Shown piece after piece: positions 1-64,000 of a DNA stretch of 64,000 nt; position 1 is the stretch's first letter, and each line of letters begins with the position of its first letter. The DNA is from Bradyrhizobium guangxiense (GTDB taxonomy: Bacteria; Pseudomonadota; Alphaproteobacteria; Rhizobiales; Xanthobacteraceae). Location: positions 124,001 through 188,000 of the forward strand of contig NZ_CP022219.1 of NCBI RefSeq assembly GCF_004114915.1, read 5' to 3'. The notes beneath the pieces were generated by a model. That model did no database searches. It was not told where the DNA came from and worked only from the letters and a program-made list of their open reading frames with translations. The translations under genes and the position numbers were made by a program.

Positions 1-36
1 AGCGGAGAATGCAGCGCCGCCGGGGCGATATGGTTA

Positions 37-855
37 CTATCGTCCCTTAAAGTTCGCCACGCGCCGCTCTTCCGTGGCCTTCACGCCTTCCCTAAAATCT
101 TCCGTCGCGCGCAGCTTGGTCTGTTCGGCGAGCTCGTGGTTGGTGGCAGCCATCACCCGGTCGGCGAGGTCGTTGCGCATCGTGGCGCGGGTGGAGAGCA
201 GGCCGAGGGGCGAGCACTCGGCGATCTCGCCGGCGAGCTTCATCGCGGCTGACTTCACCTGGTCCTGCGGCACCAGCTCGTTGGCGAGGCCCCATTTGTA
301 GGCCTCTTCGCCGGTGACGCGGCGGCTGGTGTAGAACATCAGCTCGGCGTTGTTCTTGCCGATCAGCTCGGGCAGCGTCACGGTCAGGCCGAAGCCGGGG
401 TGGAAGCCGAGCTTGGTGAAGTTCGCGGAGAAGCGAGCCTCCGGGCAGGTGACGCGGAAATCGGCGGAGACCGCAAGGCCGAGGCCGCCGCCGATGGCCG
501 CGCCCTGCACGGCGGCAACGATCGGCTTCTTGGCGCGGAAGATGCGCACGGCCTGGATATAGAGATGGTTGATCGGTCCGAGATTGTCGGCGGGATCGCC
601 CTTCTTGGCTCGCTCGGCCTCGCGCGCTTCCTGCGCCTGCCGGGCCGGGTCGCCGAAATTGGCGCCAGCGCAGAACGCCTTGCCCTGCGCCGAGAGAACG
701 GAGCTGCGGATCTCGATGTCGCGGTCGAACTCGTCGAGCGCGTCCGCGATCTGGTTGATCAGCGAGATGTCGAAGAAGTTCAGCGGCGGGCGGCGGATTT
801 CGATTGAGCCGACGTGTCCGACCTTCTCGACGCCGATATCTGTGTAAGTGCTCAT
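37..855 (-). CDS. Crotonase-superfamily protein (enoyl-CoA hydratase/isomerase-like), active-site Glu pair absent
   Basis: This 272-residue protein has the crotonase fold: an oxyanion-hole segment FCAGAN near residues 61-66 and a second glycine loop AIGGGLG near 120-126. It should act on an acyl-CoA thioester in the cytosol. Aligned by eye to classical enoyl-CoA hydratase, both catalytic glutamates are missing: the GGGCE glutamate is Gly126 and the QPE glutamate is Phe146. Classical hydration is therefore doubtful; isomerase, hydrolase or a non-catalytic role are alternatives. Residues 70-95 carry an Ala/Glu/Arg-rich insertion relative to short crotonases. It lies just downstream of two acyl-CoA dehydrogenase genes on the same strand, 15 bases after the first, so it is probably their operon partner. 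The family call is firm; the reaction is not known. Confidence 0.9.
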   Translation of the reverse strand: MSTYTDIGVEKVGHVGSIEIRRPPLNFFDISLINQIADALDEFDRDIEIRSSVLSAQGKAFCAGANFGDPARQAQEAREAERAKKGDPADNLGPINHLYIQAVRIFRAKKPIVAAVQGAAIGGGLGLAVSADFRVTCPEARFSANFTKLGFHPGFGLTVTLPELIGKNNAELMFYTSRRVTGEEAYKWGLANELVPQDQVKSAAMKLAGEIAECSPLGLLSTRATMRNDLADRVMAATNHELAEQTKLRATEDFREGVKATEERRVANFKGR

Positions 856-870
856 GATGTCCTCGAAAGT

Positions 871-2031
871 TTAACGCAGGCCCAATCCGCGGGCGATGAT
901 GCCGCGCAGCACCTCGGTGGTGCCGCCCTGGATGGTGAGTTTCGGCGCGGTCTTGATGGCGAAATCGAGCTGCCGCTCCAGGGTCTCGCGATTGGTCGCG
1001 GTTTCCTCGACGAACGCGGCGAGATCGCGAACGCGGTGCGGAAGCTGCTGCTCCCAGACCGTGCCAATGTCCTTGACGATGGAGGCCTCGACCACCGGCT
1101 CCTTGCCGGCCTCGAGCATGCCGGCCACCGAGACCGACATGCGCCGCATGGTGTGGAGCTGCGCCACCAGGCGGCCGATGCCTTCGGCGCTGCGCGTGTC
1201 CGGGTTCGGGCCCACCGCGCGCACCAGCTCGGTCAGCACGTAATAGGTCTCGAGGAAACGTTCTGGCCCGGATCGCTCGTAAGCGAGCTCGCTCGTCGCC
1301 TGCTTCCAGGCGCCGTCGACCTCGCCGAGCACGTGGTCATCGGGCACGAAGAAGTCGGTGAAGACGACCTCGTTGAACTCGTACTGTCCGGTGATCTGGC
1401 CGATCGGGTTCACCTTGATGCCCGGCTGCTTCATCTTGACCAGGAACTGGGTCAGGCCGTGGCGGCGGTTTTCCTTGGTGGGCGGCGAGGTCCGGAAGAT
1501 CGCGATCATGTAGTCGGCGATATGCGCCGACGAGGTCCAGATCTTGGTGCCGTTGATGAGATAGCCGCCGTCGGTCTTGGTCGCGCGCGTCTTCGCGGCG
1601 AACAGGTCGGAGCCGGAATTCGGCTCGCTCATGCCGATGGCAAAGCAGATCTCGCCGCGGCAGATCCGCGGCAGGATCTCCATCTTGATGTGTTCAGGTG
1701 CGTATTTCAGCAGCACCGGTCCGCTCTGGCGGTCGGCGACGAAGAAGCGCCGCGTCGGCGCGTTGGCGACGCGCATCTCCTCGGTTACCACGTAGCGTTC
1801 CAGGAAGGAGCGCTCCGGGCCGCCATATTTCTTCGGCCAGGTCATGCCGAGCCAGCCCTTGGCGCCGACCCGGCGGGAAAATTCCGGCGCGTCGGTGTCC
1901 TCGCGGTTGGGCTTGTGCGGATCGAAGGTGCCGGCGGCGATTTCCTCGGCGAGGAAGGCGCGCACTTCCTTGCGCAATTGCTCGCACTTTTCGGGCAGGC
2001 GGATCGGATCGAAACGAAGGGCAGCGGTCAT
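871..2031 (-). CDS. Acyl-CoA dehydrogenase, larger subunit-like member of a tandem pair
   Basis: The 386-residue protein is an FAD-dependent acyl-CoA dehydrogenase that would oxidise an acyl-CoA to its 2,3-enoyl form and pass electrons to ETF. The signature FAIGMSEPNSGSDL sits at residues 130-143 and is followed by a beta-domain motif INGTKIWTS near 159-167. I chose the ATG at 2031 because GGGAGA lies about seven bases upstream; a longer open frame exists but its N-terminal extension is low-complexity and basic. The gene is 14 bases downstream of a shorter acyl-CoA dehydrogenase. In other bacteria such adjacent pairs form alpha2beta2 heterotetramers (for example mycobacterial FadE28-FadE29), which I infer here. 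The substrate is unknown. Confidence 0.93.
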   Translation of the reverse strand: MTAALRFDPIRLPEKCEQLRKEVRAFLAEEIAAGTFDPHKPNREDTDAPEFSRRVGAKGWLGMTWPKKYGGPERSFLERYVVTEEMRVANAPTRRFFVADRQSGPVLLKYAPEHIKMEILPRICRGEICFAIGMSEPNSGSDLFAAKTRATKTDGGYLINGTKIWTSSAHIADYMIAIFRTSPPTKENRRHGLTQFLVKMKQPGIKVNPIGQITGQYEFNEVVFTDFFVPDDHVLGEVDGAWKQATSELAYERSGPERFLETYYVLTELVRAVGPNPDTRSAEGIGRLVAQLHTMRRMSVSVAGMLEAGKEPVVEASIVKDIGTVWEQQLPHRVRDLAAFVEETATNRETLERQLDFAIKTAPKLTIQGGTTEVLRGIIARGLGLR

Positions 2032-2045
2032 GTGTTCTCTCCCGA

Positions 2046-3110
2046 TCAGCGCGACGCCACGAGGGGCCACAATTCGTCGGCGCCGCGGTTTGCGACCAGC
2101 TTGCCGAGCTCGACGGCCCAATGACTCTCCGAGCCGAAATCGTCGCGCCAGGCCAGCGCCCGCAGCGAGTAGCGGTGCAAGATGTGCTCCATGGTGAAGC
2201 CGATCGCGCCGTGCACCTGGTGGGCGATGGCGCCGCCTTTCTCCGCGGCTTCCGCGCAGCGGATCTTTGCGGAGGCCGCTTCGAGATAGACCTCGTCGTC
2301 GAACGCCCTGGCGCTCGCGATGGCGTCAGCCGCCGAGGTCGCGGCCGCGAGCGCCGCGGCGGATTCGCCGGCGAGGCGCGCGAGGTTGTGCTGCACAGCC
2401 TGGAATTTCGAGATCTTCTTCTCGAAGGCGACGCGTTCGTTGGAGTAGCGCACGGAGATGTCGAGCATCGATTCCAGCGCGCCCGCGATCTGCAGGCTGC
2501 GCGCAACGCCGCCCATCAGCATCATCGTGGTCTGGTCCAGGCCCTTCGGCGCGGCCTTGAGCGCAACGGGCTGGACCTTGTCGAGCGTCACGGTGTCGCT
2601 GTGGTCGTAGCCGACATTGAGGCCGGCCTCGATCCGCGCCTTGGCGGCGTCGACCAGGGCGACGGAGACACCGTCCTTGCCGCGCGCCAGCACCGCAAAA
2701 TGCTTTGCCGTCTTCGCGAAGGGTACGCCGCGGGTGCGGCCGGAGAGTAACCCGTCGGCATCGAGGGTGATACGGTCTTTCGGGCTCGCCGGCAGCACCG
2801 TCATCTCGCCCTCGGGCGAAGCGATCTTCGCCTGCGCCAGCAGCCAGCCGGCCAGCATGGTCTCGGCGAGGGGAACCGCGACGGCGAAGCGGCCGGCGGC
2901 GTTCAGCAGCGCAAACCCGTCGGCAAGGCTTGCGCCCGAGCCGCCGAGATCATCGGGCACCCAGGACAATGGCAGGCCGGCCTCGCTCAGCGCCTGCCAC
3001 AGCGGCGCCTGCCATGCACCCTTCTTGTCGTTGTTGATGGTTTGCGGATCGGCGAGATCGGCGAAGATCTTCTCCGCGGTCTCGACGACGATGTTGTCAC
3101 TCTCCGCCAC
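2046..3110 (-). CDS. Acyl-CoA dehydrogenase, short paralogue (probable partner subunit)
   Basis: This 354-residue protein is shorter than the usual 380-400. It keeps the ACAD C-terminal helical domain (segment RVAFEKKISKFQAVQ, then HQVHGAIGFTMEH), but the middle FAD-contacting motif typical of xxMTEPxxGSD is not recognisable. That pattern matches the second, divergent subunit of heteromeric acyl-CoA dehydrogenases. It starts the minus-strand run that continues into the larger paralogue and the crotonase, so the three are probably cotranscribed. The segment GWVPDDLGG-like near residue 55 is the usual substrate-side N-terminal motif. Family is certain; pairing with its neighbour is inferred from gene order and the missing motif. 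Confidence 0.9.
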   Translation of the reverse strand: MAESDNIVVETAEKIFADLADPQTINNDKKGAWQAPLWQALSEAGLPLSWVPDDLGGSGASLADGFALLNAAGRFAVAVPLAETMLAGWLLAQAKIASPEGEMTVLPASPKDRITLDADGLLSGRTRGVPFAKTAKHFAVLARGKDGVSVALVDAAKARIEAGLNVGYDHSDTVTLDKVQPVALKAAPKGLDQTTMMLMGGVARSLQIAGALESMLDISVRYSNERVAFEKKISKFQAVQHNLARLAGESAAALAAATSAADAIASARAFDDEVYLEAASAKIRCAEAAEKGGAIAHQVHGAIGFTMEHILHRYSLRALAWRDDFGSESHWAVELGKLVANRGADELWPLVASR

Positions 3111-3359
3111 AGCGTTCCCCGTGTCTTACCGTTGGCGCGTCCCGTCAGCTCGATCGGCGCGCGGCTCTTCTTGCGCCCGATGATCCGAAAAAGCCATGGC
3201 CCTGACAAGCGTTGATCGCAGGTCAACCTGCGGCGCGGGCATGGGCGCAAGGGCCGACGGGAGGTTAATTCCGCTTAGCGGAGTTTGCTCGATTTGCAGG
3301 GCGCGGCAAACTCGCTAAACAAGGCGCGGAAGATCAGAGCCACGGGGAAGGACATCAGG

Positions 3360-4145
3360 ATGGCCAAGGACAATCTGTGCGCAATCGTGACGGGGTCGGC
3401 CTCCGGCCTTGGCGCTGCGACGGCGGAAATTCTCGCACGCAGCGGAGCGCGGCTCGTCATCAATTATTCGTCGAGCCAGAAGGAGGCCGAGGCCACGGCT
3501 GAGGTCTGCCGCAAGGCCGGTGCCGCAGAGGTGCTGGTCGTGCAGGGCGACGTTTCAAAGGACGATGATTGCCGCAAGATTGTCGCCGCCGCCAGCGGCT
3601 GGGGCCGGGTCGATATCCTGGTCAACAATGCCGGCACCACCAAGCATGTCGCCCACGCCGATCTCGACGGCTTGTCGGCTGAAGACTTCCAGCGGCTCTA
3701 TGGCGTCAACACCATCGGCCCGTTCCAGATGGTGCGCGCGGCGCGCAGCCTGCTCGAAGCCGCCGCGAAGGCCTCGGGGCGGCCGGCGGCGGTCGTGAAT
3801 GTGTCGTCGGTCGCAGGCATCAGCGGCGTCGGCTCGTCGATCGCCTACGCCGCCAGCAAGGGCGCGCTCAACACCATGACGCTGTCGCTGTCGCGCGCGC
3901 TGGCGCCGCTGATCCGCGTCAACACCGTGTGCCCCGGCTATATCGACACGCCCTGGTTCACCAAGGGGCGCGGCGAGGCGCAGGCAAAGCAGGTGCGCGA
4001 CAGCGTGGTGGCGAAGGTGCCGCTCAAGGTCGCGTCAACCGCGAGCGACATTGCCCAGCTCGTCTGCTTCCTGGCGATGCCGGCCTCCAGCAACATGACC
4101 GGCGAGGTCGTGCGCATGGATGCAGGGATGCATTTGATTACGTGA
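3360..4145 (+). CDS. Short-chain dehydrogenase/reductase (SDR)
   Basis: A classical SDR of 261 residues. The dinucleotide motif TGSASGLG is at residues 11-18, NNAG at 89-92, and the catalytic Ser150, Tyr163 and Lys167 are in place (YAASK). It should reduce or oxidise a hydroxyl/keto group with NAD(P)H; substrate unknown, FabG-like 3-ketoacyl reduction possible given the fatty-acid context. The start at 3360 is preceded by GGGGAAGGA; the longer open frame upstream has no ribosome site. It is divergent from the acyl-CoA dehydrogenase pair across a 249-base gap, so a shared control region is possible, although I found no clear operator there. Confidence 0.92.
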   Translation: MAKDNLCAIVTGSASGLGAATAEILARSGARLVINYSSSQKEAEATAEVCRKAGAAEVLVVQGDVSKDDDCRKIVAAASGWGRVDILVNNAGTTKHVAHADLDGLSAEDFQRLYGVNTIGPFQMVRAARSLLEAAAKASGRPAAVVNVSSVAGISGVGSSIAYAASKGALNTMTLSLSRALAPLIRVNTVCPGYIDTPWFTKGRGEAQAKQVRDSVVAKVPLKVASTASDIAQLVCFLAMPASSNMTGEVVRMDAGMHLIT

Positions 4146-4191
4146 TGGGTGTCTTGTCGCTGTGACGCTCTAATGGTGCGGCCAACACAGG

Positions 4192-4340
4192 CGTCATCCC
4201 CGCGAACGCGGGGATCCATAACCACAGGGAGGAGTTGCTGCGCGCCTCTGATCACTCCGAGTCTTCGCCAAACCGCTCCCTGTGGCTATGGGTCCCGGAG
4301 CGGCGCGCGCTTAGGGCACGCTTGTCCGGGACGACACCGA
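4192..4340. repeat. Intergenic palindromic repeat (CCATA-CCACAGGGAG family member)
   Basis: A composite of inverted repeats. CCCCGCGAACGCGGGG is at 4198-4213. An arm at 4216-4231 pairs with 4276-4291 (15 of 16 bases). The element ends in a TTGTCCGGGACGACAC edge that recurs at other intergenic repeats in this window. It lies between an SDR gene and GlsB, downstream of both. Confidence 0.75.
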
Positions 4341-4346
4341 GTGTGA

Positions 4347-4619
4347 TCACCCCTTGATCACGCCGCTTGCCACCAGCCGGTGCCAGATGAACAGCACCAC
4401 CACCGCGCCGATGGTTGCGGTGATGAAGCCGGCGCCCTGGTCGGGGCTGTAATGGCCGATGGCCTGGCCGACGAAGGTGGCCAGAAACGCGCCGGCGATG
4501 CCGAGGATGGTGGTGAGGATGAAGCCGCTCGGATTGTTCGGCCCCGGCGCGAGCCAGCGCGCGATGAGGCCGGCAATGAAGCCGACGACGATGATCCACA
4601 ACAGGCCGCCCATGCTCAT
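4347..4619 (-). CDS. GlsB/YeaQ/YmgE-family small membrane protein
   Basis: A 90-residue inner-membrane protein with three hydrophobic segments (about residues 5-23, 32-54 and 63-82) and the glycine-rich spacing and FIAGLIARWL motif of the transglycosylase-associated/GlsB family. Members are linked to general stress responses; no catalytic activity is established. It is followed 42 bases upstream by a YidB-like gene on the same strand, so the two may be transcribed together. Length matches the family. Confidence 0.9.
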   Translation of the reverse strand: MSMGGLLWIIVVGFIAGLIARWLAPGPNNPSGFILTTILGIAGAFLATFVGQAIGHYSPDQGAGFITATIGAVVVLFIWHRLVASGVIKG

Positions 4620-4661
4620 GACTGTGCTCCCCTTCCCGAAAGCGTGCCGCTCAAGGTCCGA

Positions 4662-5228
4662 CTAGATTCTGCCCGAGATCTCGTTCTCGGTCGGCAGCCG
4701 TCCGTCCGGCGTCAAATGGTCGACCACCTGCGGCAGGTATTGGCTGAGGCCATTGAGCAGCTCCTCGCGCGACAGGCCGCTCTGGGCGGACAGGCTCTCG
4801 ATCTGGTCGGCGCCGAGGGCGCTGGCGAGATCGCCCGGCGCGATCGGCTTGTTTTCGCCCTTGCCGACCCAGGAATTCGCGGCGTCGCCGTGGCCGCCCT
4901 GCTGGAGCTGATTGAGGAGATCGCCGAGACCGCCGCTGAGCACGGTGCCGGCCGCGCCGCCCGCGAGCAGGCCGCCGAGACCGCCCTTGAGGATGTCGCC
5001 TAGCCCGCCGCCCGCGCCGGCATTCACCGGCGGAGGGGCCGGCGTCGGCGACGGTTGCGGCGCCGTCCCGGACTGGCTTGCGGTCATGTGCTTGAACGCC
5101 TTCCAGGCGAGCAGGCCGAGCAGCGCCATGGTCATCGGCGACATGCCGCCGGAGGATTTCTCGGAGCTCGGCGCGCTGGGGCCGCGCGGGCCGTTCTGCA
5201 TGCCGTTGAGGACGTCGAGTAGACCCAT
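4662..5228 (-). CDS. YidB-family protein (DUF937)
   Basis: A 188-residue protein. Residues 1-55 are a flexible N-terminus with one short hydrophobic helix (LLGLLAWKAF); a Pro/Ala linker and a Gly/Leu-rich stretch (LGDILKGGLGGLL) follow; the C-terminal third (about 120-188) matches the YidB helical bundle, ending in LSREELLNGLSQYLPQVVDHLTP. The ATG at 5228 is preceded by AAGGAGAG; a start seven codons earlier lacks such a site. YidB proteins are small, conserved and of unknown function. Confidence 0.88.
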   Translation of the reverse strand: MGLLDVLNGMQNGPRGPSAPSSEKSSGGMSPMTMALLGLLAWKAFKHMTASQSGTAPQPSPTPAPPPVNAGAGGGLGDILKGGLGGLLAGGAAGTVLSGGLGDLLNQLQQGGHGDAANSWVGKGENKPIAPGDLASALGADQIESLSAQSGLSREELLNGLSQYLPQVVDHLTPDGRLPTENEISGRI

Positions 5229-5388
5229 GGTGCTCTCCTTTGGCGTCACGTTCGGCGAGCGCTCGCCACTGACTGCCCCCGGGGCGAAAACATATGGGGC
5301 ACTCGTGACCGTTACAAGTCGGATGCCCGGCGATTGGTTGCCGGCCTCGCCTCTGCTATCGAAGGCCGGTCATTCAGGGAGCAAGTCA

Positions 5389-6396
5389 GTGGTTACGGAT
5401 CGACCGATCGTGGTGGCCGGCGCCGGGGCCATCGGCTGTTTCGTCGGCGGCATGCTGGCGGCCGGCGGCCGCCGTGTCGCGCTGCTGGTGCGGCCGCGCG
5501 TCAAGACCGAGATCGAGCGCTTCGGCTTGCGGCTGACCGATTTCGACGGTTCCGAGAAGAGGCTCGGCGCGGGGCAGCTCGCGCTCTCGGAAGATCCCGC
5601 GATCTTCCACAGCGCCGGCATCGTGCTGGTCACGGTGAAGAGCGCCGACAGCGCCGCCGTCGCGGATCAGATCGCTCAGCACGCGCCTGAGGATGCCGTC
5701 GTCGTCTCGCTTCAGAACGGCGTCGGCAATGTCGCGGTGCTTCGCGAGCGTGTTGGCAGCCGCCGCGTGCTCGCCGGTATGGTGCCGTTCAACGTGATCG
5801 CGATGGGCGAGGGTCGTTTCCACCGCTCGACCTCCGGCGATATCCATATCGGTGAGGATGCCGCGAACACCGCCGCGGCGCTCTCGGTGGCCGGCCTCAG
5901 CGGGCGCGGGAGCCGTGACATCACCGGCGTGCAATGGGGCAAGCTGATCATCAACCTGAACAACGCGCTCAGCGCGTTGTCGGACATGCCGCTCGCTGCG
6001 CAGCTGGCAAGCCGCGACTGGCGAAGGCTGTTCGCCGATCAGATGGTGGAAGGACTTGCCGCGCTGCAGGCCGCCGGCATCACGCCGGTTTCGGCGACGC
6101 CGATTCCGATGAGCTGGTCTCCGACCTTGCTGCGGCTGCCAGATGCGATCTTCAACGCGATCCTGGGACGCACGATGAAGATCGATCCCGAGGCGCGCTC
6201 CTCGATGTGGCAGGATTTGAAACAGGGCCGAAAGACCGAGATCGACTATCTGCAGGGCGCGGTCATCGCGCTCGCCGAGCAGAACCATGTCGACGTGCCG
6301 CTGATGCGCCGCATTGTTGCGCTGATCAGGCAGGCCGAGGCGGCCGGCAACGGTCCGCCGCGGCTGACGCCGCAGCAAATTCGCGGCGCGACGTGA
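5389..6396 (+). CDS. Ketopantoate reductase family (2-dehydropantoate 2-reductase-like)
   Basis: A 335-residue NADPH-dependent reductase. The Rossmann motif GAGAIG is at residues 11-16, and the C-terminal 6-phosphogluconate-dehydrogenase-like domain has the catalytic lysine region WGKLIINLNNALS. The best start is GTG at 5389, with AGGGAG just upstream; the open frame extends much further 5' without a site. Family members reduce ketopantoate to pantoate for CoA synthesis, but many paralogues have other substrates, and this window holds a second one near 20 kb. I therefore do not assign panE. Confidence 0.88.
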   Translation: MVTDRPIVVAGAGAIGCFVGGMLAAGGRRVALLVRPRVKTEIERFGLRLTDFDGSEKRLGAGQLALSEDPAIFHSAGIVLVTVKSADSAAVADQIAQHAPEDAVVVSLQNGVGNVAVLRERVGSRRVLAGMVPFNVIAMGEGRFHRSTSGDIHIGEDAANTAAALSVAGLSGRGSRDITGVQWGKLIINLNNALSALSDMPLAAQLASRDWRRLFADQMVEGLAALQAAGITPVSATPIPMSWSPTLLRLPDAIFNAILGRTMKIDPEARSSMWQDLKQGRKTEIDYLQGAVIALAEQNHVDVPLMRRIVALIRQAEAAGNGPPRLTPQQIRGAT

Positions 6397-6413
6397 GTGC
6401 AGGGAGGAACGCG

Positions 6414-6626
6414 ATGGAACGTCGTTTGATGATCGGGCTCGTGCTCGCCGCGCTCTGCGGCGCATCGACGCTGGCCCATGCAAGGCCGCCGACTGTCGTG
6501 AACTCGCCCGGCTATGACAGGCGGCTGCAGGAGAGCAGGTCGCAATTGGATGGTTCGGCGACGGCAGCGCCGGTGGATGTGCCGGTGTCCAAACCGAAGC
6601 GCAGCAAGAAGAAGCCAGCGAAGTGA
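6414..6626 (+). CDS. Small secreted protein, unknown function
   Basis: A 70-residue protein with a clear signal peptide (MERRLMIGLVLAALCGASTLAHA, cleavage after AHA) and a short mature part ending in a lysine-rich tail (KPKRSKKKP). AGGGAGGAAC before the ATG is a strong ribosome site. It begins 17 bases after the ketopantoate-reductase-like gene, so is probably cotranscribed. I recognise no domain. Confidence 0.75.
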   Translation: MERRLMIGLVLAALCGASTLAHARPPTVVNSPGYDRRLQESRSQLDGSATAAPVDVPVSKPKRSKKKPAK

Positions 6627-6661
6627 TACGCTGCGAGTACGCAGGTGGCGCGACATTCTCA

Positions 6662-6684
6662 GCCGTCGTCCCGGACAAGCGTAG
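6662..6684. repeat. Fragment of the CCGTCGTCCCGGACAAGCGTAG intergenic repeat
   Basis: These bases are nearly identical to the left edge of the larger intergenic repeats at 29762 and 41831, but no right arm follows, so it is an isolated half element. Confidence 0.5.
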
Positions 6685-6699
6685 TGTGTGGCTGCTGCT

Positions 6700-7320
6700 T
6701 CAGCCCTTCTTCGCCGGCTTGCCCGGCGTCGGGTTGAACAACTTCTTCAAATCGTTCAAGCTTTCCGACAGCCGCGGCCATTCGCAGGAGAAGGAGCCCT
6801 TGGCGCATGCGCCCTTCGGTCGCTGGCCGACGGTCTGCTGCACCTTCGGCCGCTCGACCGGGACGGGCACGCGTACGCGCTCGGCCTCGGTTCGCAGCGC
6901 GATCTGTTGAAGCTGCTGGACCTGTTGCTCCTGCTGCTCGCGCTGCTGGCGAGCCGTGGCTTGGGCCGCTTCATTGTTGCGGCGCTGCTTGGCGAGATAG
7001 GCGGTATAGGCTTCGTCGATCTTCTTCTGCTCTTCCGGCGTCGGATTGGGGCCGGCGATGTCGAAGGTGCGATCCTGGAGGAAGTCGTAATAGGAGTAGC
7101 CGCCGCCGGGCTTGCGGCGGCCGGCAAACCTGGCGTTGCAATCGGCCAGCGCGGAGGTCTTTTCGGCCTTGGTCGCAGCCCTCTCGGCGGCGTCGGCGCA
7201 TTCCTCGAAATCGACGGGCGCGCGTTTCCACCATTGCGCCTGGGCATGTGCATGCGTCAGCAGAAAAAATCCTGCTGCGGCAACGAGAAGCAGACGACGC
7301 AATGCAATCACGGACGACAT
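6700..7320 (-). CDS. Secreted coiled-coil protein, unknown function
   Basis: A 206-residue protein with a signal peptide (RRLLLVAAAGFFLLTHAHAQA). The mature part has a conserved-looking front half with Cys pairs (EECADAAERAA, ADCNARF) and a strongly helical Gln/Arg-rich stretch at roughly 110-150 that should form a coiled coil, followed by a short Cys-containing tail (GACAKGSFSCEW). The four cysteines could form two disulfides in the periplasm. I do not recognise a family; it converges with the small secreted protein gene. Confidence 0.8.
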   Translation of the reverse strand: MSSVIALRRLLLVAAAGFFLLTHAHAQAQWWKRAPVDFEECADAAERAATKAEKTSALADCNARFAGRRKPGGGYSYYDFLQDRTFDIAGPNPTPEEQKKIDEAYTAYLAKQRRNNEAAQATARQQREQQEQQVQQLQQIALRTEAERVRVPVPVERPKVQQTVGQRPKGACAKGSFSCEWPRLSESLNDLKKLFNPTPGKPAKKG

Positions 7321-7562
7321 TCTACGAGAGCATTCCCTAGGAAACTCAACCCGAACTGAGTCGAGCCGGATTTTTGCCTCTTTATCGCCGGCTTGTCACC
7401 CGTGGAACCCGGGAATTTCATGGCTGGGATGCTGACATTTTGTGCTTGACGTGGCGCAGGAGTCACAGCGTCGCGCCGGTAGGCTGCTACACTTCGCCCT
7501 GCGCGCGCCTCACCTGAGGCGACGCCAAGAAACACGTCAAGAAAACGAAATGGAAACGCCTG

Positions 7563-9080
7563 ATGCTGCTGCCCCTCTCCGACGTGCCGCGCTGGTACGC
7601 TGACCGCAAACCACATGGCACGATCGCCGTCCGCCACGGGCAGGACACGCTGACATGGGACGAGCTCGAGCGCGGCGCCAACCGGCGCGCGCGGGCGTTC
7701 GCGGCCAAGGGGGTCAAGCCCGGCGACTTCGTTGCGATCGGATTGCCCAACGGCAATGCGTTCTTCGAGACCTCCTTCGCGGTGTGGAAGTGCGGCGCGA
7801 CGCCGACCTCGCTGTCGTGGCGATTGCCGCGCGGCGAAGCCGCCGCCGTGCTCGACATTCTGAAGCCGGCGCTGGTGGTTGGCGGCGAGGCGGATTGGAA
7901 TGCGCCGAACCGTCTGCCCGCCGACTTCGTGCCGGAAGGTTTTTCGGACGAGCCGCTCAATCCGCCGGTGGCGCGCTACTGGAAGGCGATGACATCAGGC
8001 GGCTCGACCGGACGGCCCAAGGTGATCCTCGATCCCCATCCTGCCGTGACTGACACCGTCGCGGCGCCGCCGCTCAACATTCCCTTCGGCGTCTCGCTGC
8101 TCAATCCGGGGCCGCTCTATCACAATGCGCCGTTCATCGTGTCGCACTACGCGCTGTTCACCGGCGGCAAGCTCACCGGTCTCACCAAATTCGATGCCGA
8201 GGAGACGCTGCGGCAGATCGAGCGCGAGCGCGTGCAATGGGTCAATTTCGTGCCGACCATGATGCACCGGATCTGGGCGCTGCCGGAGCACGTGCGCAAC
8301 GGCTATGATCTCTCGAGCCTGCAGACCGTCTTCCACATGGCCGCGCCGATGCCGCCGTGGCTGAAGGAGAACTGGATCGCCTGGCTCGGGCCCGAGCGGA
8401 TCTGGGAGCTCTATGGCGGCACCGAGCGGCAGGGGGCCTGCATCATCTCGGGCGCGGAATGGCTGACGCACAAGGGGTCGGTCGGCAAGATCGGCGAGAT
8501 GGCGAAGCTTCGCATCATCGGCGAGGACGGCAACGACGTCGCGCCCGGCGAGACCGGCGAGATCTATTTCCTGAACAATGACGGCAAGGACGCCACCTAT
8601 CACTATCTCGGTGCCGAGCCGAAGCGCCGCAGCGATGGCTGGGAGTCGCTCGGCGATATCGGCAGGCTGGATGCGGAGGGCTATCTCTATCTTGGCGACC
8701 GCCTCGCCGACATGGTGCTGCGTGGGGGCGCCAACATTTATCCGGCCGAGGTCGAGGCCGCGGTCTCCGCAGCGCCGGGCGTGCGCTCCTGCGTGGTGGT
8801 CGGCTTGCCCGATCCGGAATTGGGCCAGCGCGTGCATGCCATCATCGAGCCGGACGGCGATGCCGGCGGCCAGGCGATTGCCGACGGCATGGCGGACTTC
8901 CTCAAGGATCGACTGAGCCGCTACAAGCACCCTGAAAGCTTCGAGTTCGTCAGCGTCCCGCCGCGCGATGATTCCGGCAAGGTTCGCAGAACCTTGTTGC
9001 GCGACGAGCGCGCCGCGTGGATGAAGGAAGGGCGCGCCTTCCGGATCTGGCCGGCAAAGGCGCGGGCGCACGCCGAGTAG
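7563..9080 (+). CDS. AMP-forming acyl-CoA synthetase (BaiB/CaiC-like)
   Basis: A 505-residue ANL-superfamily ligase activating a carboxylate as acyl-AMP and then acyl-CoA. The ATP loop TSGGSTGRPK is at 144-153, the adenylate motif LYGGTERQG near 280, the hinge GDIGRLDAEGYLYLGDR near 365-380 and the catalytic lysine in SGKVRRTLLRDE near 475. Length is at the short end for the superfamily, as in bile-acid-CoA-ligase-type enzymes. The ribosome site is weak. An RraA-like gene follows 21 bases downstream and a cupin, a Bug-type binding protein and a hydrolase come next, suggesting all serve one catabolic route. The substrate cannot be read from sequence. Confidence 0.92.
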   Translation: MLLPLSDVPRWYADRKPHGTIAVRHGQDTLTWDELERGANRRARAFAAKGVKPGDFVAIGLPNGNAFFETSFAVWKCGATPTSLSWRLPRGEAAAVLDILKPALVVGGEADWNAPNRLPADFVPEGFSDEPLNPPVARYWKAMTSGGSTGRPKVILDPHPAVTDTVAAPPLNIPFGVSLLNPGPLYHNAPFIVSHYALFTGGKLTGLTKFDAEETLRQIERERVQWVNFVPTMMHRIWALPEHVRNGYDLSSLQTVFHMAAPMPPWLKENWIAWLGPERIWELYGGTERQGACIISGAEWLTHKGSVGKIGEMAKLRIIGEDGNDVAPGETGEIYFLNNDGKDATYHYLGAEPKRRSDGWESLGDIGRLDAEGYLYLGDRLADMVLRGGANIYPAEVEAAVSAAPGVRSCVVVGLPDPELGQRVHAIIEPDGDAGGQAIADGMADFLKDRLSRYKHPESFEFVSVPPRDDSGKVRRTLLRDERAAWMKEGRAFRIWPAKARAHAE

Positions 9081-9101
9081 GACAAACCGGGAAGGACCGA
9101 C

Positions 9102-9740
9102 ATGACGATCACCATCGCAGCGAACAGCGTGCCGAAGCCACCGGCCGAGCTTATCGAGGGCTTTCGGAACGCGCCGACCTCGGTCATTTCAGACAATCTC
9201 GCCCGGCTGCCCGGCGCGGTCGGGCTCAAACCCTATCATCGCGGGGCCAAGCTGGTGGGCACGGCCTTCACGGTGCGCACCCGGCCCGGCGACAATCTCG
9301 CCATCCACCGCGCGCTGGAGCTGGTCGGTCCCGGCGACGTCATCGTGGTCGATGGCGGCGGCGACGAGACGCGGGCGCTGGTCGGCGAGATCATGAAGAA
9401 CATCGCGCAATGGCGCAAAGCCGAAGGCTATGTGATCGACGGCGCAATCCGCGATGTCGCCGCCTTCGCGGCCGACGATTTTCCTTGCTATGCCCGCGCC
9501 GTGATCCATCGCGGCCCCTACAAGAACGGGCCCGGCGAGATCAACGTGCCGGTGACGATCGGCGGCGGCGTGATCGCGCCCGGCGACATCGTCGTCGGCG
9601 ACGAGGACGGCGTGGTGTCCTTTCCCGCCGCGGGAGCAGCGGCGTTGCTCGAAGCGGTGCGAGCCCAGGTCGCGCGCGAAGAGGAGACATTGAAGGCGAT
9701 CCGCGAGGGCCGCTACCAAGGCTCTTACGGCAAATCCTGA
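9102..9740 (+). CDS. RraA-family protein (HMG/CHA aldolase-like)
   Basis: A 212-residue member of the RraA fold. Motifs include GDVIVVDGGGDETRA, VIDGAIRD and GDIVVGDEDGVVSFP, which in 4-hydroxy-4-methyl-2-oxoglutarate/4-carboxy-4-hydroxy-2-oxoadipate aldolases place the substrate arginine and metal-binding Asp. A retro-aldol or decarboxylase activity on an oxo-acid is more likely than the RNase E inhibition that gives the family its name, because the gene is embedded in catabolic genes. Spacing to both neighbours is about 20-25 bases, consistent with an operon. Confidence 0.88.
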   Translation: MTITIAANSVPKPPAELIEGFRNAPTSVISDNLARLPGAVGLKPYHRGAKLVGTAFTVRTRPGDNLAIHRALELVGPGDVIVVDGGGDETRALVGEIMKNIAQWRKAEGYVIDGAIRDVAAFAADDFPCYARAVIHRGPYKNGPGEINVPVTIGGGVIAPGDIVVGDEDGVVSFPAAGAAALLEAVRAQVAREEETLKAIREGRYQGSYGKS

Positions 9741-9765
9741 TCAGAGAAATCCAGGGGAGGACGAC

Positions 9766-10137
9766 GTGAGCCAGAAGGACGAATTCCACAACATCGACAA
9801 TCCCGACGACGGCCTCTTCCGCGAGCTCGCCGCGGGCGTGACCACGCGCATCTTCTCCGGCGAGCAGGCGATGCTGTCCGTGGTGACGCTGGCGCCGCAT
9901 GCGCAAGGCACGCTGCACCATCATCCCGAGGAGCAATGGGGCGTGCTGCTCGACGGCTCCGCGATACGCGTCCAGGGCGACGAGGAGATTGCCGTGAAGA
10001 AGGGGGATTTCTGGCGCACCCCCGGCAACGTGCCGCACACCATGCGCGCCGGGCCCGATGGAGCCCGCGTGTTGGACATCTTCAGTCCGCCTCGGCCAGA
10101 ATACAAGAAAGCGGGGTCGGGTTTCGGGACCACGTAA
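9766..10137 (+). CDS. Single-domain cupin protein
   Basis: A 123-residue cupin. Residues 40-105 hold the first motif (AQGTLHHHPEEQWGVLLDG, with His and Glu metal ligands) and the second motif (GDFWRTPGNVPHTMRAG, with His). The start is GTG at 9766 behind GGGGAGG. Such small cupins act as metal-dependent enzymes or ligand-binding proteins; here it is operon-linked to an RraA-like aldolase and a Bug-type uptake protein. Confidence 0.9.
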   Translation: MSQKDEFHNIDNPDDGLFRELAAGVTTRIFSGEQAMLSVVTLAPHAQGTLHHHPEEQWGVLLDGSAIRVQGDEEIAVKKGDFWRTPGNVPHTMRAGPDGARVLDIFSPPRPEYKKAGSGFGTT

Positions 10138-10188
10138 GCGGCGCCAAAGAGCAAAAAGCCAGGCGCTGAAAACAAGAGGGAGGGGACC

Positions 10189-11145
10189 ATGACGATCACA
10201 CGACGGGCGCTGCTCGCTGCGCCGGCCATTCTCGCGCTCACGCCGGCCATGGCGCAGGCCGGCAAGATCACGCTGGTCGTGCCGTTTCCGCCGGGCGGCT
10301 CGACCGACGCGATGGCGCGACTGTTGCAGGCCAGCCTGCAGACCAAGCTTGACCGCATCGTCGTGGTCGAGAACAAGTCGGGCGCGGCCGGGGCGCTCGG
10401 TGCGGCGCAGGTCGCCAAGAGCCCGGCCGACGGCACCTCGTTCCTGGTCACCTTCGATTCCCATGCGGTGATTCCGTCGATCCTCGACAAGCCGCCGGTG
10501 GATGTCGAGCGCGAGCTGATGCCGGTGCTGCTGATCGGCACCGCGCCTTACGTGATCGCAGCCGGCGCCGGCCGTCCCTACAAGAGCTTCGCCGACGTGG
10601 TGGCGGCCTGCAAGGCGACGCCGGGCGCGGTGAAATATGCTTCGGTCGGCATCGGCACGCTCGGCCATCTCGCCATGACCGTGCTCGGTAGCAAGGCCGG
10701 CGTCGAGATCATGCACGTGCCCTATCGCGGCGGCGGCCCGGCCATGAACGACGTGCTCGGCGGCCATGTCGATCTCATTGCGGGATCGGCGGCGCTGGTC
10801 GCGGCCCAGCTCGGCACCAACATGCTGCGTCCGATCCTGCAGCTCGGCCGCGAGCGGCTGCCCGCGCTGCCGGACACGCAGACCGCGATCGAAGCAGGCT
10901 TCCCCGATTTCGAGACGCTGGCCTGGTGGGGCATCTTCGCGCCCGCAGGGACGCCGCCCGACGTCGTCGCCGCCTTCGCGGCGGCGTCCAGGGAGATCCT
11001 GAGCGAGCCTGCGACCGCCGCCCAGTTGAAGGAGACGCAGCACATGACGCTGCTGCTCCGGGACGGGGCCGCTTTCAAGACCTTCTTCGACAACCAAGTC
11101 GCCTATTGGGGCAAGGTGGTGAAGGACAACAACATCAGGGCGTAG
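10189..11145 (+). CDS. Bug/TctC-family periplasmic substrate-binding protein
   Basis: A 318-residue solute-binding protein. The N-terminus has a signal peptide with a twin-arginine look (TRRALLAAPAILALTPAMAQA), followed by the family-defining KITLVVPFPPGGSTDAMAR at the start of the mature protein and the HVPYRGGGPAMNDVLGG motif near 175-190. Bug proteins bind carboxylates and normally feed TctAB permeases; no tctA/tctB is adjacent, as is common for Bug proteins in this order. GGGAGGGGACC precedes the ATG. Context suggests uptake of the compound handled by the upstream genes. Confidence 0.93.
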   Translation: MTITRRALLAAPAILALTPAMAQAGKITLVVPFPPGGSTDAMARLLQASLQTKLDRIVVVENKSGAAGALGAAQVAKSPADGTSFLVTFDSHAVIPSILDKPPVDVERELMPVLLIGTAPYVIAAGAGRPYKSFADVVAACKATPGAVKYASVGIGTLGHLAMTVLGSKAGVEIMHVPYRGGGPAMNDVLGGHVDLIAGSAALVAAQLGTNMLRPILQLGRERLPALPDTQTAIEAGFPDFETLAWWGIFAPAGTPPDVVAAFAAASREILSEPATAAQLKETQHMTLLLRDGAAFKTFFDNQVAYWGKVVKDNNIRA

Positions 11146-11244
11146 GGCCGACGATCCTTGCGCATTAGGCCAGGCGAGGGCTTCCGATCCCGCCATCGCT
11201 TTGATATGTACACCCCAAGGCAACCCGCCAGACGCGGGTTCCGC

Positions 11245-11321
11245 GGTCCCGTAGCTCAGCCGGATAGAGCGACGGTTTCCTAAACCGTAGGTCGGAAGTT
11301 CGAGTCTTCCCGGGATCGCCA
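11245..11321 (+). tRNA. tRNA-Arg (anticodon CCT)
   Basis: A 77-base cloverleaf: acceptor GGTCCCG pairs with CGGGATC, D arm GCTC/GAGC, anticodon stem ACGGT/ACCGT with loop TTCCTAA giving CCT, T arm GGAAG-TTCGAGT-CTTCC, discriminator G and an encoded CCA. It reads AGG codons. No direct repeat of its 3' end is visible nearby, so I see no integrated element. Confidence 0.97.
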
Positions 11322-11433
11322 GCTTCGCACCACCGTCGTGCCCGCACGACAAGCTCTCCGGCGCAAAAATTGCTAGAAGCAGGCTCCTTCCTTGGCCGAC
11401 TACAGTCGCCTCCCTGACTAAATCCCGGAGACC

Positions 11434-12576
11434 ATGATGCCTTTTGACTTGATCCTGCGCGGGGGCCGCGTGATCGACCCATCGCAGAAGCTCGATGCCG
11501 TGACGGATGTCGCATTTTCGGGCGGCAAGGTCGCCGCGATCGGCACTGGGCTCAAGGCGGACCCGGGCACCGATGTGCGCGACGTCTCGCAGTTCATCGT
11601 GACGCCGGGGCTGATCGATCTGCACACCCATGTCTATTGGGGCGGGACCTCGCTCGGCATCGACGCCGAGGAGTTCTGTCGGGCCTCCGGCGTCACCACC
11701 TCGGTCGACACCGGCAGCGCCGGGCCCGGCAATTTCGCCGGCTTCCGCAAGCATGTGATCGAGCCGAGCCAGGTCCGCATCCTCGCTTATTTGCACGTCT
11801 CGCATGCCGGCATCTTCGGCTTCTCGCACCGGATCATGGTGGGCGAAAGCGAGGAGCTGCGGCTGATGAATCCGATCGAGGCCGCGAAGGTGGCGGACGC
11901 CAATCGCGATGTCATCGTCGGCATCAAGGTCCGTGTCGGCCTGCACTCCTCGGGCACCTCGGGCGTGGTGCCGCTCGACATCGCGCTCGAGGTCGCCGAC
12001 GAGGTCGGCATGCCCCTGATGGCGCATATCGACCATCCGCCGCCGAGCTATGAGGAGGTGCTGGCACGCCTGCGTCCCGGCGACGTGCTGACCCATGCCT
12101 TCCGCCCCTTCCCGAACACGCCGGCGACCGCGCAAGGCACGGTGAAGAAGGCGGTGCTGGAGGCGCGCGAGCGCGGCGTGCTGTTCGACATCGGCCACGG
12201 CAAGGGCTCGTTCGCCTTCAAGACCGCGCGCGCGATGCTCGCCAACGGCTTCTATCCGGACACGATCTCCTCCGACATCCATCAGCTCTGCATCGACGGG
12301 CCCGCCTTCGACCAGGTCACGACGATGTCGAAATTCTTGTGCATGGGCATGGAGCTGCCCGACGTGGTCGCGGCCTCGACGGTGAACGCGGCGATGGCGC
12401 TGCGCCGCCCCGAGCTCGGCAGCCTCAAGCCGGGCAGCGTCGGCGACGCCACGCTGATCTCGGTCAGGCAAGGCCAGTTCGACTACGAGGACGTGGTCGG
12501 CGAGCACCTGATCGGCGACAGAAAGATCGTGTCCGAAGGTGTCGTCATCGGCGGCCGATGGTGGCATCCGAAGTGA
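11434..12576 (+). CDS. Amidohydrolase/deacetylase-family metallohydrolase (dihydroorotase-like)
   Basis: A 380-residue TIM-barrel amidohydrolase. Metal ligands are visible: His64 and His66 (IDLHTH), the probable carboxylated Lys165 (VIVGIKVR), His198 (MAHIDH), His221 (THAFRPF) and Asp281 (SSDIH). It resembles the EF_0837/AHA_3915 group of amidohydrolases, whose members include deacetylases; substrate is not deducible. Two ATG codons are adjacent at the start; CCGGAG precedes them. It follows the tRNA by 112 bases, so may have its own promoter, yet its neighbours suggest the same catabolic theme. Confidence 0.9.
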   Translation: MMPFDLILRGGRVIDPSQKLDAVTDVAFSGGKVAAIGTGLKADPGTDVRDVSQFIVTPGLIDLHTHVYWGGTSLGIDAEEFCRASGVTTSVDTGSAGPGNFAGFRKHVIEPSQVRILAYLHVSHAGIFGFSHRIMVGESEELRLMNPIEAAKVADANRDVIVGIKVRVGLHSSGTSGVVPLDIALEVADEVGMPLMAHIDHPPPSYEEVLARLRPGDVLTHAFRPFPNTPATAQGTVKKAVLEARERGVLFDIGHGKGSFAFKTARAMLANGFYPDTISSDIHQLCIDGPAFDQVTTMSKFLCMGMELPDVVAASTVNAAMALRRPELGSLKPGSVGDATLISVRQGQFDYEDVVGEHLIGDRKIVSEGVVIGGRWWHPK

Positions 12577-12591
12577 ACGGCGTGCACCCGA

Positions 12592-13737
12592 TCACAGCGA
12601 TCGCGCGATCAACAGCTTCATGATCTCGTTGGTGCCGCCATAGATCTTCTGGATCCGGGAATCGATGAAGATGCGCGAGATCGGATATTCCTGCATGTAG
12701 CCGTAGCCACCGAACAGCTGCAGGCATTCGTCGGCGGTTTCGACCTGTTTCTCCGAGCACCAATATTTCGCCATCGACGCCGTCACGGTGTCGAGGTCCT
12801 TGGCGATCAGGCGCTCGATGCACCAGTCGACGAAAACGCGCGCGATCATCGCCTCGGTCTTGCGCTCGGCGAGCTTGAAGGCGGTGTTCTGGAAATCCAG
12901 CAGCGGCTTGCCGAACGCCTTTCGTTCCTTGGTGTAGTCGGCGGTGAGCTTGACCGCGCGCTCCATCGCGGCGACGGCGCCGCCCGCGAGCGAAAGCCGC
13001 TCCTGCGGCAATTGCTGCATCAGCTGGACAAAGCCCTGGCCTTCCTCCTTGCCGAGCAGGTTTTCCGGCGGCACGGCGACGTTGTCGAAGAACAGCTCCG
13101 AGGTGTCGGAGGCGTGCAGGCCGATCTTGTCGAGGTTGCGCCCGCGCTTGTAGCCGTCCGCGCCTGCGGTCTCGACCACGATCAGCGAGATGCCTTTCGC
13201 GCCCGCTTCGCCGGTGCGCGCGACCACGATGACGAGATCGGCGGCCTGACCGTTGGTGATGAAGGTCTTCTGGCCGTTGATGACGTAGGAATTGCCCTGC
13301 TTCTTCGCCGTGGTCTTCACGGCCTGCAGATCCGAGCCGGTGCCGGGCTCGGTCATGGCGATGGCGCCGACCATCTCGCCGGAGGCCATTTTCGGCAGCC
13401 AGCGCTTCTTCTGCTCCTCCGAGCCGTAATTGAGGATGTAATGCGCGACGATGGCGCTGTGCACGGAGACGCCGGTGGTCAGCTCCGGCACGGTGCTTTC
13501 GAGATCGTCGAGCACCGCTGCGTCATAGGCGAAGGTGGCGCCCAGGCCGCCATATTCCTCCGGCACACTCGCCAGCAGCGCGCCCATTTCGCCGAGCCCG
13601 CGCCAGGCGAAGCGGTCGACCATCTTCTGCTCGCGCCATTTCTCGGCATGCGGTGCCAGGTCCTTGGCAAGATATTTCCGGAACTGGTCGCGGAAGACGT
13701 CGAGTTCTTCGGTCATCCAGGAGGAACGGTATTGCAT
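12592..13737 (-). CDS. Acyl-CoA dehydrogenase
   Basis: A 381-residue acyl-CoA dehydrogenase with all standard motifs: IAMTEPGTGSDL near 130, the FAD-contacting QLFGGYGYMQEYP near 340, and YGGTNEIM near 370 whose glutamate is the usual catalytic base. It would form 2-enoyl-CoA and reduce ETF. I chose the ATG at 13737; a TTG seven codons upstream would overlap the SDR stop by eight bases and is an alternative. It is the last gene of a five-gene operon (thiolase, MaoC pair, SDR, this), which together encode a full beta-oxidation-like turn. Confidence 0.93.
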   Translation of the reverse strand: MQYRSSWMTEELDVFRDQFRKYLAKDLAPHAEKWREQKMVDRFAWRGLGEMGALLASVPEEYGGLGATFAYDAAVLDDLESTVPELTTGVSVHSAIVAHYILNYGSEEQKKRWLPKMASGEMVGAIAMTEPGTGSDLQAVKTTAKKQGNSYVINGQKTFITNGQAADLVIVVARTGEAGAKGISLIVVETAGADGYKRGRNLDKIGLHASDTSELFFDNVAVPPENLLGKEEGQGFVQLMQQLPQERLSLAGGAVAAMERAVKLTADYTKERKAFGKPLLDFQNTAFKLAERKTEAMIARVFVDWCIERLIAKDLDTVTASMAKYWCSEKQVETADECLQLFGGYGYMQEYPISRIFIDSRIQKIYGGTNEIMKLLIARSL

Positions 13738-13750
13738 CAGGGCCTCGCTC

Positions 13751-14578
13751 TCAGACAATCAGGCCGCCGCCGGCGACGACCACCTGGCCGCTGATATAAT
13801 TGGATTCCGGGCTACAGAACAGATAGACGGCATCGGCCGCTTCTTCCGGTGTGCCGCCGCGGCCGAGCGGGATCATCCGCGACATCGCCTCAAGCATGTG
13901 CGGCTGCACGCCCACCTTGATGTCGCGGCCGGCGACGTCGATGGTCTTTTGCTGCGCCTCGATCGGCTGTGTCAGGCGGGTGTTGATGAGGCCGAAGGCG
14001 ACGCAATTGACGTTGACCTTGTAGCGGCCCCACTCCTTGCACATGGTTCGGGTCAGCCCGATCAGCGAGGCCTTGGCCGAGGAATAGCTCGCCTGTCCGG
14101 CATTGCCGTAGAGGCCGGCGATCGAGGAGATGTTCACGACCTTGCGGAACACCTCGCGCCCTTCCTCGGCTTCCTTCCTGGCAAAGACGCGGATCGGCTC
14201 GGCGGCCGCACGCAGGATGCGGAACGGGGCGACCAGATGGACATCGAGCATGGCCTGAAACTGTTCGTCCGTCATCTTCTGGATGGTGGAGTCCCAGGTG
14301 TAGCCGGCATTGTTGACGACGATGTCGAGTCCACCGAACGTGTCCAGCGCGGCACCGACGAAGCGGTCGGCGAACCCCGCCTCCGAGACGCTGCCGTTCA
14401 CGGCGGCGGCATCGCCGCCCAGAGCCTTGATCTCCGCGACCACGGCATTGCCGGGTTCGGCATCGAGGTCGTTGACCACGACCCTCGCGCCTTCGCGCGC
14501 GAGCTTGAGCGCGATCGCGCGCCCGATCCCGCGTCCCGAGCCGGTGACGAGCGCGACCTTGCCTTGCAGTTTAGCCAT
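13751..14578 (-). CDS. SDR oxidoreductase (probable 3-hydroxyacyl-CoA dehydrogenase)
   Basis: A 275-residue classical SDR: TGSGRGIG near 12-19, NNAG near 95, and the catalytic Ser...YSSAK set near 155-172. AAGGAG precedes the ATG at 14578, and the longer frame upstream has no site. Its slot between MaoC-type hydratases and a thiolase suggests that it oxidises the 3-hydroxyacyl-CoA intermediate; that is inference from order, not motif. Residues 130-145 carry a basic insertion (RVFARKEAEEGR) not usual in FabG. Confidence 0.92.
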   Translation of the reverse strand: MAKLQGKVALVTGSGRGIGRAIALKLAREGARVVVNDLDAEPGNAVVAEIKALGGDAAAVNGSVSEAGFADRFVGAALDTFGGLDIVVNNAGYTWDSTIQKMTDEQFQAMLDVHLVAPFRILRAAAEPIRVFARKEAEEGREVFRKVVNISSIAGLYGNAGQASYSSAKASLIGLTRTMCKEWGRYKVNVNCVAFGLINTRLTQPIEAQQKTIDVAGRDIKVGVQPHMLEAMSRMIPLGRGGTPEEAADAVYLFCSPESNYISGQVVVAGGGLIV

Positions 14579-14594
14579 CTGGATCTCCTTGCCC

Positions 14595-15005
14595 TTACAG
14601 CGCGATGACGGCGCTGCCGTCGAGCTTGATCTCGCCGCGCTCGTCCTTGGTAGTGAGCGCGAGTTTCGCGCGGCGCTCGCCATTGTGCTCGAACAGCTTG
14701 GCCACTGTGCCCTCGCAGGTCAGCGTGGCGCCGAGCTGGGTGATAGCCACGAACCGCGTCGCGAAGGCGCGCAGCCTGGTAGGCGGCACAGCATCGGTGA
14801 CGGCCTGGCCGAGGCAGGCCATCACCAGCATGCCGTGCGCGAACACATCGGGAAATCCGGCCGCCTTGGCAAAGTCGATATCGACGTGGATCGGGTTGTG
14901 GTCGCCCGATGCGCCGCAATAGAGCGCGAGGATGTGGCGGGGGATCGGCGGGAAGACCTTGTGGACGATGCGGTCGCCGGCCTTGATGTCTCCGGATGCC
15001 GTCAT
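14595..15005 (-). CDS. MaoC-like hydratase, catalytic half
   Basis: A 136-residue single hot-dog protein. Residues Asp35 and His40 (ASGDHNPIH) match the hydratase-2 catalytic dyad, and the segment AAGFPDVFAHGML is typical of MaoC enoyl-CoA hydratases. It overlaps the upstream partner by ATGA, which suggests translational coupling and joint assembly. With the neighbour lacking the dyad, the two probably build one heteromeric (R)-specific enoyl-CoA hydratase, as known for split MaoC enzymes such as ChsH1-ChsH2. Confidence 0.9.
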   Translation of the reverse strand: MTASGDIKAGDRIVHKVFPPIPRHILALYCGASGDHNPIHVDIDFAKAAGFPDVFAHGMLVMACLGQAVTDAVPPTRLRAFATRFVAITQLGATLTCEGTVAKLFEHNGERRAKLALTTKDERGEIKLDGSAVIAL

Positions 15006-15457
15006 GACGCCACCTCGTTGCGGACGACGATGGTGCGCTCGGTGTCGGCGACATGCACGCCGTCCTGATTGGTCACCTCGCACCGGATGCCGATCAGCGT
15101 CATCGCGCCGCCCTTCTTGTCCGTCACGCTGGTCACGTGTGGCCGAAACGTCAGGGTGTCGCCGACAAGAACCGGCGCGTGATAGACGAAGCTCTGCTCG
15201 CCATGCAGCACGCGGGCGAGATTGATGCCGAGCGCGCTGAACATCTCGAAGGGGTCGTCGACGTCCATCATCTCGAGGCAGAACAGATAGGTCGGCGGCA
15301 CCGGCATGCCGCAGAATCCGGCTGCCCGCGCCGCATTTGCGTCGCGATAGACCGGATTCTGCTCACCCAGCGTATTGAGGAAGTAGCGGAGACGGCCGGG
15401 CTCCACGCGCGCGGTAACGGGCGTGAAGCTGAGCCCTACGGCGGATTGATCGACCAT
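15002..15457 (-). CDS. MaoC-like FAS1-type dehydratase half lacking the catalytic dyad
   Basis: A 151-residue hot-dog protein of the MaoC N-terminal/FAS1-like group (ARVEPGRLRYFLNTLGEQNPVYRD). The position that holds Asp...His in active hydratases reads EQNPVY, so it is probably the structural subunit. The ATG at 15457 fits homologues; a TTG at 15469 would give a four-base overlap with the thiolase stop and cannot be excluded. It is coupled to the catalytic half downstream. Confidence 0.85.
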   Translation of the reverse strand: MVDQSAVGLSFTPVTARVEPGRLRYFLNTLGEQNPVYRDANAARAAGFCGMPVPPTYLFCLEMMDVDDPFEMFSALGINLARVLHGEQSFVYHAPVLVGDTLTFRPHVTSVTDKKGGAMTLIGIRCEVTNQDGVHVADTERTIVVRNEVAS

Positions 15458-15465
15458 GCGGATGA

Positions 15466-16647
15466 TCAATGCCGCTTGTAGAGTGTGACGACGCAGGCGC
15501 CGCCGAGGCCCAGATTGTGCTGGAGCGCGACCTTCGCTCCCTCGACCTGGGTGGCGCCTGCCGTGCCGCGCAACTGCCGCGTCAGCTCATAGCATTGCGC
15601 AAGCCCGGTGGCGCCGAGCGGATGCCCCTTCGACAGCAATCCTCCGGACGGATTGGTCACGATCCGGCCGCCATAGGTGTTGTCGCCGTCATTGATGAAC
15701 TTGCCGGCTTCCCCTTCGCCGCAGAGGCCTAGCGCCTCGTAGGTGATCAGCTCGTTGTGGGCGAAGCAGTCGTGCAGCTCGACGACGTCGAGATCGCGAG
15801 GGCCGATGCCGGCGCTTTCATAAACGCGGCTGGCTGCCTCCTTGGCCATGTCGTAGCCGACCAGCTGCATCATGTCGCCGGCCTTGAAGGTCGACGGCGT
15901 GTCGGTGGTCATGGCCTGCGCTGCAATGCGCACCTCTTTGCCGATGCCGTGCTTGTCTGCAAACCGCTCCGACACCAGCACTGCGGCGGCGCCCCCGCAG
16001 GTCGGCGGGCAAGCCATCAGGCGCGTCATCACGCCCGGCCAGATCACCTGGTCGTTCATGACGTCGTCCGCAGTGACTTCCTTGCGGAAGAGTGCGAGCG
16101 GATTGTTCTTGGCGTGACGGCTCGCCTTGGCGCGCACCTTGGCGAAGGCGTCGAGCGGGGTACCGTACTTTTTCATGTGGCTCAGACCGGCGCCGCCGAA
16201 ATAGCGCAGCGCCAGCGGAATGCCGGGAGCGTCAATCAGCCGGTCCGCAGCGGCGTCGAATTCCTCGAATGCGCTTGGCCGATCGGTATAGACGCTGCCG
16301 AGCGCGCCGGGCTTCATTTGCTCGAAGCCGACCGCCAGCACGCAATCCAGCGCCCCGCTCGCGATCATCTGCCGCGCCATGAACAGCGCGGTCGAGCCGG
16401 TCGAGCAATTGTTGTTGACGTTGACGATGGGGATGCCGGTCATCCCGACATGGTAGAGCGCGCGCTGTCCGCAGGTGGAATCACCGTAGACGTAGCCGAC
16501 ATAGGCCTGTTCCACCTTCTCGTAGCCGAGGCCGGCATCCGCAAGCGCCAGCTTGACCGCTTCCGTCCCCATCTCGTGATAGGGCGCGCTGGCGCCCGGC
16601 TTGGCGAACGGGATCATGCCGACCCCGGCGACGATCACGTCAGACAT
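15466..16647 (-). CDS. Thiolase (SCP-x type acetyl-CoA acyltransferase)
   Basis: A 393-residue thiolase of the lipid-transfer/SCP-x group. The nucleophilic Cys81 lies in NNNCSTGS; the histidine loops ELHDCFAHNEL and GHPLGATGLAQ and the terminal GLGGACVV segment are present. It would cleave 3-ketoacyl-CoA. GGGAGGAAG precedes the ATG. As the first gene of the minus-strand operon it faces the TetR gene across an 88-base region containing a palindromic operator, so this operon is probably repressed by that TetR protein. Confidence 0.93.
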   Translation of the reverse strand: MSDVIVAGVGMIPFAKPGASAPYHEMGTEAVKLALADAGLGYEKVEQAYVGYVYGDSTCGQRALYHVGMTGIPIVNVNNNCSTGSTALFMARQMIASGALDCVLAVGFEQMKPGALGSVYTDRPSAFEEFDAAADRLIDAPGIPLALRYFGGAGLSHMKKYGTPLDAFAKVRAKASRHAKNNPLALFRKEVTADDVMNDQVIWPGVMTRLMACPPTCGGAAAVLVSERFADKHGIGKEVRIAAQAMTTDTPSTFKAGDMMQLVGYDMAKEAASRVYESAGIGPRDLDVVELHDCFAHNELITYEALGLCGEGEAGKFINDGDNTYGGRIVTNPSGGLLSKGHPLGATGLAQCYELTRQLRGTAGATQVEGAKVALQHNLGLGGACVVTLYKRH

Positions 16648-16664
16648 CGCTTCCTCCCGTTAAA

Positions 16665-16697
16665 TTACCCATTGGACTTTTTCTTACCCATCGGTAA
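16665..16697. promoter_or_regulatory. Probable TetR operator, two tandem sites
   Basis: TTACCCATCGGTAA at 16684-16697 has perfect five-base arms (TTACC/GGTAA). A degenerate copy, TTACCCATTGGACT, starts 19 bases earlier at 16665. The pair sits midway between the divergent thiolase and tetR start codons (37-38 bases from each to the perfect site), as expected for a repressor that controls both directions. Confidence 0.6.
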
Positions 16698-16735
16698 CAT
16701 ATCGCCCGATCTCCACCAGAGTCAACCGATCGACC

Positions 16736-17473
16736 ATGGATTCAGCGCCGCCCGCTCCGCCTTCATCGCCTTCGCCATGGCTGCCGTTCGAGAGCCGGCG
16801 CCGCGCCCGCGACGAGAAGCGCGAGGCGGTGCTGCGCGCCGCCGTGCAGCTGTTCCTGGAGCAGGGCTATCATCGCGTGACGCTGAACAAGGTCGCCGAG
16901 CGGCTGAACATCACCAAGCCCGCGCTGTATAATTATTTCCGCGGCAAGGACGAGATCCTGTTCGAATGCTGGTCGATGGGTGCCGAGCTCGTCGACAGCG
17001 TGATCACGGAGATCAACGCCGGTGGTGGTTCCGGCCTTTCCAAGCTGCGCAAGCTGGTTCACGCCTATGCCGCGCTGATGGCGACCGATTTTGGCGCGAG
17101 CCTGGTACGTTTCGATCTTCGCGATCTGACGGAGCGGAACGCCGCCGTCGCACGCGCCGCCAAGAAGAGGATCGACGCCACCTTCCGGCGCTACATCGCC
17201 GCAGGCACCGCCGACGGTTCGATACGGCCATGTGATCCCAAGCTTGCAGCGTTCGCGATCGCGGGTGCGCTCAACTGGATCGGCCATTGGTATCGGCGGG
17301 AGGGCAAGCTGTCGCCGACGGCAATCGCCGACGAGTTCACGGTGCGGCTGACGGACGGTCTGGCGGCCGACGGTCGGCTGCAGATGACAAAGAAGACGCC
17401 GAGAGCGCCGCAAGGGCGCAACTCAGGACGCAAAACAACAGGGAAGAAACGCACGGGAGGAGGATCGGGATGA
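16736..17473 (+). CDS. TetR/AcrR-family transcriptional regulator
   Basis: A 245-residue regulator. Residues 22-75 form the TetR DNA-binding domain (RDEKREAVLRAAVQLFLEQG, then VAERLNITKPALYNYFRGKDE). The C-terminal domain resembles the TetR_C acyl-CoA/fatty-acid type (FadR/KstR2-like), and the tail is Lys/Gly/Thr-rich. It overlaps the downstream acyl-CoA ligase by ATGA. Divergence from the beta-oxidation-like operon and the palindrome between them indicate it controls that operon, probably with an acyl-CoA as effector; this is inference. Confidence 0.92.
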   Translation: MDSAPPAPPSSPSPWLPFESRRRARDEKREAVLRAAVQLFLEQGYHRVTLNKVAERLNITKPALYNYFRGKDEILFECWSMGAELVDSVITEINAGGGSGLSKLRKLVHAYAALMATDFGASLVRFDLRDLTERNAAVARAAKKRIDATFRRYIAAGTADGSIRPCDPKLAAFAIAGALNWIGHWYRREGKLSPTAIADEFTVRLTDGLAADGRLQMTKKTPRAPQGRNSGRKTTGKKRTGGGSG

Positions 17474-19026
17474 ACATAACGCACGGACTGCGCAGGGCGC
17501 TGCAAATCAATCCGAATGGGATGGCCACCGTCTATGGCCGGCGACGCCGGAGCTGGGGCGAGCTCGGCGAACGCGTTGCGAGGCTCGCCGGCGGCCTGCG
17601 CACGCGCGGCGTCGGGGGCGGCGACCGTGTTGCGGTGCTATCCTTCAACTCGGACCGCTATCTCGAGCTCTATCTGGCAACCGGTTGGGCGGGCGGCGTG
17701 ATTGTGCCGCTCAACATCCGCTGGAGCGCTCTGGAAAACGAGGATGCGCTCCACGACTGCCGCGCCTTCGCTCTCCTGGTCGACAAGGCCTTTGCGCAGG
17801 TTGGTGCGCAGCTCGCGGGCGCCATTCCGGGGCTGAAGCTGATCTATGCCGACGACGGCGAAGTGCCGGCCGGAATGGAGAGCTATGAGGATCTGATCGC
17901 CGGCAGCGCTCCGGTGGCGGATGCCATGCGCAAGGGCGAGGATCTCGCCGGCATCTTCTACACCGGCGGCACCACCGGGCGCTCCAAGGGTGTGATGCTC
18001 AGCCACCAGAACCTGATGGCCAATGCGCTCAACGCGCTGGGCGAAGGGCTGTTTCCGGCGAGCACGACCTATCTGCACGCGGCGCCGATGTTTCATCTCG
18101 CCAACGGTGCGGCGATGTATTCGCTGCTGCTCTCCGGCGGCTCGAACGTGATCGTTCAGGGCTTCACGCCCGAAGGCGTGATGGCCGCGATGCAGAACGA
18201 GCGGGTCACCGACGTGCTGCTGGTGCCCACGATGATCCAGATGCTGGTCGATCACCCCGCGATCGGCAATTACGACCTGTCTTCGCTTCAGCACATCATC
18301 TACGGGGCCTCGCCGATCAGCGAGGCGGTGCTCGACCGTGCCGCGCGCGCACTGCCGCATGTCCGTTTCACCCAGGCCTACGGCATGACCGAATTGTCGC
18401 CGATCGCGACGCTGCTGCATGCCGGCGAGCATGTCGGGGAGGGGCGCAGAAAGGGTCGTCATCGCGGTGCTGGCCGCGCCACGCTCGGTTGCGAGGTGCG
18501 AATCGTCGACGAATACGATCAACCCGTGCCGACGGGCGCTGTCGGCGAGATCGTGGTGCGCGGCGACACCGTGATGATGGGCTATTGGGAGCGGCCGGAG
18601 GAGACGGCGCGGGCCGTCGTCGACGGCTGGATGCATACAGGCGATGGCGGCTACATGGACGAGGACGGGTTCATCTATGTCGTCGACCGCGTGAAGGACA
18701 TGATCATCTCCGGCGGCGAGAACGTGTACTCGGTCGAGGTCGAGAACGCGCTGGCGCAGCATCCGTCGGTGCTGCAATGCGCGGTCATCGGAATTCCCAA
18801 TGAGCGATGGGGAGAGCAGGTCCATGCCGTCGTGGTCAAACGCAGCGGCGTGGAGATATCGGCCGACGAACTGATCGAGTTCACGAAGACGTTAATCGCC
18901 GGTTACAAATGTCCGCGCAGCATCGAGATCACCGAGACACCGTTGCCGTTGTCCGGCGCCGGCAAGGTGCTGAAGCGCGAACTGCGCCGCCCGTTCTGGG
19001 AAGGTCGGGAACGGCGAGTCAGCTGA
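17470..19026 (+). CDS. Long/medium-chain acyl-CoA synthetase (ANL family)
   Basis: A 518-residue ligase with ATP loop YTGGTTGRSKG at 164-174, the AYGMTE motif near 300, the GWMHTGDGGYMDEDGF motif near 380 and catalytic lysine GAGKVLKRELR near 500. An insertion REG-like stretch (GRRKGRHRGAGRA) at about 325-338 is more basic than usual. GGGAGGAGGA precedes the ATG. It is translationally coupled to tetR and faces the thiolase operon, so it probably supplies the acyl-CoA substrate of that operon. Confidence 0.92.
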   Translation: MNITHGLRRALQINPNGMATVYGRRRRSWGELGERVARLAGGLRTRGVGGGDRVAVLSFNSDRYLELYLATGWAGGVIVPLNIRWSALENEDALHDCRAFALLVDKAFAQVGAQLAGAIPGLKLIYADDGEVPAGMESYEDLIAGSAPVADAMRKGEDLAGIFYTGGTTGRSKGVMLSHQNLMANALNALGEGLFPASTTYLHAAPMFHLANGAAMYSLLLSGGSNVIVQGFTPEGVMAAMQNERVTDVLLVPTMIQMLVDHPAIGNYDLSSLQHIIYGASPISEAVLDRAARALPHVRFTQAYGMTELSPIATLLHAGEHVGEGRRKGRHRGAGRATLGCEVRIVDEYDQPVPTGAVGEIVVRGDTVMMGYWERPEETARAVVDGWMHTGDGGYMDEDGFIYVVDRVKDMIISGGENVYSVEVENALAQHPSVLQCAVIGIPNERWGEQVHAVVVKRSGVEISADELIEFTKTLIAGYKCPRSIEITETPLPLSGAGKVLKRELRRPFWEGRERRVS

Positions 19027-19071
19027 GGGTTCCGCGCGTTACGGCATGCGCGCCGACGACGCGTGAGGTTG

Positions 19072-19806
19072 ATGTTTCCAGATCGCGGTCGCGCGAGTAT
19101 CTTTTGCGGGACTCATCGGGAACATCCAATCTTGGTCCAGAGGCGAGAGTTCAAGCTCGACATCGAGCGCATCGGCACGGTCTCGGCGATCCTGACGCAG
19201 CCGGCCGATGCGCGCGCCTGCTACGTCCTCGCGCACGGGGCCGGTGCGGACATGCGACATGCCTTCATGGAGAAGGTCGCGGAGGGCCTCGGCGATCGCG
19301 GCATCGCGGCGTTCCGCTTCAATTTTCCCTACATGGAAGAGAAGAAGGGGCGGCCCGACCAGCCCGTCGTCGCACACGCCGCCATTCGCGCGGCGGTCGC
19401 GGAGGCGGCGCGGCTCTGCCCCGGTCTCAAGCTCGTGGCGGGCGGAAAGTCGTTCGGCGGGCGCATGACCTCGCAGGCGCAGGCCAAGGCCGCCTTGCCC
19501 GATGTCAAAGGCCTCGCCTTCCTCGGCTTTCCCCTGCATGCCACCAAGAAGCCGTCGTCCGAGCGGGCCGAGCATCTCGCCGGAATCACCATCCCCATGC
19601 TGTTCCTGCAAGGCACGCGCGATGGACTTGCCGATCTGAGCTACCTCAGGCCTGTCATCTCGGCGCTCGGGCCGAAGGCGACGCTGCATGAGGTCGAAGG
19701 CGGCGATCACTCCTTCGCGGTGCTGAAGAAGTCCGGCCGGACCAATGAAGACGCGCTCATAGAGGTGCTGGACGTGCTCACAGCCTGGATCGATGGGATC
19801 GCCTGA
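19072..19806 (+). CDS. Alpha/beta hydrolase (KANL3/Tex30-like)
   Basis: The protein of about 244 residues has VLAHGAGADMRH as the first strand-loop, the nucleophile elbow GGKSFGGRM, an acid in QGTRDGLAD and a terminal histidine GGDHSF, so the Ser-Asp-His triad is intact. It matches the Tex30/KANL3 group of uncharacterised hydrolases. The start is uncertain: ATG 19072, GTG 19063 and TTG 19132 (with GGGAAC upstream) are all possible; homologous sequence begins near the TTG. It may be transcribed with the preceding ligase. Confidence 0.85.
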   Translation: MFPDRGRASIFCGTHREHPILVQRREFKLDIERIGTVSAILTQPADARACYVLAHGAGADMRHAFMEKVAEGLGDRGIAAFRFNFPYMEEKKGRPDQPVVAHAAIRAAVAEAARLCPGLKLVAGGKSFGGRMTSQAQAKAALPDVKGLAFLGFPLHATKKPSSERAEHLAGITIPMLFLQGTRDGLADLSYLRPVISALGPKATLHEVEGGDHSFAVLKKSGRTNEDALIEVLDVLTAWIDGIA

Positions 19807-19809
19807 AGC

Positions 19810-20784
19810 TCAGGCCGAATAAAGCCCGTTGTCGCGCGCCTTCTGGATCGCCAGCGCGGCGATCAGGTCGAGTGTCGGTGTCGACAGGCCGGCGGTGCGC
19901 GCGAAGGCTTGGGGCGCCTTAACCAGCACGTCGATCTCCATGGCGCGGCCGAGCTCGTAATCCTGCAGCAGCGACGGCTTGTGGTTGGGCGCGGGGCCGC
20001 TGCGCGTGACGCGCTTGACCTCGGGAATGAAGTGCTGGGCGATCTCGTTGGCCTCGTTCAGCATGCGTGGAATCACCTCCGCGAAGGCGGGGTCGTCGCG
20101 CACGCCGCGCGCGGTCAGGCCGGTGAGCAGGCACAGCACCGATAGCGACATGTTGGTCAGCAGCTTTGACCAGATCGCCTCGCGGATCTCGGCCACCGGC
20201 GGCGATTCCAACCGCGCGTCGTTGAGGACGTTGCGCAGCTTCGTGATCCGCTCGCAATTGCGATCGTCGCATTCGCCGATCAGAAGGCGGTTGCGGTCCG
20301 GGGTGAGGTTCTGCACCACGCCGGGCGCGGTCACCTCGTTGGAGGAGAAGATGACGCCGCCGATGATCCGCTCCTTCGGAATGCAGGCGCGCAGGCGGCC
20401 GCCGGGATCGAGGAAAGAAATGTCGGGCGGTGTCGGGTGGCGCGGCGGCAAGCCGATACCGTACCACCAGGGAACGCCGTTCTGAGCGAACACGATGGCG
20501 GTGTTGTCCTGAAGCAGCGGCTTGATGCTGGACACCAGTCCGGGCAGCGCGGTCGCCTTCAGCGTGGAGATCACGACATCCTGCGGGCCGAGCTGGGCCG
20601 GATCCCCTGACGCGTTCACCTTGGCGGAAACCTCGGAATCGCCGACTCGCAGCTTGAGGCCGTTCGCGCGCACCGCTTCCAGATGCGCACCCCGCATCAC
20701 GCATGATACGTCATGGCCGGCGCGCGCCAGCCGCACCGCGATGTGGCTGCCGACGGCGCCCGCGCCGAAAATGCAGATGCGCAT
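19810..20784 (-). CDS. Ketopantoate reductase family protein
   Basis: A 324-residue reductase: GAGAVG near residues 7-12, the segment NGVPWWYG-like active-site loop near 110 (common in this paralogous group rather than in PanE proper), and the catalytic lysine in IWSKLLTNMSLS near 196. ATG 20784 follows GGGACAGGACGG. It shares a family with the gene at 5.4 kb but the two differ greatly in sequence. Many such paralogues act on other 2-oxo acids, so pantoate synthesis is only one possibility. Confidence 0.87.
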   Translation of the reverse strand: MRICIFGAGAVGSHIAVRLARAGHDVSCVMRGAHLEAVRANGLKLRVGDSEVSAKVNASGDPAQLGPQDVVISTLKATALPGLVSSIKPLLQDNTAIVFAQNGVPWWYGIGLPPRHPTPPDISFLDPGGRLRACIPKERIIGGVIFSSNEVTAPGVVQNLTPDRNRLLIGECDDRNCERITKLRNVLNDARLESPPVAEIREAIWSKLLTNMSLSVLCLLTGLTARGVRDDPAFAEVIPRMLNEANEIAQHFIPEVKRVTRSGPAPNHKPSLLQDYELGRAMEIDVLVKAPQAFARTAGLSTPTLDLIAALAIQKARDNGLYSA

Positions 20785-20936
20785 GATGATTCCGTCCTGT
20801 CCCTTGGTGCCACCGGACGGCAGCATGACACAAGCCGCCATGCGATGGGCGCGACCGCCCCACGCTGGAAAGATATGGATCGGGATGCGCTGCCTCGGTC
20901 ATAGTGCGTGCCAAGCAAATGACCGGAGGATCGCCG

Positions 20937-21740
20937 ATGACTGCCAGCCCCGTCCTGTGGAGCCTCGATGAACGCGGGGTTGCGACCGTCACGTTGAACC
21001 GGCCGGAGGTCAACAATGCCTATGACGGCGCGTTGATCGCGGGCGTGCTCGCGGCCATGGACGATCTCGGCGGGAAGCCCGGCCTTCGCGTCGTGGTGCT
21101 CAAGGGCAACGGTAAGCACTTCCAGGCCGGCGCCGACCTGAAATGGATCAACGGCGTGCGGCCGCAATCGACTGAAGCGAACGAGGCGGCCTCGCGAGCG
21201 ACCTTCGAGGCGGTGCAGCGGCTCAACACGCTGCCGATCCCGACCGTCGCGCTGGTGCAGGGCGGCTGCTTCGGCGGCGGCACCGGCGTCATCGCGGCCT
21301 GCGACGTCGTGATTGCCGCCGACAATGCGCTATTTTCGATCACAGAGGTGCGCTGGGGCCTGACCGCCGCGATCATCATCCCGCAGCTCTGCGACGCCAT
21401 CGGAGTACGGCAGGGGCGCCGCTACGCGCTCACCGGCGAACGCTTCGGCGCCGAGGACGCCCGCCGCATCGGCCTCGTCCACGACGTGGTGCCGCTCGCT
21501 GAACTCGAGGCCGCAGGCGCCAAGGTGGTTGAGCAGCTGCTCGCCAACGGCCCTGAGGCGATGGCCGAAACCAAGCGCCTCGCGCTGGAAAGCTCGTTCG
21601 GCGGCATGGCGGTGGACGACGCCGCCTACATCCGGCTCGTGCAACTGCATTCGCTCAAGCGCCAGAGCGCCGAGGCTGCGGAAGGGCTGGCCTCGTTCGC
21701 CGAGAAGCGTGGGGCGAGGTGGGGCGGCGGAAAGATTTGA
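20937..21740 (+). CDS. Enoyl-CoA hydratase/isomerase, LiuC/AUH-like
   Basis: A 267-residue crotonase. The oxyanion segments are HFQAGADL near 61-68 and CFGGGTGVIAACD near 111-123. The second catalytic glutamate is present (Glu137 in ITEVRWG) while the first position is Gly, a pattern shared with methylglutaconyl-CoA hydratases (LiuC/AUH), whose GLV and ISP-like segments it partly follows. GGAGGA precedes ATG 20937. No leucine-catabolism genes are adjacent, so the substrate is open. Confidence 0.9.
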   Translation: MTASPVLWSLDERGVATVTLNRPEVNNAYDGALIAGVLAAMDDLGGKPGLRVVVLKGNGKHFQAGADLKWINGVRPQSTEANEAASRATFEAVQRLNTLPIPTVALVQGGCFGGGTGVIAACDVVIAADNALFSITEVRWGLTAAIIIPQLCDAIGVRQGRRYALTGERFGAEDARRIGLVHDVVPLAELEAAGAKVVEQLLANGPEAMAETKRLALESSFGGMAVDDAAYIRLVQLHSLKRQSAEAAEGLASFAEKRGARWGGGKI

Positions 21741-21743
21741 TCG

Positions 21744-22016
21744 TCAGCAGCCGCGGCAGATGTTGTTGATGCTGCGATAGACGGCGTCGTCCTCCTGCCG
21801 CATCTGCCGCAGCGTTTCGAGGGTCTTGCCGTCGCTGGCCGGTGCAGCGGGCTTGCGCTTCGCCGCCAGCTCGTCCTCCTGGCGCTTGTAGCAGGCCTCG
21901 CGATCAGGCTTGGTTTGGATGAAGCGGCAATTCTGCTCCACGGCCGAGGTGGCAGTGGTTGAGATCACAAGAACCGTCAGGGCGGGAAGGGCGAATTTCA
22001 AAAGCGTCGAATCCAT
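21744..22016 (-). CDS. Small secreted protein, unknown function
   Basis: A 90-residue protein with a signal peptide (LKFALPALTVLVISTTATSA) and a short, charged helical mature part with three cysteines (NCRF, EACYKR, NNICRGC). It converges with the crotonase gene, only three bases apart. AGAAGGG precedes the ATG. No family recognised. Confidence 0.75.
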   Translation of the reverse strand: MDSTLLKFALPALTVLVISTTATSAVEQNCRFIQTKPDREACYKRQEDELAAKRKPAAPASDGKTLETLRQMRQEDDAVYRSINNICRGC

Positions 22017-22070
22017 GCGCGCCCTTCTGTCAGGTCCGTCATTCCCGGGCAACCGTCTTTTGGCGGGCGT

Positions 22071-22142
22071 GTAGCCCGGATGGAGCGAAGCGCAATCTGG
22101 GGGCCGGCTTCCCTGCATTCCGCTGCGCTCCATGCGGGCTAC
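22071..22142. repeat. Intergenic inverted repeat GTAGCCCG-ATGGAGC
   Basis: A left arm GTAGCCCGGATGGAGC at 22071-22086 pairs with GCTCCATGCGGGCTAC at 22127-22142 with one mismatch, giving a long stem with a 40-base interior. This is a different family from the others in the window; it sits between the small secreted protein and lysR. Confidence 0.75.
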
Positions 22143-22153
22143 GGCACCGCAAT

Positions 22154-23038
22154 TCACAACGACGGTGCGAGTGACGTTTTCAGCAAGGTCAGTAGCGCCT
22201 GCACCGCGGCTGCGTTGCGTCGCCGCTCGGGGATCGCGGCCTTCACCCACAATTCCGGAATCGGAAAGTCGCGCAGCACCGGCTTCAGCCTGCCGTCGCG
22301 CAAGGCATCCGCGACCAGATAATGCGAGATCAGCGCGATGCCGTTGCCGGCAATCGCGCTCTGCGCCAGCACGTGTCCCTCGTTGGAGGAGAGCAGCGGG
22401 CTGACCTGGATGCTGATGCGGCCGCGCGGGCCGTCAAAGACCCATTCCGGGCCGGTCGGCAGAAAGCTGAGGCAGCGATGCTCAACGAGATCGCGCGGAT
22501 GTCTCGGCGTGCCGTGCTTCTTCAAATAGGCGGGCGAGGCGCAGAGCAGCCGCTTCAGCGCGCACAGCGGCTCGTCGACCACGCCGCCGAAGGAGTGCGG
22601 GAAGGCGCCGATAGCGATGTCGAAGCCTTCGGCGACGGGATCGACCGGGCGGTCGATCAGCACGATCTCGAGCTTGAGCTTCGGGTTCTGGGTCTGGAAC
22701 GCGCTGAAGGCGTCGGCGAGCCGCGCCACCGTCAGCGAGGTCGGGGCCTTGATGCGCAGATGATCGACGAGGTCGTGACCCTTCTCGCCCATGCGCGAGA
22801 GCAGATCGGTCGCGTCAGTCACCACGCCGCGCGCACGATGCACGTAGCGCTGCCCGGCTTCGGTCAGCCGCAATTGCCGGGTCGAGCGGTGAAACAGCGG
22901 CGTGCCGATCCGCGCCTCCAACTGCGTGACGCGCTTGGCGACCACCGAGGTCGAGACGTTGAGCTTTCGCGCGGCGGCCGAGAAGCCGGCCGCATCGGCG
23001 GTGGCAAGGAAGGCCTGGAGGTTCACGAGGATGTCCAT
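22154..23038 (-). CDS. LysR-family transcriptional regulator
   Basis: A 294-residue regulator: wHTH at about 5-65 (AFLATADAAGFSAAARKLNVS, then LEARIGTPLFHRSTRQLRLTEAG), and a PBP-like effector domain after 90. Divergent from an FAD oxidoreductase/ABC importer operon with 111 bases between starts; it probably controls that operon. The linker helix and cofactor domain look intact. Confidence 0.93.
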   Translation of the reverse strand: MDILVNLQAFLATADAAGFSAAARKLNVSTSVVAKRVTQLEARIGTPLFHRSTRQLRLTEAGQRYVHRARGVVTDATDLLSRMGEKGHDLVDHLRIKAPTSLTVARLADAFSAFQTQNPKLKLEIVLIDRPVDPVAEGFDIAIGAFPHSFGGVVDEPLCALKRLLCASPAYLKKHGTPRHPRDLVEHRCLSFLPTGPEWVFDGPRGRISIQVSPLLSSNEGHVLAQSAIAGNGIALISHYLVADALRDGRLKPVLRDFPIPELWVKAAIPERRRNAAAVQALLTLLKTSLAPSL

Positions 23039-23045
23039 CTTGACC

Positions 23046-23062
23046 TTTCTCGATTTGCGAAA
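23046..23062. promoter_or_regulatory. Possible LysR-type binding site
   Basis: TTTC-N9-GAAA with a T-N11-A core lies in the divergent lysR/oxidoreductase region, seven bases upstream of the lysR start codon, fitting autoregulation. The match is short, so it may be chance. Confidence 0.3.
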
Positions 23063-23149
23063 GCTGATCGCGTATTTTGGTGGATTGTAGCTCGCTGCGC
23101 GTTAATTCATAGTCGTCCCAAGCAAAGGAAGTTCGGGAGGGGACGCGCC

Positions 23150-24517
23150 ATGCGGGCCATGACGATCGAAGAACCGGCACGACAGGTGCCGCTCTATGGC
23201 GAATACGAAGTCGTCGTGCTCGGCGGCGGGCCGGCCGGCATCATCGCTGCGGCCTCAGCCGCGCGCGCCGGGCGGAAGACGCTGCTGATCGAACGCTACG
23301 GCTTCCTCGGCGGCATGGGCACGGCGGCCGGCGTCACCAATTTCTGCGGCCTGCATGGCAATGTCCATGGCGAGCACCGCCGGCTGGTGCAGGGCATGGC
23401 GTCGGAGCTGCTGGCGCGGATCGACCATCTGAACGGTCTCAACACGCCGCATCTGATCCTCGGCAAGGTGTTCGCCCAGGCCTATGACACAGCGGCCTAC
23501 AAGATCGCGGCCGACGAGCTGCTCGCCAGCCACAAGGTCCACATGCTCTTCCATGCCCTCGGCGCCGGCGTGGTGATGAGCGATGACAGCCGCATCGACG
23601 CGCTTCTGGTCGAGACCAAGGCCGGTCGGCAGGCGGTGCGCGCGGAGATCTTCATCGACTGCTCCGGCGACGGTGACCTCGCGGTCTGGGCCGGTGCGCC
23701 GTTCGAGATCGGCGACGCGCACGGCCATCCGCTTTACCCTTCGATGATGCTCCGCCTCAACGGCATCGATCCCGCCAAGGCGGGCGATGCCTGGCGCACC
23801 ATCCCGCAATTGATGGAACAGGCCATCGCGGCCGGCACGCACACATTTCCGCGGAAAAGCGCGATCGTACGGCCGCAAAAGTCCGGCATCGAATGGCGGG
23901 GGAATTTCACGCAAGTGGCGCGCGAGGACGGCCACGCCATCAATGGCGTCGAGCCCGACGATCTCACCCGCGGCGAGATCGAGGGCCGCAAGCAGGCACT
24001 CGCCGCTTACGAGTTCCTGCGCAGCACCGTGCCGGGCTTCGAAAAGTCCTACATCGTCGATCTGCCGCCGCAGCTCGGCATCCGCGAGACCCGCCGCATC
24101 ACGGGCGGCTACCGGCTCAGCGGCGAGGACGTGCTCGGCTGCGCCTCGTTCGCGGATTCCATCGGCGTCAATGGTTGGCCGATCGAGGCCCATGTGCCCG
24201 GTGATGTCGTCTTCACTTTCCCGCCGATCCCGGAATCCCGGGGCTATAATGAGCTGCCTTACCGGATGCTGGTGCCCGAAGGCGTCGACAATCTCCTGGT
24301 CGCCGGCCGCTGTGCTTCGATGACCCACGAAGGCCAGTCGGCGGCGCGGGTCTCCGGTGCCTGTTTCGTGATGGGCGAGGCAGCCGGTTCCGCCGCCGCG
24401 CTGGCGCTTGCCGGAAACAGGATCCCGCGTGACATCCCCGTTGAAAAATTGCAGGAAACGTTGAAACAACAGGGCGCCTTCGTTGGGCGGGACCAGCCGG
24501 TGCCCGAAGGCCTGTGA
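23150..24517 (+). CDS. FAD-dependent oxidoreductase (FAD_oxidored family)
   Basis: A 455-residue flavoprotein. The dinucleotide motif VVVLGGGPAGIIAAASAARAG is at about 22-41, followed by the RYGFLGGMGTAAGV segment typical of PF12831-like oxidoreductases, a CSGDGDLAVWAG motif near 165 and a C-terminal GVDNLLVAGRCASMTHEG FAD-binding segment near 380. The ATG at 23150 follows GGGAGGGGAC. It starts an apparent operon with a NitT/TauT-type importer, so the imported compound may be its substrate. Confidence 0.9.
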   Translation: MRAMTIEEPARQVPLYGEYEVVVLGGGPAGIIAAASAARAGRKTLLIERYGFLGGMGTAAGVTNFCGLHGNVHGEHRRLVQGMASELLARIDHLNGLNTPHLILGKVFAQAYDTAAYKIAADELLASHKVHMLFHALGAGVVMSDDSRIDALLVETKAGRQAVRAEIFIDCSGDGDLAVWAGAPFEIGDAHGHPLYPSMMLRLNGIDPAKAGDAWRTIPQLMEQAIAAGTHTFPRKSAIVRPQKSGIEWRGNFTQVAREDGHAINGVEPDDLTRGEIEGRKQALAAYEFLRSTVPGFEKSYIVDLPPQLGIRETRRITGGYRLSGEDVLGCASFADSIGVNGWPIEAHVPGDVVFTFPPIPESRGYNELPYRMLVPEGVDNLLVAGRCASMTHEGQSAARVSGACFVMGEAAGSAAALALAGNRIPRDIPVEKLQETLKQQGAFVGRDQPVPEGL

Positions 24518-24565
24518 CGGACTGCTGACAGAACAACCAAAAGAATCACAACGGAGGAAACGGGG

Positions 24566-25570
24566 ATGATCGGGATTGCACGGCTCGCGGCAGCCGGCCT
24601 TTTGGCGATCATGGCGCTGGGTGCAGCCCGGGCCGAGGACGCGCTGAAGGCCAAGATCGGCGTGCTTCGCCTGTCGTCCTCTGCGCCGGTCTTCATTGCG
24701 CAGGACAAGGGCTATTTCCGCGAGGCCGGCCTCGACGTCGAGCTGAAATTCTTCGACGCGGCCCAGCCGATCGCGGTCGCCACCACATCCGGCGACGTCG
24801 ATTTCGGCATCACCGCCTTCACCGCGGGTCTCTATAATCTCGCCGGCAAGGGGACGCTGAAGGTGATCGGTGGCATGAGCCGCGAGAAGGCCGGCTATCC
24901 GCTGATCGGCTATTTCGCCAGCAACAATGCCTATGCGGCCGGGCTGAAGACACCGAAGGACCTCGCCGGCAAGCGCGTGGCGATGACCCAGGTCGGATCG
25001 AGCTTTCACTATTCGCTCGGTCTGCTCGCCGACAAATACGGTTTCAAGCTTGCGGACGTGAAGATCGTGCCGCTGCAGTCGCTGTCGAATGCGGCGGCCG
25101 CGCTCAAGGGCGAGACCGTCGATGCGGCGCTGCTGCCGATCTCGACCGCGCGAAAGCTGATGGACGAGGGCGGCGCGAAGTTCCTGGGCTGGGTCGGCGA
25201 CGAGACGCCGTGGCAGCTGGGCGCGGTGTTTGCATCGCCGAAGACGCTGACCAACAAGGCGCTGGTGACGAAGCTGCTCGGTGCTTTGGCCAAGGCCGAT
25301 CGCGAATATCACGACGTCATCCTCGCCGCGATGAAGGATGGTGTCGCCCCGATCAACGACAGGACCAAACCGCTGCTGGAGATCATCGCCAAGTATACCA
25401 ATCTCCCGGTCGAGCAGGTGGTCGGCAACTGTGCCTATATCGATCCCGACGGCAAGCTCGACGTGAAGAACGTCGACAACCAGATCAAATGGCTGCAGGA
25501 GCAGGGCTTTGCCGACAAGGGCTTTGATGCGAATGCGATCATCGCCAAGGATTTTGTGAAGGCGGATTAA
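24566..25570 (+). CDS. NitT/TauT-family ABC substrate-binding protein
   Basis: A 334-residue periplasmic binding protein with signal peptide (LAAAGLLAIMALGAARAE) and the family's IGVLRLSSSAPVFIAQDKGYFREAGLDVELKFF start. It binds the small molecule imported by the ATPase/permease that follow. GGAGGAAAC precedes the ATG. No ligand can be inferred; relatives bind nitrate, sulfonates, or aromatic carboxylates. Confidence 0.9.
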   Translation: MIGIARLAAAGLLAIMALGAARAEDALKAKIGVLRLSSSAPVFIAQDKGYFREAGLDVELKFFDAAQPIAVATTSGDVDFGITAFTAGLYNLAGKGTLKVIGGMSREKAGYPLIGYFASNNAYAAGLKTPKDLAGKRVAMTQVGSSFHYSLGLLADKYGFKLADVKIVPLQSLSNAAAALKGETVDAALLPISTARKLMDEGGAKFLGWVGDETPWQLGAVFASPKTLTNKALVTKLLGALAKADREYHDVILAAMKDGVAPINDRTKPLLEIIAKYTNLPVEQVVGNCAYIDPDGKLDVKNVDNQIKWLQEQGFADKGFDANAIIAKDFVKAD

Positions 25571-25575
25571 CCTTC

Positions 25576-25653
25576 GTCATTCCGGGGCTCGCGAAGCGAG
25601 AACCCGGAATCTCGAGGTTCCGGGTCTGATCCTTCGGATCATCCCGGAACGAC
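25576..25653. repeat. Intergenic repeat GTCATTCCGGGG family
   Basis: An imperfect dyad starting GTCATTCCGGGGCTCGCGAAGCG and ending CATCCCGGAACGAC, with an inner CCGGAATCTCGAGGTTCCGG hairpin. A close copy lies at 28495-28572. It sits inside the ABC operon, between the binding protein and ATPase genes. Confidence 0.8.
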
Positions 25654-25677
25654 GGAGAACAGGATAGACGAGACAGC

Positions 25678-26451
25678 ATGGACCTGATCGCCAACCACAT
25701 CTCCCATCACTTCGGCGATCTCGCCGTGCTCGACGACGTCTCCTTCACCGTTGGCGCCGGCGAGGTGGTGGCGATCGTCGGGCCGTCGGGCTGCGGCAAG
25801 AGCACGCTGCTGTCGATCCTCGGCGGCCTGTTGCAGCCGACCGCCGGCGCGCCCGAGCTGCGCGGCGCGCCGCCCGCGGACAGTCTCAATCCGCTCACCT
25901 TCGTGTTCCAGGATTTTGCGCTGCTGCCCTGGGCGACAGTCGAGGAGAACGTCGAATTCCCACTGCTGCACACTCAGCTCTCGGCGGCGCGGCGCCGCAC
26001 GCTGGTCGACGACGCCCTGCGCCGCACGGGGCTGACCGATTTTCGCAAGACCTATCCCAAGCAGCTCTCCGGCGGCATGCGCCAGCGCGTCGGCATCTCG
26101 CGCGCGCTCGCGGTCAAGCCCGCCATGCTGTTGATGGACGAGCCGCTGTCGGCGCTGGATTCGCAGACCCGCGAGCTGCTGATGGAGGATTTTGTCCGCC
26201 TGCTGGCCGATGGCGGCATGGGCGCGGTCTATGTCACCCATAATCTCGAAGAGGCCGCGCGGCTCGCCGACCGCATCGTGGTGCTGTCGCGGCGTCCCGG
26301 CCGGATCCGCGAGGTCGTCGCCGTGCCGATGACGCGCGCGGCGCGCGGCGAAGCGGCGGCGCGCGAAAAGCTGCTGGCGCTGCAGAACCAGATCTGGTCG
26401 CTGATCCGCAACGAAGCCATCGATGCCGAGCGCGAGGTCCAGCATGCTTGA
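25678..26451 (+). CDS. ABC transporter ATP-binding protein (NitT/TauT type)
   Basis: A 257-residue ATPase: Walker A GPSGCGKST at 35-43, Q-loop FVFQDFALLPW near 77-87, signature LSGGMRQR near 127-134, Walker B LLMDEPLSALD near 149-159, and H-loop VTHNLEEA. It energises the permease whose start lies eight bases before its stop codon. The upstream gap holds an intergenic repeat, which leaves operon continuity with the binding protein likely but not proven. Confidence 0.95.
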   Translation: MDLIANHISHHFGDLAVLDDVSFTVGAGEVVAIVGPSGCGKSTLLSILGGLLQPTAGAPELRGAPPADSLNPLTFVFQDFALLPWATVEENVEFPLLHTQLSAARRRTLVDDALRRTGLTDFRKTYPKQLSGGMRQRVGISRALAVKPAMLLMDEPLSALDSQTRELLMEDFVRLLADGGMGAVYVTHNLEEAARLADRIVVLSRRPGRIREVVAVPMTRAARGEAAAREKLLALQNQIWSLIRNEAIDAEREVQHA

Positions 26452-27268
26452 TCGCGCGACGAGCGACGTAACCCCGAAGGATGAAGCGACGCGGCGCGTC
26501 CGCTTCCGCGGCGCCGGCTTCGTGCCCGCGAGCAGCCGCTACGGCGGCTGGATCGCGATCGCCCTCGTCATCGCGATCTGGCAGGCCGCCGGAAGCGCCG
26601 GTCTCGTCAATGCGCTGTTCCTGCCGACACCCTCGGCGATCGCCCGGGCGATCTACCAGCTCGCGGTGTCGGGCGCGCTGTGGCAGCATCTGTCCGCCTC
26701 GCTGCTGCGCATCGGCGTCGGCTGGATGCTCGGGACCGCGGCCGGCGTCGCCGTCGGCTTTGCCATTGGCCTGTCGCGGCTCGCGCGCAGCGTCGGCATC
26801 ACCTTCATCTCGGCGCTGTTCCCGATCCCGAAGATCGCGCTGCTGCCGCTCCTGATCCTCTGGCTTGGCATCGGCGAAGAGCCGAAGATCGCGACCATTG
26901 CGCTCGGGGTGTTCTTCTCGACCGCGATCTCGGTGTATAGCGGCGTCGACGCGGTGCCACGCAACCTGATCCGCATGGCGCAGAGCTTCAACGTCCCCTT
27001 TGCCACCATCGTGCGCAAGGTGATCTGGCCCGGCGCGCTGCCCGCGATCCTCGCGGGCTTCCGCATCACGGCGTCCGTCGCGTTGCTCCTCGTCGTCAGC
27101 GCCGAGATGATCGGCGCCCAATACGGCATCGGCGCCTTCGTGCTCCAGGCCGGCAATCTGATGCAGACGGATCAGCTGCTCGCGGGCGTGGTGATCCTGT
27201 CGGTGTTCGGGCTCGCGGTCGGCAAGGTAATCGGCTGGCTGGAGACGAAGTTGCTGCACTGGCGGTAG
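26444..27268 (+). CDS. ABC transporter permease (NitT/TauT type)
   Basis: A 274-residue inner-membrane permease with about six hydrophobic segments and the EAA-like loop (RNLIRMAQSFNVPFATIVRKVIWPGALPAILAG) near 165-205 that contacts the ATPase. The ATG at 26444 overlaps the ATPase gene by eight bases, implying coupled translation. It completes the importer begun at 24566. Confidence 0.93.
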   Translation: MLDRATSDVTPKDEATRRVRFRGAGFVPASSRYGGWIAIALVIAIWQAAGSAGLVNALFLPTPSAIARAIYQLAVSGALWQHLSASLLRIGVGWMLGTAAGVAVGFAIGLSRLARSVGITFISALFPIPKIALLPLLILWLGIGEEPKIATIALGVFFSTAISVYSGVDAVPRNLIRMAQSFNVPFATIVRKVIWPGALPAILAGFRITASVALLLVVSAEMIGAQYGIGAFVLQAGNLMQTDQLLAGVVILSVFGLAVGKVIGWLETKLLHWR

Positions 27269-27284
27269 CGGCAACCCCTGCAGC

Positions 27285-27370
27285 CGTAGCGTGGGCAAAG
27301 CGAAGCGTGCCTACGATCTCTTGATGAGCCGCGAAAGCGCGTGGGCACGGCGCGTTGCGCCTTTGCCCAC
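27285..27370. repeat. Intergenic repeat GTGGGCA family
   Basis: Contains GTGGGCACGGCGC at 27341-27353 with GCGCCTTTGCCCAC at 27357-27370 (imperfect dyad), plus an upstream GTAGCGTGGGCAAAGCG-AAGCGTGCCTAC unit. Lies between convergent permease and gentisate dioxygenase genes. Confidence 0.6.
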
Positions 27371-27372
27371 CG

Positions 27373-28413
27373 TCACGCGTTGCCGCGATCTTCCCGGAAC
27401 AGATCGAGCTTCTGCTGCACCGGACGGTCCGAGAAGCTGAACAGCACGGCATCCTCATTCGCCTCGTGCGTGACCCAGTGCCAGCTCGGCACCACGAACA
27501 GGTCGCGCGGGCCCCATTCGAACACTGCGTCGCCGATGCGGCTGCGGCCACGGCCTTCGATCGGGCAGAACACGGTGGCATCGGTCGAACGATAGCGCGC
27601 GGTCTTGAAGCCTTTGGGCAGCAGCTGGATGAAGGTGCCGATGGTTGGCATCGCGAAATCGCCGGTCTCGGGGTTGCTGAACTTCAGCTTGAGGCCGTGG
27701 CAGGCGTCCCATTCCTGGCCCGTCCTGGCTTTCTCCAGCGCTTCGCGGGTGTAGACGTAGGGATAGCTGAAGATCGGCGAGGTCTTCGAGCTCCGCTTCA
27801 CGTCGACGGGCAGGAGGTTGTGGCCGTAGCGCGCAAAGCTGTCGCCGGCTGGCTTGGTGATTTTCTGCTGGTCTTCCTTCGATCCCTCCGCAAAGGAGCA
27901 GTCGAAGAACTGCACCAGCGGGATGTCGAGGCCATCCAGCCAGAACATCGGCTGATCGGTCTCGTTGGAATGATCGTGCCAGGTCATCGAGGGCGTGATG
28001 ATGAAGTCGCCGGGCTCCATCGCGGTGCGTTCGCCGTCCACGGCGGTGTGGGCGCCCTTGCCTTCGAGCACGAAGCGCAGGGCTGACTGGCTGTGGCGAT
28101 GTGCCGGCGCGACGTCACCGGGCACCACCATCTGCACGCCGGCATAGAGCGAGGTCGTGATCTTGGACTGGCCGCGCAGGCCGGGGTTCTCCAGCCCCAG
28201 CCCCCGCCGCTCGGCCTCCTTGGCGGTGATGAGCTTGCCGGCTTCCGTCATGTAGTCGCGGATGACGTCAAATTTCCATAAGTGCGGCCGGCAGGCGCTT
28301 TTCGGCTCCGGCGTGATCAGGTCGCTCATCACCGTCCACAGCGCGGTGAGGTTTTCGCCGTCGATCTTTTTGTAGAACGCTTCGCGTTCCGGCGTCTTGG
28401 TCACGGCTTCCAT
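27373..28413 (-). CDS. Gentisate 1,2-dioxygenase
   Basis: A 346-residue bicupin ring-cleavage enzyme opening gentisate (2,5-dihydroxybenzoate) to maleylpyruvate. First-cupin Fe ligands are visible: His105 and His107 (APAHRHSQSALRF) and His146/His148 in TWHDHSN; the second cupin retains segment VFEWGPRDLFVVPSWHWVTHE near 310-330. Length matches the family. ATG 28413 follows GGGAG. A MarR-type operator overlaps its predicted -10 element, so it is probably induced by an aromatic ligand. It is divergent from a maleylpyruvate-isomerase-like gene. Confidence 0.92.
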   Translation of the reverse strand: MEAVTKTPEREAFYKKIDGENLTALWTVMSDLITPEPKSACRPHLWKFDVIRDYMTEAGKLITAKEAERRGLGLENPGLRGQSKITTSLYAGVQMVVPGDVAPAHRHSQSALRFVLEGKGAHTAVDGERTAMEPGDFIITPSMTWHDHSNETDQPMFWLDGLDIPLVQFFDCSFAEGSKEDQQKITKPAGDSFARYGHNLLPVDVKRSSKTSPIFSYPYVYTREALEKARTGQEWDACHGLKLKFSNPETGDFAMPTIGTFIQLLPKGFKTARYRSTDATVFCPIEGRGRSRIGDAVFEWGPRDLFVVPSWHWVTHEANEDAVLFSFSDRPVQQKLDLFREDRGNA

Positions 28414-28438
28414 GGCGCGGCTCCCGTTCGTTTCTAAT

Positions 28439-28471
28439 TTGACAGTATACTGCCAATATGGCTAGCGTCAA
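28439..28471 (-). promoter_or_regulatory. Promoter with overlapping palindromic operator upstream of gentisate dioxygenase
   Basis: TTGACAGTATACTGCCAA at 28439-28456 matches its reverse complement at 16 of 18 positions. On the minus strand, a -35 TTGACG (28466-28471) and a -10 TATACT (28444-28449) are 16 bases apart, and the palindrome covers the -10. Its first 13 bases, TTGACAGTATACT, also occur upstream of the FAD monooxygenase, where the same regulator could act. The nearby MarR protein is the obvious candidate. Confidence 0.7.
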
Positions 28472-28494
28472 CGTGACGGGTAAACTACAAGACG

Positions 28495-28572
28495 GTCATT
28501 CCGGGGCACGCGAAGCGTGAACCCGGAACCTCGAGATTCCGGGTTCGATGCTGCGCATCGCCCCGGAATGAC
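28495..28572. repeat. Intergenic repeat GTCATTCCGGGG family
   Basis: Starts GTCATTCCGGGGCACGCGAAGCG and ends CGCCCCGGAATGAC, a true dyad at its ends. It is the second copy of the element seen at 25576-25653 and lies between the operator and the GST gene. Confidence 0.8.
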
Positions 28573-28591
28573 AAGGAATAGGGAGCCTCCG

Positions 28592-29224
28592 ATGAAGCTG
28601 CACGGCTATTTCCGCTCCAGCGCCGCCTATCGGGTGCGGATCGCGCTGAACCTGAAGGGCCTCAAGGCCGCGCATCTGCCGCATCATTTGCGCAAGGGCG
28701 AGCAATGTGCGCCCGCTTATCTCGCCATCAACCCGCAAGGCCTCGTGCCAGCGCTGGAGAACGATACCGGAGCGGTGCTGACGCAATCGGTCGCGATCAT
28801 CGAATGGCTCGATGAGACGCACCCCAATCCGCCGCTGCTGCCGAAGGACCCGTTGCAGCGCGCCAAGGTGCGGGCGTTTGCGCTGGCGATCGCCTGCGAC
28901 ACCCATCCGGTGCAGAACCTGAAAGTGCTGGCGCGGCTGCGCGAGCTCGGCCTGCCCGAGGACAAGGTCCAGGATTGGGCCGCCTGGGTCAACCGCGAAG
29001 GACTGTCGGCCTGCGAGACGCTGATCAAGGACGAGCCGGGTCCGTTCTGCTTCGGCGACGCGCCGACGCTGGCCGATCTCTGCCTCGTGCCGCAGCTCGC
29101 CAATGCGCGCCGCTTCGGTGTCGACGTCTCCGCCTATCCGCGCCTGCTGAAGGCGGACGCCGCCGCCAGGGCGCTGCCGGCCTTCGCCGATGCCGCACCG
29201 GAGAAGCAGCCCGATGCCGAGTAA
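28592..29224 (+). CDS. Zeta-class glutathione S-transferase (maleylpyruvate/maleylacetoacetate isomerase)
   Basis: A 210-residue GST. The zeta signature SSAAYRVRIAL is at 9-19, with NPQGLVPAL near 48 and QSVAIIEWL near 65. Such enzymes isomerise maleylacetoacetate or maleylpyruvate with glutathione. Beside a gentisate dioxygenase the natural role is maleylpyruvate to fumarylpyruvate (NagL-like); the alternative is tyrosine catabolism. It overlaps the marR gene by 11 bases, so they form an operon. Confidence 0.88.
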   Translation: MKLHGYFRSSAAYRVRIALNLKGLKAAHLPHHLRKGEQCAPAYLAINPQGLVPALENDTGAVLTQSVAIIEWLDETHPNPPLLPKDPLQRAKVRAFALAIACDTHPVQNLKVLARLRELGLPEDKVQDWAAWVNREGLSACETLIKDEPGPFCFGDAPTLADLCLVPQLANARRFGVDVSAYPRLLKADAAARALPAFADAAPEKQPDAE

Positions 29225-29726
29225 GCCGCCCCCTCCGATCACGATCGACGCGGTCTATGCCGCGCCGGGCTATCTGTTCCGGCGCATGCAGCAGATTGCG
29301 GTCGCGATCTTCATGGAGGAGTGCAAGGCGTTCGACCTGACCCCGGTACAATATGCAGCCCTGATCGCCATCCACACCCATCCCGGCATCGACGCCACGC
29401 GGCTGTCGGCGGTGATCGCGTTTGACCGCTCCACGCTCGGCAGCGTGATCGAGCGGCTGCAGGCCAAGGCCTATATCGAGCGCAAGCCCGCGCCCGAGGA
29501 CAAGCGGATCAAGCTGCTCCATTTGACCAAGGCAGGCACTGCGATCCTGCGCGAGATCATCCCGGCCGTCGACCGCGCCCAGGAGCGGATGCTGCAGCCG
29601 CTGAAGCCCGCCGATCGCAGGACGCTGATGGGGCTGTTGTCGCAGCTCGTCGATCTCAACAACGAGGCCTCGCGCGTGCCGCTGCGGGCCGAGGATGCGC
29701 TGGAGCATCTGGGCAAGGGCGGGTGA
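29214..29726 (+). CDS. MarR-family regulator
   Basis: A 170-residue regulator with helices and winged HTH at about 40-104 (recognition segment IDATRLSAVIAFDRSTLGSVIERL, wing around PEDKRIKLLHLT). It starts inside the end of the GST gene. MarR proteins commonly repress aromatic catabolism and are relieved by an aromatic acid or aryl-CoA; the adjacent genes and two similar palindromes suggest the same here. Confidence 0.9.
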   Translation: MPSKPPPPITIDAVYAAPGYLFRRMQQIAVAIFMEECKAFDLTPVQYAALIAIHTHPGIDATRLSAVIAFDRSTLGSVIERLQAKAYIERKPAPEDKRIKLLHLTKAGTAILREIIPAVDRAQERMLQPLKPADRRTLMGLLSQLVDLNNEASRVPLRAEDALEHLGKGG

Positions 29727-29761
29727 GGGGTGTGAGGCGATGGTCGCGCTCCACACACTGC

Positions 29762-29912
29762 CGTCGTCCCGGACAAGCGTAGCGCAGATCCGGGACCCAT
29801 ACTCCGCAGTAATTTGGCGAGAACAGGCAATGACAAGCTCGCACAACAACTCCTGCTGCGGCGTATGGGTCCCCGCCCCCGTGCGCAATTGCGCACTAGG
29901 CGGGGACGACAC
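29762..29912. repeat. Large intergenic repeat CCGTCGTCCCGGACAAGCG family
   Basis: A left arm near 29794 (GGGACCCATACTCCGCAG) pairs with a right arm CTGCGGCGTATGGGTCCC, and the perfect palindrome GTGCGCAATTGCGCAC lies at 29881-29896. Edges read CGTCGTCCCGGACAAG and GGGGACGACAC. Sits between marR and the aryl-CoA ligase, convergent genes. Confidence 0.75.
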
Positions 29913-29936
29913 CGAGAGTGTAGCTAAGCCCTCGCC

Positions 29937-31550
29937 TCACATCCTGAGCAACGCCTGCCGGTCGATCTTGCCCGTCCCCGTCTTCGGCAACTCGTCGATG
30001 AAGATGACCTCGCGCGGATATTTGTAGGGAAGCAGCCTGCCCTTGACGTAGTCCTGCAATCGCCGCGTCGCGTCACGCTGGTCGGCGGTGCGGTTGTTCA
30101 TCACCACCACCGCCTTCAGCGTCATGCGCCGGTCCGGCAGTTCGGCGGCGAACACCGCACATTCGCGAATGTCAGGATGGTCGGCGAGGCAGAGCTCGAC
30201 CTCTAGCGGATAGACCCACTGCCCGGAGATCTTGATGAGATCATCGGCGCGGCCGCGGAAGAAGTGGAAGCCGTCGGCATCCCTCACGAAGCGGTCGCCG
30301 GTGTAGATCCACCCCTCGTCGCGGATCGTCTCGGCGGATTTGTCCGGCCGGTTCCAGTACAGTGGCGTGTTGGAATCGCCGCGTACCCACAAGATGCCTT
30401 CCTCGCCGTCGCCGACGTCGCGGCCGTCCTTGTCGCGCAGCGCGACCTCGTAGCCGGGCACGCGCAGGCCGGCGGCGCCGAGCTTCTTCTGCTCGGGCCT
30501 GTTGGACAAATAGATGTGCAGCACCTCGGTCGAGCCGAGGCCCTCGACGATCTCGAGGCCGGTCAGCGTCTTCCAGCCGTTGAAGACCTCCGCCGACAGC
30601 ACTTCGGCTGCGGAGAGCGCCATGCGCAGCGACGAGAAATCAATCTTGTCCGCACCCTCGGCCTTGGTCAGCGCCGTGTAGAGCGTGGGCAGGCCGAAGA
30701 ACAGCGTCGGCCTGTAGCGCTCGATCGCCGAAAAGATCGCGGCGGGCTTCGGCTGGCCCGGCAGCAGCAGCGTCGCAGCTCCCGCCGAGAATGGGAAGGT
30801 GACGGAATTGCCAAAGCCATAGGCGAAGAAGATCTTCGGCACCGAGAAGCAGATGTCGTCCGGCGTCAGCTTCAGGATGTTCTGCGCGAAGGCGTGATCG
30901 CTATAGGCCATGTCGTGCTGGAGATGCACAATGCCCTTGGGACGTCCTGTCGAGCCGGACGAATACATCCAGAACGCCATCTCGTTGCGATGCGTGTCCG
31001 CTTCCGCCAGCTGCGTGGGGAATTGCGCCAGCCAGCTCTCCGCCGCGAGCGCCCGCGGCGCGCCGTGATCGCCCGCCGCGCCATTGACGACGATCAGCGT
31101 GCGCAGGCCAGTATCCTTGCAGGCCTCCGCATTGAAGCGCGCGCAGAATTCGGCGTCCGCCACCGCAACGCTCGCGCCGGAATCGACGAGATAGAATTGC
31201 AGGAGGTCCGGCGGCGTCAGCGTGTTGATCAGAAGCGGCACGAAGCCGGCGCGCACCGCGCCGAAGAACGCGGCCGGGTAGGCCGGTGTGTCGTCGAGAA
31301 ACAGCAGCACGCGATCGCCGCGCTGCAGGCCGAGTGAGGCGAAGCCATTGCCCCAGCGGCAGGCCTCCGCGCAGAGCGCCGCATAGGTGCGCGTGCCCGC
31401 CGGACCGATCAGCGCGAGCTTGTCTCCGCGACCCTTGCCGAGGTTGTCGAACAGCACGCGGCTGGCGTTGTAGATGTCGGGAACGGCGAAGCCGATCTCG
31501 CGTGCCCCCTTGCTGCCGGCGGGCACCTGGTCGCGAATCTCGTTGCTCAT
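29937..31550 (-). CDS. Benzoate-CoA ligase family protein (aryl-CoA ligase)
   Basis: A 537-residue ligase of the benzoate/hydroxybenzoate-CoA group, recognised by the early VPDIYNASRVLFDNL motif. The ATP loop YSSGSTGRPKG is at 196-206, the LGSTEVLHIYLSN motif near 340 and catalytic Lys in KTGTGKIDRQALL at the C-terminus. ATG 31550 gives an ATGA overlap with the monooxygenase stop. Because that partner acts on an aryl-CoA, the likely substrate is salicylate or anthranilate, not benzoate itself; sequence alone cannot settle it. Confidence 0.9.
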   Translation of the reverse strand: MSNEIRDQVPAGSKGAREIGFAVPDIYNASRVLFDNLGKGRGDKLALIGPAGTRTYAALCAEACRWGNGFASLGLQRGDRVLLFLDDTPAYPAAFFGAVRAGFVPLLINTLTPPDLLQFYLVDSGASVAVADAEFCARFNAEACKDTGLRTLIVVNGAAGDHGAPRALAAESWLAQFPTQLAEADTHRNEMAFWMYSSGSTGRPKGIVHLQHDMAYSDHAFAQNILKLTPDDICFSVPKIFFAYGFGNSVTFPFSAGAATLLLPGQPKPAAIFSAIERYRPTLFFGLPTLYTALTKAEGADKIDFSSLRMALSAAEVLSAEVFNGWKTLTGLEIVEGLGSTEVLHIYLSNRPEQKKLGAAGLRVPGYEVALRDKDGRDVGDGEEGILWVRGDSNTPLYWNRPDKSAETIRDEGWIYTGDRFVRDADGFHFFRGRADDLIKISGQWVYPLEVELCLADHPDIRECAVFAAELPDRRMTLKAVVVMNNRTADQRDATRRLQDYVKGRLLPYKYPREVIFIDELPKTGTGKIDRQALLRM

Positions 31551-32713
31551 GCCGTGGCCTCGTCGCTTGCATCTCCGCCGTTGTCTCCACCGTTCTTGGC
31601 GGCCTCGTACCGGGCCATGAAGGCCGGCGACATGTGGCGCAGGCGAGCATCGTCGATGCGGCCGGAGCGGGTGATGTAGCTGTAGGCGAAGTCCATCAGG
31701 TCGAGCTTCATGTGCTCGGCAAAGTGCTCGTACCAGAACGCCGAGGTGCGCGCGGCATTGACGAGCTTCTGCACCACCGGTTTTCGCGCGGCCTGGTAGC
31801 GATGCAGGGCGGTCGCAAGATGCGCATCGGATTCCAGCGCCTTGACCAGCGCGATGGCGTCCTCGATGGCCAGCCGCGTGCCCGAGCCGATCGAGAAATG
31901 CGCCGAATGCAGTGCGTCGCCGAGCAGCACCATGTTCTTGAACGACCAGTGCTCGTTCCAGACCCAGGGGAAATTGCGCCAGACCGATTTGTTGGAGACC
32001 AGCGAGCGGCCGCCTAGCGTGTCGGCGAACACCTCCTCGCAGACGCCCTTGGACTGCTCGACGTCCTTGTAGGCGAAGCCATAGGCCTGCCACGTCGCGT
32101 GGTCGCATTCGACCAGGAAGGTGCTCATGGTCGGCGAGTAGCGGTAGTGATGGGCGTTGAAGGCGCCGCGGTCGGTCTTCACGAAGGTCTGCGACAGCGT
32201 GTCGAAGCGCTTCGAGGTGCCGTACCAGACGAACTTGTTGGAGGAGTAGGACAGCGAGGTGCCGAAATCGCCCTCGAACGCGCGGCGCACCAGCGAGTTG
32301 AGCCCGTCGGCGGCGACGATCAAATCGTGGCCGTTGAGCTGGTCGATGGCGTTAATTGGCGTGTCGAAGCGCGGCGTGACGCCGACGTCGATTGCGCGCT
32401 GCTGCAGCAATCTCAGCAGCTCCAGCCGCCCGATCGAGGAGAAGCCGACGCCGTCGATGGCGACGCTGTCGCCGTGAAGGTTCAGCGTGATGTTCTCCCA
32501 GCTTTCCATATGCGGCGCGATCGCGTCGACCGTCTCGGGATCGTCGGCGCGCAGGAATTCCAGCGCCTGGTCGGAGAACACGACGCCAAAGCCCCAGGTC
32601 GCGTCGGCCGGGTTCTGTTCGAACAGGTCGACCTGATCCTCGGGGTGACGCTTCTTCCAGAGATAGGCGAAGTAGAGCCCTCCGGGCCCTCCGCCAATCA
32701 CGGCGATCCGCAA
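31547..32713 (-). CDS. FAD monooxygenase, salicylyl-CoA 5-hydroxylase-like
   Basis: A 388-residue single-component flavin hydroxylase: GGGPGG at 7-12, the DG motif HDLIVAADGLNS at 129-140, and GD motif MVLLGDALHSAHFSIGSG at 261-278. The WGFGVVFSDQ segment near 40 is typical of the salicylyl-CoA/2-aminobenzoyl-CoA oxygenase group. Many Bradyrhizobium relatives are fused to an OYE-like domain; this one is the free hydroxylase. Start is TTG at 32713 behind AGGGAGG. With the coupled ligase it would convert salicylate to gentisyl-CoA; a thioesterase and fumarylpyruvate hydrolase are not seen nearby. Confidence 0.85.
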   Translation of the reverse strand: MRIAVIGGGPGGLYFAYLWKKRHPEDQVDLFEQNPADATWGFGVVFSDQALEFLRADDPETVDAIAPHMESWENITLNLHGDSVAIDGVGFSSIGRLELLRLLQQRAIDVGVTPRFDTPINAIDQLNGHDLIVAADGLNSLVRRAFEGDFGTSLSYSSNKFVWYGTSKRFDTLSQTFVKTDRGAFNAHHYRYSPTMSTFLVECDHATWQAYGFAYKDVEQSKGVCEEVFADTLGGRSLVSNKSVWRNFPWVWNEHWSFKNMVLLGDALHSAHFSIGSGTRLAIEDAIALVKALESDAHLATALHRYQAARKPVVQKLVNAARTSAFWYEHFAEHMKLDLMDFAYSYITRSGRIDDARLRHMSPAFMARYEAAKNGGDNGGDASDEATA

Positions 32714-32728
32714 CGTCTGCCTCCCTAA

Positions 32729-32746
32729 TTGACAGTATACTTACTA
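32729..32746 (-). promoter_or_regulatory. Second TTGACAGTATACT operator, upstream of the monooxygenase-ligase pair
   Basis: TTGACAGTATACTTACTA shares its first 13 bases with the site in front of gentisate dioxygenase and is 16 bases from the TTG start. It contains a minus-strand -10-like TATACT. Its dyad is weaker (six of nine arm positions), so this could be a lower-affinity site of the same regulator. Confidence 0.6.
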
Positions 32747-32903
32747 TCTAGGGGTAGACTAATGTGCTCCGGCGCCCGGCGCCAGCAGAATTATCGGCCA
32801 AGCGCAGGCGCACCGAAACTCATCTCGGACCCGCGTTTTGCGCGCGTCCGAACCCGTCAGGCCCGAACCATAGCCAAACCGCGCCGGCTTGGCTATTCGC
32901 GCG

Positions 32904-33119
32904 TCAGACGCAGCGCTTCACATAGACCCCGTTCACCAGCACCCTGGTGCAGCGGACGACCGGAACCGGCTTGCGAACCACGACGGCCGCATTCGGCCCG
33001 GCGCAGCCGGCGCGATAGACCCCGCGCGCGCACACCACCGCATTGGCATCGGTGGCCGCGAACGTCATGGTCGCTCCAAAGGCGAGGAGCGCAGCAGCAA
33101 CGAGCAGCAATGAACGCAT
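32904..33119 (-). CDS. Small secreted protein, unknown function
   Basis: A 71-residue protein with a signal peptide (MRSLLLVAAALLAFGATMTFA). The mature part has four cysteines (VVCARG, AGCAG, VVRCTR, KRCV) and a VVVRKPVPVV core. GGGAGGACAAC precedes the ATG. Small Cys-containing periplasmic proteins of this shape are common in this order; function unknown. Confidence 0.75.
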   Translation of the reverse strand: MRSLLLVAAALLAFGATMTFAATDANAVVCARGVYRAGCAGPNAAVVVRKPVPVVRCTRVLVNGVYVKRCV

Positions 33120-33225
33120 GTTGTCCTCCCGGTCTTGTCGTGATCGAAATCGATATCTGCAAGGGATTTGTCGTCGCTGGCGCGCGAAAATTCATTCGCA
33201 CGCCGCCAAACGTCGATGCGCAAAG

Positions 33226-34056
33226 CTATCGCGCGGCGAATGGGGCGAGCACGTCCTTGCAGGCCGGCGACAGCGAGGCGGCGTTGCTGGAGATGCATTG
33301 GATGATGCGGCCGCCGCCGGGCGCGACGCTGGCGCACAGCGTGCGGATGTCCGCGCCGCAGGCGGAGCGGACGATGAACAGCTCTTCGCGCGGCCGCAGC
33401 GGACGCAGCACGATCACGGCCGGCGCGGTTGCCGGTGCTGCCGCCGCCGCAGGAGCGGCCCCCGCAGCAGGCGCTGCGGCTGCGGCGCCGCCGGTTGCGG
33501 CACCTACGGCCTTCTCGCAGGCGGGCGAGACCTTGGCCTTGTTCTTCTCCAGGCATTCGAGCGCGGGGGCGCCGCCCGGCGGCACGCTGGCGCAGACCTT
33601 GGGATAGTCGCCGCGGCATGCGCTCTTGATCGCTGCAAGTTGCGCGCTGCTCGGCTGCTTGGGCGCCGCGGCCTTCGGCGCCGGTGCGGCGGCCGGCTTC
33701 GCAGCGGGAGCGGATTCAGCCTTCGGCGCGGCAGGTGCCGGCGCCGGCTCCGCTTTGGGCGCAGCTTCGGTCTTCGGAGCGGCGGGGGCCGCTTCGGTCT
33801 TCGGCTCGAGCGCGCGAACCGCAGCCTGGCACCTCGACGACAGGCTCGACATGTTCTTGGCGAGGCATTGAAACGCTTCCGTGCCGCCGGGCGTCACGCT
33901 CGAGCAGTGCGCCATGAAGTCCGAGCGGCACGCGGACCGGACGGCGCTCTTTTGGGCTTCGGTCGGCGCTTGCGCGAAGGCACTTGCTGCAGTTGCGAAG
34001 AGCGTTGCGGCGAGCAACGCGCTGCGCGCTGAGACGTGTTTCAACGTGTTGAACAT
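33226..34056 (-). CDS. Secreted protein with three cysteine-rich (GLG1-type) repeats
   Basis: A 276-residue exported protein (signal peptide near 10-29). It contains three repeats with identical cysteine spacing C-x7-C-x12-C-x11-C: Cys43/51/64/76, Cys147/155/168/180 and Cys233/241/254/266. The repeats resemble the cysteine-rich GLG1/Golgi-apparatus-protein-1 type (PF00839). They are joined by long Ala/Pro/Lys linkers (about 83-135 and 185-218). Twelve cysteines could form six disulfides in the periplasm. Function unknown; binding is more likely than catalysis. Confidence 0.85.
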   Translation of the reverse strand: MFNTLKHVSARSALLAATLFATAASAFAQAPTEAQKSAVRSACRSDFMAHCSSVTPGGTEAFQCLAKNMSSLSSRCQAAVRALEPKTEAAPAAPKTEAAPKAEPAPAPAAPKAESAPAAKPAAAPAPKAAAPKQPSSAQLAAIKSACRGDYPKVCASVPPGGAPALECLEKNKAKVSPACEKAVGAATGGAAAAAPAAGAAPAAAAAPATAPAVIVLRPLRPREELFIVRSACGADIRTLCASVAPGGGRIIQCISSNAASLSPACKDVLAPFAAR

Positions 34057-34207
34057 CTGAATGAATTCCTGCCCTGTCGGTAACGCCGACGCATTATTAA
34101 AAGTGATGCAAATAATCGCCGCGAGCGGCAGCTCGCGGAGCGGCATCTTTGGCCGCTTCCGTGTCTGCCGCAAGTCAATATTGCCGGCGCAATTTTGACG
34201 TAACTTA

Positions 34208-34256
34208 GAGCATGATCCGGAAAAGTGTGCAGCGGTTTTCCGAAAAGAGCATGCTC
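34208..34256. repeat. Intergenic repeat GAGCATG-TTTTCCG family
   Basis: GAGCATG at the left end pairs with CATGCTC at the right, and an inner CCGGAAAA pairs with TTTTCCG. The inner part recurs at 44379-44423 in opposite orientation. Confidence 0.8.
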
Positions 34257-34270
34257 AAATAAAAACGCCG

Positions 34271-35272
34271 TCAGAGCCTCACCATGCGCTTGCCGCGGTT
34301 CTCGCCGGCGAGCAATCCGATCAGCGCCTTCGGCGTGTTGGCGAGGCCGTCGATGATGTCTTCCTGCACCTTCAGCCTGCCGGATTTGACCCAGGCCTGG
34401 AGATCGGCGAGCGCGCGCTGGCTCTCCTTCATGTAGTCCATCACGATGAAGCCTTGCATGACGAGCCGCTTCACCACGATCAGGCCGGGCACACCGCGCG
34501 GGCCGTGCGCAGCAGGCGCGCTATCATACTGCGAGATCGCGCCGCAGCAGGCGACGCGGCCGTAATTGTTCATCTGCGGCAGGCAGGCTTCGAGAATGTC
34601 GCCGCCGACATTGTCGAAATAGACGTCGATGCCATCAGGTGCGGCTGCGCGCAGCGCCTTGAACAGCGCGCCGTCCTTGTAGTCCACCGCGGCATCGAAG
34701 CCGAGCTCGGAGGTCAGCCAGTTGCACTTGTCCGCGCCGCCGGCGATGCCGACCACGCGGCATCCCTTGATCTTGGCGATCTGTCCGACGATCGAGCCGA
34801 CCGAGCCTGCGGCGGCGGAAACCACGACGGTCTCGCCTTCCCTGGGCTTGCCGATCTCGAGCAGGCCGAAATAGGCGGTGAGGCCGGCGATGCCGAACAC
34901 GCTGAGCAGATGCGTCATCGGCTCCAGCTTCGGCATCTTGGTGAGATGCTTCGCCGGCACCGCCGCATATTCCTGCCAGCCGGTGTCGCCGAACACGATG
35001 TCGCCGGCAACGAGTTCAGGCGCCTTCGAGCTGACGACCTCGGCGATGGCGCCGCCGGCCATCACACTGTTGGCCTCCACGGCGGAGCGATAGGTCGCGC
35101 CGTGCATCCAGGCGCGGTTGGCGGCATCGAGCGAAATGTAGCGCACGCGCAGCAGGGCCTCGCCATCTTTCGGTTCCGGCATGGCGCCGTCCACCATCTT
35201 GAAATGCTCGGGGCCGAGCTTGCCGCTGGGCTTCTCGACCAGCAGGATTTGGCGATTGATGCTGCCGCTCAT
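34271..35272 (-). CDS. NADP-dependent oxidoreductase, MDR superfamily (PTGR/leukotriene-reductase type)
   Basis: A 333-residue zinc-free medium-chain reductase: catalytic N-domain, then Rossmann motif AAAGSVGSIVGQIAK near 155-170 and the FDNVGGDILEACL motif near 215. The family reduces the C=C of enals/enones. AAGAGGGAAACG precedes ATG 35272; a longer frame upstream has no site. Stands alone, and its substrate is unknown. Confidence 0.92.
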   Translation of the reverse strand: MSGSINRQILLVEKPSGKLGPEHFKMVDGAMPEPKDGEALLRVRYISLDAANRAWMHGATYRSAVEANSVMAGGAIAEVVSSKAPELVAGDIVFGDTGWQEYAAVPAKHLTKMPKLEPMTHLLSVFGIAGLTAYFGLLEIGKPREGETVVVSAAAGSVGSIVGQIAKIKGCRVVGIAGGADKCNWLTSELGFDAAVDYKDGALFKALRAAAPDGIDVYFDNVGGDILEACLPQMNNYGRVACCGAISQYDSAPAAHGPRGVPGLIVVKRLVMQGFIVMDYMKESQRALADLQAWVKSGRLKVQEDIIDGLANTPKALIGLLAGENRGKRMVRL

Positions 35273-35485
35273 GGCGTTTCCCTCTTTGATTATCTTGACG
35301 ATTATTGATGCAGCCGCCGCAAACAAAACGTGCAAGCCGCATGTGTGTTGTGCGCTGCATGAAGGCTAGATCGCGGCGTTCCGTTTCACAAGGGAACATC
35401 CGGTCAACGCGATCACACGCAAAGCGTGTTGCGTCGCTGTGATATCTGCGACATCATGAAGCGCCGGTGTACGTGGGGGTCAACG

Positions 35486-36784
35486 ATGTCGAACAGGTTC
35501 ACGCAATACATTCTGGCGGCGATGGTGCTTGGCATCGTCTTGGGGTCGGCGATCTACAACTTCCTGCCCGACACGCGCGCCGAGTGGGCCTCTGCCATCA
35601 ACCTGATCGCCATGATGTTCCTGCGTCTGATCAAGATGATCATCGCGCCCCTAGTGTTCGCGACCCTGGTCGGCGGCATTGCCCATATGGGCTCCGGCGC
35701 CAAGCTCGGCCGCATCTTCGCCAAGACCATGGGCTGGTTCGTCAGCGCGTCCTTCGTCTCGCTGCTGCTCGGCCTGATCATGGTCAATCTGCTGCAGCCC
35801 GGCGCCAACTTCCCGGGCACACTGCCTGCAGCGGGGCAATCGACCGGCCTGCCGGTCTCGGCCTTCTCGATCGAGAAATTCCTGACCCATCTGATTCCGA
35901 CCTCGATCGCGGATGCGATGGCGCAGAACGAGATCCTGCAGATCGTGATCTTCGCCGTGTTCTTCTCGGTGGCGATGGGCGCGATGCCGGAGCGCTCAAA
36001 GCCGATCCTGGCGCTGATCGACGACATCGGTCACATCATGCTGAAGGTGACCAGCTACGTGATGCTGTTCGCGCCGCTCGCGGTATGGGCCGCGATCACC
36101 GCCACGGTCGCCAAGAACGGCCTCGCCGTGCTCTGGAAGCTCGTCGTCTTCATGGGCGGCTTCTATCTCTCGCTGATGATCCTGTGGGCCATCCTGGTTA
36201 TCGTCGGCTTCATCGTGATCGGGCCGCGCTACAGCCATCTCCTGAAGCTGATCCGCGAGCCCCTGATGATCGCGTTCTCCACCGCCAGCTCGGAGGCGGC
36301 CTATCCGAAGACGCTGGAGGGGCTGAACCGCTTCGGCGCCTCGTCGCGAATCTCGAGCTTCGTGCTGCCGCTCGGCTATTCCTTCAACCTCGACGGCACA
36401 ATGATGTACTGCACCTTCGCGAGCATCTTCATCGCGCAGAGCTATCACATCGACATGCCGCTCGGCACCCAGCTCGCGATGCTGGCGACGCTGATGATCA
36501 CTTCCAAGGGCGTCGCCGGCGTGCCGCGTGCCTCCCTCGTCGTGATCGCATCGACCTTGGCGCAGTTCAACATCCCCGAGGCGGGCCTGTTGATGATCAT
36601 GGGCATCGACACCTTCCTAGACATGGGCCGCAGCGCCACCAACGTGATCGGCAACACGCTGGCGACCTCGGTCGTGGCCAAATGGGAAGGCGAGCTCGGG
36701 CCCGAGCATGCGCTCGGACCAGCCGACGTCGTGCCCGACGACATGGTGCCGGGCGAGGTACCCGCAATGGCCGGCCATGGGTAG
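35486..36784 (+). CDS. Dicarboxylate/amino acid:cation symporter (DctA/GltP family)
   Basis: A 432-residue SDF transporter with about eight hydrophobic segments and two reentrant motifs: STASSEAAYPKTL near 268-280 and GYSFNLDGTMMYC near 297-310, the latter followed by MGIDTFLDMGRSATNVIGN near 372-390 that binds cation and substrate. Usual substrates are C4-dicarboxylates or glutamate/aspartate. The next gene, a GltI-like binding protein, starts only nine bases after its stop, an unusual pairing of a secondary symporter with an ABC-type binding protein. Confidence 0.93.
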   Translation: MSNRFTQYILAAMVLGIVLGSAIYNFLPDTRAEWASAINLIAMMFLRLIKMIIAPLVFATLVGGIAHMGSGAKLGRIFAKTMGWFVSASFVSLLLGLIMVNLLQPGANFPGTLPAAGQSTGLPVSAFSIEKFLTHLIPTSIADAMAQNEILQIVIFAVFFSVAMGAMPERSKPILALIDDIGHIMLKVTSYVMLFAPLAVWAAITATVAKNGLAVLWKLVVFMGGFYLSLMILWAILVIVGFIVIGPRYSHLLKLIREPLMIAFSTASSEAAYPKTLEGLNRFGASSRISSFVLPLGYSFNLDGTMMYCTFASIFIAQSYHIDMPLGTQLAMLATLMITSKGVAGVPRASLVVIASTLAQFNIPEAGLLMIMGIDTFLDMGRSATNVIGNTLATSVVAKWEGELGPEHALGPADVVPDDMVPGEVPAMAGHG

Positions 36785-36793
36785 GAGTGAACC

Positions 36794-37747
36794 ATGGGTC
36801 AGACCCCAGCGAGGTCGCTGACCTCGGGCCGCCTGTGGTTCGCGGCCTCGTTGCTCGCGACGTCTTTGTTCGCGACCTCGTTGTTCGCGACCTCGGCGCT
36901 CGCGCAGGCCGGCGAAGGGCTCAGCCCGACGCTGTCCGCCATCAAGAAGGCCCACGCCGTGCGGCTCGGCTATCGCGAAAGCTCGCCGCCATTCTCCTTC
37001 CTCGATCAGTCGGGCCGTCCGATCGGCTACAGCCTCGAGCTCTGCGAGGCCATCGTCGAGGAGATCGGCGTCGAGGTCGACGATCCCGATCTCAAGATCG
37101 ACTACATCAAGGTCACCTCGGACGACCGCATCGACGCCGTGCTCCAGAACAAGATCGACCTGGAATGCGGCTCGACCACCGCCAATGCCGAGCGCGGCAA
37201 GCGCGTCGCCTTCTCGCCGCTGATGTTCGTCGCCGGCACCAAGCTGATGGTGCCGAAGGGAGCGGCAATTTCCGGTGTCGCGGACCTGAAGGGCCGGACC
37301 GTCGTGGTGACCAAGGGCACGACGAACGAGCAGGCGATGCACGCCGTCGACAAGAAGCTCTCGCTCGGCCTCAACATCGTGACCGCGCCGGATCACGAGC
37401 AGTCGTTCCGGATGGTGAACGATGGCAAGGCCGATGCATTCGCAACCGACGACATCCTGCTCTATGGCCTGATCGCGCGCCACAAGGCGCAGGAATATTT
37501 TCGTGTGGTCGGGGACTATCTGTCCTATGACCCCTACGGCATTATGTTCCGCAAGGGCGAGCCTCAGCTCTCCGCCGTGGTCGAGCGCGCCTTCCGCAAG
37601 CTCGGCTCCAACCGCGATCTCGTCCCGCTCTACAACAAATGGTTCACCGCACGCCTTCCCACCGGCGAACGCATGAACGTGCCGATCTCGCTGCAGCTGG
37701 AAGAGGCGTTCAAGGCGATGGATGATTCGGCGAGCGCAAGTAACTAG
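36794..37747 (+). CDS. Amino-acid-type ABC substrate-binding protein (GltI/PBP2-like)
   Basis: A 317-residue periplasmic protein. The signal peptide contains four tandem 15-base units encoding ASLL-ATSLF-ATSLF-ATSAL before LAQAG. The mature start LGYRESSPPFSFLDQSGRPIGYSLELC and later segment ECGSTTANAERGKRVAFS match the GltI/glutamate-aspartate binders. It follows the DctA-like gene, yet no ABC permease or ATPase is adjacent, so it may serve another transporter or be a sensor. The neighbour fits the same ligand class. Confidence 0.9.
   Translation: MGQTPARSLTSGRLWFAASLLATSLFATSLFATSALAQAGEGLSPTLSAIKKAHAVRLGYRESSPPFSFLDQSGRPIGYSLELCEAIVEEIGVEVDDPDLKIDYIKVTSDDRIDAVLQNKIDLECGSTTANAERGKRVAFSPLMFVAGTKLMVPKGAAISGVADLKGRTVVVTKGTTNEQAMHAVDKKLSLGLNIVTAPDHEQSFRMVNDGKADAFATDDILLYGLIARHKAQEYFRVVGDYLSYDPYGIMFRKGEPQLSAVVERAFRKLGSNRDLVPLYNKWFTARLPTGERMNVPISLQLEEAFKAMDDSASASN
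36841..36900 (+). repeat. Four tandem 15-base units in a signal-peptide region
   Basis: Units begin CGCGGCCTCGTTGCT, CGCGACGTCTTTGTT, CGCGACCTCGTTGTT and CGCGACCTCGGCGCT. They encode a repeated ATSLF pentapeptide inside the signal peptide, so copy-number change would lengthen or shorten the hydrophobic core in frame. Confidence 0.75.
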
Positions 37748-37765
37748 CACCGTGCCTGGCGCATC

Positions 37766-38125
37766 TTAGCTCGTGGCGCTTCTTGACGCGCCTAGAGCAG
37801 GAACAGAAGACGAGCGGACGTTCACCAGCGCTCCACCGTGGCTTCTCATCTGCCAGGCGAAATCGGGTCTGACCACGGCTCTCCCATTGCACGCCGTGCA
37901 GGCTAGCTGGCTCTCGAGATCGGACAGCCGGACTTCATCTGGCCAGAGGTCTGCGTTGAGGGCGGTCCAGTGGCCACAGCCACAATCCGCGCAGTCGATG
38001 ATGATGCCACGGACGCCGGACGCGCGCATCTCGCCGAGCGTGATCTTGGTGTTGCGCCTGCCGATCGGGGTGCTCTCCTTGCGCACGGCTGAACTCCGGG
38101 CTTGCTGCGCTCGTCTCGTCGTCAT
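37766..38125 (-). CDS. Small protein with CxxC zinc-ribbon-like motifs, unknown function
   Basis: A 119-residue cytosolic protein. After a basic N-terminus, residues 35-95 hold IIIDCADCGCGHW and LACTACNGRAVVR, two CxxC pairs that could bind one metal. ATG 38125 follows AGAGG and overlaps the upstream small ORF by ATGA. I do not recognise a named family. A longer open frame upstream has no ribosome site. Confidence 0.65.
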   Translation of the reverse strand: MTTRRAQQARSSAVRKESTPIGRRNTKITLGEMRASGVRGIIIDCADCGCGHWTALNADLWPDEVRLSDLESQLACTACNGRAVVRPDFAWQMRSHGGALVNVRSSSVPALGASRSATS

Positions 38126-38328
38126 GACCGCCTCTGCGCCGCGAAATCGGGGATCGCGCTGCGGCTCGTCTGTGTCGGCGACGAGATGCCCAGCGGCATT
38201 GTCTGCAAGCGTCTGGGGGCAGAAGTCATTTCCGAGCCCTGGTTCATGTAGAGCTGTCCCGCGACCAAGGTCATGGCGGCGCACGCCAGAACGAACATCG
38301 CCAGAGCCAGTTGTTGCGCTTCATTCAT
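38122..38328 (-). CDS. Small single-span membrane protein, unknown
   Basis: A 68-residue ORF with one hydrophobic segment (LALAMFVLACAAMTLVAGQLY). It precedes the zinc-ribbon-like gene with ATGA coupling. The ribosome site is weak. Coupling is its main support. Confidence 0.5.
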   Translation of the reverse strand: MNEAQQLALAMFVLACAAMTLVAGQLYMNQGSEMTSAPRRLQTMPLGISSPTQTSRSAIPDFAAQRRS

Positions 38329-38566
38329 CTGATTGCCTGATAGAGTTCGAGACGAGGAAGAGACCTACGTCCACTGCCGACCATGGCTGCGTGGCGGGCA
38401 CGACCAATCGCGGGGGCTGAGCTTGCGTCGCCTGATTATCGAAGAGATTGCATCTCATCGTGTCACGATCATTCATTCCGAAAGCGGCGCTACGGTGCCG
38501 GCGCGAGTCGATGGATCCACCCACCTCGCCGCCTAGCGGCCGAAGCCGACCCGAGCGGGCAAATTG

Positions 38567-38755
38567 CTAACCGAGAGATTTGTCTTGCGAGACGGCTTGC
38601 GTCCGCTTCGGCCTTCGAACGACGACCACGCCGCAGTCAGTGGCGCTCCTTCGTCCCATACGCATGCTCTTCCAAGCATCCGCTTGCCGTGCAAGCCTGA
38701 CGGCCCAAGCCTCCTCGACAGCCTGTCTCACATGGGGCGGCAAATTCTGCTGCAT
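38567..38755 (-). CDS. Hypothetical small basic protein
   Basis: A 62-residue ORF: MQQNLPPHVRQAVEEAWAVRL followed by an Arg/Lys/Val-rich tail. AAGGAGG five to eight bases before the ATG at 38755 is a strong site and the main evidence. Nothing recognised. Confidence 0.45.
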   Translation of the reverse strand: MQQNLPPHVRQAVEEAWAVRLARQADAWKSMRMGRRSATDCGVVVVRRPKRTQAVSQDKSLG

Positions 38756-38953
38756 CACTCGACCTCCTTGCCTGTACCGGCACCGCATTTGTATTTGCGA
38801 AGGGAGGAGAACGAGTTTGATGCGGCTCAAGCTTCGGCCGAAACCTTCCTCCGTCAGACTACTTAGGGGACTCGCCCTAAGATACGACGCGAGCTGGCCA
38901 CGCCGGTGACCCTGTTTAACAATGCGTTAATCGAACAGAGTTCGGAGAGCCCG

Positions 38954-39154
38954 ATGAATCACTCGATTTATAGCGCCGACCGTGCAACCCACTCCAAGAT
39001 CGTCATCGTCGCATTGTTGGTCGCCGCGGCAATCAGTGGCTTCGCCGTTTCTCTTCACTTCGACGAGAGAGCCACCTCCGTCGAGAGGGTGGCCGTATCC
39101 AAGCCCGGAAGACCAGTGGCTATGAGTGGCACGACCATCGTCGCTGCCCGCTGA
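38954..39154 (+). CDS. Small single-span membrane protein
   Basis: A 66-residue protein with a central hydrophobic helix (IVIVALLVAAAISGFAVSL at about 19-38) after a short N-terminus MNHSIYSADRATHSK. GGAGAG precedes ATG 38954. A second tiny membrane ORF follows 15 bases later. Function unknown. Confidence 0.6.
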   Translation: MNHSIYSADRATHSKIVIVALLVAAAISGFAVSLHFDERATSVERVAVSKPGRPVAMSGTTIVAAR

Positions 39155-39169
39155 CTCGGAGAATCCTCA

Positions 39170-39283
39170 ATGCCAAAGAACAGAATTGAGACCAGGGTTG
39201 TCGCCGAGCCGTTCGATCCGGCGCTTTGGTCGGTCGCAGCCGTCCTCAGCGCGGCGGTTGTCTATCTTGCCTGCCTGATCTAG
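39170..39283 (+). CDS. Very small membrane protein (37 aa)
   Basis: A 37-residue ORF ending in a hydrophobic helix (VAAVLSAAVVYLACLI), 15 bases after the previous small protein gene and behind CGGAGAATCC. Below usual calling thresholds, but position, ribosome site and membrane helix argue it is translated. Confidence 0.45.
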   Translation: MPKNRIETRVVAEPFDPALWSVAAVLSAAVVYLACLI

Positions 39284-39464
39284 GGGGCGAAGGCCGCAGC
39301 GTAGCCTGGCGGAATCGTAGGGCCCTCGTCGACGTATTTCACGGCTGTTTGCGCTGGCGCAATCGGCGCAATCAAGGTTCATTCTAGCATTTTTCTTGCC
39401 TAGCGGCTTCTCTCTGACCCAATCCAGTAGCTAGGTGACGAGGCTCGGTATTCCGGGCCTCGTT

Positions 39465-39701
39465 CTATTTTGGACGACCGGATCTGCTCTCGACGCGCTC
39501 ACGCACGATCTCGGCGGCTCGCGCCAGCACGGCATCGTAGTCATCGGGAGTAAGGTGGCCGATCAGCTCCTTGATGCCGTCGTGAGCCTGGATCTCGAAC
39601 TCGGAGCCCGCAATCTGTGTCGCGAAATTTTCAAGTTGTTCCGGAGTGATCCTCATACCCTCAATCTCTTGCCGGTCCTCTGTGGAAGCTCTGAATGTCA
39701 T
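39465..39701 (-). CDS. Hypothetical acidic protein
   Basis: A 78-residue, mainly helical acidic protein (MRITPEQLENFATQIAG, DGIKELIGHLTPDDYDAVLARAAEIV). Start unclear between 39701 and the internal ATG at 39656; neither has a good ribosome site. No family recognised. Confidence 0.5.
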   Translation of the reverse strand: MTFRASTEDRQEIEGMRITPEQLENFATQIAGSEFEIQAHDGIKELIGHLTPDDYDAVLARAAEIVRERVESRSGRPK

Positions 39702-39832
39702 TTGGCCACATCCATCATGTCGCGGCCGCCCAGGAATTGCGCTGGATCAACCGGCAATGCACGCGCAATGGAATATTGTGAAGTTGCTGCGTTGGAGGGA
39801 ACTACGGGGCCGGCAATTGCGACCTTGGCGGT

Positions 39833-40636
39833 TCAGCTCGCCTCTTCGAAAATCCGATTCAGTGCCGCGTCATAGGTCGCCTGCACCAGCTCCGGATGCA
39901 GCTTGCCCAGCGCCTCCATCATCACGCCGGAATTGATCTCGAGCACTTTCCATGCGCCATCCGCGCGAACCACATCGATCGAGGCGAAGATGATGCCGAT
40001 GGCGCGCGCGGCCTCGATCGCGAGCTGCACGCAGGCCGCGCGGACATCGCCGCCCTCCAGCAGCACCGGCTTTGCGCCGGCATCGAGATTGTGCCGCCAA
40101 TCCGAGCCACGCTGCTTGCTGTAGACGACGCGCGGCGCGTCATCGAGCAGCACCACGCGGACCTCGTCCTCGATCGCGACATAGGGCGAGATCACGAGCC
40201 CGGCGCTCATCGCAAAGACCTCGCCAGCGGCGTGGTCGAGTTGCGCTTCCGTCGTCACCTTGAACACCGAGCGCCCCGATGTTCCCTCGTTCGGCTTGAC
40301 CACCACGCCTTGCGGATTGTCGCGCAGCAGGTCCAGCATCGCCTCACGCCAGGTCGCGCCGACCACGTTCCTGCCGAGCTTCGGGTTAAGGAAGAGGTGA
40401 TGGAGAACACAGGGCACGCCTGCAAGCGTCAGCGCCTCGGCGGTTGCCGATTTGTCGTTGGCGAGGCGGTGCGCGATGGCGCTGTTGAGGCCCACGTCGT
40501 AGCCGAAAGCGAAATGGCGCATCTCGCCCCGGCGCATCGCGATCAGCCAGCCGCCGGCGCGGACATCGACCGTGATGCCGTGGTCCGCGCAATAGCGCCG
40601 GATTGCCTGAACGAAGATTCGCTCGTCGCTTGCCAA
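39833..40636 (-). CDS. ATP-grasp protein (RimK/cyanophycin-synthetase-like)
   Basis: A 267-residue ATP-grasp ligase. Residues 90-265 hold the ATP-binding lysine strand VVVKPNEGTSGRSVFKV, an ISPYVAIEDEVRVVLLDD segment and the terminal Mg-binding VLEINSGVMME. These enzymes ligate a carboxylate to an amine; partners are not adjacent, so substrate is open. The start is probably TTG at 40636, with AGGA upstream. Length is short for RimK-type ligases but the domain is complete. Confidence 0.82.
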   Translation of the reverse strand: MASDERIFVQAIRRYCADHGITVDVRAGGWLIAMRRGEMRHFAFGYDVGLNSAIAHRLANDKSATAEALTLAGVPCVLHHLFLNPKLGRNVVGATWREAMLDLLRDNPQGVVVKPNEGTSGRSVFKVTTEAQLDHAAGEVFAMSAGLVISPYVAIEDEVRVVLLDDAPRVVYSKQRGSDWRHNLDAGAKPVLLEGGDVRAACVQLAIEAARAIGIIFASIDVVRADGAWKVLEINSGVMMEALGKLHPELVQATYDAALNRIFEEAS

Positions 40637-41017
40637 GTCGTCCTGTCTTTCGTCGTTCCGTCGCCGAAAGCCGTAAAAATCCGGTCAGCGGCGCCAATCC
40701 CGTGCGGTAATCAGAGCTATTCTTAATGAAATTCTCGCGAGCGCGATGGAAATTAAGTGCTGCATTCGAGCTCCGGAGGGAAAAGAAATTGCCCTTCCTG
40801 CAGGCCAGGCAGCAGATTCATTAATGATGTGACCAGTTCTGCCGCAAATGCCGGTTTGACCAGCATCAATTGCATCCGGAACGAGGTTGATTATTGGTCT
40901 CAATGGCGTAGATCACACACGCGAAATCCTCCGCCATGGCAATGGTGTCCGCCCCGCTTTCAGGGGCCGGGCAGCGCTTTTGCCCTAAAACCGCAATTAT
41001 TCGGAATATCGAAAATC
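40637..41017. other. 381-base gap between the ATP-grasp and fpr genes
   Basis: I see no coding frame with a plausible start except the frame that runs into fpr. A GCCCC-GCTTTCA-GGGGC hairpin lies near 40955-40971, and the last 60 bases are A/T-richer (CGCAATTATTCGGAATATCG). It probably carries the fpr promoter and leader; no operator recognised. Confidence 0.4.
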
Positions 41018-41791
41018 ATGAGCGCGTTTTACCGAGAGAAGGTTCTTTCCGTTCAGCACTGGACCGACACGCTGTTCAGCTTTCGCGCCACGCGCGATAC
41101 CGGCTTCCGCTTCCAGAACGGCCAGTTCGCCATGATCGGCCTCGAGGTCGACGGCCGTCCGCTGCTGCGCGCCTACAGCATGGCGAGCGCCAACCACGAG
41201 GAAGAGCTCGAGTTCTTCTCGATCAAGGTTCAGGACGGCCCGCTGACCTCGCGTCTGCAGAAGATCAAGGAAGGCGACACCATCCTGGTCGGCCGCAAGG
41301 CGACCGGCACGCTGATCACCGACAATCTGCTTCCCGGCAAGCGGCTGATGCTGCTCTCGACCGGGACGGGCCTCGCGCCGTTCGCGAGCCTGATCAAGGA
41401 CCCCGAGGTCTATGACCAGTTCGAGTCGATCGTGCTGGTGCATGGCTGCCGTCAGGTCTCCGAGCTCGCTTACGGCGAGAAGCTCGTCGCGAGCCTGCGC
41501 GAGGACGAGCTGTTCGGCGAATTGCTCGCCGATAAGCTGGTGTACTATCCGACCGTGACCCGCGAGCCGTTCAAGAACCGCGGCCGCATCACCGACCTCA
41601 TCAACTCCGAGCAGATCTTCAACGACATCGGACAGGGCCCGCTCGACATCGCAACCGACCGCATCATGATGTGCGGCAGCCCGGCGATGCTGGAAGAGCT
41701 GAAGGTGATGTTCGAGAGCCGCGACTTCATCGAAGGTTCCGGCAACAAGCCCGGCCATTTCGTGATCGAGAAGGCGTTCGTCGAGCGCTAA
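41018..41791 (+). CDS. fpr: Ferredoxin-NADP reductase, bacterial (Fpr) type
   Basis: A 257-residue flavoprotein. The FAD motif RAYSMAS is at 51-57, followed by FFSIKVQDGPLTSRLQ, the NADP segment LLSTGTGLAPFASLI near 112-126 and a MMCGSPAMLEEL motif near 212. It moves electrons between NADPH and ferredoxin/flavodoxin, often in oxidative-stress response. The ATG 41018 follows an A/T-rich leader. Confidence 0.93.
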   Translation: MSAFYREKVLSVQHWTDTLFSFRATRDTGFRFQNGQFAMIGLEVDGRPLLRAYSMASANHEEELEFFSIKVQDGPLTSRLQKIKEGDTILVGRKATGTLITDNLLPGKRLMLLSTGTGLAPFASLIKDPEVYDQFESIVLVHGCRQVSELAYGEKLVASLREDELFGELLADKLVYYPTVTREPFKNRGRITDLINSEQIFNDIGQGPLDIATDRIMMCGSPAMLEELKVMFESRDFIEGSGNKPGHFVIEKAFVER

Positions 41792-41830
41792 GCGCCGCCA
41801 TCTCGCTTTCGCGGGATGGCTTCGCCTCAC

Positions 41831-41983
41831 TCGTCCCGGACAAGCGCGCCTCAAGCGCGCGCCGATCCGGGACCCAGACCCGCAGGGAGTAGTTTTGCGA
41901 AGGCTGGTAACCACCAGCTTCGCCCAACATCCCTTCCCGTGGATACGGATCCCGGGTCTGCGCTGGCGCTTGCCCGGGACGAC
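41831..41983. repeat. Large intergenic repeat TCGTCCCGGACAAGCG family
   Basis: Edges TCGTCCCGGACAAGCGCGCC and TGCCCGGGACGACAG match the repeat at 29762. An inner dyad CTTCGCCCAA / TTGCGAAGG-type arm surrounds GGTAACCACC. It fills most of the 41792-42209 gap; the rest (41984-42209) shows no coding frame. Confidence 0.7.
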
Positions 41984-42209
41984 AGCCGAATATGTGGAGG
42001 TGCCTGCGCGTTCCACTGGGGACCGATCCGGGCCTTCGCTCAGGATCGACTGGTCCTCCCAATCCCCTCTGCTGCACCGCAAAATCCGTCCTCCCGGCGG
42101 ATTGATCTGCGCCGGCCGATTTCGCTAGCCTGAAACAAGGGCTGCGTCATATCCGTATGACAGGCGAGGGCGTATCGTACCGCCTCATGCTGGCGAGAGG
42201 ACCGGAATC

Positions 42210-43898
42210 GTGGCCGACGACAACAAGACGCATGCATCCCCGAAGCGCCTGCCGCTGGCGGAAGAGGGGATCGTTGAAACCCTGCTGCTGCCCTTCTCGC
42301 CGCGCTTCATCGTGCTGACGATCTGCGCGGTCGTTACCGCGCTCCTGATCGGTATCGGCATCACCGACCGCAAGATCTTCGACATCCTGCTGATTCCGGT
42401 CCTGATCTTCGGCGCGCTGACCCTGCTCGGCGTCCGCGATCTCCTGCAGAAGAGCCACGCGGTGCTGCGCAACTATCCGATTTCGGCGCATATCCGCTTC
42501 CTGCTCGAAGAGATCCGCCCGGAGATGCGGCAATACTTCTTCGAGAGCGAGAAGGACGGCATGCCGTTCTCGCGCGACACCCGCGCGGTGGTCTATCAGC
42601 GCGCCAAGATGGAGCTCGACAAGCGTCCGTTCGGCACCCAGGAGGATGTCTACCGGGAAGGCTATGAGTGGATGCACCACTCGGTGTCGCCGAAGACGCA
42701 TGCCCAGGAGAAGTTTCGCATCACCATCGGCGGCCCCGACTGCAAGAAGCCCTATTCGGCCTCGGTGTTCAACATTTCCGCGATGAGCTTCGGCGCGCTC
42801 AGCCCGAATGCGGTGCGCGCGCTGAACGCCGGTGCCAAGAAGGGCGGCTTCGCGCACGACACCGGCGAGGGCGGCGTCAGCCCCTATCACCGCGAGATGG
42901 GCGGCGACATCATCTGGGAGATCGGCTCCGGCTATTTCGGCTGCCGCCATCTCGACGGCAGCTTCGATCCCGAAGCGTTCGCGCGCGTCGCCGGCGACGA
43001 TCAGATCAAGATGGTCGAGCTCAAGATCAGCCAGGGCGCCAAGCCCGGCCATGGCGGCGTGCTGCCGGCGGCCAAGGTCTCGGAGGAGATCTCGAAGATC
43101 CGCGGCGTCGCGATGGGCGAGGATTGCATCTCTCCGGCCTCGCACCGCGCCTTCTCGACCCCCGTTGGCATGATGCAGTTCATCGCCGAGATGCGGCGTC
43201 TCTCCGGCGGCAAGCCGGCCGGCTTCAAGCTCTGCATCGGACATCCCTGGGAATTCCTGGCGATCTGCAAGGCGATGCTTCAGACCGGCATCTATCCCGA
43301 CTTCATCGTCGTCGACGGCAATGAAGGCGGTACCGGCGCGGCGCCGCTGGAGTTCATGGATCATCTGGGCATGCCGATGCGCGAGGGCGTCGACTTCGTC
43401 CACAACGCGCTGGTCGGCATCAATGCGCGCGACCGCATCAGGATCGGTGCTTCGGGCAAGATCGCCACCGCCTTCGACATGGCGCGGGCGATGGCGATCG
43501 GCGCCGATTATTGCAACTCGGCGCGCGGCTTCATGTTCTCGCTCGGCTGCATCCAGTCGCTGAGCTGCCATACCGACCGCTGTCCAACCGGGGTGGCGAC
43601 GCAGGATCCGACGCGCGCGCGTGCGCTCTACGTGCCGCTCAAGATCGACCGCGTGCACAATTATCACCACGCGACGCTGCATTCGCTGACCGAGCTGATC
43701 GCCGCGGCCGGCCTGGAGCATCCGCAGCAGCTGCGCCCGATCCATTTCAGCCAGCGCACGTCCACGACCAAGGTCCAAACCTTCGCGCAGCTCTATCCGG
43801 CGCTGCGTCCGGGCGAGCTGCTCGACGGCACCGACGATCCGCGCTTCCGCGATGCCTGGCGGATGGCGCAGGCGGAGACGTTCCAGCCGGCGCCGTAG
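42210..43898 (+). CDS. FMN-binding glutamate-synthase-family protein with N-terminal membrane segments
   Basis: A 562-residue protein. Residues about 20-45 and 55-72 are hydrophobic (FIVLTICAVVTALLIGIG, ILLIPVLIFGALTLLG), so it is probably membrane-anchored, unlike classical GltB. Residues 160-540 carry the glutamate-synthase central/FMN domain, with FAHDTGEGGVSPYHR near 215 and FIVVDGNEGGTGAAPLEF near 370; the [3Fe-4S]-type cysteines C-x5-C-x4-C occur in the segment CIQSLSCHTDRC near 448-462. It lacks the glutaminase domain, so glutamate synthesis by itself is unlikely. Start is GTG behind GAGAGGA. Confidence 0.88.
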   Translation: MADDNKTHASPKRLPLAEEGIVETLLLPFSPRFIVLTICAVVTALLIGIGITDRKIFDILLIPVLIFGALTLLGVRDLLQKSHAVLRNYPISAHIRFLLEEIRPEMRQYFFESEKDGMPFSRDTRAVVYQRAKMELDKRPFGTQEDVYREGYEWMHHSVSPKTHAQEKFRITIGGPDCKKPYSASVFNISAMSFGALSPNAVRALNAGAKKGGFAHDTGEGGVSPYHREMGGDIIWEIGSGYFGCRHLDGSFDPEAFARVAGDDQIKMVELKISQGAKPGHGGVLPAAKVSEEISKIRGVAMGEDCISPASHRAFSTPVGMMQFIAEMRRLSGGKPAGFKLCIGHPWEFLAICKAMLQTGIYPDFIVVDGNEGGTGAAPLEFMDHLGMPMREGVDFVHNALVGINARDRIRIGASGKIATAFDMARAMAIGADYCNSARGFMFSLGCIQSLSCHTDRCPTGVATQDPTRARALYVPLKIDRVHNYHHATLHSLTELIAAAGLEHPQQLRPIHFSQRTSTTKVQTFAQLYPALRPGELLDGTDDPRFRDAWRMAQAETFQPAP

Positions 43899-44003
43899 CG
43901 GCATTGCCGAAGGGCGGGGCGCCATCGGCGGCCCGCACGAATGCACGCCGTGAGCGTGGCTGGCATTTAACGTTTGGTTCAACTTTGGATGTAGGTTGTG
44001 CCC

Positions 44004-44243
44004 ATGGACGAACGGCGCGACAAGGCGAGGCATCGCGTGCTGAAGGCCGGAACGATGGAGTTCGGCGGCGGCGCCATCGACTGCACCGTCCGCAACCTGT
44101 CCGACGCCGGCGCGGCGCTCGACGTCACCAGCCCGGTCGGCATTCCCGAGCATTTCACCCTGTTCCTCCAGGCCGACGGAACCCATCGATCCTGCATCGT
44201 GGTCTGGCGCAAGGAGAAGCGAATCGGCGTGAAGTTCCGGTGA
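44004..44243 (+). CDS. PilZ-domain protein
   Basis: A 79-residue protein covering one PilZ domain: RDKARHRVLKAGTMEF at the start (RxxxR c-di-GMP motif), CTVRNLSDAGAALDV in the middle (D/NxSxxG) and WRKEKRIGVKFR at the end. It would bind cyclic di-GMP. A GTG two codons earlier is an alternative start. Stand-alone single-domain PilZ proteins are abundant in this order. Confidence 0.85.
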   Translation: MDERRDKARHRVLKAGTMEFGGGAIDCTVRNLSDAGAALDVTSPVGIPEHFTLFLQADGTHRSCIVVWRKEKRIGVKFR

Positions 44244-44271
44244 GTGAGGGCCTCGTCCTCGCGGCGTTTTC

Positions 44272-44326
44272 AGCTGGCGTCCCGAATCGGCGAGCGCTCG
44301 AGGCGCGCTGGTCCGGGACGACAGCT
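44272..44326. repeat. Intergenic repeat AGCTGGCGTCCCG dyad
   Basis: AGCTGGCGTCCCG pairs with CGGGACGACAGCT at 12 of 13 positions. The CCGGGACGACA edge links it to the 4192, 29762 and 41831 repeats. Confidence 0.7.
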
Positions 44327-44423
44327 AAAGCGCGATGAGATTTAGATGAATCGTCATCGCGCTTTAGGTTGTTGTTTGCGCATGATCTTTCCGGAAAACT
44401 GCTTCGCACTTTTCCGGATCATT
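44326..44423. repeat. Compound palindromic repeat
   Basis: TAAAGCGCGATGA at 44326-44338 is a perfect inverted repeat of TCATCGCGCTTTA at 44354-44366. Bases 44379-44423 (GCATGATCTTTCCGGAAAAC and on) are the reverse orientation of the 34208 element. Confidence 0.8.
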
Positions 44424-44454
44424 CTTTAGCTTTGCGGCTCGCTAACCGCGCAAC

Positions 44455-45750
44455 TCACCCCGTCTCGACCTCGCTCAACCGGCTCGCCAGGATCTTGTCG
44501 ATCCTTCGCCCGTCGAGATCGACCACCTCGATGTGCCAGCCGCCGAAGTCGAAGGCGTCGCCAACGTTAGGCAGCGCGCTGAATTGCTGCAGCACGAGGC
44601 CTGCCACCGTGTTGTAGCGGTGCGGCGGCAGCTCGACGCCAAGCAGCTCGCCGAACTCGTCGACCGGCATCCAGCCGGCGATCAGGAGCGAATCGTCGGC
44701 GCGCCTGATAAAGGCCGGCTCCGGCGGTCCCTCCTCCGAATGAAAGGCGCCGACGATGGACTCGAGGATGTCGGCGGCGGTCACCATGCCTTCGAAGCCG
44801 CCATATTCGTCGTAGACCAGACCGACGTGAACTGGAGCGGCTTTCAGGATGGTCAGCACGTCGCGCGCGTCCGCCGAGGCCGGAATGCCGGGCGCCTCGC
44901 GCACCAGCGCGCGCAAATCGGGGTTGCGCTCGTTCATATAGGCGACCAGCAGGTCCTTGGCCTGGAGCACGCCGATCGGCTTGTCGCGATCGCCGTTGGA
45001 GACGGGAAAGCGCGAGTGCGGGCTGCTCGCAATGATCTCCTGGATGGCGGCCGGATCGTCGTTCAGGTCGATCTCGTCGACCTCCGTGCGCGGCGTCATG
45101 ACCGCGCCGACGGGCCGGTCGCGGAGCCGCATCACGCCGGCGATCATCTCCTTCTCGCCGGGCTCGAGCACGCCGGCGCTCTCGGCCTCGCTGACGAGGT
45201 GATGGATCTCGTCCTCCGAGACCTTTTCCTCGGACTTGCCGCCGCGGCCGAGCAAAGTGAGGATCAGCTTGCCGGAGATGTCGAGCAGGAAGACCAGCGG
45301 CAGCGAGACTTTCGCGAGCACGTGCATGGCCGGCGCGACCCTGACCGCGATGCTTTCGGGGTCGCGCAGCGCAACCTGCTTCGGCACCAGCTCGCCGACG
45401 ATCAGGGTGGCGTAGGTGATGAGCGTGACCACGATGCCGACGCCGACGATGTCGGCAATGCCGGAGGACAGGCCGAGCTCGAGCAGCCATTGCGTCAGCC
45501 GCTGTCCGAGCGTCGCGCCGGAGAACGCGCCGGAGAGCACGCCGACCAGCGTGATGCCGATCTGCACCGTCGAGAGGAATTTGCCGGGATCGGCTGCCAG
45601 CGTCAGCGCCCGCTCGGCACCGCGCACGCCCTTGGCCGCGAGCAGCGACAGCCGGGCGGGACGCGACGAGACCACGGCCAGCTCGGACATGGAGAGCAGG
45701 CCGTTGATGACGATCAGGACGACGACGATGACGAGTTCCAGGGAGAGCAT
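44455..45750 (-). CDS. CorC/HlyC-family (CNNM-type) membrane protein with CBS domains
   Basis: A 431-residue protein: DUF21 membrane domain with four hydrophobic stretches in residues 1-190 (LVIVVVLIVINGLLSMSELA first), two CBS domains near 205-330 (MTPRTEVDEID and LVYDEYGGFEGMVT), and a terminal CorC_HlyC domain from about 345. Family members are tied to Mg2+/Co2+ efflux. ATG 45750 follows GGAACG; the longer frame upstream has no site. Confidence 0.92.
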   Translation of the reverse strand: MLSLELVIVVVLIVINGLLSMSELAVVSSRPARLSLLAAKGVRGAERALTLAADPGKFLSTVQIGITLVGVLSGAFSGATLGQRLTQWLLELGLSSGIADIVGVGIVVTLITYATLIVGELVPKQVALRDPESIAVRVAPAMHVLAKVSLPLVFLLDISGKLILTLLGRGGKSEEKVSEDEIHHLVSEAESAGVLEPGEKEMIAGVMRLRDRPVGAVMTPRTEVDEIDLNDDPAAIQEIIASSPHSRFPVSNGDRDKPIGVLQAKDLLVAYMNERNPDLRALVREAPGIPASADARDVLTILKAAPVHVGLVYDEYGGFEGMVTAADILESIVGAFHSEEGPPEPAFIRRADDSLLIAGWMPVDEFGELLGVELPPHRYNTVAGLVLQQFSALPNVGDAFDFGGWHIEVVDLDGRRIDKILASRLSEVETG

Positions 45751-45898
45751 TGACGTTCCGGAGGTAAGCAAGTGTGGCCGGATGGCGGGCGCACGCCATT
45801 GATATAGGTATTCGGGGAGGAAGTGCTGGCAAATCCACGCATTCGCCACCGTGGGAACCGCCGCGTCGCCGCGCTTCAAGGCTGTCCGCTACGACCTG

Positions 45899-45922
45899 AC
45901 GCTCCGCGGAACTACGGAGCGT
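45899..45922. promoter_or_regulatory. Hairpin in the divergent corC/chemoreceptor region
   Basis: ACGCTCCG and CGGAGCGT form a perfect eight-base stem with an eight-base loop, about 70 bases before the chemoreceptor ATG. It could lie in that mRNA leader; no U-tract follows. Confidence 0.4.
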
Positions 45923-45993
45923 TGCTTAACGGGCCCTTAGTGGCCGCCGGCCTAGGTTTTCGACATTGCAGAAATCTATTGGGGGGACCCAAG

Positions 45994-48069
45994 ATGCGGA
46001 TCGGGAAACTTTTCGCGCTGTCGATGCTGACGGTGACGGTATTTGCAGTCATCCTCGGCGCCGAGGTGCTGATACCCCAGACACGCATCTTCACGAACCG
46101 CTCCGACGCGATCAAGACCGTCGATGCGTTCGGCGCGACGCTGATGGCCAACCAGCACGTCGCCAGCCTTCGCGCTCCCTATATCGGACCGATCTTCCAG
46201 GAAGGCGCGGCAACGCAGGCACAGCTCGAGGCCGCCACCAAGGCTTCGAAAACTGCCGAGGCGGGCTTCGAGGCCGCACGGCGCGCAGTCATGATGCTGG
46301 ATGATGGCGGCGCGATTGCCGAGAATCTCGGTCGTGCGGCGCAGCGGCTGAAGGAGATCACCGCCGCAGCCGATCGCGCGATGGGCGTCCCGCTGGCGGC
46401 GCGCGACAGTGCTGCGACAAAGGGTTTCCTGCCCGGTGTTGCCGAGGTCATCGGCCACATCGAACCGGTCATGAACCGGCTTGAGGCGAAGGTCATCAAT
46501 GCCGATTCCTCGCTCGCGGCGCTGTTGAGCCTGGCGCGAACGGCGCAGGATCTGCGTGTTTCGGCCGGCAGCCGCGCGGCCACGCTGTCACCGGCGCTGT
46601 CCGCACGCCGCCCGCTCACCGCAGCCGAACTGTCGCTGATGGACCGCATGCAGGGCCGCGTCGAGGCCGACCGCGAGCGCATCGAGGCTGGTCTCGAACA
46701 ACTCGGAAATCCCGCCCGCATCGCTGCCGCGCACAAGGCGGCAACGGACTCTTATTTCGGACAAGCCGCCGTTGCCGTGGACAAGGAGCTTCCTGCAGCG
46801 CGGAGCGACGGCAAATACGGCGCGACCGCCGACGAGCTGGCGAAAGTCATCGTGCCGGCGATCCAGATGTTCTACGGCGTGCGCGACGCTGCGCTGGCGG
46901 AAGCCGCCGAGCGTGCTTCTTCCGCGCGCGACGGCGCGCTGGCAATGCTCGCCCTTGCCGGCGTCGCCGTGTTGGCGCTGCTCGGCACGCTCGGTGGTGT
47001 GACGATGATGCTGCGCAGGCGCGTGGTGACGCCGCTCGGCCGGATCGCCGACGTGATCGGGTCGCTCGCCGCCGGACAGCACGAGGTGGAGATTCCGGTG
47101 ACGGGCCGCAACGACGAGATCGGCCAGGTCTCGGGCTCGCTCCAGTTGTTCAAGGATTCGCTGCTCGCCAAGAAGGCCGCCGACGAGGCCGCCGCGGTCG
47201 AAGCTGACGCGAAGCTGAAGCGCAGCCAGCGCATGGACCAAGTCGCGCGCGAGTTCGAGGCCATGATCGGCGACGTGATCAATACGGTGTCGTCGGCCTC
47301 GTCCGAGCTGGAAGTATCGGCGGGGACGCTGACGAGCACGGCCGATCAATCGGAAAAGGTCACCGCAACCGTCGCGGCGGCGTCCGAGCAGGCCTCCACC
47401 AACGTGCAGACCGTCGCCGCCGCAGCCGAGGAGATGGCGTCGTCGGTCGACGAGATCAGCCGGCAGGTGCAGGATTCCGCGCGCATTGCCGGCGAGGCGG
47501 TGCAGCAGGCAGCGCGGACCAACGATCACGTCGGCGAGCTCGCCCGCGCTGCGGGGCGGATCGGTGACGTCGTCGAGCTCATCAGCCAGATCGCGGGGCA
47601 GACCAATCTCCTGGCGCTGAACGCCACCATCGAAGCCGCGCGGGCCGGCGAGGCCGGGCGCGGCTTCGCCGTCGTCGCTTCCGAGGTCAAGGCGCTGGCC
47701 GAGCAGACTGCCAAGGCCACCGGCGAGATCAGCCAGCAGATCACGGGCATCCAGACCGCGACGGAGGACTCCGTCGGCGCCATCAAGGCGATCGGCGACA
47801 CCATCACCCGCATGTCCGAGATCGCGTCCGCCATCGCCTCGGCGGTCGAGGAGCAGGGCGCAGCGACGCGGGAGATCTCCCGCAACGTGCAGCAGGCCGC
47901 GCGCGGCACCCAGCAGGTCTCCGCCAGCATCGTCGACGTGCAGCGCGGCGCGAGTCAGACCGGATCGGCCTCCGCCAACGTGCTCAGCTCCGCGCGATCG
48001 CTGTCCGGCGAGAGCACCCGCCTCAAGACCGAGGTCGGAAAATTCCTGGATGCGATTCGCGCGGCGTAG
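45994..48069 (+). CDS. Methyl-accepting chemotaxis protein
   Basis: A 691-residue chemoreceptor: TM1 at about 5-25, a long periplasmic region (30-310) rich in heptads, TM2 at about 313-335 ([20 protein letters not shown]), HAMP around 337-390, and the signalling domain with the highly conserved hairpin tip [20 protein letters not shown] near 535-555. No C-terminal CheR pentapeptide is present. GGGGGGACC precedes ATG 45994. The ligand is unknown. Confidence 0.95.
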
Positions 48070-48072
48070 GCT

Positions 48073-48097
48073 CACCTCTCCCCGCTGGGGAGAGGTG
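48073..48097. terminator. Strong hairpin after the chemoreceptor gene
   Basis: CACCTCTCCCC-GCT-GGGGAGAGGTG is a perfect 11-base stem with a three-base loop, starting four bases after the stop codon. No U-run follows, so it could also be one of the genome's dispersed hairpins. It separates convergent genes. Confidence 0.5.
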
Positions 48098-48140
48098 GTG
48101 CAAGCCGGTCCGCGAGACCTTGTTCATCGCATCGCGCCGC

Positions 48141-50207
48141 TCAGAACTCGCCGTGCAGCCGTCCCGAGAACACCGACACCGGGCCGCGGTCGGCATTGTA
48201 GGCGGGGTTGACGATCAGCTGGTAGTCGGCGGTGAAGGTCAGCGCCTTGTTCAGCGCATAGGCATAGTAGGTTTCCAGCACGCGTTCGCGGCGGTAGTTG
48301 AGCCGGCCGTCGCCGATCAGGGGACCGAGACCGCCGGCGGCGATGAAGTCGCGATGGTCCTGCGACAGCGCATTGATGGCGCCGGCGATCGCGACGACGT
48401 CGTCGGGCCGGCCCCAGGTCGTGCCCTTCACCGAGACGCCGCCGGACAGGCTGCGATCGATGTCGGTGAAGGCCATGATCTCGTTGCGGCCGTCATTCCA
48501 GCTCCAGCGGCCGAACACGCCGACATCGCCGGTGATGGCCTGTTCGAGATTGAATGCGTAGCCGTATTTGATGCGGCCGCGGCGGGGCTGGCTGATGTCG
48601 ACGCCGAACGCGGGATTGTCCAGCGTTTCGCGATAGCTGCCCGCAAAGGCGCTGTTGACGAAGCCGAGCGTGCGCAGTTTGCCGGGCTGGCCGAACAGCG
48701 AATAGCGGGTCTCGAGCTCCATCACATATTCGCCGCGGCGGCCGACGTTCATGTCGAAATTGCTGGAGTTCGATTCCGCGCCGATCAGGAAATAGCCAGC
48801 GCGCAGGGCCCATTGCTTCTGGTTCAATTCGGCCGTCGCGCCGTAGCCGAGGCCGAGCTTGTCGGCGGCATAGTCGAAGGCGCCAGAGGCCCAGATCGAC
48901 CAGTTCATGAAATCCTTGCGCGGATCGTGCGCGTAGGAATTGCCGTCGAACACGTCGACCACGGAGAACTTGCCGACCTGTAAGGTCAGGCGCGAGACGT
49001 CGACCTTGCTCGCCAGCTGAAGCTGGCCAGAGGCAAGCTCTTCCTGCTCGCCGCCAAAGCCGAAGGTGTGGCGCACGAACAGCCGCGACGCATTGAAATG
49101 CGGATAGGGGAAGCCGGATTTCTGCGCTTCGCCGTTGGGAAAGCCCGCAGCGCCCGTCGTGTTGTTGAAACCGAATCCCTGCAGCAGTTCGGGATTGAAA
49201 TAGATCTCTCCGCCGTCCCATAGCCGCGCATTGAGATAGAGCGAATTGCTCCAGGTCTGCTGAAAATCGGGTGACGGGAGCAGGCTGTTCGGTCCGGTAT
49301 AGGGCGCGCGGAACGCGGGGTAGCCCTGCCCCAGCGCGGTCGACTGGCCGTGGATCTCCCAGCGGCTGGATTCGGTGTCCGTCACATCCGACTTCGGGTT
49401 GTAGGTCGGCACGCCCGGCCAGTCGATCTTGCGATTGAGGCCGAGCCGCAGGCTGTGAAAATCCATCGACGAGGAATATTGCGCGCCGGAGGAGAAGCTG
49501 ACGCTGGCGTTGTCGAACTTGCTGTAGAGATATTCGAGCCGCGTGGTCCAATGCGGCGCAAAGGCGTATTCGACGCCGCCGCCCGCGATCCAGCCGAACC
49601 GCGTGTGCAGCACTTTTTCTTCAACGCCGTTGTTCGGTGTCGAGAGAAAACGCTCGCCGGTGAAGGCCGCGCCGCCTGTGGCGTAGTACAGCCAACTGCC
49701 ATTGGCATAGCCGAGCCGCGCGCGCAGGCTTGCGACATAGTCCCAACGTTCCTCGGCGAACGACAGCGCGGTCCCCGTCGACGACACGACGTGGTTGGAG
49801 GGCAGATAGTTCGGAAAGGAGATGTCGCCTTCGACGCCGAGCAGCAGGCTCGAATTGAGGCGCCAATTGTAGCCGGCCTGGACGCCGCCCGTCGCGCCGG
49901 TGAAGACGTTGTTGTCGGTTGCGAGCGCGGGATCGGTCAGCGTCGCCGCGGACGTGCCGCGTGTGACGCCGGCATGCGCACCGATATAGAGGCCGGTCCA
50001 GTCATAGACCGCTTTCAAGGCCGGCGCTTTCAGCGGCAGATCGGCGGCAAAGCTCGTGGTGGGAAAAGCCAGCACGCCCATGGCAATCGCCGCGGCCGTT
50101 CGCAAGCACCGGTGTCTGTGACTTCTCAACGTCAAAACGCACGCCCCCAAACGCGAATGTGTCCCACCCGCCGCGATATCCCTGCCGATTCGCGGCGATT
50201 CTGTCAT
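48141..50207 (-). CDS. Double outer-membrane protein: Omp25-like barrel fused to OprB-like porin
   Basis: A protein of about 688 residues in two parts. After a signal peptide ending TSFAADLPLK, residues 60-280 form an Omp25/RopB-type eight-strand barrel (YDWTGLYIGAHAGVTRG start, VGVEYAFAPHWTTRLEYLYSKFD end). Residues 300-688 match carbohydrate-selective OprB (WEIHGQSTALGQGYPAF, FNLEQAITGDVGVFGRWSW, terminal YNADRGPVSVFSGRLHGEF). So one chain carries two barrels in the outer membrane. The start is uncertain: ATG 50207 gives a long signal peptide, and TTG starts nearer it are possible. Confidence 0.85.
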   Translation of the reverse strand: MTESPRIGRDIAAGGTHSRLGACVLTLRSHRHRCLRTAAAIAMGVLAFPTTSFAADLPLKAPALKAVYDWTGLYIGAHAGVTRGTSAATLTDPALATDNNVFTGATGGVQAGYNWRLNSSLLLGVEGDISFPNYLPSNHVVSSTGTALSFAEERWDYVASLRARLGYANGSWLYYATGGAAFTGERFLSTPNNGVEEKVLHTRFGWIAGGGVEYAFAPHWTTRLEYLYSKFDNASVSFSSGAQYSSSMDFHSLRLGLNRKIDWPGVPTYNPKSDVTDTESSRWEIHGQSTALGQGYPAFRAPYTGPNSLLPSPDFQQTWSNSLYLNARLWDGGEIYFNPELLQGFGFNNTTGAAGFPNGEAQKSGFPYPHFNASRLFVRHTFGFGGEQEELASGQLQLASKVDVSRLTLQVGKFSVVDVFDGNSYAHDPRKDFMNWSIWASGAFDYAADKLGLGYGATAELNQKQWALRAGYFLIGAESNSSNFDMNVGRRGEYVMELETRYSLFGQPGKLRTLGFVNSAFAGSYRETLDNPAFGVDISQPRRGRIKYGYAFNLEQAITGDVGVFGRWSWNDGRNEIMAFTDIDRSLSGGVSVKGTTWGRPDDVVAIAGAINALSQDHRDFIAAGGLGPLIGDGRLNYRRERVLETYYAYALNKALTFTADYQLIVNPAYNADRGPVSVFSGRLHGEF

Positions 50208-50395
50208 CAGGCCTCGGCCAGCGATGCGGTCGGGCGAGATGATCTCGATTCCACCCGACTTCGTCCCAAGTTCCTGAACCTGTGCCAAACTTTATTGCGA
50301 TTAATTCGCAATAGCAACTGACGCGGATTGTCGCGGGAGATGGTTCGCACCGCTGTGTGACGGGGCTGCAACAATTCGCCGGCCCTCAAACGGAT

Positions 50396-50427
50396 GACCC
50401 CGCCGGGGGGGACAGCCGGGCGGGGTC
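50396..50427. terminator. GC-rich hairpin downstream of the small secreted gene
   Basis: GACCCCGCC at 50396-50404 pairs with GGCGGGGTC at 50419-50427. It lies about 80 bases after the stop of the minus-strand gene at 50506 and may end its transcript; no U-tract. Confidence 0.4.
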
Positions 50428-50505
50428 GGGGGCACGACACGGGGTGGATGAGGCGCCCGTGTCGGACGCAGGATCCACGTGTGAGATCGGCCTCAGGTCC
50501 TCAGA

Positions 50506-50769
50506 TCAGTAGCAGCTGCGAACGCGGCCGACGTACTGGCCGAACGCGTTGTACTGGGCGACCCAGCCGCAGCGGTGATAGCCGTAGTAATAGGGATCGC
50601 TGCTGGCGGCGATCGCGGAGCCGACGACGGCGGCGGTGGCGATGCCGGCGCCCACGCCCCAGACCCAGCCGGGCTGCTTGGCTTCGGCCGAGGTGGTGGT
50701 GGACGCGATGCTGCCGGTGACGGCGAGGGCAGCGAGAGCTGCGGCGGCAATCTTGGTCTTGATCGACAT
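50506..50769 (-). CDS. Small secreted Gly/Tyr-rich protein
   Basis: An 87-residue protein with a signal peptide (SIKTKIAAAALAALAVTGSIASTTTSAEA). The mature part starts KQPGWVWGVGAGIATAAVVGSAIA and ends with an aromatic segment YYYGYHRCGWVAQYNAFG plus two Cys. It resembles the many short periplasmic proteins with a glycine-rich helix seen in this order. TGGAG precedes ATG 50769. Confidence 0.75.
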   Translation of the reverse strand: MSIKTKIAAAALAALAVTGSIASTTTSAEAKQPGWVWGVGAGIATAAVVGSAIAASSDPYYYGYHRCGWVAQYNAFGQYVGRVRSCY

Positions 50770-50909
50770 GTGAAACTCCATCCGGGGTTGAGGCGGTCCG
50801 TTGTGGCCCGCGTGCCCAGTTGGACGGAGGCATGTCGAAACCGGTTCGAAAGCGCATCCGGCGCTCCCCGAATCCGGTCATTTCCCGAATGGTTTCAGTT
50901 GGATGCGGG

Positions 50910-51743
50910 CTAGCCGAGGGGGCCCTTGGCGAGCCTGTTCACGTCGAAGTTATCGACCTCCCCCAACAGCTCGCAAAACGCGCGCGCGCCCTGGTCGAGA
51001 AGCTGCTCGCCCTTCGCCGGTTCAGCCAGCGTTGCATTGCCGATAGCGCCGCTGGCGTTCAGATCCTGCGCCTGCCAAGCGAACGGCGCGGGGCGCTGCG
51101 TCGACAGCCAGCGATATTGCTGCTCCAGCGCGATGCTGCTCGCGGGAAAATACGCGATCGCATCTTGACGCACTTGGCCCGGATAGCGCGCCAGCATGAT
51201 CGAGGTCTCGATCGCGCCGCCATGAATGCCGTGGCGCACTTCCTCGGCCGGGAACAGTTTGTCGGCGCCTGACAGCCGCGACCATGACGTCGTCACCACG
51301 AACAGTTTTTGGTGAGCGCGCAGATCCTGCGCGATCAGCATCATGGCCGCGCTGTTGCCACCATGGCTGGTGATGATGACGAGCTTCTTCACCCCGCGCC
51401 GCGCGATGTCCTCGCCCAATCCTGTCCATCGCTTCAACGCGATTTCGGTCGGCAGCGTCTGCGTGCCGGGATAATCGATATGCTCGGTGGAAATTCCGAT
51501 TGGCTCGACGGGGAGGAAGCTGGCTGGAACAGATGGCGGTAACAGCTCCCGCGTGCGCGCCAGATAGGCGTCCGCAATCAGCACGTCGGTTGTCACCGGC
51601 AGATGCGGGCCGTGCTGCTCGGTCGCCGCCAGCGGCAGCACTGCGATCCAGCGCGTCACCTCCGCAGGGTCCGCATGAGCCCAGTCGATGTCGATCCAGT
51701 CGCGGGAGGGCGTCTTCAAGGTTTCTTTGCCAAAATTTGTCAC
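50910..51743 (-). CDS. Creatininase-family amidohydrolase
   Basis: A protein of about 277 residues. The metal-ligand pattern E-x-H-x8-D is clear at Glu42, His44 and Asp53 (TEQHGPHLPVTTD); the second ligand loop VIITSHGGNS and EIHGGAIE-type segment follow near 128 and 175. The family hydrolyses cyclic amides or amide-like bonds (creatininase, FAPy/uridine-type deformylases). The start is unclear; I used GTG 51743. It is divergent from a NitT/TauT importer, suggesting it handles the imported amide. Confidence 0.87.
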   Translation of the reverse strand: MTNFGKETLKTPSRDWIDIDWAHADPAEVTRWIAVLPLAATEQHGPHLPVTTDVLIADAYLARTRELLPPSVPASFLPVEPIGISTEHIDYPGTQTLPTEIALKRWTGLGEDIARRGVKKLVIITSHGGNSAAMMLIAQDLRAHQKLFVVTTSWSRLSGADKLFPAEEVRHGIHGGAIETSIMLARYPGQVRQDAIAYFPASSIALEQQYRWLSTQRPAPFAWQAQDLNASGAIGNATLAEPAKGEQLLDQGARAFCELLGEVDNFDVNRLAKGPLG

Positions 51744-51869
51744 GTAGTTTGGGGTATGAGGGGACGCGGGCCCGGCCGGCTCGCGTCCCCTGATGTCATG
51801 CGGTTTTATCGCGTTGCCTTCACTTGAGCCAGACGCGATTGGGCCAGCCACGATCCACGGAGCGCCATC

Positions 51870-52892
51870 ATGACCCCCTCTCATCTGCGGCGAGCGTTAA
51901 CGGCGGGCGTGTTGGCCGCTCTCACCTCCTTTGCACCGGCGCGGGCCGAGACGCTCGACAAGGTCACCTTCGGCACCAACTGGGTCGCCGAGGCCGAGCA
52001 TGGCGGCTTCTTCCAGGCGGTGGCCGACGGCACCTACAAGAAATACGGCCTCGACGTCACCATCGTCCCCGGCGGGCCCAACGAGAACAACCGGATGCTG
52101 CTGATCGCCGGCAAGATCGATTTCTTCATGGCCGCGAACACGCTGATGTCGTTCGATGCGGTGGCGAACAACGTTCCCGTCGTGACCATCGCCGCGATCT
52201 TCCAGAAGGATCCGCAGGTGATGCTGACGCAGCCCGATGCCAAGGTCAGCAAGATCGAGGACCTCAAGCCGCTGACGCTGTTCGTGTCCAAGGAGGGCAT
52301 GGGCAGCTACTTCCAGTGGCTGAAGTCCGAATACGGCTTCAGCGAGAAGAACGTCCGTCCCTATAATTTCAATCCGCAGCCCTTCATCGCCAACCCCAAG
52401 AGCGCGATGCAGGGCTACGTCCCCTCCGAGCCGTTCGCGGTGGAGAAGGCGGCAGGCTTCAAGCCGAACGTGCTGCTGCTGGCCGACTACGGCTTCAACA
52501 CCTATTCGACCCTGATCGAGACGCGCCGCGACGTGGTCGAGAAGAAGCCTGATCTCGTCCAGCGCTTCGTCGATGCCTCCATGATCGGCTGGGACAATTA
52601 CATCTATCGCGACAATTCCGCCGGCAATGCCATGATCAAGCAGCTCAATCCGGAGATGACCGACGACCTGCTCGCCTATTCCGTCGCCAAGATGAGGGAG
52701 CACGGCATTGTCGATTCCGGCGACAGCCTCAAGAATGGCATCGGCGCCATGAGCGACGAGCGTTACACCTCCTTCTTCAACAAGATGGTCAAGGCCGGCG
52801 TCGTCAAGCCGGATCTCGACTTTCGCAAATCCTACACGCTGCGCTTCGTCAACAAGGGCGTCGGCGTCGAGCTGCGCCCGAGAAAGCCGTAA
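51870..52892 (+). CDS. NitT/TauT-family ABC substrate-binding protein
   Basis: A 340-residue periplasmic protein: signal peptide with ARAE cleavage near 28, then LDKVTFGTNWVAEAEHGGFFQAVADGTYKKYGLDVTIVPGG, typical of NMT1/THI5-like binders, and PNENNRMLLIAGKIDFFMAANTL. It begins a four-gene run that includes the ATPase, permease and a 2-hydroxyacid dehydrogenase. Confidence 0.92.
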   Translation: MTPSHLRRALTAGVLAALTSFAPARAETLDKVTFGTNWVAEAEHGGFFQAVADGTYKKYGLDVTIVPGGPNENNRMLLIAGKIDFFMAANTLMSFDAVANNVPVVTIAAIFQKDPQVMLTQPDAKVSKIEDLKPLTLFVSKEGMGSYFQWLKSEYGFSEKNVRPYNFNPQPFIANPKSAMQGYVPSEPFAVEKAAGFKPNVLLLADYGFNTYSTLIETRRDVVEKKPDLVQRFVDASMIGWDNYIYRDNSAGNAMIKQLNPEMTDDLLAYSVAKMREHGIVDSGDSLKNGIGAMSDERYTSFFNKMVKAGVVKPDLDFRKSYTLRFVNKGVGVELRPRKP

Positions 52893-52895
52893 GGA

Positions 52896-53711
52896 ATGGT
52901 GGCAAGCAAAACCTCATCCGCCGTCGGGACCGGTCTGACGCATCTTGCCGTCAGCCTGCGCGGCGTAACGAAGATCTATGACAACGGCGTCATGGCGCTC
53001 GGCCCGTTTGACCTTGCTGTCCGCAAGGGCGAGTTCATCTCGCTGCTGGGTCCGTCCGGTTGCGGCAAGTCGACCGTGCTGCGGCTGATCGCGCAGCTCA
53101 GCGCGCCGTCCTCGGGGGTCGTGCGGGTGGCGCGTCATGAGGGCGAGGTGCAGCCGGGCCACGGCATCGGTTTCGTGTTTCAGGAGCCGACCCTGATGCC
53201 CTGGGCCAGCGTGCGGGAGAACGTGCGGCTGCCGCTCAAGCTCGGCGGCGTGCCGAAGGCGGAGGGACGCGCGCGGGCCGAGGAAGCGCTCGCCAGCGTC
53301 GGGCTCGCCGATTTCGCCGATAGCTTTCCGCGCGAGCTCTCCGGCGGCATGAAGATGCGGGTGTCGCTGGCGCGCGCGCTCGTCACCGATCCAGATATCC
53401 TTTTAATGGATGAGCCGTTCGCCGCGCTCGACGAGATCACGCGCTTCCGCCTCAACAATGATCTGCTCGCGCTGTGGCGAGCTCTCGGCAAGACCGTCAT
53501 CTTCGTCACCCATTCGGTGTTCGAATCCGTCTATCTGTCGCAGCGCGTGGTGGTGATGACGGCGCGGCCGGGCCGCATCCAGGCCGATCTCCGCATCGAG
53601 ACGGTCGAGCCGCGTGGCGAGGCGTTCCGCACCTCTGCCGCCTATTCCGATTATTGCCGCAAAGTGTCGGCGGCACTGGCGCCGTCCTATTCGGGGCAGT
53701 CGACGCTATGA
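52896..53711 (+). CDS. ABC transporter ATP-binding protein
   Basis: A 271-residue ATPase: Walker A GPSGCGKST at 52-60, Q-loop FVFQEPTLMPW near 93, signature LSGGMKMR near 148, Walker B LLMDEPFAALDE near 170, H-loop VTHSVFE. AAGGA precedes ATG 52896, three bases after the binding protein; its stop overlaps the permease start by ATGA. Confidence 0.95.
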   Translation: MVASKTSSAVGTGLTHLAVSLRGVTKIYDNGVMALGPFDLAVRKGEFISLLGPSGCGKSTVLRLIAQLSAPSSGVVRVARHEGEVQPGHGIGFVFQEPTLMPWASVRENVRLPLKLGGVPKAEGRARAEEALASVGLADFADSFPRELSGGMKMRVSLARALVTDPDILLMDEPFAALDEITRFRLNNDLLALWRALGKTVIFVTHSVFESVYLSQRVVVMTARPGRIQADLRIETVEPRGEAFRTSAAYSDYCRKVSAALAPSYSGQSTL

Positions 53712-54526
53712 ACGCGCAAACGGCCGTCATCGCAAAACCGTCTAGCGCGCAACGTGCAATGCGTCTCGTGCTGCCCGTCATCGTGTTCGCCGCCGGCCTG
53801 ATCGCCTGGGAACTGGTGGTCCGCTTCAAGGACATCCCGCCTTACGTGCTGCCGGCGCCGTCCGTGATCGCGCTGACCCTGATCAAGGACTGGGCGGTGC
53901 TGTCGCAATCGCTCGCGACCACGCTTCTGACCACGCTCGAAGGCTTCGTCGCGGCCAGCATCGGCGGCATCGCGCTGGCGTTGCTGTTCAACCAGTCGAA
54001 ATGGGTGGAATACTCGCTGTTTCCCTATGCGATCGTCCTCCAGGTCACCCCGGTGATCGCGATCGCGCCGCTGCTTCTGATCTACCTGGAACAGCAGACC
54101 GCCGTCGTGGTCTGCGCCTTCATCGTCGCCTTCTTCCCGGTGTTGTCCAACACCACGCTCGGGCTCAATTCGGTCGATCGCAACCTCGCCGGCCTGTTCC
54201 AGCTCTACGGCGCATCAAAGCCGCAGACCTTGCGCTTTTTGAAGCTGCCTGCGGCATTGCCCTACATTCTCGGGGGCCTGCGCATCGCAGGCGGCCTGTC
54301 GCTGATCGGCGCGGTCGTGGCCGAGATCGCGGCGGGAACGGCGGGCGCCGGTTCGGGGCTTGCCTACAGGATCGCGGAATCAGGCTATCGATTGAACATA
54401 CCCCGCATGTTCGCGGCGCTGCTGCTGTTGTCGCTGGCCGGGATTGTCATCTATGGGGTGCTGGCGCTAGTTTCGCACCTCGTTTTACGGCGCTGGCACG
54501 AGAGCGCGCTTGGAAAGGAAAGCTGA
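53708..54526 (+). CDS. ABC transporter permease
   Basis: A 272-residue integral protein with six hydrophobic segments and an EAA-like loop (NLAGLFQLYGASKPQTLRFLKLPAALPYILGG) near 160-190. The ATG at 53708 shares ATGA with the ATPase stop, and the next gene begins within its stop codon. Confidence 0.93.
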   Translation: MNAQTAVIAKPSSAQRAMRLVLPVIVFAAGLIAWELVVRFKDIPPYVLPAPSVIALTLIKDWAVLSQSLATTLLTTLEGFVAASIGGIALALLFNQSKWVEYSLFPYAIVLQVTPVIAIAPLLLIYLEQQTAVVVCAFIVAFFPVLSNTTLGLNSVDRNLAGLFQLYGASKPQTLRFLKLPAALPYILGGLRIAGGLSLIGAVVAEIAAGTAGAGSGLAYRIAESGYRLNIPRMFAALLLLSLAGIVIYGVLALVSHLVLRRWHESALGKES

Positions 54527-55515
54527 TGTCTACCGGTTCGATTTCGTCCGAAAAGATCGACCTTCTGATCTATGGGCCGGTGCGGCCGATCCTCGAGAAC
54601 GGGTTTTCCGATCATTTCGTCGTGCACAAGGCCGAGACGCGCGGCGACCTCGAGCGGCTGACGCCCGCGATCCGTGACAAGATCCGCGGCGCCGCCGTGA
54701 CCTATCACACCGTGCGCGCCGACAGGGATTCGCTGTCGCAACTGCCCAAGCTCGAGATGGTGGCGAGCTTCGGCGTCGGCTACGATCATATCGACGCCAA
54801 ATACGCGGCCGAGCACAACATCATCGTCACCAACACGCCCGACGTGCTGACCGAGGAGGTCGCCGACGTCGCGATGGGCCTGCTGATCTCGACCTTGCGC
54901 GAGTTCATCAAGGCCGATCGCTACGTCCGCTCAGGACTATGGCAGACTCAGAACTATCCGCTCAGCGTCGGCTCGCTGCGCGACCGCAAGGTCGGCATCG
55001 TCGGCATGGGCCGGATCGGCCAGGCCATCGCGCGCCGGTTAGATGCCTCGCTGGTGCCGGTGGTCTATCACTCGCGCAATCCGTCGAAGGACGTCTCCTA
55101 CAAGCACTATCCCGATCTGATCGGGATGGCGAAGGCGGTGGACACGCTGATGGTGATCGTGCCGGGCGGCGCTTCCACCAACAAGATGATCAATGCCGAG
55201 GTGCTGAAGGCGCTCGGCCCGCGCGGCGTGCTGATCAACGTCGCGCGCGGCTCGGTGGTTGACGAGCCGGCGCTGGTCCAGGCGTTGAAATCGGGCACCA
55301 TCCTCGCCGCCGGCCTCGACGTGTTCGCGGCCGAGCCGAACGTGCCGGACGAGCTCAAGTCGATGCAGAACGTCGTGCTGCTGCCGCATATCGGCTCGGC
55401 CTCGGTGGTGACGCGCAACGCGATGGACCAGCTCGTGGTCGACAATCTCAAGGCCTGGTTCGCCGGAAAGGCGCCGCTGACGCCGGTGGCCGAAACGCCG
55501 TTCAAGGGGCGCTGA
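54526..55515 (+). CDS. D-isomer-specific 2-hydroxyacid dehydrogenase
   Basis: A 329-residue NAD(P)-dependent reductase: nucleotide motif GMGRIG at 160-165 and catalytic Arg241 (NVARGSVVDE), Glu270 (DVFAAEP) and His288 (LLPHIGSA). It reduces an oxo-acid to a D-hydroxy acid. The ATG lies in the permease stop (TGATG) behind AAAGGAAAG. In an importer operon it may process the imported compound's product; glyoxylate or hydroxypyruvate are usual substrates. Confidence 0.93.
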   Translation: MSTGSISSEKIDLLIYGPVRPILENGFSDHFVVHKAETRGDLERLTPAIRDKIRGAAVTYHTVRADRDSLSQLPKLEMVASFGVGYDHIDAKYAAEHNIIVTNTPDVLTEEVADVAMGLLISTLREFIKADRYVRSGLWQTQNYPLSVGSLRDRKVGIVGMGRIGQAIARRLDASLVPVVYHSRNPSKDVSYKHYPDLIGMAKAVDTLMVIVPGGASTNKMINAEVLKALGPRGVLINVARGSVVDEPALVQALKSGTILAAGLDVFAAEPNVPDELKSMQNVVLLPHIGSASVVTRNAMDQLVVDNLKAWFAGKAPLTPVAETPFKGR

Positions 55516-56237
55516 TGTCCGTTCTTCGGGTCGTTGCATCCGCCGTCGCGCCCTCTTTGGTCGCGATCGGCGCCGTCGCGGCCTCCTTGGCCGCGATCGG
55601 CATCGCGCATGCGCAGGATGCGACGAGCCTGAAGAAATCGATGCCCGGGCAGTGGGAGCTTTCGACCACCGAGCGCAGCAAGACCTGCGTCGTCACCATG
55701 AAGGGTGACGCCGCAGGCCAGGGCTACAAGCTGGAGCTGGAGCCCGCCTGCAAGACCGCGCTGCCTTTCACCAAGGACATCGTCGCCTGGAGCGTCAGGG
55801 GACTCGATATCGTTCGCCTGCAGGATGCGACCGGTGAAGCCGTGATCGACTTCACCGAGGTCGAGGCCGGCATCTTCGAGGGCCTGCGCCAGGGCGAGGG
55901 CGTCTACATCCTGCAGGACCTCGCGGCCGCCCGCTCGATGGCCAAGTCGATGGACCAGATGATCGGCGACTGGGCGATGGTGCGCGGCAACGGCCAGCCG
56001 GTCTGCGGGCTGACGCTGACCAACACCGAGGCGGCGCCAGACAATTTCCAGGTCTTCCTCAAGCCGAAATGCGACGCGGCCATCGCGCAGTTCAACCCGA
56101 CGCAGTGGCGGCTCGAGCGCGGCCAGATCGTCCTGATGTCGAAATCGGGCGAGGTCTGGCAGTTCGAAGCCGACGACAACGCGCAGTGGCGTCGCGTGCC
56201 CGACACCGCCGACCCCCTGATCATGCTGCGTCAGTAG
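55515..56237 (+). CDS. AprI/Inh-family metalloprotease inhibitor-like protein, two domains
   Basis: A 240-residue exported protein. After a signal peptide (AVAASLAAIGIAHAQD), two Inh-type beta-barrels follow: the first begins at PGQWELSTTERSKTCVV, the second at IGDWAMVRGNGQPVCG. Each has the Trp and Cys pair of the fold. Inh proteins inhibit secreted serralysins; no such protease gene is in the window. Start overlaps the dehydrogenase stop (TGATG). Confidence 0.85.
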   Translation: MSVLRVVASAVAPSLVAIGAVAASLAAIGIAHAQDATSLKKSMPGQWELSTTERSKTCVVTMKGDAAGQGYKLELEPACKTALPFTKDIVAWSVRGLDIVRLQDATGEAVIDFTEVEAGIFEGLRQGEGVYILQDLAAARSMAKSMDQMIGDWAMVRGNGQPVCGLTLTNTEAAPDNFQVFLKPKCDAAIAQFNPTQWRLERGQIVLMSKSGEVWQFEADDNAQWRRVPDTADPLIMLRQ

Positions 56238-56304
56238 GCGCCGCAAAACCTGACCTCATCCTGAGGGCCCGCCGCAGGCGGGCGTCTCGGAGGATGGCCG
56301 CAGA

Positions 56305-57690
56305 TTACGTCGTCAGCTTCGGCGGCGGTGCGGTGCCCTGCGCCCATTTCTCCATCTTGCCAAGCACGCCCCAGGCCGCCAACGCCAGCGAGATCGGCAT
56401 CGCGAACTGGCCGAGGCCCGGCACGGCCGACACGATCGTTCCGAGCAGCCCGGCAAGGCCTCCCGCATTTGGGCTCGCCGTCACCGAGGACAGCAACGCG
56501 GTGATCAGCGAGCCGCCGATGCCGAGCGCGGTCTTCTTGCCGTCGAGCAGCTTGCCGATGGTTTCGCCGAGCGCGCCGTTGACCTGGCCGAGCATCGGCT
56601 TGCCGTCCTTGTTGAGCAGCGCGCCGAGCAGGTCGACGACCTGCTTGAGCTGATCGACGGGGGCCGGGGTGGTCGGGTTGACAGGTGCTGGCAAGGGCGC
56701 AGCCCTGTTGACGAGAGAGAACAGCCGTTCGAACAGGTTGATCGGATCGTTGGTGGCAGGCAGCGTGTTGCCCGGTATCGTCGCCGGCAGCGTCGTGCCG
56801 CCGGATGACGGCCGCAGCACTTGCGCAAGGTCCTCCAGCCGCGTCAGGACGTGGGATAGATCGGCGGTCTGCCCGGCAGTGCCCTGCGTCGCGCGGGTGA
56901 TGGCGGCGACCGTGGCAGCGTCGAGCAGCCCGGTATCCCTCAGGCCGTTGTGTTGCTGAAACTGCGAGACGGCGGCCCTGGTCTTCGGCCCGCTGATGCC
57001 GTCCTCGGCGAGCGGCGGATTGGCGCCGAGCTTGTTGAGCGCCTGCTGCATCAGGACGATCGTCGCGGCCGCATCGTCTTCGGGCTCGGCGCGACCGGCG
57101 AATTGCGGAGCGTCGTCGAGCGTGATCGAGGAATCCAGCGCCATCATCGCATGCAGGATCACCGCGGTGCCGAGCTGGGAATCGACGTGATTGGAGTCGA
57201 ACACGTGGTCGCGGACGAATTTTCCGGCGCGTGCCTCGGGCGGTCCGTACAGCGTCGAACCGCCATAGAGATAGGGCGAGTTGACGCCCTTGGCGTGATA
57301 GCCGAAACCGTTGAACGCCTCGAGCCGGAACAGCATCCGCGCGATTCCCCAATCCTGGGCGCCGACGAAGTTCTCGATTCTGAACGCGTCCACGGCGCCG
57401 TCGACGAAGGTGGCAAACGGGCCGCGTCCCTTCGGAACGATGGTGGTCACGCGATGCAACGGCTCGCCGTTGCCGAGATAGGTGTCGAAGTCGAAGTTGG
57501 ACTCGCGGTAGTGGCACAGCGCGGCAAAATGCCAGGGAACGCCCGTCAACCGCTCGATCTGCTGATAGGTCGCCTTGCCGTTGAGGGCCTTCCGGGCAAC
57601 CGCATTGGCCTCCGCAAGGCGCCCGGGCCGGATCTCCAGGCGGGCCCAATTCCGCTCATATTCGGCTTTCAAACTCTCGAATGAGATCAT
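56305..57690 (-). CDS. Lysozyme-like and peptidoglycan-binding protein with hydrophobic C-terminus
   Basis: A 461-residue protein. Residues 10-185 match phage-type lysozyme/transglycosylase domains, with the catalytic glutamate Glu63 in HYRESNFDF and the NGEPLHRVTTIVPKGRGPF segment. Residues 211-270 are a PG_binding_1 domain (VLMQQALNKLGA, then GISGPKTRAAVSQFQQHNGL). A Pro/Ala linker follows, and residues about 375-455 are Gly-rich and hydrophobic (three helices ending WGVLGKMEKWAQG). No signal peptide is seen. It could be a cell-wall hydrolase whose tail inserts in the membrane; the ribosome site is GGGAG before ATG 57690. Confidence 0.82.
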   Translation of the reverse strand: MISFESLKAEYERNWARLEIRPGRLAEANAVARKALNGKATYQQIERLTGVPWHFAALCHYRESNFDFDTYLGNGEPLHRVTTIVPKGRGPFATFVDGAVDAFRIENFVGAQDWGIARMLFRLEAFNGFGYHAKGVNSPYLYGGSTLYGPPEARAGKFVRDHVFDSNHVDSQLGTAVILHAMMALDSSITLDDAPQFAGRAEPEDDAAATIVLMQQALNKLGANPPLAEDGISGPKTRAAVSQFQQHNGLRDTGLLDAATVAAITRATQGTAGQTADLSHVLTRLEDLAQVLRPSSGGTTLPATIPGNTLPATNDPINLFERLFSLVNRAAPLPAPVNPTTPAPVDQLKQVVDLLGALLNKDGKPMLGQVNGALGETIGKLLDGKKTALGIGGSLITALLSSVTASPNAGGLAGLLGTIVSAVPGLGQFAMPISLALAAWGVLGKMEKWAQGTAPPPKLTT

Positions 57691-57946
57691 TGTCCACTCC
57701 CGCAAATAAATGAATTATCGAATCTCCGCGCAAACGAAGGTGGGACGGGTGCCGTGATCAGCGCGCAACGCCAGCGTGATCTCCTGCAAATCTGGCAGCT
57801 CGCCGGCCGGTCGCATGTGAAATAGCTTACAGCTTTGATGGGAAATCAGCGGCGGAGCCGGAGAGGCGTTGAGCCATCGTCTGCGAGGGAACCGGCACGG
57901 TCGTCCGTCCGTTAGCGAAGCGAGACGGTCCGGCAAGGAGGCCTGC

Positions 57947-58321
57947 ATGGCCAAGCGCGTCCTGGCGATCGGCATCGAGCCCGGCAATGCCGATTATAGC
58001 GCATTCCCGCAGCTCACGCCGGAGCTCGTGCGCGGCTACATCGAGGCGCAACTGTTGCGCCTGCGCGATCTCGGCTTCGAGGTCACGAGCTGCCTGATCG
58101 ATCTCGACGCCACTGCGGAAGCCGGGGTCACGGCGGCGCTGCGCGAGGAGCGCTTCGACTGCATCGTGATCGGCGCCGGCCTGCGCGAGCCGAAGGAGCG
58201 CCTCGTGCTGTTCGAGAAAGTGCTCAACCTCGTTCACCGCTTGGCGCCGGATGCCGCGATCTGCTTCAACACCACACCCGCCGACCCCGCCGAGGCCGTG
58301 CAGCGCTGGGTCGAGCCGTAA
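57947..58321 (+). CDS. Conserved protein of unknown function
   Basis: A 124-residue protein with an alpha/beta look: KRVLAIGIEPGNADYSAF start, a strand VTSCLIDLD, and FDCIVIGAGLREPKERLVLFEKVLNLVHRL toward the end. The order of strands suggests a small response-regulator/flavodoxin-like fold. AAGGAGG precedes ATG 57947. Function unknown. Confidence 0.8.
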   Translation: MAKRVLAIGIEPGNADYSAFPQLTPELVRGYIEAQLLRLRDLGFEVTSCLIDLDATAEAGVTAALREERFDCIVIGAGLREPKERLVLFEKVLNLVHRLAPDAAICFNTTPADPAEAVQRWVEP

Positions 58322-58797
58322 CGTCCGATCGGCCGCTTGGCGCATTGCCCGCGGCATGGTCTGAGCCGCCTTCCCGACGCCGTGGGGGGGGCCGCTGTCA
58401 CCTCGAAGCCAGGCAGTCGGGCGTTGAGCGCACTCTCTTGCGCGCTCGCATATAGGTTGTTAGTCTGGTCGCGCACTCTTGTTGCATGAATGCACGTAGA
58501 GCAGGTGCGACGCCGCTATTGCCGGCGTGAGTTGGTTTGCCAGCGCAGGCGTGTGGCTTGCCTGCGCGTTGCCGGATGAAGAGTTGAACGTCCGCGGTTA
58601 AATGCCCGCGGTCGAGGCTTCGAATTATTTGAGCTGTTTTGAAATTGTGGGCGGGCTCTGACTCGATACGAGTGGGCATTCGCTCTTCGGTCGACAATCA
58701 AGCAGGAGAGCAATTTCCACCGCGCTTCATTCGTTCGCAGCCCGGGGGCCTTGGATTTATTGCCGATCCTTCATGATCATTGCAGGGGGAAGTGTAC
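58322..58797. other. 476-base non-coding leader before the four-gene module
   Basis: No coding frame with a ribosome site is visible. It contains GCGCAGGC at 58543-58550 with GCCTGCGC at 58560-58567 (eight-base stem, nine-base loop), and two CCGCGG boxes at 58594 and 58608. From 58620 the composition turns A/T-richer, as expected of a promoter region for the genes that follow. Confidence 0.5.
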
Positions 58798-59223
58798 ATG
58801 CCGAGACGGATACGCGAATTCTCACTGCAGGCGGCCGGAGGCCAGCCCGGCGGCGCCGCGGATGGTTATCTCGACAAGGTCGTCAAATACGTCCCGGCGG
58901 ACATCATCGCGGCTTGGACCGCAATCGCTGGGGTCCTCAGGCCTGTGGTCGGAACCCAGCCTGCGACCGGAGCACACCTCACGTTGTTGGTGATCTGCTT
59001 CCTGATCGTGATGGGGGTGGCCTATTGGTGGACACTGAAGGCAACTGCGGAGGCGGGGCAACCGCCGGCCACGAAGCAGGCGATCGTTGCGGTCATTGCG
59101 TTCGTTGTCTGGGTGCTCGCGCTTGGTGACCTTCAGGACGCCCTGAAGCTGCTCTCCTGGTGGGACATTGTCTACGCAAAGGTGATCCTGATCCTCTTTA
59201 CGTTGATCTCCGGCAAACTGTGA
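58798..59223 (+). CDS. Small multi-span membrane protein, first gene of an uncharacterised module
   Basis: A 141-residue protein with an N-terminal soluble stretch, an amphipathic LDKVVKYVPADIIAAWTAIAG segment at about 25-45, and hydrophobic segments near 61-80, 94-110 and 124-139. I recognise no named family. GGGGGAAG precedes ATG 58798. The next gene follows by 86 bases. Confidence 0.75.
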   Translation: MPRRIREFSLQAAGGQPGGAADGYLDKVVKYVPADIIAAWTAIAGVLRPVVGTQPATGAHLTLLVICFLIVMGVAYWWTLKATAEAGQPPATKQAIVAVIAFVVWVLALGDLQDALKLLSWWDIVYAKVILILFTLISGKL

Positions 59224-59309
59224 ATTTCGTACGGAGCTGGACGATGGTCGCACGGCTCGGGTCAGGTTGATGACGACAGTTGCGAAGATCCAGCGCATCT
59301 GAGGTCGCA

Positions 59310-60491
59310 ATGACTGTTGAGAATAGTCTGGAACCGCAAGGACGGGCTGTACCGCGTGTGCAGATGATCGTCCTCTACGCGGCGGCGGCTGCGGTCGGAA
59401 TTTCGCCCTTCGCTTATTTCGCCGTGTCCTGGTTGGGCATCGTGATAGCATTTGCACTTGCTATGACCACGGCCCTTCTTGCGACGCGGCAGCGGCGCTT
59501 CTACGCGGGCGATCCGCCGCGTCCGGTCGAAGCTGCGATTGCTCTGCTCGGTCATGCGATGGGCGGCGCTGTGGCTGGCTTCCTGGGCCTGAGCTTCTTC
59601 GCGGCGCTGCGTTACGGTACCGGACTTATCCTTTGGCTGGTCGGTCTTTCGCCGCCGGGGTCGCTGTTCTGGTGGTACGAATTCGTCTCTCTTGCGCTTG
59701 CCTTGTTCTTGCTATTCGCAATCACCTTGAATGATGCTGCCGAGTTTCTGGATAAAGTCTACCCGGCCGTGCCCCGACGTGGCTCTCCGTTCGCCGAATT
59801 TCTGTTTCAGCCAAAGCAATTTCGCGCGTGGCTGTCAAAGACGGGAATCGCCGCCGGCATCGTCGTGGCAATTGTCCTCACCCGTACGGACTCGCTGCTG
59901 ATCGCGTTCGCGTTAGAGGTGTCGCTGATACTCATCGCTGTCGATCTTTGGGAGCTGAAGTCGCCCGAGCGGTCGGCGTCCTCGCCGGAGCCATCGGTCG
60001 CCCTGATGCAACAGCTGCTTCAAGCGGCGGGATATCAGGTGCGCATCTATCCCGCGACCGGCAGAAGCGAGCCCGACGCACTCATTGGAGTCATTGACTT
60101 TCTGGCCATACGGCCCGACCGTGCCATGGCGGGCTGCGTCACCGTCAACGATGACCCGCAATATTTGCGTGCGATGGCGGCAAACCTTCAGACCGCGGTC
60201 TGGGGACTCCAGGACCAGCTTCCGCCCAAGGAGCGCACCCGGATCGAGATCGAACCCGTGATTGTGCTTGTCGACGGGTCCGCCTCGCGTCTCGCCGACG
60301 AACCTGCAGTCTCCGCTAGCATTGATCGGATGTACGTCCGCCTCATTCGAAGCCCCGCGCTGAACGAACTCTCGACGATCGTCAACGACACCGATGCCGA
60401 AAGGATTGCAAAGGCCGCACGTGAGCTGTTCGACCCTCCGCTGGAATGGAATGACGCGCTGGAGGCAACAGGCGGATTGTTGCGCCCATGA
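59310..60491 (+). CDS. Multi-span membrane protein with cytosolic alpha/beta domain
   Basis: A 393-residue protein. Residues 19-60, 77-100, 104-140 and 180-215 are hydrophobic, then a soluble domain follows from about 225. Its segment LMQQLLQAAGYQVRIYPATG and later VIDFLAIRPDRAMAGCVTVN has the helix-strand-strand order of restriction-endonuclease-like (PD-(D/E)xK) folds, with Asp256 or Asp263 but no E/QxK, so it would be inactive if it is one. This is a weak fold guess. Its stop overlaps the next start by ATGA. Confidence 0.75.
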   Translation: MTVENSLEPQGRAVPRVQMIVLYAAAAAVGISPFAYFAVSWLGIVIAFALAMTTALLATRQRRFYAGDPPRPVEAAIALLGHAMGGAVAGFLGLSFFAALRYGTGLILWLVGLSPPGSLFWWYEFVSLALALFLLFAITLNDAAEFLDKVYPAVPRRGSPFAEFLFQPKQFRAWLSKTGIAAGIVVAIVLTRTDSLLIAFALEVSLILIAVDLWELKSPERSASSPEPSVALMQQLLQAAGYQVRIYPATGRSEPDALIGVIDFLAIRPDRAMAGCVTVNDDPQYLRAMAANLQTAVWGLQDQLPPKERTRIEIEPVIVLVDGSASRLADEPAVSASIDRMYVRLIRSPALNELSTIVNDTDAERIAKAARELFDPPLEWNDALEATGGLLRP

Positions 60492-61570
60492 CCATGTTGT
60501 CTAACAAGGAAATCGCCGTCGTTCTCGACAGCTTCGTTCCGGGCTCCAGCCTTTCCTTGCTCGATGCGCTTCGCAAGATCTTGGATTCGGCAAGACCGAA
60601 TCAGGAGGTGCTCGCTCTCCCGCCCGCCGCAGCGCTTCCTGGAGGTGCCGCGCCCCCGGCGGGAGGGAACGGTCCGTTTCCTCCTCCCCGGAACGAACCC
60701 GGGACCGAGATGACGACAGACGAGATCTTCGAGCGGCTCAAAGACCTGAACTTGCCGCAGCCGATTCTCGAGCAGGCAACACCAGTCTTCGCAAGGGCGA
60801 AGTATGTTGTCAGCTCGCCAAAGGCAAAAGCGAAATCCGATTCGAAGATTGCGCGTCCCTTTACCCTCGCCGAGCGGGAGGATGGTGTCAGGCTGGCCCT
60901 TATCAATGTTCCGCGGCAGGTCTTTCAGAAGAGCATCATATGGGGGTCCCTTGCGGATGGAATCGAGGAAATCGATGCATATGTGCGTTTCGTGTCTTCG
61001 GACAATGCGAACAAGGTAACTCCCGGCTTCGACTATCTCCTGAGCTCCGCTGGGCAGCGAGGCAAGAAATGGGATTTCATTCCGTGGGATTGGGTAAATG
61101 ACTTCCTCTGCGGGAATGAGACGGCCGAAAGGGTCTTCAGATTGCCCGATCTCGGACGTTCCCCTTCAATGCTGACCCTCAATGACCTCAAGCAGACCGA
61201 TCGGAAGCTTATCAAGGCTTGGTTGAGTGATCGCGCAGGACAGCCAGGTACGGTGAAGCCCGGGCAACGCCTGCGGGATCTCGTCGACCAGGCCGATTGG
61301 TCCAAGGAGGCTTCGAAGAAGGTGGCAGGCTTCGGCGATGACCCCGATACTCTCGCCTTCCAAGTGTGTGAACTTGCAATTGACCAGGATCGCTTTCAAC
61401 CCACCAGCCATCCCCGATATGGCGATACATATCTGGGGGCCGTGCTGCTAGCTCTTCTGCCGGAAGCAGGCTCTGCAGATCGGAAGCAAATTGCAGAACT
61501 CATCGAGCGCTACAACTTGATAAGCCGGCCCGACTCGATCGGCCAGCTCAAAAAGTCCATTGGTGTCTAG
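60488..61570 (+). CDS. Unrecognised soluble protein of the module
   Basis: A 360-residue protein. Residues 1-40 are helical (KEIAVVLDSFVPGSSLSLLDALRKIL), 41-75 a Pro/Gly/Ala linker, 76-108 a second helical segment (TTDEIFERLKDLNLPQPILEQA), 109-250 a mixed region with several Trp (WDFIPWDWVNDFL), and 260-360 mostly helical. No catalytic motif seen. The linker and small helical ends suggest an adaptor that joins partners. It overlaps the upstream gene by ATGA. Confidence 0.75.
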   Translation: MTMLSNKEIAVVLDSFVPGSSLSLLDALRKILDSARPNQEVLALPPAAALPGGAAPPAGGNGPFPPPRNEPGTEMTTDEIFERLKDLNLPQPILEQATPVFARAKYVVSSPKAKAKSDSKIARPFTLAEREDGVRLALINVPRQVFQKSIIWGSLADGIEEIDAYVRFVSSDNANKVTPGFDYLLSSAGQRGKKWDFIPWDWVNDFLCGNETAERVFRLPDLGRSPSMLTLNDLKQTDRKLIKAWLSDRAGQPGTVKPGQRLRDLVDQADWSKEASKKVAGFGDDPDTLAFQVCELAIDQDRFQPTSHPRYGDTYLGAVLLALLPEAGSADRKQIAELIERYNLISRPDSIGQLKKSIGV

Positions 61571-61580
61571 GAGAGCGACC

Positions 61581-62705
61581 GTGACCCTCAACGAGGCGGA
61601 CAAGAACTTCGTCGTCGAGACGCTCGCCGATCAGTCTCTCGGTGTTGTGCAGGGATCATCCTATTATTTCAAAAACCTGATCTTACGGGCTGAGTTGCCG
61701 AAACCGGTGGTCGCCAACAGGATCGGCGCCTTGATTGGATCCCCCGAAATCGACGCGCGTACGCTCGTGGCATGGTCAGAGAGTTACGGCGTCAATCCGA
61801 ACAACCGTGTTCCGGCGCTGGGCTCGTTCCTGCTGAGCATGATGGATCAGGCGGGCATGGACCAGCAGTTGCGGCTCCCCGCAATCCTGGTCACCGCACG
61901 TCTGCTGCCGGACGACCAGCTCGACCGGTTGCAGGCACGGTTTCAAATCCCGATCGTTCCGACCAGGCCGGCTGCCTTGGTTCCGGTGCAAACCGGACCG
62001 GAATTTACCTGGCGTGACGAGCGTGAGCCCCTTGAGCTCCAAGGCCTATTCGATCGCGGTCCCCTGGTGCTTGACGTGGGACTGATCTTGCAAGCCGCCA
62101 AACGCGCCCTCGGCGTGTGTCGGGTTGAAGTCGGCAATGCCCTGAAGGGCACTGGGATTCTCATAGAGAAGGATCTCGTCCTCACCAACTATCATGTTGT
62201 GGGAGGGGATCTGACGGCTTCCCGCGCCGAGCTCGACATGAACGCTCCGGCCACCGTCCTGCGCTTCGGTGCCTTCACATCCGGGGCATCCCCGGACGAG
62301 GGACAAACAGTCAAGCTGGCTCCTGCCGCGGCAATCGTGGACGCCGATCCGCAGTTGGATTTCGCGTTGCTGCGGACCAGCGACGACATTGCAGCCGTCA
62401 AGGATCTTCGTCCGTTCTCAGATCTGGGTCTTACCCCGGCGCGCCTCGATCCGCTCTACATTCTCCAACATCCCCAAGGCGGGCCGATGAAGCTCGCCTT
62501 GAGCGACAACGGCGTGAGCTGGGTCGACCCGACGGTCGGCGTGGTACAGTATCTGACGCGCGCCGATTTCGGCTCCAGTGGATCACCTTGCTTCGATTCG
62601 AACTGGAAGCTGGTCGCGCTTCACCACGCCGGCAACACCCGGAAGGGTGAAGGGATATTGATACGGTCGATCTTCGACCGCATCAGGCCGCATTTGCTGC
62701 AATAG
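61581..62705 (+). CDS. Trypsin-like serine protease with helical N-terminal domain
   Basis: A 374-residue protein starting at GTG 61581 behind TAGGAGAG, ten bases after the previous stop. Residues 1-120 form an unrecognised helical domain (EADKNFVVETLADQSL, then ILVTARLLPDDQLDRL); residues 180-374 are an S1-type protease with GTGILIEKDLVLTNYHVVGGD, DFALLRTS and FGSSGSPCFDS. His205, Asp260 and Ser333 would be the triad. No signal peptide: the protease acts in the cytosol or at the inner face of the membrane. N-terminal domains of this type occur in effector-associated proteases of bacterial conflict systems. Confidence 0.85.
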   Translation: MTLNEADKNFVVETLADQSLGVVQGSSYYFKNLILRAELPKPVVANRIGALIGSPEIDARTLVAWSESYGVNPNNRVPALGSFLLSMMDQAGMDQQLRLPAILVTARLLPDDQLDRLQARFQIPIVPTRPAALVPVQTGPEFTWRDEREPLELQGLFDRGPLVLDVGLILQAAKRALGVCRVEVGNALKGTGILIEKDLVLTNYHVVGGDLTASRAELDMNAPATVLRFGAFTSGASPDEGQTVKLAPAAAIVDADPQLDFALLRTSDDIAAVKDLRPFSDLGLTPARLDPLYILQHPQGGPMKLALSDNGVSWVDPTVGVVQYLTRADFGSSGSPCFDSNWKLVALHHAGNTRKGEGILIRSIFDRIRPHLLQ

Positions 62706-62754
62706 TGGATGTCGGCCGCGCCCTCGAGGTGCACCACATCTTCGACGCCGAGCC

Positions 62755-63468
62755 TTAGATCAGCCGCATACCCTTCAAACTCGCATGCCCGTTCTTGCCG
62801 ACGATGATGTGGTCATGCACCGCAATCCCCAGCGGCTTGGCGATCTCGATGATCGCCTTGGTCATCTGGATGTCGGCCTGCGAGGGTGAGGGATCGCCGC
62901 TCGGATGGTTGTGCACCAGGATCAGCGCGGTCGCCGATAATTCCAGCGCGCGCTTGATCACCTCGCGCGGATAGACCGGGGTGTGGTCAACGGTGCCGGT
63001 CTGCTGCACCTCGTCGGCGATCAGCTGGTTGCGCTTGTCCAGGAACAGCAGGCGGAACTGCTCCTTATCGGCAAACGCCATGCTGGAGCGGCAATAGTCG
63101 ATCACCTCATTCCAGGACGACAGTGCGTTGCGGCCGTTGACCTCGCCCTTGGTCACGCGGCTCGCGGCGGCGGCAATCAGCTTGAGCTGGTTGATCGCGG
63201 ATTCGCCGATGCCGTCGACTTCGCGCAGGCGCGCCACCGGCGCATGCACGACCTCGGCGAACGAGCCGAAAATCTTGATCAGTGCCTTCGCCAGCGGCTT
63301 GGTGTCGCGCCGCGGCAGTGCCGGAAACAGCGCCATCTCCAACAGCTCGTAATCGCTCAGCGCGTCCGCGCCCGCGCTGTAGAAGCGCTCGCGCAGCCGC
63401 TCGCGATGGCCGTGATAGTGCGGCGTCTCGTCAGGCTTGCTCTTGTCATGGTCCGGCTTGGCGGGCAT
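62755..63468 (-). CDS. radC: RadC-family JAB-domain protein
   Basis: A 237-residue protein: short basic N-terminus, helix-hairpin-helix near 84-95 (VDGIGESAI), then the JAB/MPN domain with [16 protein letters not shown], whose His186, His188 and Asp199 are the metal ligands. Historically linked to DNA repair; the role is unproven. The gene is convergent with the protease gene, 49 bases apart. Confidence 0.92.
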
Positions 63469-63524
63469 CGGCGGCCAGCATCGCCTTGACGAAGGAATTT
63501 TTCAACCGACAATTGTAACTGCTC

Positions 63525-64000
63525 TCACGGTTTCCGCATGGGAGCGGTCACCGCAATGACCCCGAGAACGATGAGCGCCATGCCGGCCAGCATCGACCAG
63601 GTGAAGCTTTCGCCAAGGAGTGTGGTCCCAAGCGCCACGGCAAAGCCGGCGCGCAGGTAGCTGCCGCTCGTCGTGCCGAGCGGGCCAAGCGTATGGATCA
63701 GGCGGAAATAGATCACCATGGCGAGCCCGGTACAGACGATCGCAAGGCCGAGCACGGCCGTGATCGCTTGTATTGCCGGCGCCAGTGTCCAGGGCCGATC
63801 GAGGACCGCCGCGATGGGCAGCATCAGGGCGGCGGCGCAGCTCATCGCGCCGGCGGCCGTGACGACCGCGGGAAGGCCCGCGAATCGCTGCCCCCAGATC
63901 GGTGCGAGCGCGTAGCAGAAGCTCGCCGCCAGGACGGCGACCTGCGCCAGCGGCGCGTCAGTGCCGATCCCGGAGCGCGCGTCAACCCGCATGGTCAGGG
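63525..64000 (-). CDS. EamA/DMT-family transporter, N-terminal part outside window
   Basis: The visible 158 residues form the second EamA repeat with five hydrophobic segments (VAVLAASFCYALAPIWG first, FTWSMLAGMALIVLGVIAVTAPM last). The gene runs off the window at 64000, where the open frame continues upstream of the visible ATG. Drug/metabolite-type exporter; substrate unknown. Confidence 0.88.
   Translation of the reverse strand, partial: LTMRVDARSGIGTDAPLAQVAVLAASFCYALAPIWGQRFAGLPAVVTAAGAMSCAAALMLPIAAVLDRPWTLAPAIQAITAVLGLAIVCTGLAMVIYFRLIHTLGPLGTTSGSYLRAGFAVALGTTLLGESFTWSMLAGMALIVLGVIAVTAPMRKP

Follow-up and report, generated by a model that had tools for sequence, protein, structure and literature searches.

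What system, if any, is formed by four adjacent genes, here called A to D, in a 64,000-nucleotide stretch of the Bradyrhizobium guangxiense genome (NZ_CP022219.1, positions 124,001 to 188,000 of the forward strand; hereafter the window)? A preliminary description made from the sequence alone saw in them two multi-span membrane proteins, an unrecognised soluble protein and a trypsin-like protease. Below we ask whether these genes belong together, to which known systems they are related, and what they may do.

Results

Organization of the locus

All four genes lie on the + strand, as read directly from the sequence. Gene A (58798–59223, ATG start) encodes a protein of 141 aa with 3 predicted transmembrane (TM) segments, and gene B (59310–60491, ATG start) one of 393 aa with about 6 TM segments followed by a soluble C-terminal domain. 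Gene C (60488–61570, ATG start) encodes a soluble protein of 360 aa with a C-terminal EAD8, and gene D (61581–62705, GTG start) a protein of 374 aa in which EAD8 precedes a Trypsin_2 protease domain. The layout given in the preliminary description is borne out: the genes are on one strand, B and C overlap by ATGA at 60488–60491, C and D are separated by 10 bases (61571–61580), and a leader of 476 bases (58322–58797, +), counted from the preceding gene's stop at 58321, precedes A. A and B are indeed the two multi-span membrane proteins, as a simple, crude hydropathy scan counts 3, 6, 0 and 0 TM segments in A, B, C and D respectively.

A–D sit in a variable insertion spot, the borders of which, lying outside the module, are a conserved small gene on the left (57947–58321, +) and a RadC-type gene on the right (62755–63468, –), so named by reading of its sequence. 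The region 57800–63500 gave 0 Rfam matches. A promoter scan of 58200–62900 found no sigma-70-type promoter-like site in the stretch upstream of A; the one promoter-like site in the scanned region, where 1.1 are expected, lies at 60476–60503 on the – strand.

In keeping with the reported lack of a STAND-type NTPase, no domain of an NTPase core (MoxR-vWA, STAND, GTPase) was found in A–D, all the genes called between the flanking genes; a core encoded at another place in the genome is conceivable, but EAD8 was seen there in C and D only. VMAP-C, MoxR and vWA are likewise not found in A–D, in contrast to the loci L053, L125 and L129, and A–D gave no EACC1 or caspase match and no NucA-type endonuclease. 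L053 is a plasmid locus of Fischerella NIES-4106.

The protease D and the EAD8 domains

D carries Trypsin_2 (2.8e-21), and H205, D260 and S333 do not vary across seven aligned sequences, D included; from motif reading these residues are the predicted catalytic triad. The start of D is occupied by EAD8 (61581–61934, +, residues 1–118) in place of a signal peptide, in keeping with the earlier claim of a trypsin-like protease that has its triad and no signal peptide. We reject the reading of D as a housekeeping periplasmic protease, as it begins with EAD8 and not with a signal peptide and its close relatives are found in EAD systems. Used as a single-protein query against genome contigs D gave no match, and a match of D in an AMP-binding enzyme (L042) was noise.

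A second EAD8 is found in C at 61175–61555 (+; residues about 230–356). An EAD8 model built without the sequences of the window scores 56.0 bits on D and 40.5 bits on C (E 3e-11 for C), the best of 2000 shuffles reaching 5.5, while the Pfam EAD8 model matches D at 0.0043, which is below Pfam's cut-off. No third copy is seen in the genome at E 0.1, only the adjacent C and D carrying EAD8, and a Pfam EAD8 scan of 150 genomes of one phylum gave weak matches in 3 and none above the cut-off. The view of C as an unrecognised soluble protein must thus be given up for its last ~125 residues, which are EAD8, and stands for the N-terminal part, for which relatives were not found.

The EAD8 domains of C and D are 16% identical, whereas C is 16–30% and D 12–34% identical to other EAD8s, and that of C is less identical to that of D than to most others. 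In the account of Kaur et al. compared here adjacent EAD copies tend to be each other's closest, a tendency that the C/D pair does not follow. C and the neighbouring protease D carry one and the same EAD class, an arrangement that corresponds to the "EAD principle" described by Kaur et al.; EAD8-trypsin pairs already appear in the published descriptions considered here (PMC8195603, PMC10907252).

The gene A family and its hydrolase neighbours

A is conserved around the motif DxYxDKxxKYxPxDIxxAW, gave no convincing match to known families, and no database entry for it was found. The survey of A was a scan of genome contigs for the back-translated motif that needs an exact pattern match, so A genes with other letters at these positions are missed. 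From 33 pattern loci we obtained 26 that encode A, 5 that are by reading E1-dehydrogenase-like and 2 without an ORF containing the motif. A same-strand hydrolase is present near A in all 26 (within 340 bases in 25, and at 2.7 kb in one), namely an EAD-trypsin in 17, a GH25 muramidase in 6 and a subtilase (S8) in 3. As A also stands beside muramidases and subtilases, its associations extend beyond EAD systems. In most loci seen these hydrolases lack a hydrophobic N-terminus, meaning none within 60 residues of the start of the longest ORF (the ORFs of L079 and L088 are cut by the locus end).

A together with an EAD-trypsin is seen in alphaproteobacteria, cyanobacteria, an Anaerolineae bin and an Angelobacter bin, and A beside other hydrolases in two further groups; within the order, 4 of 249 genomes, its own included, have A. 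The A family as listed occupies 36 places in 24 genomes, 10 of them beyond the 26 pattern loci, and neighbours were viewed at four of these 10 (L117, L118/L140, L119 and L120). In the flanks of six more divergent A-family genes (the same four with L146 and L147) no EAD-trypsin, GH25 or S8 gene was seen on the strand of A, the flanks of L117–L120 covering at most 1.5 kb on each side. No phage lysis family matched five A-family proteins (PHROG), no match to two A-family proteins was found in phage records, and viral contigs matched neither A-family proteins nor the A motif.

Related loci

Homologues of A and near-full-length homologues of D lie side by side in other phyla, and the pairing of the two therefore goes beyond chance. 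The partner of the trypsin varies (VMAP, iSTAND, CHASE2, a response regulator, STAND or a multi-span protein) while A is constant. We counted 19 loci with A and an EAD-trypsin, including the window and dropping L086, which is near-identical to L060 in one genome; several of the 19 are close relatives of each other. A separate partner of the same EAD class is present in 16 of them, two are fusions (L137, L145), 0 show a mismatch, and one (L087), at the end of a contig, was left unclassified. Both EADs pass the Pfam cut-off in 10 of the 16 partner loci, and in the other six (the window, L127/L128, L129, L082, L135 and L136) one or both EADs were assigned with our own EAD8 model.

Comparing the distance matrix of A with that of the trypsin domain gave a correlation of r 0.66 over 13 loci, a value reached in 7 of 10000 permutations, although species relatedness could lie behind part of this. 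These 13 loci are the 18 of an earlier run (r 0.87, 0 of 5000 permutations as high, one protein uncropped) minus five close relatives, the uncropped protein now being cropped.

Several layouts resemble that of the window. Two Rhizobium loci (L135 and L136) encode a multi-span protein with a C-terminal EAD8, followed directly by an EAD8-trypsin and A, the partner EAD8 scoring a weak 23.7 and 24.9 bits with no Pfam match, and L145 encodes one fused multi-span-EAD8-EAD8-trypsin protein followed by A. On one strand of an Anaerolineae contig (L132) we find B, an EAD8-ending protein in the place of C, EAD8-trypsins and A. The expectation that the four genes travel together has a mixed outcome: A and D do so widely, B was seen in one other genome only (that of L132), where it stands with an EAD8 protein, D-like proteases and A, and for the N-terminal part of C no relative was found.

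Genes B and C

The B homologue in L069/L132 (E 8.4e-15) marks the only other genome in which B was found. Among 265 genomes of the genus B is present solely in its own, and among 151 genomes of the phylum of L132 it occurs nowhere but in the genome of L132 itself; no relatives were found in plasmids (tblastn) or viral contigs, and there is no similarity to the multi-span protein of L145. The model of the soluble tail of B (approximately residues 225–380) resembles, with low confidence, the PD-(D/E)XK fold, the model of B having a mean pLDDT of 42.8 and no Foldseek matches below 0.001. D263 is kept in B of the window and B of L132, and the position of ExK, mapped by reading, is C-V-T in the former and Q-V-R in the latter. 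Our own low-confidence reading is that the tail may be a degenerate PD-(D/E)XK-like nuclease fold, its catalytic ExK position included.

The N-terminal ~230 residues of C have no detected relatives, and comparison with the protein that takes the place of C in L132 detected no similarity. C is present solely in its own genome among 296 genomes of the family; weak matches in three genomes are noise, one of the frames being by reading a translation-factor-like protein of the GTPase type and the other two being short. In plasmids tblastn found no relatives of C, and with the L132 protein in the place of C only the EAD8 stretch was matched. The fold model of C is poor (mean pLDDT 43.1) and has no structure matches below E 1. 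Among the domain profiles used, which covered iSTAND, none for iSTAND matched C at E 1.

Discussion

The preliminary description proposed a membrane-gated intracellular protease of the EAD/trypsin type, and in its anatomy this is well supported by EAD8 on both C and D, by the layout of L135 and L136 and by the fusion in L145. We favour, with a probability of about 0.58, the reading that the insert is a membrane-tethered conflict module, serving defence or altruistic suicide, that works on the EAD principle with B as sensor, C as adaptor, D as protease and A as partner or effector. The likely sensor would be B, a multi-span protein presumably oriented with its nuclease-like, probably inactive domain in the cytoplasm. 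C would contact B and act as adaptor, its C-terminal EAD8 pairing with the N-terminal EAD8 of cytoplasmic D, and clustering of C would gather D molecules and switch D on. Once active, D would operate at the membrane together with A, its usual partner, and most likely cleave or release it, with membrane damage by A as the outcome. Points against this reading are the six divergent A-family genes seen without the three hydrolases, the lack of similarity between the N-terminal part of C and its counterpart in L132, the low identity of the C and D EAD8s, the missing NTPase domain, the poor model of B, and the occurrence of A beside muramidases and subtilases.

Instead of being an effector, A could serve to keep the protease at the inner membrane, in the role of a membrane anchor or receptor, and the target of the protease would then be a host or invader protein. 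We consider this possible and on the unlikely side. A is small and well conserved around its motif, and an anchor role would equally explain why its neighbours are soluble hydrolases with three unrelated folds; yet in L145 the protease is already fused to a multi-span part and A is encoded alongside, where a protein that does no more than anchor would be superfluous. Rather improbable in our view is a regulated membrane-stress response, with D as a signalling protease and no role in defence, notwithstanding that the partners in related loci include typical environmental sensors such as CHASE2 and an EAD8 response regulator beside a GAF histidine kinase. It is at odds with the sparse spread of the genes, B and C being confined to their own genome among those surveyed (265 in the genus for B, 296 in the family for C) and A to 4 of 249 genomes in the order, its own counted, with the variable insertion spot and with the company of VMAP, iSTAND and STAND systems. 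The near lack of relatives of B and C would also suit four unrelated genes that are neighbours by chance, D being an ordinary periplasmic protease, but we reject this explanation and give it next to no weight, as it is contradicted by the ATGA overlap, by an EAD-trypsin near A in 17 of the 26 motif loci, by the occurrence in L132 of B with A and D-like proteases, and by the presence on D of EAD8 and not a signal peptide.

The A family links a small membrane protein with the trypsin branch of the apoptosis-like systems of bacteria. The descriptions of published EAD/trypsin systems compared here leave the protease targets to prediction, and a membrane partner that recurs while the sensors are exchanged is a candidate for such a target. 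A more speculative extension of the conflict-module reading, which we regard as doubtful, is that A represents a new family of holin-like proteins that kill at the membrane under the control of a protease and are plugged into many alarms. The window would then hold an NTPase-free membrane "inflammasome", in which the dead nuclease-fold domain of B would recognise phage DNA at the inner membrane, C would relay the signal by EAD8, D would cluster and cut, and A would open the membrane. The alarms named in this extension are VMAP, iSTAND, STAND, CHASE2, two-component and B/C.

Comparison with described systems suggests that the general type of switch is already known, that the membrane parts belong to no family found and that the NTPase-free variant is new; the version in the window suggests that the EAD principle may operate through membrane proteins plus an adaptor where published systems have an NTPase core. 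As far as they are described in the accounts used here, the EAD8-trypsin systems (Kaur et al. 2021, PMC8195603; Thiohalocapsa DGR 6, PMC10907252) have STAND/iSTAND2 cores. They resemble the module in that a core component shares its EAD class with a trypsin-like protease encoded next to it, but their STAND or inactive-STAND core comes with MoxR/vWA or a lectin-type sensor, whereas the module has no NTPase domain that we could find, and its EAD8 is at the C-terminus of C, the gene of which overlaps that of the membrane protein B. In the VMAP ternary systems (Kaur et al. 2020, PMC7159879), of which L053 is an example, an EAD-trypsin that has its EAD in common with the core adjoins an A homologue. 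Their core is VMAP-C, MoxR and vWA, all three lacking in A–D, and the trypsin companions named in that account are Trypco1 and Trypco2, in contrast to A. The EACC1 two-gene membrane conflict system of the same paper also combines a membrane component with a peptidase and a proposed membrane sensing, although EACC1 has one TM helix and is paired with a caspase-domain protein, as opposed to the 3 and 6 TM segments of A and B and the trypsin-like D.

CARD-NLR systems and LypABC of Caulobacter (PMC13236601) are similar to the module in that a small helical adaptor is N-terminal on a trypsin-like protease, and in LypABC, according to that account, the peptidase serine is needed for lysis. LypA and LypB have ATPase domains with a CARD-like adaptor, and a membrane pair of the A/B type is not among the components described there. 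Hachiman/AVAST nuclease-protease pairs (PMC12799240) share a trypsin-like protease, which as described activates a partner proenzyme; this partner is a soluble MBL-fold nuclease, whereas the usual partner in the module is a small membrane protein.

Results and discussion

Direct reading of the sequence bears out exactly the four genes of the preliminary description, all on the forward strand: A (58798-59223), B (59310-60491), C (60488-61570) and D (61581-62705). Measured over 600 bases at a time, G+C in the module ranges from 0.55 to 0.63; the value of the whole window is 0.648. A hydropathy scan places three hydrophobic segments in A and six in B, which are thus both predicted membrane proteins, and none in C or D. 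Neither A nor B has a convincing family in Pfam, PADLOC or NCBIfam; weak Pfam matches to DUF7775 or DUF998 occur in 5 of 24 A-family members (best E 0.001), and PHROG gave no match for five A-family proteins. D contains a clear trypsin-like domain (Trypsin_2, 2.8e-21) with a weak N-terminal Pfam match to the adaptor domain EAD8, and the EAD8 match close to the C-terminus of C is even weaker.

Because Pfam put both of these EAD8 matches below its cut-off, we built our own model, using 11 EAD8 domains that all come from loci outside the window. D scores 56.0 bits and C 40.5 bits, the top score among 2000 shuffled C and D sequences being 5.5 bits, and with 196 ORFs of the window searched (C and D included) no other ORF is among the matches listed. 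In the whole genome an alignment including both finds two EAD8 copies only, those of C and D, which are adjacent. Judged from sequence, this arrangement is that of the EAD principle of Kaur et al., which, in the available text of PMC7159879 and PMC8195603, has one EAD on a core component and one on an enzyme and predicts their pairing. The module shares the central EAD feature of the EAD systems. A domain search of A to D finds no NTPase core, and the tendency of adjacent copies to be closer is not seen, the EAD8 domains of C and D being 16% identical. The same search of A to D does not return the components that define the VMAP, EACC1 or NucA systems.

The partner that shares the trypsin's adaptor varies by locus. 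It is a VMAP-C protein in L053, L125 and L129, and probably also in L082, from its EAD8 and position; elsewhere it is an iSTAND protein (L124), a CHASE2 receptor (L126), a response regulator adjoining a GAF histidine kinase (L127/L128), a STAND NTPase (L134 and, as a fusion, L137), a multi-span protein (the Rhizobium loci L135 and L136) or a small or TPR protein (L121, L122, L123, L133). The L127/L128 locus, made up of histidine kinase, response regulator-EAD8, EAD8-trypsin and A, is present twice in a single cyanobacterial genome, each copy on its own contig, with equal gene lengths and equal scores. A STAND-type NTPase fused to EAD and trypsin lies near A at L137:11648-14497 and L134:3970-6426. 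In G1007, a genome of the host's order, L145:6063-10224 holds a single 923-residue protein made up of a multi-span part, two EAD8 domains and the trypsin, followed by A. A crude scan gives this protein about 10 hydrophobic segments, and its multi-span part resembles the Rhizobium protein (E 3e-73). We take this fusion as the best evidence that membrane core and protease form one working unit.

One homologue of B was found, on an Anaerolineae contig (L132; 29% identity, phmmer 8.4e-15), where a single strand carries B, an EAD8-ending protein (Pfam EAD8 3.8e-15) whose gene overlaps that of B, an EAD8-EAD7 protein, a pair of EAD8-trypsins and A. No similarity to C is detectable in the N-terminal region of this EAD8-ending protein. 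Searches did not detect B in 264 other genomes of the genus or in 150 other genomes of that contig's phylum, nor C in 295 other genomes of the family. D has matches in 27 of 296 sampled genomes of the family, its own counted, nearly always over the protease part only. Among three D relatives scanned, L040 is a clear EAD1-trypsin that has an nSTAND1 NTPase and a protein of no recognised kind as neighbours, and in L033 and L034 EAD1 falls below the cut-off. The top plasmid match to D is an EAD1-trypsin of the cyanobacterium Fischerella NIES-4106, followed by an A homologue (E 2.6e-21) and then by three genes, for EAD1-VMAP-C, an AAA ATPase and an FGE-sulfatase-domain protein. Taking the ATPase for MoxR and the N-terminal part of the last protein for vWA, we read this locus as a VMAP ternary system.

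A short degenerate DNA pattern for KYxPx[DE]IxxAW, a motif of A, blind to neighbouring genes, was run against 84,980 species, one genome each; it matched 33 places, 26 of which, spread over 24 genomes, encode A. An EAD-trypsin lies on A's strand in 17 of these 26 loci, at most 340 bases away in 16 and 2741 bases away in L075. Overlapping A or within 41 bases of it are a GH25 muramidase in six loci and a subtilase in three, as identified by domain naming of single members. None of the EAD-trypsins, GH25s and subtilases of the 26 loci has a hydrophobic segment in its first 60 ORF residues. In both Rhizobium loci the start of A overlaps the protease stop by one base, and there and in L145 A is followed by an alpha/beta hydrolase gene. 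In one subfamily all six motif loci (L059, L061, L065, L066, L077, L089) have A adjoining a GH25 that lacks a hydrophobic N-terminus, a pairing like that of holin and endolysin; in all three Gemmatimonadetes loci (L062/L130, L063, L074/L131) a subtilase (S8) gene lies 9 bases from A. Counter to this association, six divergent A-family genes occur in Obscuribacterales-type genomes (L117, L118/L140, L119, L120) and in the host's order (L146, L147), with no same-strand EAD-trypsin, GH25 or S8 in the flanks covered; L146 has an opposite-strand trypsin-like ORF about 8 kb from A, and L147 an opposite-strand GH25 gene about 4.4 kb away. L117 to L120 are paralogues in the same genomes as a GH25-paired A, without a GH25 neighbour. 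An A-like family is not described in the portions of the EAD-system literature searched, whose supplements might list it; the trypsin companions named in those portions are Trypco1 and Trypco2 (PMC7159879, PMC10907252).

Most likely, B would act as a sensor at the membrane and C as a relay via EAD8, by which D would be gathered together and thereby activated, with A as a membrane partner in the protease's action. That A may be holin-like in its action is suggested by the muramidase pairs, in which a small transmembrane protein adjoins a cell-wall enzyme without an export signal; the A-family proteins searched gave no phage-record or PHROG match in support. A could possibly serve as an anchor instead, although the L145 fusion counts against a role as anchor alone. 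As analogies to the proposed membrane-gated protease, and no more, a trypsin-like partner activates a proenzyme in Hachiman and AVAST pairs, according to the available text of PMC12799240, and the peptidase serine of Caulobacter LypA is required for lysis, according to that of PMC13236601.

The module occupies a spot, between a small gene (57947-58321, forward strand) and a RadC-type gene (62755-63468, reverse strand), that is variable within the genus: gaps range from 199 to 7682 bases, the left-flank gene being in reach in 13 of 15 relatives fetched. The module's DNA is unmatched in about 1.5 kb on either side of the RadC-type gene in 29 relatives. In the relative G406 the same spot is taken up by a gene pair encoding TIR and pentapeptide-repeat proteins (L187:2044-4406). 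Other inserts at this position, judged by their first residues, resemble genes for transport or dehydrogenases, or unknown genes, which means that the site is not one of defence alone. A further relative has, close to its RadC-type gene, a low-GC3 insert of three ORFs (L180:2090-4645) of no clear family, one of which has weak TPR matches. Within the window, at 51870-55515, translations alone give a row of substrate-binding protein, ABC ATPase, permease and dehydrogenase-like ORFs.
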